From positions 1 through 26,809 of IMG/VR virus record IMGVR_UViG_3300048672_000862: DNA of 26,809 nt. One strand, given 5' to 3'. How positions within the stretch are numbered: position 1 is the stretch's first letter; the number at the start of each line of letters is the position of its first letter. Source of the stretch: a virus. The position numbers and the translations under genes were made by a program. Shown piece by piece: positions 1 through 26,809 of this stretch. The notes beneath the pieces were generated by a model, which was given only the letters and a program-made list of their open reading frames with translations, was not told where the DNA came from and made no database searches.

Positions 1-863
1 GCCAACGCCAACAAGTCAGATAAGATTTCTGAGTCAATTTCTTGAACGATTTCAGCTGAAACAACTTGTGACAATTCAGATTCAAGATCCATATTGTGTT
101 GTTTCTTAGCGTCTTGCATAGCTTCAATAGTCCAACCAGCTTGCAATTTACGAGTATCAGCTTCAACAGCTTGTGAAATAACTTCCAACTTCATTGTACG
201 GCCACCTGAGCCTTCGATGAAGCTACCGCCACCACCATACAAACGACCAGCATATGATTTACCGATAGCATCTGGACCAAATGGACCAAAGTTTGTGGTA
301 TCGTATGAAGGCAAGCTTGAAGGCCAACCACCGCGTGAAGCAGCAGATTGAATGTCAGCTTCATCAGCAGCAGCATTGGTAATACCAGATGCGCCAGCAG
401 GTTGAGCTAATGGAGTACCAACTACAGAACCAGCAGCACCAGAATAAAACTGACGAAGAACTGGATCGTTACCGAAAGCTTCTTGACCAGCAGTAATGCT
501 ACCAAAGTTGCCTGTTGGGTTGTCGGTCCATGGGTTGCCAGCGGTACCTGCACCTGGAGCGGTAACAGATTCGCCATAGCGGTAACGCATAGTGTAGACC
601 AAGTCAACTGGGCCTTGCATAGGTTGTACGCCGACTAATTCAGTAGCAATTGTGCCGGGTATGATACGACGTATCATTGGGATTAAAATTTTTCTGAATC
701 CAGCGATATCGGCGGTATTTACTGCGCCAGCAGCTGCGGTTTCAGTTAACAAGTGGTTTTTTTGGTTTTCCAACAAAGTGCCAACCAATTTGGTCTTTGA
801 AGGATCTAACCCGTCAAGCAGAGTATCTTTTACTGCTGCCCAATTTTCAAAAAGTTCTTTCAT
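1..863 (-). CDS. 23: Major capsid protein, gp23-like (C-terminal part missing at window edge)
   Basis: The minus-strand frame is open from an ATG at 863-861 to the left edge; about 287 residues are visible, against 521 in T4 gp23. The start is preceded by a strong AAAGGAG ribosome-binding site. After an N-terminal pro-region comes the gp23-type core, with IPMIRRIIPGTIATELVGVQ followed by PMQGP near residues 60-90, and later the IEGSGGRTMKLEV and KLQAGWTIEAMQD segments. In T4 gp23 the gp21 protease removes an N-terminal delta domain at an (L/I)-x-E site. The matching site here is L39-T40-E41 before T42. The gene is the last of the head block (20-67-21-22-23), in T4 order. No TATAAATA lies at the usual distance upstream, so it may depend on read-through from gp22 or on the TATAAT-like box near 911-921. 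Confidence 0.95.
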   Translation of the reverse strand, partial: MKELFENWAAVKDTLLDGLDPSKTKLVGTLLENQKNHLLTETAAAGAVNTADIAGFRKILIPMIRRIIPGTIATELVGVQPMQGPVDLVYTMRYRYGESVTAPGAGTAGNPWTDNPTGNFGSITAGQEAFGNDPVLRQFYSGAAGSVVGTPLAQPAGASGITNAAADEADIQSAASRGGWPSSLPSYDTTNFGPFGPDAIGKSYAGRLYGGGGSFIEGSGGRTMKLEVISQAVEADTRKLQAGWTIEAMQDAKKQHNMDLESELSQVVSAEIVQEIDSEILSDLLAL

Positions 864-912
864 ATCGTACTTCTCCTTTAAATTTTATTAAAAATAGTGA
901 TTATTGTGTGTA

Positions 913-1815
913 TTATACAATGCCTGCAACGGCACGCAAAAAGCTTAAATCAACATCAGCCTGAGTTTTAACTTTCACGCTTTCTGTCAATGATTCTTCA
1001 ACGTTACCGCTTTTAGAAATACCAGTTACCACTGGAGCAGTAGTTTCAGATTCTTTTAGTACCTTAGTTACTACAGGTACAGTTGTATCTTTTAGCACTC
1101 TACTAACGTATGTAGAATATGCTTCTTCTAACAATGGGGTATCTACATTTTTCAATATAGCTTCCATTACTTCTTTGGTTTTGCCAGACAATGGTGCTAA
1201 CACCTTTTCTAACTTAATCTTACGAGCAAGAGCGGCTGATTTGCGTTCTGATTCAATCAGAGCAGCGGTTGTATCTTGCAATTGTTGTTCGGCTTCTGAT
1301 AATTTTGCTTCGAGTGAATTATCACCAGCATAGTTTTGTTTGAATTCAGCAACGAACGCTTCAAAAATATTGCGTCCAAATTCATTACGTTTAACTAACT
1401 GAATGTCTTCACGCAATTCGTTCAATTCGGCAGTTAAGCGCACTTCTAAGAATGCATCTAATTTTTCAACCAGTTTAGCCAAATCCGAAGTTAATGTATC
1501 TGCCATCGATTGTTCAGCTTCTACTAATTTTTCAGCATATTCTGCTTCTAAGTCCCGAAAGCGCTCAATATCTTCACGCAATTCAGACATTTCCACTGTC
1601 AAAGCTTCAGTAATCTTTACATCAAGTACATTGATCAAAGTTTCACGCTCAGCAATCCACTGTTCATTCAACTCTGCAGTAACTTGAGCAGTTGCATCAC
1701 TCTTAGCTTGTGCCATCGCTTCATCCAACTTTGTGGTGAAAGCAGCTTCCAATTCTGTTTTGGTGCTTTCGGTTAGGATATCAGTCGATAACAACTTATT
1801 CAATAATTCTTTCAT
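913..1815 (-). CDS. 22: Prohead core scaffolding protein, gp22-like
   Basis: This 300-residue protein lies between the protease and the major capsid gene, where T4 has gp22 (269 residues). It is almost entirely charged helix, rich in Glu, Lys, Ala and Leu with very few prolines, as expected for a coiled-coil scaffold that fills the prohead and is later destroyed. The N-terminus MKELLNKLLSTDILTE contains an L-T-E motif (residues 14-16) of the type cut by T4 gp21, and similar (L/I)-x-E sites recur in the chain. The start has a GGAG ribosome-binding site and a perfect TATAAATA late promoter 33 bases upstream. Only 49 bases separate it from gp23. The assignment rests on position and composition more than on conserved residues. 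Confidence 0.88.
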   Translation of the reverse strand: MKELLNKLLSTDILTESTKTELEAAFTTKLDEAMAQAKSDATAQVTAELNEQWIAERETLINVLDVKITEALTVEMSELREDIERFRDLEAEYAEKLVEAEQSMADTLTSDLAKLVEKLDAFLEVRLTAELNELREDIQLVKRNEFGRNIFEAFVAEFKQNYAGDNSLEAKLSEAEQQLQDTTAALIESERKSAALARKIKLEKVLAPLSGKTKEVMEAILKNVDTPLLEEAYSTYVSRVLKDTTVPVVTKVLKESETTAPVVTGISKSGNVEESLTESVKVKTQADVDLSFLRAVAGIV

Positions 1816-1840
1816 TGTTACATCTCCATTTCATAATAGT

Positions 1841-1848
1841 TATTTATA
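1841..1848 (-). promoter_or_regulatory. T4-type late promoter of gp22
   Basis: Perfect TATAAATA on the minus strand, 33 bases from its first base to the gp22 ATG. This is the sequence recognised by T4 gp55-RNA polymerase, and a gp55 gene is present in the window. Confidence 0.85.
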
Positions 1849-1899
1849 TAAATCATATTGTTAGCCAGTTTTTTTGCTTTTTATGCATATAACTCATTG

Positions 1900-1920
1900 A
1901 AAATACTGGCAGTTTCCAGT
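1900..1920 (-). terminator. Weak hairpin after gp21
   Basis: On the minus strand ACTGG and CCAGT pair around a six-base loop and are followed by ATTTT, just after the gp21 stop codon. The five-base-pair stem is short, so this is only a possible terminator. Confidence 0.3.
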
Positions 1921-1925
1921 TCGTC

Positions 1926-2573
1926 TTATTTTGATTTTTGAAAAATGTCCGTTGCCAACCATTTCAAAATTTCCTGTTTGAAGTACCGTTGAGCGTCCAC
2001 GTCGTTGTGTACGTGTTCTGCTAATGTCAGGATTTTATTTGAATTACTGCTCATTTGCAAAGACTCGTATACGGATCCAGGATAAGCATTTTGTGCAGAT
2101 GGCTGAGCAACTATATCAACTGTAATAAACTGAAAGCCGGAAACAGCCCCAGTTGACTCATGTACGTTGCCAGCTCCACGACTAGATACACCAAGCCGAA
2201 CCTTATTATCAATAAGAGCTTTGGCTATGTTGCCCATTGGAGTTCCTTCAATTATTTTAGCTTTGCCACAAGCATTTTGTCCTTGCATCCATAGCTCGGT
2301 GATTACATGTGATACTCTATCTAAATTTATGGAAAGTGACGTAGGATGATCAAGCTCTCCCATTATCCCATTACCTTCAGTGATTCTAATTCTAGCATCA
2401 TTGACTGCAGATGAAATTTCGTGTAGTGGATAATTACGACCATTCCGATTTTTAATATCAGCTTGCATCATAATACCATTTAACCATAAACTTTTTCCAT
2501 CATTAGAAGACTCGGTAATCAAATTACATTCATTTGGTAACAGCTCCTCTACTAATAATTTAGCGTGTGACAT
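1926..2573 (-). CDS. 21: Prohead maturation protease, gp21-like
   Basis: This 215-residue protein matches T4 gp21 (212 residues) in length and position. T4 gp21 is a serine protease with a herpesvirus-assemblin-like fold, and it processes scaffold, capsid and internal proteins at (L/I)-x-E sites. Visible motifs are the N-terminal NGIMMQADIKNRNGRNYP segment, GELDHP with the likely catalytic His76, and the LGVSSRG segment with the likely nucleophile Ser130 or Ser131, followed by DIVAQPSAQNA near residues 153-163. An AGGA ribosome-binding site and a perfect TATAAATA at 2599-2606 precede the ATG. A terminator separates it from the upstream portal/gp67 pair, so it is transcribed separately. Its substrates probably include gp23, gp22 and the two proteins with (L/I)-x-E11 leaders found elsewhere in this window. 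Confidence 0.93.
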   Translation of the reverse strand: MSHAKLLVEELLPNECNLITESSNDGKSLWLNGIMMQADIKNRNGRNYPLHEISSAVNDARIRITEGNGIMGELDHPTSLSINLDRVSHVITELWMQGQNACGKAKIIEGTPMGNIAKALIDNKVRLGVSSRGAGNVHESTGAVSGFQFITVDIVAQPSAQNAYPGSVYESLQMSSNSNKILTLAEHVHNDVDAQRYFKQEILKWLATDIFQKSK

Positions 2574-2598
2574 ATTATTATCCTATTCATCGGTACAG

Positions 2599-2606
2599 TA
2601 TTTATA
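2599..2606 (-). promoter_or_regulatory. T4-type late promoter of gp21
   Basis: Perfect TATAAATA on the minus strand, 33 bases upstream of the gp21 ATG. Confidence 0.85.
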
Positions 2607-2646
2607 TATAAATTATAGACAACACCAAATAGATGGCATATAGTAT

Positions 2647-2673
2647 AAAAAAAGGAGCCGAGGCTCCTTTTTT
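2647..2673. terminator. Rho-independent terminator between gp67 and gp21, near-symmetric
   Basis: The stem GGAGC/GCTCC closes a CGAG tetraloop and is flanked by seven A on one side and six T on the other, so it has a U-tract in either direction. On the minus strand it lies just after the acidic core gene and should end the portal-gp67 transcript before the gp21 late promoter. Confidence 0.85.
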
Positions 2674-2695
2674 AATATTGATGACTGGATATCAG

Positions 2696-2995
2696 TTACT
2701 TTTTCTTCTTGTCTTTTAACCAAGGTGGTAACTTGTCACTTTTATCATCTTTATCATCTTTATCATCTTTTTTGTCTTTCTTGCCTTTCTTAGGCTTATC
2801 ATCTTCATCATCATCGCCGTCATCACTATCGTCTACGTCCTTGTCATCTTCATCGTCATCTTCGTCCTTAGACTCCAAAACCACGTGAGTTTTTTCTTTT
2901 AAGTAGCTGTGAAATGCTGCAGTTGCTGCTGTAGAATCGCCGTGTGCGATGGCAGTAATAACTGAAGTCAAACTTTCTTTCATCGTTGGTGTCAT
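2696..2995 (-). CDS. 67: Acidic prohead core protein, gp67-like
   Basis: A small protein of 99 residues if it starts at 2995. It has a short helical N-terminal half (SLTSVITAIAHGDSTAATAA onwards) and a C-terminal half made almost wholly of Asp, Glu and Lys. T4 gp67 (80 residues), a minor prohead core protein encoded directly after the portal gene, has the same two-part character. The start is uncertain. The ATG at 2995 has a well-spaced GGAG. An in-frame ATG at 3007 would add MEIN and fits the usual 29-base promoter spacing, but it lacks a ribosome-binding site. The gene is the only one between portal and protease, so the T4 gp67 and gp68 pair appears reduced to one gene. Confidence 0.8.
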   Translation of the reverse strand: MTPTMKESLTSVITAIAHGDSTAATAAFHSYLKEKTHVVLESKDEDDDEDDKDVDDSDDGDDDEDDKPKKGKKDKKDDKDDKDDKSDKLPPWLKDKKKK

Positions 2996-3028
2996 GTTAA
3001 TCTCCATGTGTCAATATCGTATGATGGG

Positions 3029-3036
3029 TATTTATA
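3029..3036 (-). promoter_or_regulatory. T4-type late promoter of gp67
   Basis: Perfect TATAAATA on the minus strand, 41 bases upstream of the ATG at 2995 and 29 upstream of the one at 3007. Confidence 0.8.
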
Positions 3037-3066
3037 GTTTTTTCATATAATGGTAAGATTTTTTGA

Positions 3067-4776
3067 TTAAGCAGGTGGTGGAGTGCTAGTTTCACCACCT
3101 GCGCCCATATCCATTCCACCACCTGCGCCCATATCACCACCTGCGCCCATATCACCACCTGCGCCCATATCACCACCTGCGCCCATATCACCGCCCATTC
3201 CCATATCCATTCCACCACCAAATCCTCCGCCACCAAGCATTCCAGATGACATACCCAATTCACCACCAGCTCCATCTTGGGCTGGACCGTACAGTCTAAG
3301 CATATCATCTTTAGTTAGTTTATCAGGATTCATTCCCAACTCCTGTGCTCGTAGTCTTTGATTTACTGCGATTTCTTCTGCGGACATGTGTAAATACTTA
3401 CTCATAGCGAATCGTTTGGCTAGTGATTCGATGCCATTGGCAGTTGAGTAAGCATTCAGTAATTCGCTATTCAATTGTTGTTGGCGATATATACCGAAAT
3501 TTTCAGGCTCTGGTAGTTTAACATAGAAAGTAGTTGGATCTATATTAATCCCACACGCCTTGATATATCGTTTAAACTCAACGTCCATTACATCACTTAT
3601 GTAATTTTGTAAGCGTTTGACGTACATAGCAAATCGTAATTCTTGAATATACGCGATCCCAGCTTTACCATCATTGAAAATGGCGTTTCCATCTCCCTGC
3701 ATGAATGATAACGGGATTCTCAATCCTCTAAACACTTTGGCTTGAAAATATTCCAAATCCGCCAATTCGCCTAATCCAGACCCTCCTGGTAACGATTCAA
3801 CTCTCGACCCTTTACCATCCGCTCGTTGTGCGAAAAAATAATCCTCTTGCATGCTCATTGGATTATATACTGAATCTATTTGATCAGCGCCACCACCCAT
3901 AGTAGGAACCTTTCGTTGCTTAATTTCAGCTTTAATGCCTTCCAGATAAGCCTTAACGCGTTGAGGAGGCATTTTACCAACGTCCATGTAAAATACTTTG
4001 CGTTCTGGAGCTCTTTGAATTCTGTATATCAGAATGGCATCTTCCAGTAGTTCTTTTTGTTTTTGAGCTCGGTATACCGCTCGTAAAATCGACTCACCGA
4101 ACGGGGCTGATTCACTTATATCGTCATTTAATGTAAACCAGACCACATCATCAGCTGGATAAATCTCTCCTTCCGAACTACCGCCCACTGATCCTCCGGA
4201 TGGAATGGATGATCCGTATTTCCCACCGTTTATAGACTTGGTATCATCTTTAATTCTCCACCCCAACACGTGTGTGATGTCATCTGGATTCACGATAGCT
4301 TCTGTGACATATTTTGGATGAACGTATTCCCACTTTGATGTTTCTCTACGTCTGATAAAAAATGAATCCCCATACTTAACTGTGACTCTTGTTAGCTTGA
4401 ATAACCTAATTGCCCATTTATGGATGTCACACCAAAATCTCAAGGCTGCTCGGAGTGTTATCACATCGGATGACGACGAAGACGTCCCTGTAGTTTTCTC
4501 TGGCTGCATTACTAATACGAACGGAATGTCGGAATTTGGATCTGACCCGATTATTTCCTCGGCAATTGTATCTAAACTTCTACTGATTTCAGTATCAGCA
4601 TCCATTTGATCGTATTCTTTATATCGTGTTATGCGGTTTGGAGCACCTTGCATAACTCTGTTGTACCAACTATAGTTACCATATGCACCACTATCCCCTA
4701 TATTTTGGCTTTGTGATAATCCAACGGCATCGGGATTTGGTGTTATTAACTTGAAGTAGTTTTGGAATTTAGCCAT
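3067..4776 (-). CDS. 20: Portal vertex protein, gp20-like, with a Gly/Met-rich repeated tail
   Basis: This 569-residue protein matches T4 gp20 (524 residues), the dodecameric portal through which DNA is packaged and to which the neck binds. Visible family features are the N-terminal YNRVMQGAPNRITRYKEYDQ stretch with MDADTEISRSLDTIAEE after it, a central GILRAVYRAQKQKELLEDA-type helix (here ESILRAVYRAQKQKELLEDA), RAPERKVFYMDVGKMPPQ, and GSGLGELADLEYFQAKVFR leading to IPLSFM. The core ends near residue 500. The last 60 or so residues are glycine- and methionine-rich and contain tandem D-M-G-A-G-G units, which explains the extra length. It heads the head-gene block, followed by gp67 and a terminator. 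A TATAAATA lies 44 bases upstream, and the ribosome-binding site is weak (GAGAG). Confidence 0.95.
   Translation of the reverse strand: MAKFQNYFKLITPNPDAVGLSQSQNIGDSGAYGNYSWYNRVMQGAPNRITRYKEYDQMDADTEISRSLDTIAEEIIGSDPNSDIPFVLVMQPEKTTGTSSSSSDVITLRAALRFWCDIHKWAIRLFKLTRVTVKYGDSFFIRRRETSKWEYVHPKYVTEAIVNPDDITHVLGWRIKDDTKSINGGKYGSSIPSGGSVGGSSEGEIYPADDVVWFTLNDDISESAPFGESILRAVYRAQKQKELLEDAILIYRIQRAPERKVFYMDVGKMPPQRVKAYLEGIKAEIKQRKVPTMGGGADQIDSVYNPMSMQEDYFFAQRADGKGSRVESLPGGSGLGELADLEYFQAKVFRGLRIPLSFMQGDGNAIFNDGKAGIAYIQELRFAMYVKRLQNYISDVMDVEFKRYIKACGINIDPTTFYVKLPEPENFGIYRQQQLNSELLNAYSTANGIESLAKRFAMSKYLHMSAEEIAVNQRLRAQELGMNPDKLTKDDMLRLYGPAQDGAGGELGMSSGMLGGGGFGGGMDMGMGGDMGAGGDMGAGGDMGAGGDMGAGGGMDMGAGGETSTPPPA
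3094..3207. repeat. 18-bp tandem repeat inside the portal gene
   Basis: Five exact copies of ACCACCTGCGCCCATATC (plus strand) start at 3094, 3118, 3136, 3154 and 3172. The first is offset from the next by a six-base insert, and a degenerate sixth copy runs 3190-3207. Each unit encodes six residues (D-M-G-A-G-G on the minus strand), so copy-number change would keep the reading frame. Confidence 0.9.
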
Positions 4777-4812
4777 AAGTTGAATATCTCTCTATGTTGA
4801 GGCATAATACAC

Positions 4813-4820
4813 TATTTATA
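4813..4820 (-). promoter_or_regulatory. T4-type late promoter of portal gene
   Basis: Perfect TATAAATA on the minus strand, 44 bases upstream of the gp20 ATG, slightly farther than at most other genes here. Confidence 0.8.
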
Positions 4821-4880
4821 ATCAAAAATATACAACGCAATAGTGCTGGGGATTTTTGATATCCCTTGCATAAAGAACCA

Positions 4881-4907
4881 CGGCCAGAATATTAGATACT
4901 CTGGCCG
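4881..4907 (-). terminator. Hairpin after the RCC1-repeat gene
   Basis: CGGCCAGA and TCTGGCCG form a perfect eight-base-pair stem with an 11-base loop, starting eight bases after the stop of the RCC1-repeat gene. The sequence that follows on the minus strand is only moderately T-rich, so it is a probable but not classic terminator. Confidence 0.6.
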
Positions 4908-4914
4908 CGTTGAG

Positions 4915-7062
4915 TTATCCTCTGATGTTGGCTGCGGCGACTGGAATCTCTACGGTAGCGGGATATAGTGATCCGTTTGTTTGTAGTGATCCAAAAATCT
5001 GACCTGACGCATCTCCGCCCCACGCATACATGGAATTCATATTCGGCATTATATCCTTTGCTGTCACAAAAACATACGTCCGATCATTAGGGTCAGTACC
5101 AAACCAACCAATATCAACTACCACATCAGGCTCTCTTGGTTGAGGTAAAAACGCATGGATGCCTGTGTGAGTCCCTTGTTGACTCGGATCGTATCCGGTG
5201 TAGTACAAGAATCTATTGTGGCGCTGTATCCATGATGTACATATCCATCCATCATCACCAGACCCTGACATTCCATCGGAAAATAATTTGGTGGGAACAC
5301 TAGTTGATGTCATAATCAAAGTAGGAGTAGCTTTATCAGCTGATGTATTACCACCCAACGTCCAATTTGCCCCACATCCCCAAGCATATATTTCATTAGC
5401 ATTAGTTAATACTTGTATTATGTGTTGCTCTCCTCCAAACATAGCCACTTGCTTTATGTTTTTAAATGCTGCTATTAATGTTGGATTGCTAGAATCCGGA
5501 CCACCAACTTGATAGGGAATCTTTATAGACTCGTTGCTTCCGTTATCATCCTTGAGTGCATCGAAATTACCATTTCCAATTTGTCCATACTTATTACCAC
5601 CGCAAGTCCACAAAGAAGTCTCACCATTTGCTTTTTTCCTCAATATACATAACGTCCGAGAATGAATTTGGAGGCCTGTGCTACTAGCATTTCTTGATGA
5701 TCCAGCGGTATGAGCACTAACTATAATACCCGCACCACCTCCAACAGTTGAAGAATCCCCACCCCATCTACCGGAATTTGTAGCATTGGTAACACAAGTA
5801 AACGTATGCACGTTGTTTATGTGATCTAACCCTAGCTGACCCCCATCGCCGTGTGGTGCTAATGCATGAGTAGATCCAATTGGATGACCTTCGCCATTCC
5901 AGCCAGCCATCCATATTGAATCATCAGCTCTTTGAGCTATTTTTGCTCCAAATTGGCCACCTATATTAAAAAATCTAACAACCGGAGACCCTGTGCTAAA
6001 TGTAGTAATTTCAGTGAATGCTGGGATCCCTGCTGTGCGAACGCCAGTACCCGGTGCAGGATCTGTTATTGCGCCAGCTCCCAATCCTAATTGACCATAC
6101 CCATTGAAACCACACCCCCAGATTTTATCATCCTCGGTTTGAATAAACATAGTCCTCGCACTAGATGAATATTGACAATTTGATGGATGATCAAATACAC
6201 GTCTTACCCCAGTTTTTACTAATATGGGCTGTAAAATTGGTTGGAATAGTGTAGTTCCACTAAGAGCTACATATGGATCCCCCACTGTTCCTGTTCCAGT
6301 AGCTGCTCCCAACAAGCCGTGTGCCCCATCTCCCCAGGTAAACAAGTTACCTTGTTCATCGAGTGCCCACGCGCACTGTTCGCTAACGCAGTCAAAATCT
6401 TTTATTCGATACAATGTGGGGACTAACACTCTATGCCAGAAGTTAGCAACTCCACATCCAGTTATATTCTCAATTCCGATTTGAGTCTTTACCCTACCTG
6501 ATACCGTAGATATCGGCATCGCAGGACCAGGTGATGTGTACGGCTCGTATAGTAAGATATCAATAGTTGAATGAGCTGCGTATAGCTTTCCATCACACAA
6601 CACAAATATTGATCTACTGGTTCCTTTGGAAATCTTATCAATTTTGGGCCAATATCCAGCAGTTTCCAATATTAATTGGTGAGTAAAGCTAGTAGTAGCT
6701 AGAGTTCCACTATTCGTACGAGTAATAGGCGACGTGCTCATCGATGGAGCACCAGTAAAAACCGGAGATTGTATGGGAGCTAGTGTTGGGAAATCCGCCG
6801 CGACTAAATTTACATATCCGTGCTGACCGTTTACTGTTATTACTCCATCCACTATATCACTAGCTTTTAATACAACATCTCCGGGTTTTCCATTAACAGT
6901 TTTAACCCCATATCCTGCTGTTTTAATGAGAACTATATCATCTTTTATGGTAGTATCAACTCCAGCCAACACCGCAAGTTGGTCTCTAAGTAATTTAAAA
7001 TTATTGTCCATCTCTGTATTAGTGAGAGGAAGACCTTTTGTTTCGCGTAATGTTAATATCAT
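4915..7062 (-). CDS. Tail-fibre-like protein with RCC1-type beta-propeller
   Basis: A 715-residue protein of two parts. The N-terminal 130 residues are fibre-like: LPLTNTEMDNNFKLL at 11-25, two VNG-type linkers (VKTVNGKPGDVVL near 53-65, ITVNGQHGYVNL near 75-86), and an APIQSPVFTGAP-type segment at 95-106. The rest carries RCC1-like repeats, where an L/I-x-x-W/C-G core is followed by a G-Q-L/I-G turn: LFTWGDGAHGLLG (240-252), IWGCGFNGYGQLG (314-326), IWMAGWNG (383-390) with GGQLG (407-411), LWTCGGNKYGQIG (484-496), IYAWGCGANWTLG (558-570) and MYAWGGDASGQI (678-689). RCC1 repeats form seven-bladed propellers that bind other molecules. Following gp6 in a baseplate block suggests a virion-attached receptor-binding or adhesion protein; the binding role is inferred. 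It has its own near-consensus late promoter. Confidence 0.75.
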   Translation of the reverse strand: MILTLRETKGLPLTNTEMDNNFKLLRDQLAVLAGVDTTIKDDIVLIKTAGYGVKTVNGKPGDVVLKASDIVDGVITVNGQHGYVNLVAADFPTLAPIQSPVFTGAPSMSTSPITRTNSGTLATTSFTHQLILETAGYWPKIDKISKGTSRSIFVLCDGKLYAAHSTIDILLYEPYTSPGPAMPISTVSGRVKTQIGIENITGCGVANFWHRVLVPTLYRIKDFDCVSEQCAWALDEQGNLFTWGDGAHGLLGAATGTGTVGDPYVALSGTTLFQPILQPILVKTGVRRVFDHPSNCQYSSSARTMFIQTEDDKIWGCGFNGYGQLGLGAGAITDPAPGTGVRTAGIPAFTEITTFSTGSPVVRFFNIGGQFGAKIAQRADDSIWMAGWNGEGHPIGSTHALAPHGDGGQLGLDHINNVHTFTCVTNATNSGRWGGDSSTVGGGAGIIVSAHTAGSSRNASSTGLQIHSRTLCILRKKANGETSLWTCGGNKYGQIGNGNFDALKDDNGSNESIKIPYQVGGPDSSNPTLIAAFKNIKQVAMFGGEQHIIQVLTNANEIYAWGCGANWTLGGNTSADKATPTLIMTSTSVPTKLFSDGMSGSGDDGWICTSWIQRHNRFLYYTGYDPSQQGTHTGIHAFLPQPREPDVVVDIGWFGTDPNDRTYVFVTAKDIMPNMNSMYAWGGDASGQIFGSLQTNGSLYPATVEIPVAAANIRG

Positions 7063-7088
7063 GGTGTGTATCTCTTGTTAGTTATCAT

Positions 7089-7096
7089 TATTTATT
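7089..7096 (-). promoter_or_regulatory. Late-promoter-like site of RCC1-repeat gene
   Basis: AATAAATA on the minus strand (seven of eight bases of the T4 late consensus), 34 bases upstream of the ATG and overlapping the gp6 stop codon. Confidence 0.65.
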
Positions 7097-10000
7097 GGCA
7101 GTTCAATGATGTTAAGTATTGCGTATCGCAGTAATCTACATCAGCATACGGATCGATATATTCACACTCATTAACTAATGGTGGTGGGATTATATTATAC
7201 ACTCTAGGAATACATGCTCCGGTTATTGGGTACAATCCTATCACATCAGCATACGATTCGACGATTTCGATTGTATTGCCAGACAAATCAGGATAAAATA
7301 TTTCGTCTTCCATCGCTAATATTTGTTGCATCTCTCCTTTAGATCCAATATCGGATAACGGAATTAATATTATTGACGATATATCACCAGCATGACTATC
7401 ATGCACCCACGCAGCTAATTCTGAAAAACTAAACGATTCGCCCAGTTCCCACAAATCAGGACTGAAAAATGTTCGGATATCTTTACTAATTTGTTGTGTT
7501 AGCTGAGAATTAGTTAATGGTGTGTGTGGTGCTTTTACGATTACCACTTTAGCTCGCAAATGAGGATCGGCCTTTGGTCCAAATAATATCTTTATGTTTC
7601 CACTATACAACACAGCAGAATCAGATATCATCTTGTTTGCTAACAAATAGTTGTATGATTGTGTTAATGAATATGCAGTTGGAGCAATGGGTTGAATCGC
7701 TCCACTATCCACCCAATGGACAACGTCATTATAATAGCTGTGTTGAATTATTGCCATGTCTATAATGTTAGTTGCGGATGGATTTATTAAATGATGTCTA
7801 GGTGCTGTGTGGTACCAAGCAAAATTCAGTCCACCTTTGCCGATTCGTCTATCGACCAACTGGGTGGGTACTATCAATTCGTTAATATAGCTGATCATTG
7901 CCGCTGATGAGCTAGTGGATATGTTCCAATTAGATGTGATATCCGGTCTATCTAAGTACACGAAATCGTCTACTATTATGCGAACTATCTCACCATTAAA
8001 CCCTGCATTAGCAGACAAGGAACTTACTACGTGAACACACTCCAACGTATCAACATAAGACGGGTCGCTATATATCAATTCCCAATATTGATTGGGATAT
8101 GTACAATTATTTATCCCATTGTATCCGCCTATTTCAGTCAGCAATATCTTATCAGAAATTACGTGAACATCAACTTCATTCACGAACCTAAATCCAGGAA
8201 GAGTCCCAAAAAATCCCAGTTGTAATACTGACACTTCCGACTGTACAGTCAATATCGACGATGTTATTGCAATATCACCAGCAACTAATGCGATACTAGC
8301 ATATGGAGCGATTAATATAGCAATTCCTGCAATCAGTGCATCTATGGTTTGAGCTGTCGATCCAATTATGGGAACTACTAATGCTGTTTGATTTAATAAT
8401 AGTGTGCAATCATATACTGTGCTATCATTTGCAAATCCAGTAGAGGTTACCCCAGTCAAGACTCCATTATAGTCAAATAATAGTCGGCGGGGGGTGTTGG
8501 TAACTTCCAGCCAATGTATTCCTCGAGTAGCCGCTACTCCATTTACGAATTGTACGTGAACACTGTTTGTTCCTGTAATATATGGAATGGGAACTTGAAC
8601 CAATCTGCCAGCATTTGGTATGATTACAGAGGTTAAATCTACTTCTTGTTTAGCTGATAATATATTAGCTATTCCGGATGGTGATCCATTGTTAAAATCA
8701 TTTGGGTTAGAGAAATCAGGCACTGCGTCTTGATTCACGTCACTAGGCAATACTACTAACCTATGTGGATCGTTTAATCCTAATTCAGATCCCACTGGAA
8801 TGGTAACTCGCTTGAATGTGTTAAATATCCAATCAGAACTAAGAATCTTATCTCGATTGCAATTTATATTCGACTGCAAAATACGAATCTTATCCACGTG
8901 AGTGGTTAATGTAGTAAAATCTAATACGGTATTCGCGTCGTTATCACTCCACATTTCGGTGGATTTACTATATGTAGTCAACAATTCCACTCGTTTCGTA
9001 ATAGTGTACGATCCAACTGATATATTGGCTGTTGGTGATTGAGCGATTGTTAGTATGGGGAATGGGATATACGATAGATGTATATCGGAGACCTGACTTA
9101 TCGTAGGAGGCACTTCATCGGGCCACACCAACCACTCATTTGTGGTTATTTTATAAAATAAACTAACTACCGCTCCTGGATATGTTGGGTTTGTTGTTAG
9201 GTACGTATTGATGCTATTTACTGTAGCAGATGGTAACTGCACGAGTGGATTTTCTATTCCATACCTCAATAGGGTATTTCTGATATCGTGTGATACAATC
9301 ATATCCGGAATTGTTTTATTCATTATAGTAGACACCGATACATCTGCTATAGTCGTAACATCAGTATATACATCATAATACAATACCCCATCATCGTTAA
9401 ATAATTTAACGTGCTCAAATGTATTAGATGGATCATGCCAGTAATTATATTGGGAATCGCCAACAAAAGTTCGATTAACAGCCCGGAGCTTTAATATAGA
9501 GGACTCCTGTAGGGGATACTTATTATAATCTATTCCATTAACCATTCTATCTTGAGTATAATACACAGATGGAGCTGTTGCTCGGACGTGTTCCATGGTT
9601 TCAGCCGCACTTCCATTAGTTAATGCGGTTGCTGCTGTTAACACTATTGTGGCAATATACGACCTCCCATTTGATGTATATGGAATCGACACTGACACGT
9701 TGGATAATGCTGCTGGAGGTATCGTGATCGTTTGATTGATTGATGATCTCGTCCAAATATCAAACCAGCCAGATGGAACATTCGAGTACGTATTATCCCC
9801 GAAAATCAACCGAACCTGATTATTTGGCTTAGTCTCTACCTCAAATTTGTTTCGAGTGTCTGTTATATTATTGAACGCTATATTGTATGAATGATTGGTG
9901 TTCACTTCATACCAATATCCAGATTTGCCTTTATTTCTAGAAGTGGTCTGGATATCCAACACCTCACCGGTATCCGGATTGACTTGGTTAACCCACACAT

Positions 10001-10844
10001 CAGTATCATTGATATTATTGGTGGATATATCTACTAATTGGTTCGTGGTTACCCCATCAAACCATTTTCTGGTTTTAGATAATTGCCCTTGCTTCACATA
10101 CACCATATATCCAGTACCACTGGAGTCGTTTCCTAACCCATCTGTGCTGAATAACAACGATAGATTGTTGCTCATTTCTGGTCGCTTCTCCGTGAAACCA
10201 AACACTGGATCGACTTCAATCGGAATAATTTCTAGTCGTATCGGAGTAGATCCTACCGTTGTAGTAAACGCGGATACCGGTACATTTGTGTTGTTGCTGT
10301 CAACTGAATATAGAGTATATCTAATATCTTGTAGTGATACTGAGTTGGTAGTAGTATTCACTTCATTAGTGATTGCAGATACTATAGCTTCAAATTGATG
10401 TTGCCACAATGCATTAGATTTGTCGTTCCAGTGAACGATTTTGCCTGTTAGATTATTACCAAATGCATCGGACAGTGGTTCATTAGTAGAAACAGATGTA
10501 ATCTTCACCAACCCAGCATGAGGAGTTGGGCGATTGGCTTTATATGATATTAGCTTAGCTAATCGGAGAATCGAATCATGTCTGGTTGCTGTTGATATAA
10601 AGTTCTCACGAGATGAAACATCAATTCTGTACGCTAATAATTCACCGACATATGCAAATGACTCGATTATTGCTATCAACTCCGAACTTTCGATAAAATC
10701 GTTGAACCGTTCAGGAAAACTTATTTTTATATAATCTATGAGACTGGTTTTTATTGTATTGTAATCGAATGCAGCAAAATTAATGCTACCGAATGATCGA
10801 TATACCGTTTCCCAATTTTCAGCTCTACTAATTAATCTTGACAT
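7092..10844 (-). CDS. 6: Baseplate wedge protein, gp6-like, about twice T4 length
   Basis: The N-terminal 130 residues are strongly gp6-like: FDYNTIKTSLIDYIK, FPERFNDFIESSELIAIIES, and YVGELLAYRIDVSSRENFIS followed by TATRHDSILRLAKLI. gp6 dimers form the inner ring of the T4 baseplate that ties wedges together around the hub. Towards the C-terminus, residues about 1083-1170 contain KILFGPKADPHLRAKVVIVK, FFSPDLWELGESFSFSELAAW and DISSIILIPL, resembling the conserved gp6 C-terminal region. The protein is 1250 residues against about 660 in T4, so the middle holds roughly 600 extra residues, rich in Ser, Thr, Asn and Val and probably beta-structured. It lies directly after gp25. A CATAAATA late site is 33 bases upstream, and a GGA precedes the start. 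Confidence 0.88.
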   Translation of the reverse strand: MSRLISRAENWETVYRSFGSINFAAFDYNTIKTSLIDYIKISFPERFNDFIESSELIAIIESFAYVGELLAYRIDVSSRENFISTATRHDSILRLAKLISYKANRPTPHAGLVKITSVSTNEPLSDAFGNNLTGKIVHWNDKSNALWQHQFEAIVSAITNEVNTTTNSVSLQDIRYTLYSVDSNNTNVPVSAFTTTVGSTPIRLEIIPIEVDPVFGFTEKRPEMSNNLSLLFSTDGLGNDSSGTGYMVYVKQGQLSKTRKWFDGVTTNQLVDISTNNINDTDVWVNQVNPDTGEVLDIQTTSRNKGKSGYWYEVNTNHSYNIAFNNITDTRNKFEVETKPNNQVRLIFGDNTYSNVPSGWFDIWTRSSINQTITIPPAALSNVSVSIPYTSNGRSYIATIVLTAATALTNGSAAETMEHVRATAPSVYYTQDRMVNGIDYNKYPLQESSILKLRAVNRTFVGDSQYNYWHDPSNTFEHVKLFNDDGVLYYDVYTDVTTIADVSVSTIMNKTIPDMIVSHDIRNTLLRYGIENPLVQLPSATVNSINTYLTTNPTYPGAVVSLFYKITTNEWLVWPDEVPPTISQVSDIHLSYIPFPILTIAQSPTANISVGSYTITKRVELLTTYSKSTEMWSDNDANTVLDFTTLTTHVDKIRILQSNINCNRDKILSSDWIFNTFKRVTIPVGSELGLNDPHRLVVLPSDVNQDAVPDFSNPNDFNNGSPSGIANILSAKQEVDLTSVIIPNAGRLVQVPIPYITGTNSVHVQFVNGVAATRGIHWLEVTNTPRRLLFDYNGVLTGVTSTGFANDSTVYDCTLLLNQTALVVPIIGSTAQTIDALIAGIAILIAPYASIALVAGDIAITSSILTVQSEVSVLQLGFFGTLPGFRFVNEVDVHVISDKILLTEIGGYNGINNCTYPNQYWELIYSDPSYVDTLECVHVVSSLSANAGFNGEIVRIIVDDFVYLDRPDITSNWNISTSSSAAMISYINELIVPTQLVDRRIGKGGLNFAWYHTAPRHHLINPSATNIIDMAIIQHSYYNDVVHWVDSGAIQPIAPTAYSLTQSYNYLLANKMISDSAVLYSGNIKILFGPKADPHLRAKVVIVKAPHTPLTNSQLTQQISKDIRTFFSPDLWELGESFSFSELAAWVHDSHAGDISSIILIPLSDIGSKGEMQQILAMEDEIFYPDLSGNTIEIVESYADVIGLYPITGACIPRVYNIIPPPLVNECEYIDPYADVDYCDTQYLTSLNCQ

Positions 10845-10869
10845 ACCAGTCCGATCTGTGACATACCAA

Positions 10870-10877
10870 TATTTATG
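10870..10877 (-). promoter_or_regulatory. Late-promoter-like site of gp6
   Basis: CATAAATA on the minus strand (seven of eight consensus bases), 33 bases upstream of the gp6 ATG. Confidence 0.65.
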
Positions 10878-10923
10878 TATAATGTATGTGTAAAATTTAC
10901 ACTGGTATTAGACGGCAATCACA

Positions 10924-11301
10924 TCAGATAGATGCTTCAAATTCTATATTCAAACTCAATTCAATAGGAACGTTAAATTCTATATATAATACAATTAAGG
11001 TGGCAATCACACTATTATTGTCGTAATCCGGATCTATATATAAATTGATCAACTTAACTCTAGGGTCGTAGTTTACTACATATAATAGATCCTCCTCCAG
11101 TATATCCAAAGTCAATTGGTCCAATGGTTCGAATGCTAGTGTAGGAATCCGAGTGCCAAATTTTGGCATCATCACACGCTCACCGCGAATTGTGTATATG
11201 TGATTCAATAGATCGCTTTTTACTAACTCAATATCAGTTTGCGTAAAACTACCAGTTAATGGGAACTCATACGAATTAAATCCAACGTAATTGTGTTTCA
11301 T
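10924..11301 (-). CDS. 25: Baseplate wedge protein, gp25-like
   Basis: A 125-residue protein of the GPW/gp25 family (T4 gp25 has 132 residues), which has a lysozyme-like fold without required lytic activity and joins the wedge core to the sheath-nucleating end of the tube. The diagnostic motif is near residues 38-58: RGERVMMPKFGTRIPTLAFE followed by PLD. The downstream VNYDPRVKLINL and the closing alternating strands are also typical. It is followed by gp6 after 79 bases, the usual order in T4-like phages. AATAAATA at 11324-11331 sits 30 bases upstream. A homing endonuclease gene on the other strand separates it from gp5. Confidence 0.93.
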   Translation of the reverse strand: MKHNYVGFNSYEFPLTGSFTQTDIELVKSDLLNHIYTIRGERVMMPKFGTRIPTLAFEPLDQLTLDILEEDLLYVVNYDPRVKLINLYIDPDYDNNSVIATLIVLYIEFNVPIELSLNIEFEASI

Positions 11302-11323
11302 ATATCCAACTCTATTATTGTAT

Positions 11324-11331
11324 TATTTATT
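11324..11331 (-). promoter_or_regulatory. Late-promoter-like site of gp25
   Basis: AATAAATA on the minus strand (seven of eight consensus bases), 30 bases upstream of the gp25 ATG. Confidence 0.65.
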
Positions 11332-11358
11332 GTCGTATAGTATTACATTAGTTTAATA

Positions 11359-11374
11359 GGCATTTTACAATGCC
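11359..11374. terminator. Small hairpin between gp25 and the homing endonuclease
   Basis: GGCATT and AATGCC form a perfect six-base-pair stem with a TTAC loop, followed by a second small CTCTT/AAGAG palindrome. It lies upstream of the endonuclease late promoter, so it would not be in that transcript. It may block read-through, or be a boundary left by the insertion. Its function is unknown. Confidence 0.3.
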
Positions 11375-11388
11375 CCTCTTCAAGAGCT

Positions 11389-11396
11389 GATAAATA
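11389..11396 (+). promoter_or_regulatory. Late-promoter-like site of homing endonuclease
   Basis: GATAAATA on the plus strand (seven of eight consensus bases), 32 bases upstream of the ATG, followed by CTAC as at the similar site near 23469. Confidence 0.65.
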
Positions 11397-11420
11397 CTAC
11401 TTCGCAATGAGGCCCCCATT

Positions 11421-12131
11421 ATGTACTACGTATATCACCTAATAGACGCATCAACGAATCTCCCATTTTACGTAGGCAAGGGTCGTAAGCATCGTAATCA
11501 TCGTGGCATAGCTCATCTATATGACGCTAAGCGAGACCCACAACTACAGGAAAACTCCCTAAAGTGTAATAAAATAAACAAACTACTATCGCTGAATATA
11601 GATATTATTATCACCAATGTGGCTGAGTTTGATAATGAGGAAGACGCTCTACTATACGAAGCAGCTGACATTGCAAAATTCGGTAAGCTATGCGACAATA
11701 CAGGAATTCTCACGAATATATTAGATGGGGGAACTACTCCACCAAAACAACCACAAAAGTTTGTATATTGCTTCAATATGGTAGGGGAATTGTTGCACAC
11801 ATTCCGTAGTACTCAGGAGGCATCTACTATACTGGGAGTTACTCCATCTGTCATCCAAAATTGTTGTGCGGGAAGGGTTCACACCAGTAAGGGATATGCT
11901 ATGTTTTACTATCCCAATCCGACCCAACCGGAAGTAGCCTATCGATTTGCTGATCGTAAGACCAGACATCAAGTTACCTACCAAATGGACAACGATCACC
12001 AGATAATCCGCCAATTTAGCTCTATGAAAGAAGCTGCTGCTTCTGTGGGGTCGGACTCCAGATCCATATCCAGAGCTATATCCAATAACTTTCGCCATAA
12101 GTCGTATTACTGGGCATTATCTCCTCCATAA
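11421..12131 (+). CDS. GIY-YIG homing endonuclease with two NUMOD1-like DNA-binding repeats
   Basis: The first 100 residues are a GIY-YIG nuclease domain: YYVYHL at 2-7, FYVGKGRKHR at 16-25 (the YIG-type motif plus basic residues) and a likely metal-binding Glu80 in ALLYEAADIAKFG. Two related DNA-binding modules follow, each beginning with a short strand and ending in a helix-turn-helix: VYCFNMVGELLHTFRSTQEA (about 114-133, then SVIQNCCAGR) and TYQMDNDHQIIRQFSSMKEA (about 184-203, then SRSISRAISNN). Such proteins cut alleles lacking the gene and spread by repair. The gene lies on the plus strand inside a minus-strand baseplate block and overlaps the convergent gp5 gene by 15 bases. A GAGG ribosome-binding site and GATAAATA site precede it. 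It appears intact and free-standing. Confidence 0.88.
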   Translation: MYYVYHLIDASTNLPFYVGKGRKHRNHRGIAHLYDAKRDPQLQENSLKCNKINKLLSLNIDIIITNVAEFDNEEDALLYEAADIAKFGKLCDNTGILTNILDGGTTPPKQPQKFVYCFNMVGELLHTFRSTQEASTILGVTPSVIQNCCAGRVHTSKGYAMFYYPNPTQPEVAYRFADRKTRHQVTYQMDNDHQIIRQFSSMKEAAASVGSDSRSISRAISNNFRHKSYYWALSPP

Positions 12132-13649
12132 TTTACCTCTAGGTATAGCAACACCGCCCTCCTCCTTACCAACACGAGGATCGTCGTGTTCGAATTCAGG
12201 TAGTAGTTTTTCATCTGGCTTTGCAGTGGAATCATCAGCTCGAGTTCCACACCTAGCATACGGTTCGTGTTGTGGAATTCGACTAACATGCAACGCAGGC
12301 TTCTCTCCTGCTACTTCCGCAACAGGGGATTTAGGGCTAGATGGACCATTCAAGTGAATATTAGCTCCAGTTAGCAATACATCACTACCAGCATTAACTC
12401 CCATTGTAGCTTTAGACGTTAACAACAAATCTCCCTCTGAATTGACTCCAGTTACTCCCTTTGATGTCACGGATATATCTGCTGCACTTTTGACTGACGT
12501 TGCTGCACCTGACTGCAATCGCAAATTGGTTATAGCATTAACTCTAATATCTCCTGATGCGTGTACATCAATATTGCTTCCTGCTGTGACTCTAACATCA
12601 GTACCAGAATTCATGTGAATTCCCTTACCTGCTGTCATCCTAATATCGCCATCCGATGCTAGATTGATATCTTTGGCAGCGTGAATGCTAATTTTTGATG
12701 ATGAATATACATCGATATTTCCTGCTTGATCGAGTTCAATCCAATTATTTCCCTGAGCAGTTGATATATAAATTCTTTCGTTGGTATCATCCATTAATAT
12801 TTGATGACCACTAGAGGTTCTAATTCGCATGCGGCCATTTTCCATCCTATCATCCATTGATATGCTGTGGAATCCAGGAGATGTGATACTATATACGTGT
12901 GAGTCTAAATTATGACCACTAGCTCCAGATGCTGGATTGGTTCTACTGGTTTGATATCCCTGTACATAAGTCCAATCTCCATCCACATGACCATTATCAT
13001 CCTGTACCTTGCTAAATGAATTGTTTAAATGAGCCACGTCCAATCTAGTAGCTTGATAGTCAGCTACTCTAGTCTTCCACTCTGGAGCGGATACTTTCTT
13101 TCCTTTGATTTCCAACGGCGGAAAGGCCTTCTGTAAATTATCAGCAAGTGGTTGGATTAATTGCTCACGAGATGAATATGGACCATATGGACCGTGATCT
13201 GGCTTCTTACCATCTAATTCAGGATGATCTTCTGAAATCCATCTGCCGTGTGGCATTGTGTGAGTTGTGTGTAAATCGTACACACATCCAATGTATAATC
13301 TTTGTAGTCTATGTGGATCCATACACATAACTACTGCGGTAGCTCCTACATTAGGCAAACTCCACATTCCATATGCAACCCCACCGGTTACCTCATGATC
13401 ATCTGGTCCTCTATTGCCTACTTTCGTCTGTCCACCAAATGGTGTAACAAACATACACCATGGCATTGTATCCACGTCCATATCGAGATGATCACCCCAA
13501 GCAGGAACCATAATGCGGATGCGACCTAGTTGTAGTGGGTCGTTAGTATCTACTACTTTACCTATTGCTATAAAATCGTTAGCATTAGCTTTATCATTTG
13601 CGCCGGTTAATTGGTCAAATGCTTTCTTTTGTTGTGATTGATATGCCAT
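12117..13649 (-). CDS. 5: Baseplate central spike protein, gp5-like, lacking the lysozyme domain
   Basis: A 510-residue protein. Residues about 25-125 form the gp5/VgrG-type OB-fold: FIAIGKVVDTNDPLQLGRIR leading to IMVPAWG, and later LPNVGATAVVMCMDPHRLQR. Residues about 300-435 carry the short repeats that build the triple beta-helix needle (ISIHAAKDINLASDGDIRMT, then GIHMNSGTDVRVTAGSNIDV and relatives). T4 gp5 carries a lysozyme domain between these parts; here the spacer (about 135-250) shows no such domain. The adjacent upstream gene encodes a transglycosylase domain, which probably supplies that activity. The gene starts 10 bases after that gene ends and has no late promoter of its own, so the two are probably co-transcribed. 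Its 3' end overlaps the endonuclease gene by 15 bases. Confidence 0.88.
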   Translation of the reverse strand: MAYQSQQKKAFDQLTGANDKANANDFIAIGKVVDTNDPLQLGRIRIMVPAWGDHLDMDVDTMPWCMFVTPFGGQTKVGNRGPDDHEVTGGVAYGMWSLPNVGATAVVMCMDPHRLQRLYIGCVYDLHTTHTMPHGRWISEDHPELDGKKPDHGPYGPYSSREQLIQPLADNLQKAFPPLEIKGKKVSAPEWKTRVADYQATRLDVAHLNNSFSKVQDDNGHVDGDWTYVQGYQTSRTNPASGASGHNLDSHVYSITSPGFHSISMDDRMENGRMRIRTSSGHQILMDDTNERIYISTAQGNNWIELDQAGNIDVYSSSKISIHAAKDINLASDGDIRMTAGKGIHMNSGTDVRVTAGSNIDVHASGDIRVNAITNLRLQSGAATSVKSAADISVTSKGVTGVNSEGDLLLTSKATMGVNAGSDVLLTGANIHLNGPSSPKSPVAEVAGEKPALHVSRIPQHEPYARCGTRADDSTAKPDEKLLPEFEHDDPRVGKEEGGVAIPRGKLWRR

Positions 13650-13659
13650 TATTTAATTC

Positions 13660-16600
13660 CTATTTTTTCTTTGGGTGATAGTAGCCATCGTGGAATCTAG
13701 GATCTCTCGTGGATGTTGATGTTGGTTGCACTCTATGATTGATTATAACCGGTGGCGCTGGGTTGTTAACTGGTGCGGTATTAGTAGGAGCAGGCGCCGT
13801 TGGAGTTGTTGGACTCGGATTGGTTGCTGGAGCCTCTGTATTGCTAGCTGGCGCTCCTGGTGCTGGAGCGGGGTTGCTAGCTGGAGCTCCTACACTATTT
13901 ATTTGTTCACACCCAGCTTGCGTTGGATCGTTCTTTACTTCTTCCAACTCATTACAATCAATCATGTCCCCCATTATACCTCTAACTGTACGAGGAGCTC
14001 CGAGTAAGGCCAAATCGTTACTACCAGATACTTGCTTGCCGCCGTGGTAGTTGTGACTGACCCAAGGACGAACAGCAGCTTTGTATTGTTGTACCGTCCT
14101 AGCTCCGTTTAAGTTGTTGTTGGCAATTGCTTTTAGTGCTCTAGGGGAACTAATGTCATTGAGCACATCTGTATATCCCGCCCCACCCAAATTATGCGTG
14201 CCGTATATATGAACCTCATCATTCCCATCTGGTCTGTGTTTCAGAAAATGATTATAGTTGTACTTAGAGTATAATATAGCGTATTCCGCATTTAACACAG
14301 GATTCATCATATTAGCATCGGTTGGAGGATAACCAGGCCCCCCGCCCGTCTTATTGATATCACTCCATGTACCTTTCAGTATTTGAAATAATCCAGTGGC
14401 GGATGATGGATATTTAGTTTTGCCAGGTGGTACTTTACTATTGGGGTTAAATCCACCAGTACCTTTAATTCTAGCACTCTCCACACTAGCGAATTTAGCT
14501 ACTGACAGTACATTCACCTGATGCTTTATTGCCATATCCATAATTGCTTGTTTAACCGATGCGGAACTAGCATCCCATCCATCTATCTTACGCAACGCCC
14601 CAGAAGATATGATTTTATTATTGATTTCATCTGCGTGTAGTGGATCCAGTATGTAAGTGGTTGGTGGTGTAAAATCTCCCAGCTTATCAATCACAGGATT
14701 CTTGGTATCTTTAACAAGAGGATTTTTAATTGGTGGTGCTAATAATCCTCCTGCAGCATCAGGAAGTAAATTTGTATTATTTTTTTGGTCCGCTGCTGGA
14801 ATGTTTCCAGATGCTAGCAACCCAGAGGATGCCGGCAGACCTCCTGCTAGTTGTTGTGCCGCTGGAATGTTAGGACCTTCGCTAGTAGGAGGTAGCAATC
14901 TAGCTTTGGCGCTGCATGGTATTATATCCGTACCACCACATTCAGGTGGTAATACTATAGTATCTTTATCTTCTGGAGTTGGGTTAGATATAACTTCTGC
15001 TGTTTTTGGAATATTGTATAAATGTAGTTCTTGAGTAAAATTACCTTCAGAGAATTCGTGAACAACAGTCCCAAGCATATATTCCCCATCAAACCAAAAA
15101 TCAACAGCATAATCATTGCTTTCGGTGTTGTCGTTTGGGGTTTGTATGCCATTGAATAACGAATAATCATCCGCATTTCTGGGCATTTTAATATTCACTC
15201 TAACGTATTTTGGAACCGTGGTAAATGTATTTTCTAATTTGGAAGAGTCGGCACTTGGATTATTTTCAGTAGTATGTTTACCTGGAGAAAAATGTTCGGA
15301 TAGTTTAGCGAGTAATATTGGATTACCCATTACTTTCATTGTAGCATTTGCTATATTAGTGGTGGCGTATTTTCTCATATTCATAGCTGCTTGTCCGGAT
15401 ATCGCTGGAAAGTTGCTACTATGGCCGTTATTCTTCACCTTTGTCCCAAATCCATGATATATGGTAGTTGGATTATTGCCGTGACGGTTCGCATATACTT
15501 TAGCGTCAGTATTGCTTATTATTGTATTCGATTGTGGTAAATTTTTACTGGATGGGTAGGTATTGTTTATGTTCCCATTTAATATGTACGCAGTCATCTT
15601 CATCGATATATCAAACTCCAACACCTCCACGTTTTTCCCTGTGTATATGTAGTCGTATACTAAAGTTCCACTCAAATCTGTGTGAGGGTCTGATGTAGTG
15701 TCACCGGCTGCTTGTTCAGTTTTAGCAATATTCTCCTCTACTGCCGCTGTATTAATCCCTGGCATTGGCACGCGATATATCCTATACGTTATCACAGCAT
15801 CTCCCAAATCACCAGATGGTTTGACGTCTTCGAACACCGGCACGATTTTAAACATAAATTGGTTTGCTGCTATTTCGTCTTTTACTTTGCGACACGATTT
15901 CATCATATCCCTCAACGCACTTTCGAAACTATATCCAGGAGCTATTGTTACCTGACTTTGTCCATCACACCCTCCAAATGGTTTCAGTACCTCTTGTTGA
16001 TCCGCCATCGTATACTCTGGTGATTGATAAATTGGATCTAATATCGCCTTATATGTTACTTTACGGAGCTTGGTTGCATTATCAGCAGAAATTTTCTGAG
16101 TTGTTAATAGCGCACATCGATAATTTCGATCGTACTCAGCATTAATCCCAGCTACCCAATTGTCAACAGCTGATTTGAGTGTTTCCCCGGTAGTAAAGTG
16201 AATAGCTGTCCCTGCACTTGAATATGTAGCTCGTCTGGCAACTCCCCCTACCAACCCACTAGTAATCATCTCATACGTCCCACCGCCTTCGCTAAACGAC
16301 CCAGTAACACTATCGGTCACAAACAAATACGGATATACATCACTAATGACTTCAATCTCACCCGAATCAGCATGACCGACGAAGAATGTTTTTAGTACCA
16401 TAGGAATATACGATAAATCAGCACCCAATTCTTGTGCACACTTGACCAATCTATGTAAAAATATGATACCTCTTGGCTCATTAACAACCAACGTACCCTC
16501 GTACGTGGCAGATTGACCGTTGTCGTTGGCTACTGCATTTGCTATCACCGCTGCTGTTATTGTAGCTTTCATGATGACAAATGTGGCACTCTCGGAGCCA

Positions 16601-16815
16601 TTAATAAGAACACAATACTTGCCATTATCTCCAATAGTCTGAACTGCCATACCTCCTAGTGGATCATTGGTGTTTTTCGCAAAGCTCCAAGCATTTTTGT
16701 CTGTGCTTTTGATTAGTTCGGTTAATGTTTCAGATGAGTTACCAGCAACTAATACATGATAGTAAGAATACGATCTAAATCTGGATAGTGGATTTTTTGT
16801 TGGAATTGGATCCAT
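13660..16815 (-). CDS. Baseplate-hub-like protein with C-terminal lytic transglycosylase domain
   Basis: A 1051-residue virion-type protein. The first 620 residues have no motif I can name with certainty. The segment YVRVNIKMPRN...FWFDGEYMLGTVVHEFSEGNF ending in TQELHLYNIP resembles the closing strands of phage hub proteins (gp27/gpD type). Residues about 755-890 form an SLT-type lytic transglycosylase: FASVESARIKG with likely catalytic Glu779, SSATGLFQILKGTW at 804-817, then MMNPVLNAEYAILYSKYNYN. Such domains cut peptidoglycan glycan strands during DNA entry. The tail is Pro/Ala/Thr-rich. The gene lies next to the gp5-like spike, which lacks its own enzyme, so the digestion function seems to have moved here. 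A TATAAATA is 36 bases upstream, but I see no Shine-Dalgarno sequence. The hub identity is an inference. Confidence 0.7.
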   Translation of the reverse strand: MDPIPTKNPLSRFRSYSYYHVLVAGNSSETLTELIKSTDKNAWSFAKNTNDPLGGMAVQTIGDNGKYCVLINGSESATFVIMKATITAAVIANAVANDNGQSATYEGTLVVNEPRGIIFLHRLVKCAQELGADLSYIPMVLKTFFVGHADSGEIEVISDVYPYLFVTDSVTGSFSEGGGTYEMITSGLVGGVARRATYSSAGTAIHFTTGETLKSAVDNWVAGINAEYDRNYRCALLTTQKISADNATKLRKVTYKAILDPIYQSPEYTMADQQEVLKPFGGCDGQSQVTIAPGYSFESALRDMMKSCRKVKDEIAANQFMFKIVPVFEDVKPSGDLGDAVITYRIYRVPMPGINTAAVEENIAKTEQAAGDTTSDPHTDLSGTLVYDYIYTGKNVEVLEFDISMKMTAYILNGNINNTYPSSKNLPQSNTIISNTDAKVYANRHGNNPTTIYHGFGTKVKNNGHSSNFPAISGQAAMNMRKYATTNIANATMKVMGNPILLAKLSEHFSPGKHTTENNPSADSSKLENTFTTVPKYVRVNIKMPRNADDYSLFNGIQTPNDNTESNDYAVDFWFDGEYMLGTVVHEFSEGNFTQELHLYNIPKTAEVISNPTPEDKDTIVLPPECGGTDIIPCSAKARLLPPTSEGPNIPAAQQLAGGLPASSGLLASGNIPAADQKNNTNLLPDAAGGLLAPPIKNPLVKDTKNPVIDKLGDFTPPTTYILDPLHADEINNKIISSGALRKIDGWDASSASVKQAIMDMAIKHQVNVLSVAKFASVESARIKGTGGFNPNSKVPPGKTKYPSSATGLFQILKGTWSDINKTGGGPGYPPTDANMMNPVLNAEYAILYSKYNYNHFLKHRPDGNDEVHIYGTHNLGGAGYTDVLNDISSPRALKAIANNNLNGARTVQQYKAAVRPWVSHNYHGGKQVSGSNDLALLGAPRTVRGIMGDMIDCNELEEVKNDPTQAGCEQINSVGAPASNPAPAPGAPASNTEAPATNPSPTTPTAPAPTNTAPVNNPAPPVIINHRVQPTSTSTRDPRFHDGYYHPKKK

Positions 16816-16843
16816 TGTATTGGCAGCGATTGGTATAATAAAC

Positions 16844-16851
16844 TATTTATA
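16844..16851 (-). promoter_or_regulatory. T4-type late promoter of hub/transglycosylase gene
   Basis: Perfect TATAAATA on the minus strand, 36 bases upstream of the ATG at 16815. Confidence 0.85.
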
Positions 16852-16871
16852 CCAATCAAATATACGATAAT

Positions 16872-17243
16872 TTACCGCTTGGTTAATATCTGGGAGTTTA
16901 GTCTACTCTTAGTAGGGAGCGTTAACACCAATCCAGATAAGAACTCCCGATCGACGTCTATGATCCCATTATATTGTAATACTACCCACATCAATGTAGC
17001 ACTACCATACAAATCATACGCAAGTAGCCAGGGCTTTTTTTCGTATTTAGCTCCAATTGAGATGGTAAAATCCGTTACATCTGTGCTTAATATCGATCCA
17101 TCCCAATATCCAATCCACGGGCCTTTTTGTTCAGTATTCCCGCCATATTGGTATCGCCCTGTAATATCTGGATTTCTCTTTTGGGTGGATCTCAGATTAG
17201 GTGTTGGAGCTCGAGATATTGGTATACTAAACGTGTTGATCAT
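16872..17243 (-). CDS. 53: Baseplate wedge protein, gp53-like
   Basis: A 123-residue protein. The C-terminal half, PWLLAYDLYGSATLMWVVLQ followed by YNGIIDVDREFLSGLVLTLP, is the pattern of gp53-type and LysM-like wedge proteins, where a short helix is followed by a W-x-x-L-x-x-N core and a D-x-x-x-x-x-L-x-P turn. T4 gp53 (196 residues) attaches to the baseplate rim during wedge assembly. This protein is shorter. It heads the gp53, hub, gp5 block, which fits T4-like gene order. A CATAAATA site lies 30 bases upstream, back to back with the plus-strand promoter of the next gene. A general LysM tail protein is the main alternative. Confidence 0.72.
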   Translation of the reverse strand: MINTFSIPISRAPTPNLRSTQKRNPDITGRYQYGGNTEQKGPWIGYWDGSILSTDVTDFTISIGAKYEKKPWLLAYDLYGSATLMWVVLQYNGIIDVDREFLSGLVLTLPTKSRLNSQILTKR

Positions 17244-17265
17244 ATATAGATGTAGTGTAATTCAG

Positions 17266-17273
17266 TATTTATG
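17266..17273 (-). promoter_or_regulatory. Late-promoter-like site of gp53
   Basis: CATAAATA on the minus strand (seven of eight consensus bases), 30 bases upstream of the gp53 ATG. It is divergent from the TATAAATA at 17284, with ten bases between the two octamers. Confidence 0.65.
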
Positions 17274-17283
17274 TTTGTGGTAT

Positions 17284-17291
17284 TATAAATA
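17284..17291 (+). promoter_or_regulatory. T4-type late promoter of ART-like gene
   Basis: Perfect TATAAATA on the plus strand, 34 bases upstream of the ATG at 17318, so this gene is expected to be expressed late with the virion genes. Confidence 0.85.
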
Positions 17292-17317
17292 TCAGCACAA
17301 GCACACAGAGACTCCCT

Positions 17318-17953
17318 ATGAAATTGTCTGAACTTATCACCATAACAGAAATGATAAATGATAAGCATTATCTATACCATGCGGCTACTGCTCAAATCGC
17401 TCTTCAAATTATACAAAGCAAACACCTAAAAGGATTAACTCCATCCCGCATTCCAGTTCATGCTCAAGCAGGTGGAGTTAGTCTTACCAGAAATAATAGA
17501 TATGCTCATACTGGTTCCGATGATGCGGGCAGACGATCTGCTAAAGTAGGAGGAGAAACTATTGGAACTGATGTAGTGTTTGTATTCAATGCAGACGTGC
17601 TAAAACAGAGAAAACAAATCAATCCAGTAGCACAATCTATGAATAGACAACGCCCCGACCAAGTTGCCAAAGCTAGTGCACAAACGGAATATGAAGAATT
17701 TGCACTTGGTGATATTCCACTAGATCCTAAATTTGGGTATTTGGGGTTTTATATCAATAACCCACGATTAGATCACCAAATCGCATATCAATTAAAATCC
17801 GCTCCGGGATTCATGTATCGTTCGCCCGTTAATACCAATCGATTAGATGCAAAAGATGCTAGATTAGCGACTGCTAGAAAAGCACAACAAGCACAACAAG
17901 CACAACCAGCTGCTCCCGCAGGTGGGGCGTATGATTGGAAAAATTGGGATTAG
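17318..17953 (+). CDS. ADP-ribosyltransferase-like protein with candidate capsid-targeting leader
   Basis: A 211-residue protein not identified by any full-length match I recall. Its layout fits ADP-ribosyltransferase-type folds. YLYHAAT at 18-24 has a conserved-type His21, and an A-x-x-I-I-x-S-K-H-L-K-G helix follows. GVSLTRNNRYAH at 53-64 resembles the second-strand motif, and EYEEFALGDIPL at 124-135 supplies a candidate catalytic Glu (E126 or E127). The N-terminus MKLSELITITEM ends in I9-T10-E11, the (L/I)-x-E form cut by T4 gp21 and placed like the leader of T4 internal proteins. T4 itself packs the ADP-ribosyltransferase Alt in its head. The last 30 residues are Ala/Gln/Pro-rich. The gene is a lone plus-strand insert among minus-strand baseplate genes, with its own late promoter and a weak ribosome-binding site. 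The function is inferred, not shown. Confidence 0.6.
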   Translation: MKLSELITITEMINDKHYLYHAATAQIALQIIQSKHLKGLTPSRIPVHAQAGGVSLTRNNRYAHTGSDDAGRRSAKVGGETIGTDVVFVFNADVLKQRKQINPVAQSMNRQRPDQVAKASAQTEYEEFALGDIPLDPKFGYLGFYINNPRLDHQIAYQLKSAPGFMYRSPVNTNRLDAKDARLATARKAQQAQQAQPAAPAGGAYDWKNWD

Positions 17954-17971
17954 CTGTTGGGGGCTTTCCCT

Positions 17972-19119
17972 TTAATATCCTTTTAGTGTGCCAGACTTAT
18001 ATAAACTCAGATTAAATGCGGACAATTCATCCGGTGAATGAGATTCCAATACAGAAACAGACACAGATAAGATAATAGGAAAATTCCCCAATACCGCTCC
18101 AGATTTCGGATCTATAATAGGAATGTAATCTGTAGCATCTTGATAATCGATATCTAAATTCGTTAATACGACCGGAACGCGGTTGATGTTATAATCGCCA
18201 TATTTCCGGTCGTTGTTAATCGAGCTGCTATAGGCATAAAGATACAAAAGTTCGGGCGGAGCTCCCAACAAATTGACTCCGGAGCTATCTGGTGTGGAGA
18301 GCATTGAATTGTCCCCCGTATATTCTCTTACAGATCCCGCTTCACCTTTGCCTTCACTAGATTCGCCGCTTGGGGTTTGGCCAAAATAAGGCATTCTCCA
18401 CGCCCGCAAAATTTGCAATTGCTTTGCGTTGTTATATGCGTCTCGGGAATTGCGAGATATGAACTTAGCTGATATTGACCAAGTTCTTGATGGTGTATAT
18501 TTGTATACTTGAATTCCACCTGGGGAGTGTATTGGTTGATTTGGAGTATATTCAACTCCTCCGGTTTCATGTACTGATGATGGTGAAGTAAGAAACACTA
18601 CTGATTGTATTCCACCAGGCGCTGCATTTGCTAGCCCAACCGCAGATACTAATCGCACTCTAAAACTCTTATCAGGATCTTCAACTGGCTTTGCAGCTGG
18701 TTTCGTGCTCGGAATAGATGCTGCTTGATTGCGAGCTCCCAAACTAGGAATCCTATTAGATGCTAAAGGAACGGGACCTTGACTGCTTAATGGCTTATAA
18801 GCAACTGGGGCTGGTTCGGGAGTTATTGGGTACGTGTGGATACTACTATCTGGTGCTATAGTAGTTTTGGGAGACGGTTGTGTCTCAACTGGTGGTACAA
18901 CCTTAGGAGGCTCGGTAGAACCGAATAGGCCAGAGAAGAACCCAGGCTTAGCATCTTCAGCATCTTCAGCCGCTAATCTAGCTCGCGTTGCTGCCTCTGT
19001 TCTTTTGCATACCTCTCCTGGAATGCTGCTTCATTTTTAAAATGCTCGGCGGGAGTATATGCATTTCCGAATATGTCCCGATATAACCCATCTGCATCTG
19101 GACCGGCTTTTACGCTCAT
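17972..19119 (-). CDS. Tail-tube cap/initiator-like protein (gp48/gp54 type), split by a -1 frame change
   Basis: Coding starts at an ATG (19119) placed 32 bases after a perfect TATAAATA. The first frame gives 48 residues ending at a TAG (18975-18973). A second frame, one base back, is open from 19030 to 17972 and has no ATG upstream of its conserved part; its first possible start is a TTG at 18742. Joined by a -1 shift, the product is about 382 residues, close to T4 gp48 (364) and gp54 (320). The second frame has a Pro-rich linker, then YTPSRTWSISAKFISRNSRD with LQILRAWRMPYFG, and ends in PVVLTNLDIDYQDATDYIPI, ILSVSVSVLESHS and the closing strand. These resemble tube-cap proteins that start the tail tube on the baseplate. 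Whether the frame break is programmed, a mutation or a sequencing error is open. Confidence 0.6.
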
Positions 19120-19143
19120 ACAAATTCCATTATATTGATCAGG

Positions 19144-19151
19144 TATTTATA
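19144..19151 (-). promoter_or_regulatory. T4-type late promoter of tube-cap-like gene
   Basis: Perfect TATAAATA on the minus strand, 32 bases upstream of the ATG at 19119. This supports 19119 as the true start of the split gene. Confidence 0.85.
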
Positions 19152-19207
19152 TAGTTGTCTAATCGTATGAAATGTGGTAACATCGCTCCATATTCAGGAT
19201 CAATGAT

Positions 19208-19807
19208 ATGGCTAGTGTAAAAACACCAAAAAACAAACCAACGATACAACACAACAATAAAACTATTTACCTCAATAATAAAGAATTAATGGATGCTGTG
19301 ATTGAATCATTCGAACAAGATAAAATGACTGACAAATTAGCCAAGATGTTGATGTTGTTGTGTGAGCGATACGCATCAAGATCTAATTTTTCGGGATATA
19401 CTTACATTTTGGATATGCAAGCGTATGCACTATTGAGTTTATGTAAGACTTGGAGGGGATTTGACCCAAATAAAGGGTCAAATCCATTTGCGTACTATAC
19501 ACAAAGTATCTATCATTCATTCCTCCAATATCTTTCAAATGAGAAAAAGCACCGACAAATCCGCGACAAACTAATTATGGAACAGGGATTGAATCCATCG
19601 CAGGCTTTTTGTGATGAGATGGCAGATGACTTACATATAGTTGAAGATGAGCAAGATTTTTCGTATGTGACTCACACCGCAAAACAATTGCAGCAAAATC
19701 AAAGAGTAGAGGATAAAGCTATAGATAGGTGTGATTTGGGATGGGAAATCGAATCCGATCCGGAGGTGGATGAGCCATCGGAGACTGTAGAAATTACCGA
19801 AGATTAA
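19208..19807 (+). CDS. 55: Late-transcription sigma factor, gp55-like
   Basis: A 199-residue protein matching T4 gp55 (185 residues), the small sigma-like factor that directs host RNA polymerase to TATAAATA late promoters with the sliding clamp. The core at about residues 45-120 contains MLLCERYASRSNFSGYTYIL and QAYALLSLCKTWRGFDPNKG leading to NPFAYYTQSIYHSFLQYLS, related to sigma region 2. The C-terminus is acidic. T4 gp55 ends in a short hydrophobic clamp-binding tail; here the end (VEITED) does not show an obvious one. An AGGAT ribosome-binding site precedes the second of two close ATGs. The upstream 90 bases are shared with the divergent tube-cap gene, and no clear sigma70 promoter was identified there. 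Confidence 0.93.
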   Translation: MASVKTPKNKPTIQHNNKTIYLNNKELMDAVIESFEQDKMTDKLAKMLMLLCERYASRSNFSGYTYILDMQAYALLSLCKTWRGFDPNKGSNPFAYYTQSIYHSFLQYLSNEKKHRQIRDKLIMEQGLNPSQAFCDEMADDLHIVEDEQDFSYVTHTAKQLQQNQRVEDKAIDRCDLGWEIESDPEVDEPSETVEITED

Positions 19808-19809
19808 AA

Positions 19810-19817
19810 TATTTATA
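19810..19817 (-). promoter_or_regulatory. Late-promoter octamer pointing antisense into gp55
   Basis: A perfect TATAAATA on the minus strand two bases after the gp55 stop codon. No minus-strand gene starts at the usual distance downstream of it; only a 19-codon ORF from 19778 could be read. Transcription from it would run antisense through gp55 towards the tube-cap gene. Confidence 0.5.
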
Positions 19818-19826
19818 TCCTTATCG

Positions 19827-19856
19827 TTGAGATTTCCTCGTTGTGGATTGTATAAT
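19827..19856 (+). promoter_or_regulatory. Sigma70-type promoter of gp47-gp46
   Basis: The -35 box TTGAGA (19827-19832, five of six consensus bases) and the -10 box TATAAT (19851-19856, six of six) are separated by 18 bases. This would give a start near 19863 and a leader of about 30 bases ending in a strong AAGGAGGG. It is the only clear host-type promoter found in the window. Confidence 0.7.
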
Positions 19857-19877
19857 ATTTTGCACATTATACAATCC
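19845..19877. repeat. Perfect 12-bp inverted repeat over the gp47 promoter -10 box
   Basis: GGATTGTATAAT (19845-19856) and ATTATACAATCC (19866-19877) are exact inverted copies with a nine-base spacer. The left arm contains the whole -10 box, and the right arm ends directly at the Shine-Dalgarno AAGGAGGG (19878-19885). Because the predicted transcript starts inside the spacer, the left arm would not be transcribed, so a protein-binding operator is more likely than an RNA hairpin. Confidence 0.75.
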
Positions 19878-19891
19878 AAGGAGGGATACTA

Positions 19892-20968
19892 ATGACAATA
19901 GGCAACCGTCTACAAAAAGCAGCGGTATTCACAGATATTCATGTTGGGGATAGATCCAATTCAGAGCAACACAACGAAGATTGCTTAAACTTCGTGAATT
20001 GGTTTTGTGACCAAGCAGTAAAGAATGGATGTGATCATATAAAATTCTTAGGAGACTGGTTTCACCACAGAAACCAAATCAACGTCTCTACTATACATTA
20101 TTCTTACTTAATAGCAAAACGTCTTAATGATGTTGGCATTCCGGTGTATTTTCTTGTTGGAAACCACGATCTATATCAAAAGCACGATCGGTCTATATAT
20201 TCTACGATTCATTTTAATGAGTTTGATAACTTTATAGTAATATCAGAACCTACTATTGTTCATGAAATTACCGGAAGCCCGTTACTATGTCCTTTCTTGT
20301 TTCATGATGAATTTTCCACACTAGCACAATATAATACTACAGAGATTTGGTGGGGGCATTTTGAGATTAGTGGATTTGTAGTAACTGGTGCTGGAAATAG
20401 AATGGTTGGTGGATTGGACCCCGACCTGTTGACTGCTCCTCGCTTTGTGTTTTCTGGACACTTCCACAAACGACAATACTTTCGCAATATCCATTATGTT
20501 GGGAATCCATTCCCAACTAACTACGGTGATATTAATGATTACGAAAGAGGGATGATGACGTTTGATTATACTACAAATACACAACAATATATCAATTGGG
20601 AGGATTGTCCTAAATTCACCTCAACTTCGTTATCGGATATCAGCAATGGAGTTGAATTGCCTATTAACGCCAGAGTGACGTGTATTACTGATCTAGATTT
20701 AACCTATGCTGAAACCATAGACTTAAAACAAGCACTAATATCTCAATATCAACTCCGCGAATTGCGATTTGTGGATATTGATTGTGAATATGGGTTCGAG
20801 GAAGGTGACGTCGATGTCGATGCTGATGATGTGATTAGTGGAGATGTAATAGAGTCTGATCGAATTACTACTACTATAGATTCAACCATTGTTCAATTAT
20901 TATTAGATATGCCATCGTCAGAATCTATCGATAATTCTATGTTAGTTGAAATATACCAATCATTATAA
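19892..20968 (+). CDS. 47: Recombination nuclease subunit, gp47-like (Mre11 family)
   Basis: A 358-residue protein (T4 gp47 has 339) with all Mre11-type metallophosphoesterase motifs: FTDIHVGD (Asp15, His17), FLGDWFHHR (Asp55), VGNHD (Asn91-His92-Asp93), WWGHFE (His155) and FSGHFHKRQ (His190, His192). With gp46 it forms the SbcCD/Mre11-Rad50-like complex that resects DNA ends. In T4 this is needed for recombination-dependent replication and host DNA breakdown. The C-terminal region is acidic (GDVDVDADDVISGDV) and probably not catalytic. It has a very strong ribosome-binding site and a sigma70-type promoter inside a palindrome. It is followed 10 bases later by gp46. Confidence 0.95.
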   Translation: MTIGNRLQKAAVFTDIHVGDRSNSEQHNEDCLNFVNWFCDQAVKNGCDHIKFLGDWFHHRNQINVSTIHYSYLIAKRLNDVGIPVYFLVGNHDLYQKHDRSIYSTIHFNEFDNFIVISEPTIVHEITGSPLLCPFLFHDEFSTLAQYNTTEIWWGHFEISGFVVTGAGNRMVGGLDPDLLTAPRFVFSGHFHKRQYFRNIHYVGNPFPTNYGDINDYERGMMTFDYTTNTQQYINWEDCPKFTSTSLSDISNGVELPINARVTCITDLDLTYAETIDLKQALISQYQLRELRFVDIDCEYGFEEGDVDVDADDVISGDVIESDRITTTIDSTIVQLLLDMPSSESIDNSMLVEIYQSL

Positions 20969-20978
20969 AGGACCCATA

Positions 20979-22775
20979 ATGCATCAGATTAATTTTTTAT
21001 CTATTACCATTCGAAACTTCATGAGTTATGGTAATATTCCGACTACCATACCACTATCAAACATTGGAACTACTATGATAGTGGGTCGCAACATGGACGT
21101 TACCGATTTTGGTGACGCGTCGAATGGAACTGGAAAGTCAGTAATTATAAATGCCATTGCCTATGCTATATTCGACAAACCTATATCAAATATCTCCAAA
21201 GATGGATTGGTTAATAATATCAATAATAAGGAAATGAGTGTATCACTCACATTTTCTAAAGATTCGGACGTATACTGTATTACCAGAGAACGCAAAATGA
21301 AATCCGGTAGTGGCGGCAATACTACTACTGTTACTAAAAATGACGTCGATATTACCACGACTAAGTCATCCGATACTATCTCATCTATTATGGGGATTTC
21401 GTTCGAGGCATTCGTGCGAATTGTTATCTTTTCCGCTACATCTACCTCATTTCTATCACTGCCAGTTAGGCATGCGACTAGTGCCAGTCAAACCGGATTT
21501 ATCGAAGAATTGTTCAATATATCTACTATCACAGATAAATCCGTAATACTGAAAGATAAAATAAAACAAACTCAAAACGACGTAAAAAGTCTTAAGTCAG
21601 TACACGATGCGATCCTTAACGAGCGTGAGCGAGCTCGTACTCAAATTCTGAATATGCGATCCAAATTATCCGATTGGGATGCTCAACATTCAGCGAAGTT
21701 GAATACATTGAGTGCTGAATTGGAACTGTTGACTGGAGATGTAGTTGATTACGAAGTACTGAAAGCAGATCGAGCTAGATTAGATAACGTATTGGATGAC
21801 ATCAAACAAGTAACCAGCGAGTGTAATGCAAAAATACAAGTAGTATCAACGGTAACACAAGAATTAAAAGAGATTGACCGAAAGTCAACGAAACTTGTAT
21901 CTGAGCGATCTCACCTCTTAGATAATAAATGTCCGTATTGTAAACAATCATTTGCTGACACGACTATAAAACTTGATGAAATAGAACAACAATTACGGGA
22001 CTTTGCGGCCGCCACATCAACTAAGGAATCTGGATTAGCTGTGTTAATATCAGAATCTGAAGTATTACAACTGACAATCGAACGACTGACTAAAGAAAAG
22101 AACGAGTTAGGACAAATCCCTACGTTATCTCAGATATACGAAATGGAACGCTTGCCTCAGCAAATTCAATCCGCTATAACCGAATTGCAAAAACAAACCA
22201 ACCCGTATGTGGAACTAGTTGCGGATTTATCTCCTGTTGAGGGGGCTGAGTTGGATGTTGCTGATATATCTAAGTTAGAATTGTTATTGGAGCACCAGGA
22301 ATTATTATTAAAGTTGGTGACAAAGAAAGACTCGTTTATTAGAAAGACGATATTATCAAATAATATTGCGTTTTTGAATACTCGCATACAATATTATTTG
22401 ACTGAATTATTGTTACCATATAAAATGAAAATCAACCAAGACTTAACTTCTACTATTACCAATAGAGGTGTGGAATTAGATTACGGTCAATTATCTGGTG
22501 GGCAACAAGCACGGGTGAATTTAGCGCTATCCTTATCATTTAGGGATGTATCGTGCAAAATGACATCTAGTATCAATCTATTATACCTAGATGAAGTATT
22601 AGATGTTGGCTTAGATTCTGTTGGTATATCGTTAGCCGCTAAACTAATTAAGAAGAAGGCTGCTGCTGAACAAATATCAATGTACGTTATAACGCACAGA
22701 GACGAACTATCTACGTTAGGAGATAGAACCTTGTGTGTTGAGTTTAAAAATGGATTTTCATCAATTAAGGAATAA
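20979..22775 (+). CDS. 46: Recombination nuclease ATPase subunit, gp46-like (Rad50/SMC family)
   Basis: A 598-residue ATPase (T4 gp46 has 560). The N-terminal Walker A region GDASNGTGKS is at about 45-54. A central antiparallel coiled coil carries a zinc-hook CPYC (Cys318, Cys321). The C-terminal ABC signature LSGGQQARVNLALSLS starts at 505, and Walker B LLYLDEVLDVGLD includes Asp538 and Glu539. The hook lets two coiled coils join, as in Rad50. I chose the ATG at 20979 because AAAGGA lies six bases upstream and the protein then starts with the family-typical MHQINFLSITIRNFMSYG; the frame extends upstream to 20946 but overlaps gp47. It forms a complex with the preceding gp47. The next gene starts two bases after its stop. 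Confidence 0.95.
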   Translation: MHQINFLSITIRNFMSYGNIPTTIPLSNIGTTMIVGRNMDVTDFGDASNGTGKSVIINAIAYAIFDKPISNISKDGLVNNINNKEMSVSLTFSKDSDVYCITRERKMKSGSGGNTTTVTKNDVDITTTKSSDTISSIMGISFEAFVRIVIFSATSTSFLSLPVRHATSASQTGFIEELFNISTITDKSVILKDKIKQTQNDVKSLKSVHDAILNERERARTQILNMRSKLSDWDAQHSAKLNTLSAELELLTGDVVDYEVLKADRARLDNVLDDIKQVTSECNAKIQVVSTVTQELKEIDRKSTKLVSERSHLLDNKCPYCKQSFADTTIKLDEIEQQLRDFAAATSTKESGLAVLISESEVLQLTIERLTKEKNELGQIPTLSQIYEMERLPQQIQSAITELQKQTNPYVELVADLSPVEGAELDVADISKLELLLEHQELLLKLVTKKDSFIRKTILSNNIAFLNTRIQYYLTELLLPYKMKINQDLTSTITNRGVELDYGQLSGGQQARVNLALSLSFRDVSCKMTSSINLLYLDEVLDVGLDSVGISLAAKLIKKKAAAEQISMYVITHRDELSTLGDRTLCVEFKNGFSSIKE

Positions 22776-22777
22776 TT

Positions 22778-23473
22778 ATGTATCAACCAATTAGAGATAT
22801 TAATATGACCGATAGTTATTATCTGGATTGTATATTAACTGTTATGCTGAGCTACACGTATCTGATGATAGACTATTGCTTGGAACACCATTTAATAACT
22901 CAAGATGACAAGGAATATTTAGAGCGGTGTGCAGAACTACAAGCCCAGGCGATGTACCTGGGTGGATTGGCTGGTGATCCTAATATGATCTGGGTTGAGT
23001 TTGGAAATGGGAGAGCGCACGCAATACACACATCTGCTGGATTTTTGGCAGAGGTTATTGGGTATTTGGTGTGTAGAGTGAAACACCCAACCGCGAGGCT
23101 ATCGTTTTGTGGGGCGAAAGCGGATCAGGTTGCTGGCACTACCGATTTGATGTGTGATGATAAACGTATTCAGATAAAAGCTGTTATCCTATCTAACACT
23201 GGAGTGAATACATATGCACCATTTGGGAAAATTGTATCTGATGAAATATTATTTGTAGATATCAGCAAGAATAAGGTATGGATAGTTCCAACTGACGCAT
23301 TCATATCATGGTTCAAATCTACCGCGCCTATTCAAATTAAAAATAACCTCGGAAAAACTGAAGATGTTTGGGTATTAAATCACAGACAGCTACACAGTCT
23401 ATCCCACACTAGACATAGCACTAAAGGGTGGTACTTAAATGATAATTGGAACAGAGGAGTGATAGTAGGATAA
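22778..23473 (+). CDS. Unknown protein with PD-(D/E)XK-like nuclease motifs
   Basis: A 231-residue protein I do not recognise as a whole. The N-terminal 65 residues look helical. The middle contains a series that fits PD-(D/E)XK nucleases: AEVIG with Glu92, then GTTDLM with Asp123, then IQIKAV with Gln132 and Lys134 (a Q-x-K variant), followed by a predicted strand EILFVDISKNKVWIVPTDAF that is also common in restriction-enzyme-like folds. It starts two bases after gp46 with an AAGGA ribosome-binding site, so it is probably co-expressed with gp47 and gp46, and a role in DNA cleavage or repair is plausible. The C-terminus is His/Trp-rich. Its stop codon lies inside the late-promoter-like site of the next gene. 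Activity is not proven by these motifs. Confidence 0.5.
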   Translation: MYQPIRDINMTDSYYLDCILTVMLSYTYLMIDYCLEHHLITQDDKEYLERCAELQAQAMYLGGLAGDPNMIWVEFGNGRAHAIHTSAGFLAEVIGYLVCRVKHPTARLSFCGAKADQVAGTTDLMCDDKRIQIKAVILSNTGVNTYAPFGKIVSDEILFVDISKNKVWIVPTDAFISWFKSTAPIQIKNNLGKTEDVWVLNHRQLHSLSHTRHSTKGWYLNDNWNRGVIVG

Positions 23474-23476
23474 ATA
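23469..23476 (+). promoter_or_regulatory. Late-promoter-like site of small leader-bearing protein
   Basis: GATAAATA on the plus strand (seven of eight consensus bases), 31 bases upstream of the ATG at 23500. The octamer contains the stop codon of the preceding gene. Confidence 0.65.
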
Positions 23477-23499
23477 CTACAACATCAGTAGTTAATCAC

Positions 23500-23799
23500 A
23501 TGACCAAAAGTTTTATTCAATATCTAATGGAGCAGAATCTGAGTGGGAGTAATAATGCGATTGGTGGGTTGATTGACAATGCCACCAAAGTATTATCCAC
23601 AACTAGCAATTTGCCTAATGATATAAAAAAAGCAGCATTGCGAGCAGTGTCGTCGTTATCGGATAACTTAGCTAGTTGTGTCGATCAAGCATCCGCGATA
23701 CAATATTTACAAAAGCTGATTAATCCGAATATCACCGTGCCAGAAGCTAGAATGATACTAGACGCATTTGCCTCATATACAAACGATTCAGGAGAATAA
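23500..23799 (+). CDS. Small protein with candidate capsid-targeting leader
   Basis: A 99-residue protein of unknown family. I take the ATG at 23500 because it lies 31 bases after the late-promoter-like site; an in-frame ATG at 23446 sits inside the preceding gene. The N-terminus MTKSFIQYLMEQ has an amphipathic character and ends in L9-M10-E11, the (L/I)-x-E form cut by T4 gp21, as in the leader of T4 internal protein IPI (MKTYQEFIAE). The remaining 88 residues are soluble and mostly helical, with Ala, Ser, Asn and Asp common and no transmembrane segment. If packed and cut, it would be a small internal head protein injected with the DNA. No Shine-Dalgarno sequence is visible. It sits between a nuclease-like gene and the RuvC-like gene. 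Confidence 0.6.
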   Translation: MTKSFIQYLMEQNLSGSNNAIGGLIDNATKVLSTTSNLPNDIKKAALRAVSSLSDNLASCVDQASAIQYLQKLINPNITVPEARMILDAFASYTNDSGE

Positions 23800-23806
23800 T
23801 ATATCC

Positions 23807-23859
23807 GTATATTGCTATTGCTAATTTCCGGTAAATACAGGACCTCAATAGCAATATAC
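23807..23859. repeat. Perfect 14-bp inverted repeat before the RuvC-like gene
   Basis: GTATATTGCTATTG (23807-23820) and CAATAGCAATATAC (23846-23859) are exact inverted copies with a 25-base spacer. The right arm ends one base before the GTG start, and the spacer holds the gene's late-promoter-like site. It may be an operator. The RNA made from the internal promoter would contain at most the right arm, while read-through RNA from the upstream gene could fold into a long hairpin ending at the start codon. Confidence 0.75.
23830..23837 (+). promoter_or_regulatory. Late-promoter-like site of RuvC-like gene
   Basis: GGTAAATA on the plus strand (six of eight consensus bases), 31 bases upstream of the GTG start, the same spacing as at neighbouring genes, and placed in the spacer of a 14-bp inverted repeat. 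Confidence 0.45.
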
Positions 23860-23860
23860 C

Positions 23861-24337
23861 GTGATTATATTAGGAATAGATCAGTCATACACATCTTGTG
23901 GTATTGTCGTTAGAAACACCGAAATAGCTGCTCCCATTCATGTTCAAATTGCCACCTCAGAGAAATCGGATAATATTTTTACGCGCGCATTGGCTATTAG
24001 TGATGCGATCCAAACAACAATTGCTGAATATCCTGCTGATGTAATAGTATTAGAGGATTTAGCATTTGGTAGTATTGGGAATGCCACTCGACAATTAGCT
24101 GGATTGCAGTATGTAATAATTACTAATATCAAACGATCGTATCCTAAAATTCCAATTCATATAGTACCTCCTACTACATTAAAAAAATTCGCTACTGGTA
24201 GTGGTAAGTCTAAAAAACCACAGATGTACGAATCCCTTCCAGATGATATCAAAGCTCTATTCACCACCTTGGGCATTAAGAAAAAAAACATAGGGGACGT
24301 TACGGATGCCTATTGGCTATCCCAATACATATGGTAA
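23861..24337 (+). CDS. RuvC-like Holliday junction resolvase
   Basis: A 158-residue protein with the RuvC/RNase-H-fold pattern: IILGIDQSYTSCGIVV with Asp7, VIVLEDLAFG with Glu65, NATRQLAGLQYVI, then VPPTTLKKFATGSGKSKK and DVTDAYWLS with Asp146 and Asp149. These acidic residues bind the catalytic metal ions in RuvC resolvases, which cut four-way DNA junctions. T4 uses the unrelated endonuclease VII (gp49) for this and for clearing branches before packaging, so this gene may fill that role here, which is an inference. The start is GTG with no Shine-Dalgarno sequence; the next possible start would remove Asp7. The gene lies among late plus-strand genes, upstream of gp26. Confidence 0.85.
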   Translation: MIILGIDQSYTSCGIVVRNTEIAAPIHVQIATSEKSDNIFTRALAISDAIQTTIAEYPADVIVLEDLAFGSIGNATRQLAGLQYVIITNIKRSYPKIPIHIVPPTTLKKFATGSGKSKKPQMYESLPDDIKALFTTLGIKKKNIGDVTDAYWLSQYIW

Positions 24338-24356
24338 ATACTGGGCAATTTCCTGA

Positions 24357-24364
24357 TATAAATA
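24357..24364 (+). promoter_or_regulatory. T4-type late promoter of gp26
   Basis: Perfect TATAAATA on the plus strand, 33 bases upstream of the ATG at 24390. Confidence 0.85.
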
Positions 24365-24389
24365 CTCACAAAACCATACCTGTAAGAAT

Positions 24390-25184
24390 ATGTCAAATCC
24401 ACTATTAGCTAAAATAACACTACCGGGCCAAACGTTTAAACTCCCTTCGCAAGGACTATTCTACACTGATGAATTGGATCCTGATGTAGTTGACGGAGAA
24501 CTAGAAGTACTTCCGATGACGGCACGTGATGAAATATTATTATCAACACCAGATAAATTGTTGAGTGGAAAGGCCGCGGTTGAAGTGTTCGCTAGGTGTG
24601 TACCTCAAGTACTCAAACCAATGAATTTATTAGCGAAGGATGTGGACTTTTTGATGATTTGTTTGCGGTTGGTGACATTTGGACCTACAGTAGAAGTTGA
24701 ATACACTCACGATTGCGCAAAAGCCAAAAAACACACATATGTAATGGACATACCCAAATTAATGGCTGGGACTAAATTAATGGACCCTACTATACTAATG
24801 AAAGAATATTCTACAGTATTGCCAAACAACCAGAAGGTGCTATTCCGACCAATGTCGTATCAATCTATGTTAAAGTTATACGAGACTACAGTAATGAGGA
24901 AATCTGATGCTAGTGGGGAGGATTATCAAGAGGATATGGAAAACATGATAGCTGATATGTTGACTGGAGTCATCAAATCGGTTGATGATATTTCGGACAC
25001 ACCATTAATCAAAGAATGGGCATTATCTATTCCGTTGGGATGGAAGCGTCAGTTAGAACAAACTATAAATTCAGTGAGCGACTGGGGAATAGAATTTGAG
25101 CAAACCGACACCTGTGCTGATTGTAAAAAACCTATAACACTAAGAACAACTGCCAACCCAATTAGCTTTTTTTTTCAACAATAA
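24390..25184 (+). CDS. 26: Baseplate hub protein, gp26-like
   Basis: A 264-residue protein of the T4 gp26 baseplate-protein type (T4 gp26 has 208 residues). Typical features are LPSQGLFYTDELDPDVVDGE near residues 18-37, EVLPMTARDEILLSTPDKLL with SGKAAVEVF, and a Cys-containing middle strand. The end carries a CxxC pair in CADCKKPITLRTTANPISFF, closing with a Phe-Phe-Phe run before the stop. T4 gp26 belongs to the hub-assembly genes (26, 51, 27, 29). The Phe codons form a nine-T run, and a -1 shift there would join this protein to the next short frame. The gene is followed by that frame and a tape-measure-like gene, the position of tail assembly chaperones in many other phages. Confidence 0.78.
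   Translation: MSNPLLAKITLPGQTFKLPSQGLFYTDELDPDVVDGELEVLPMTARDEILLSTPDKLLSGKAAVEVFARCVPQVLKPMNLLAKDVDFLMICLRLVTFGPTVEVEYTHDCAKAKKHTYVMDIPKLMAGTKLMDPTILMKEYSTVLPNNQKVLFRPMSYQSMLKLYETTVMRKSDASGEDYQEDMENMIADMLTGVIKSVDDISDTPLIKEWALSIPLGWKRQLEQTINSVSDWGIEFEQTDTCADCKKPITLRTTANPISFFFQQ
25167..25176 (+). promoter_or_regulatory. Candidate -1 ribosomal frameshift site
   Basis: Nine T followed by C. In the gp26 frame it reads TTT TTT TTT CAA, so T_TTT_TTT is in the correct phase for tandem -1 slippage of both Phe tRNAs. After slipping, translation leaves the gp26 frame three codons before its stop and enters the open frame that leads to 25402. Confidence 0.6.
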
Positions 25185-25402
25185 TTAATGGATCATCATC
25201 CGACATAGAGCGTATGTTTCACACCATGTCCGAAGTTAGAAGAAATCTAATTCGGACATGCATCAGAATTGCCTTCTATATGAAAGGTGGGTGTGATTAT
25301 GACGCTGCCTTATCTGTATCATACTACGAACGATCTGAATTGATAGATTTCATTTCGAGCAAGTTAGAAGAACAAAAAAATTCCCCATTCCCCATGTTTT
25401 AA
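25175..25402 (+). CDS. gp51-like small protein, probably made as a -1 frameshift extension of gp26
   Basis: The -1 frame relative to gp26 is open without a stop from the T-run to 25402. Alone, it would start at ATG 25214 (62 residues) or 25226, and neither start has a convincing ribosome-binding site. The segment before 25214 reads STINGSSSDIER, a plausible linker. The protein is helical: RRNLIRTCIRIAFYMKGGCD, then YDAALSVSYYERSELIDFIS and a Glu/Lys-rich end. This fits the small helical partner commonly encoded between gp26 and the tape-measure gene of T4-like phages, in the place of T4 gp51 (a hub-assembly catalyst), but the sequence match to gp51 is only by position and character. A 0.6-kb gp26-extension product of about 337 residues is predicted. 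Confidence 0.55.
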   Translation, partial: STIINGSSSDIERMFHTMSEVRRNLIRTCIRIAFYMKGGCDYDAALSVSYYERSELIDFISSKLEEQKNSPFPMF

Positions 25403-25419
25403 ATCATATAACCTGACGG

Positions 25420-25427
25420 TATAAATA
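25420..25427 (+). promoter_or_regulatory. T4-type late promoter of tape-measure-like gene
   Basis: Perfect TATAAATA on the plus strand, 30 bases upstream of the ATG at 25450. Confidence 0.85.
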
Positions 25428-25449
25428 ATCATATATTACCGGTTAACGC

Positions 25450-26809
25450 ATGCCACCTCCTTCTCCATCTCCAGTACTCATCACAGAATTACGAGCACTA
25501 ATGACTGCGTTGCGCGGATTTGTAGCAACGCAGTCAACATTAACCGAAGAATCCGCTGCATATGCTAGAACTCTAGCACACCTCCAGTCAGAAACTGACA
25601 TGCAGATCAACGACTTACAGGATCATGAAAATTTAACGAAAAAACAGCTAAAATTACAACAACAAGCAATAAAGGCGGCACAGCAAGAAGCGATAGTCAA
25701 ACGAAGACTTATACATTTAGAAGACCAACTGAAAGTCGCCAAAGTGGCCGCCGAGAAGGCTAAGAATGATCATGGAGCAACATCCGACAAACACGGAGAA
25801 GCGAAGCTGGCTGTTAGCATACTAAATGATGAAATAGCAGGAGCTAATGCTCGACTTGCCCACTTTCACTCCACTCTTGATCATAATAGCGAGGCACTCA
25901 CACGATCCGCTCGTGGAATAAGGGGATTTTTTAATAGATTTGGAGCTAGTATGGGGAGTGCTAGTATCGCTGCGACCGGCGCGTCAGCTGGATTGGGAAT
26001 GTTTAGTGGTGGGTTAGTTAGGTTGCTAGGGCGGATTGGTGGACCGATTGGCATGCTTCTTGGCACGATAGCTGCAGCCGTGGCTGGAGTGGGGTTGAAC
26101 TGGGCGAAGACATATGGTGAATTGGGAGAAACATTAGGAGGAGTCAGCGAAAGTGCTGAATCTTATGAAGAGGGACTCCGTAGGATCGGGCAACTACACC
26201 TAGAACGCCAATTGGATCCCAATAAGCTCGCCGAAATGAGCATGCAGTTCCGCATCACGACTAATGCAATGGGTGGATTAATTCCTACGTTAAATGCAGC
26301 ACACCAAAATATGAAAGAATTTGGGGCTGCATTTAATTATGATCCAGATAAAGAACTACAACAGTCGTTACGCCAAATGGAGGGATTAATACAAACTGGG
26401 GTTAAACCTACCGAAAAAGGAATGACGGCGTTTCGGCATGCTATAACTGGAGCGACTAAATCATTAGGTCTCACTCCAGAAGCTGCTACTGCGTTTTTAT
26501 CTGAGATATCACAATCAGAAGAACAAATGCGGATATTGAACTCGGTTGATGCTGCTCACCGCGACTCCATATTAGCGAGTCAACGAGCATTTGTTGAACA
26601 CGCAGAGACCCTGGGGTTGAATAAAGAACAGATTTTAGAGTCATCAAAAGCGTTAGATGCTATTATAGGACTAAAACCCAAAGACGCACTCGAACAAGGC
26701 ATCAAAATAAATCAATTAGCTGGCGCGTTGGGATTGGGGAAAGTTGGAGAACAAATGCGGTTGGAGATGATGAAGCCAAAAGCGATTCAGGATAAAGCAC
26801 TACTTGGGG
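25450..26809 (+). CDS. Tape-measure-like tail protein, partial (runs off right edge)
   Basis: The frame is open from the ATG at 25450 to the window end, 453 codons, with the 3' part missing. After a short Pro-rich start comes a long coiled-coil region (about residues 30-140, rich in Gln, Lys, Glu and Ala). A Gly/Ala-rich hydrophobic stretch follows (about 175-215), including GASAGLGMFSGGLV and GRIGGPIGMLLGTIAAAVAG, then further helices. Coiled coil plus hydrophobic glycine-rich segments is the usual make-up of tape measure proteins, which set tail length and leave with the DNA. T4 gp29 fills this role downstream of genes 26 and 51, as this gene does here. I see no strong ribosome-binding site. 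Another large internal or tail protein is possible, since the end is not visible. Confidence 0.6.
   Translation, partial: MPPPSPSPVLITELRALMTALRGFVATQSTLTEESAAYARTLAHLQSETDMQINDLQDHENLTKKQLKLQQQAIKAAQQEAIVKRRLIHLEDQLKVAKVAAEKAKNDHGATSDKHGEAKLAVSILNDEIAGANARLAHFHSTLDHNSEALTRSARGIRGFFNRFGASMGSASIAATGASAGLGMFSGGLVRLLGRIGGPIGMLLGTIAAAVAGVGLNWAKTYGELGETLGGVSESAESYEEGLRRIGQLHLERQLDPNKLAEMSMQFRITTNAMGGLIPTLNAAHQNMKEFGAAFNYDPDKELQQSLRQMEGLIQTGVKPTEKGMTAFRHAITGATKSLGLTPEAATAFLSEISQSEEQMRILNSVDAAHRDSILASQRAFVEHAETLGLNKEQILESSKALDAIIGLKPKDALEQGIKINQLAGALGLGKVGEQMRLEMMKPKAIQDKALLG

What the first reader, a model, noticed from the sequence alone, without database searches (positions are those of the whole stretch)
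17318..17953. Possible injected ADP-ribosyltransferase carrying a gp21-type capsid-targeting leader
Seen: ART-like motifs (YLYHAAT with His21, GVSLTRN, EYEEF with E126/E127) behind a leader ending I9-T10-E11, and a perfect late promoter. Known: T4 gp21 cuts after (L/I)-x-E; T4 internal proteins carry about ten-residue leaders of this kind; T4 Alt is an ADP-ribosyltransferase packed in the head and injected. Inference: this is a compact effector delivered with the DNA that modifies a host target. It is much shorter than Alt and has a different motif series, so it could be a new family of injected transferase.
Basis: partly seen in the sequence, partly recalled or inferred. Interest (0 to 1): 0.8.

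Follow-up and report, generated by a model that had tools for sequence, protein, structure and literature searches.

The report
Packaged phage ADP-ribosyltransferase with capsid-targeting leader
A giant T4-like virus of bacteria carries a small enzyme of the ADP-ribosyltransferase kind behind a short tag that very probably loads it into the virus head for injection, and relatives of it, in rows of up to nine copies, occur unnamed in many other large phages.

Summary
Observation confirmed: ORF 17318-17953 (+), 211 aa, has leader MKLSELITITE, H21, S55-L-T-R58, E126-E127, and TATAAATA 26 bp upstream of the ATG. No Pfam, PHROGs, NCBIfam or PDB profile reports it, but a motif pattern search opened a family of over 40 unannotated phage proteins. 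H, S, R and E are invariant in 30 members at 18-30% identity to P0001. AlphaFold2 models put H on strand 1, S-T on strand 2 and E-E on strand 5; the leading PDB matches are all ADP-ribosyltransferase folds (Tpt1/KptA, DarT, PARP).

The leader holds up too. It ends in the same I/L-T-E as the probable cut sites of this phage's capsid protein, gp22 and gp21. All 12 family-bearing phages with a detectable gp21 protease have [LIV]-x-E just before the domain, 8 residues from the His in 11; 0 of 5 phages without one have it. In the nearest phage relative, unrelated proteins share the same MKL..L..E leader. One relative has a nine-gene tandem array.

Best reading: a head-packaged, injected transferase, working like T4 Alt by T4 IP-style targeting, but not an Alt member. 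Packaging, activity and target are unproven. Head-packaged phage transferases are a known theme; this family and its leader delivery are a new variant.

The parts
17284..17291 (+). late promoter -10 element TATAAATA of the transferase gene
   Evidence: exact match, 26 bp before the ATG; a divergent CATAAATA at 17266-17273 (-) precedes gp53
17318..17953 (+). P0001: leader plus single ART domain plus Ala/Gln-rich C-terminal tail, 211 aa
   Evidence: family alignment; AlphaFold2 model
17318..17350 (+). leader MKLSELITITE, predicted capsid-targeting sequence, cut after E11
   Evidence: same ITE/LTE ending as gp23, gp22 and gp21 of this phage; same leader style on unrelated proteins of G001
17378..17380 (+). 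His21, strand 1, predicted NAD+-binding/catalytic
   Evidence: invariant in 30 members; on strand 18-23 of the model
17480..17491 (+). S55-L56-T57-R58 motif, strand 2
   Evidence: S and R invariant; strand 52-57
17690..17698 (+). Y125-E126-E127 of the ExEE motif, strand 5
   Evidence: E126 invariant, E127 at least 90%; strand 126-130
741..749 (-). probable cut site L-T-E| in the major capsid protein (HLLTE|TAAAGAV)
   Evidence: capsid protein by PHROGs
1768..1776 (-). L-T-E in the gp22-position scaffold protein (DILTE|STKTE)
   Evidence: name by gene position only
1926..2573 (-). gp21-type prohead protease; its N-terminus holds NLITE, the ITE at 2511-2519
   Evidence: PF03420 E 7e-25 and PHROGs head maturation protease
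19208..19807 (+). late transcription sigma factor (gp55-type)
   Evidence: phrog_234 E 1e-27

Best explanation
P0001 is a compact ADP-ribosyltransferase made late in infection. Its first 11 residues carry it into the prohead core; the gp21-type protease cuts after E11 and leaves an enzyme starting at Met12 among the packaged DNA. It is injected with the DNA at the next infection and moves ADP-ribose from NAD+ to a host macromolecule before phage genes are expressed, as T4 Alt does, but with its own H / S-x-T-R / ExEE active site. Shown here: ORF, promoter, family, invariant residues, predicted fold, and leader conserved in relatives and shared with unrelated proteins. Inferred: packaging, cleavage, injection, catalysis. 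Unknown: the target.
For: Invariant H, S, R, E across 30 members at 18-30% identity to P0001. Models: P0001 pLDDT 75, pTM 0.66; relative pLDDT 81, pTM 0.77. The leading PDB matches of both models (first 31 and first 20) are ART-fold proteins: Tpt1/KptA prob 1.00, DarT 0.98-1.00, PARPs, bacterial ART toxins, Arr-2. Weak Pfam matches of single members gather in ART families: Tox-ART-HYD1 0.0021, PARP 0.0087, ART-PolyVal 0.067, Tpt1 0.072. Leader: [LIV]-x-E in 12/12 phages with PF03420 and 0/5 without (Fisher 1.6e-4; strict [LI]-x-E ending at residue 7 or later 10/12 vs 0/5, p 0.0034); Glu exactly 8 residues before the His in 11, 10 in P0001. Same LTE/ITE as this phage's own probable cut sites. 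Eight proteins of G001, the nearest phage by portal (51%), carry MKL..L..E leaders, with P-loop kinase-like, HNH/NUMOD4 and GIY-YIG-like bodies. Alishewanella phage Slickus01 has four ART members and four other proteins with one leader. T4: gp21 cuts after L/I-x-E, 10 residues of IPIII suffice for packaging, Alt is ejected into the host (PMC9026906).
Against: No virion proteomics or enzyme assay for any member. PDB E-values are 0.004-0.06 at best and TM-scores mostly 0.3-0.5, so the fold rests on consistency of the hits. [LI]-x-E near an N-terminus is common by chance (30%). The 17 phages are not independent samples, and two members fit only loosely (VTE, or E at residue 5). Phages scored gp21-negative may hold a diverged protease, as phiKZ does. 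P0001 has no close relative in the collections and sits 2 residues off the usual spacing.
Confidence: 0.74

Rival explanations
1. The protein is an ADP-ribosyltransferase but is not packaged: it is made late and acts in the infected cell, like T4 ModA/ModB, and the N-terminal [LI]-x-E is coincidence or part of the fold.
For: 30% of neighbouring-type genes have [LI]-x-E near the N-terminus; the fixed 8-residue spacing could reflect a structural role; leaderless members exist (Dickeya JA11, Sen-NF).
Against: Leader presence follows the gp21 protease (12/12 vs 0/5), leader length and sequence differ between phages while the terminal x-E stays, and unrelated proteins share the leader in G001 and Slickus01.
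Confidence: 0.15
2. The enzyme acts on nucleic acid: a Tpt1/KptA-like RNA 2'-phosphate remover or a DarT-like DNA/RNA modifier, packaged or not.
For: The best PDB structure matches are Tpt1/KptA and DarT.
Against: No evident Tpt1 Arg-His pair (Y20-H21 instead) and an ExEE motif that Tpt1 lacks (known features recalled, compared); tandem diversified arrays fit arms-race effectors better than a repair enzyme. This does not exclude DarT-like chemistry.
Confidence: 0.2
3. The ART fold is used as a NAD+ hydrolase, or is catalytically dead and binds NAD+ or ADP-ribose derivatives to blunt NAD-based host immunity.
For: NADase forms of ARTs exist (PMC9503650); the nearest phage relative also has a leader-bearing nucleotidyltransferase-like protein whose motif suggests NAD synthesis (L065:5308-6093).
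Against: Strict invariance of H, S, R and E argues against a dead enzyme; the same survey found NADase-type ARTs under-represented in viruses.
Confidence: 0.1

Closest known systems
T4 Alt (head-packaged, injected mono-ADP-ribosyltransferase)
   Same: predicted ART made late, short N-terminal propeptide ending in the gp21 motif, predicted head packaging and injection
   Different: much shorter (211 aa); H / S-x-T-R / ExEE active site instead of the R-S-E class; no sequence match; no match to Alt among the structure hits shown
T4 internal proteins IPI-IPIII
   Same: about 10-residue leader ending [LI]-x-E shared by otherwise unrelated proteins; accessory and diversified; several per genome in relatives
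   Different: IPs are small inhibitors of GmrSD restriction enzymes (PMC12373910); this is a predicted enzyme
Tpt1/KptA RNA 2'-phosphotransferases and DarT DNA ADP-ribosyltransferases
   Same: nearest solved folds
   Different: different conserved residues; no sequence match to any such PDB chain
ART-PolyVal and other phage ARTs surveyed by Iyer et al. 2022 (PMC9503650)
   Same: phage ARTs predicted to be packaged and injected; frequent in jumbo myoviruses
   Different: those are linked to heads by fusion (MuF, portal, polyvalent proteins) or by gene neighbourhood; a stand-alone gp21-type leader is not mentioned in the passages read

Membership tests
ART superfamily | split beta-sheet ART fold | tested here: met
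   two AlphaFold2 models; top PDB matches all ART folds, prob up to 1.00, E 0.004-0.06
ART superfamily | conserved residues on strands 1, 2 and 5 | tested here: met
   H21, S55/R58 and E126 invariant and placed on or at the end of those strands
ART superfamily | NAD+-dependent ADP-ribosyl transfer | not testable with these tools
   needs a biochemical assay
H-Y-[EDQ] clade (PARP-like) | His on strand 1, Tyr on strand 2, E/D/Q on strand 5 | tested here: not met
   H and E present, but strand 2 has Ser in all 30 members
R-S-E clade (Alt, Mod, many toxins) | Arg on strand 1, Ser on strand 2, Glu on strand 5 | tested here: not met
   His, not Arg, on strand 1 in all 30 members
T4 Alt family | sequence relationship to Alt | tested here: not met
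   no tblastn match to any record of the phage collection at E <= 1 with the whole protein; two weak unrelated matches at E <= 10 with the core
Tpt1/KptA | Pfam PF01885 match | tested here: not met
   one member at E 0.07, below cut-off; P0001 none
capsid-targeted (CTS) cargo of gp21-type phages | about 10-residue N-terminal leader ending [LI]-x-E | tested here: met
   MKLSELITITE in P0001; 12/12 gp21-positive phages allowing V
capsid-targeted (CTS) cargo of gp21-type phages | gp21-type protease in the same phage | tested here: met
   window 1926-2573, PF03420 E 7e-25
capsid-targeted (CTS) cargo of gp21-type phages | leader shared by non-homologous proteins of the same phage kind | tested here: met
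   eight MKL..L..E proteins in G001
capsid-targeted (CTS) cargo of gp21-type phages | presence and cleavage in the virion | not testable with these tools
   needs mass spectrometry

The most novel reading that the evidence does not exclude
A widespread, unrecognised ART family with an H-S-E-type active site is a modular injected arsenal: large phages duplicate and diversify leader-bearing copies (nine in tandem in one contig), each tuned to a different host target or defence, as T4 IP1-3 each disable one GmrSD enzyme.
Probability: 0.35. Interest if true: 0.85.

Novelty: new variant of a known kind. Interest (0 to 1): 0.64.

Why it matters
It adds a compact, testable family to the few known enzymes that phages inject, and a sequence rule (gp21-type [LIV]-x-E about 8 residues before the first active-site residue) by which packaged effectors can be found in gp21-bearing phages, even on unrelated proteins. 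The tandem arrays suggest that ADP-ribosylation is a diversified first-strike weapon in some of these phages.

Tried and rejected
Pfam, PHROGs, NCBIfam, PDB sequence search and tblastn with P0001 itself: nothing useful (phrog_9040 at E 0.26 judged chance). Searching whole records of XacN1, RAS14 and two IMG/VR relatives with P0001: no match, so the gene is accessory and not syntenic. Profile search with an alignment including P0001 failed for lack of conserved blocks. XacN1 poly(ADP-ribose) polymerase (BBA65562.1) considered as a relative: longer, PARP-like C-terminus, no leader. Homing element considered because a GIY-YIG-like gene lies about 5 kb away: nothing in P0001 resembles an endonuclease. 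One malformed DNA pattern, one paper query and one bad ticket gave nothing.

Full report
What is there. The ORF at 17318-17953 (+) codes for 211 aa exactly as described. An exact TATAAATA lies 26 bp before the ATG; the window holds ten exact copies where 3.6 are expected, and the late sigma factor is encoded at 19208-19807. The gene stands alone on the + strand between gp53 (16872-17243, -) and a structural gene (17972-18742, -). The window is a 26.8-kb virus record of a T4-like phage; its portal is 46% identical to Xanthomonas phage XacN1 and Stenotrophomonas phage RAS14 and 51% to a 179-kb IMG/VR contig, G001.

Finding relatives. Library searches with P0001 gave nothing. A degenerate DNA pattern for GVSLTR[DN] ... 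ExEEF in IMG/VR gave three contigs, all with true relatives. L006 has three copies close together; L022 (the same contig as L008) has nine tandem copies and two further ones about 36 kb away. Wider searches brought in more contigs and, through a Dickeya phage member, 38 records of the phage collection, annotated 'hypothetical protein' where annotated. Together more than 40 distinct proteins were read. Bacillus phage SP-15 joined at E 2e-8 with the L008 member. P0001 matches single members at E 2e-8 and 2e-5 in pairwise comparison.

The domain. In 30 aligned members H21, S55, R58 and E126 are invariant, and L19, L95, P103 and E127 at least 90%. AlphaFold2 with this alignment gave pLDDT 75, pTM 0.66 for P0001 and 81, 0.77 for a relative; strands 1, 2 and 5 carry H, S-T and E-E. 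PDB matches are ART folds throughout the top of both lists: Tpt1/KptA, DarT, PARPs, bacterial ART toxins, Arr-2. E-values are modest (0.004 to 0.06 for the leading hits), so the weight lies in the consistency and in the residue placement. The best matches in the viral structure library include SP-15, a Dickeya JA11 protein and phage G proteins. The H / S-x-T-R / ExEE series fits neither the H-Y-[EDQ] nor the R-S-E clade described in PMC9503650.

The leader. T4 gp21 cuts after L/I-x-E, and ten residues of IPIII suffice to send a protein into the head (PMC9026906). In this window the capsid protein has HLLTE|TAAAG, the gp22-position protein DILTE, gp21 NLITE and P0001 TITE. Of 17 family-bearing phages tested, 12 (the window's, the others) have PF03420 and all 12 have [LIV]-x-E before the domain; five do not and none has it (Fisher 1.6e-4; strict definition 10/12 against 0/5, p 0.0034). 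The Glu is exactly 8 residues before the His in 11 of 12, with leaders from 5 to 16 residues; in P0001 the distance is 10. This spacing was noticed after the fact and could also reflect a constraint on the mature N-terminus. The phages are not independent, and the negative ones may hold diverged proteases with another motif, as in phiKZ (PMC9026906).

The leader is also a module. In G001, eight small proteins start MKLxx[LI]...E, among them a P-loop kinase-like protein (MKLNEITE|), an HNH/NUMOD4 protein (MKLEELME|) and a GIY-YIG-like protein (MKLKDLIPLTE|, weak Pfam match); a nucleotidyltransferase-like protein has MTKTFKQYLIE|. Slickus01 shows the same: four ART members and four other proteins with leaders of the form MKIDxLYESxLxE. 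A leader shared by otherwise unrelated proteins is what marks the T4 internal proteins.

How it most likely works. Late transcription, packaging by the leader, cut after E11, injection, ADP-ribosylation of a host molecule. The tandem, diverged copies (35-46% identity to one member) resemble IP1-3, each of which disables one GmrSD enzyme (PMC12373910), so an anti-defence or host-takeover role with several targets is plausible. The nine-copy array in L022 begins 34 bp after a TATAAATA, though four copies in that locus are not beyond chance.

Known or new. Packaged phage ARTs are an established theme: ARTs in over 40% of jumbo phages, about 44% of phage ARTs in contexts suggesting packaging (PMC9503650). 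I cannot exclude that some members were counted there. What appears new is the family outside Pfam/PHROGs/NCBIfam, its residue series, its leader-based delivery and its arrays.

Noticed in passing
23500-23799 (+): Small ORF MTKSFIQYLMEQNLSGSN... with a second leader style (FxQYLxE), matching MTKTFKQYLIE in G001; another candidate packaged protein.
   Followed up: partly
L065:5308-6093 (+), contig G001: Nucleotidyltransferase-like protein (CTP_transf_like, E 1e-5) with motif FVGRFQPFHKGH, suggesting an NMN adenylyltransferase, behind leader MTKTFKQYLIE: possible packaged NAD-synthesis enzyme.
   Followed up: partly
L064:4762-5130 and L064:11-562, contig G001: HNH/NUMOD4 and GIY-YIG-like nucleases carry the capsid-targeting-type leader, so nucleases may be injected too.
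   Followed up: no
L013 (Alishewanella phage Slickus01) 3835-9432: Cluster of eight genes with one shared leader style, four of them ART members and four others: a possible cargo island.
   Followed up: partly
4915-7062 (-): RCC1-repeat protein of 715 aa between portal and baseplate genes, a beta-propeller of eukaryotic type, with weak tail-fibre similarity.
   Followed up: no
L016 (Pseudomonas phage Lu11) 2881-6990: Three ART paralogs share an N-terminus MKIQLA[VL]A without the Glu, in a phage without detectable PF03420; possibly a leader for a different protease.
   Followed up: no
11421-12131 (+): GIY-YIG-like homing endonuclease gene inserted between gp25 and the baseplate hub gene, overlapping the latter's end.
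   Followed up: no
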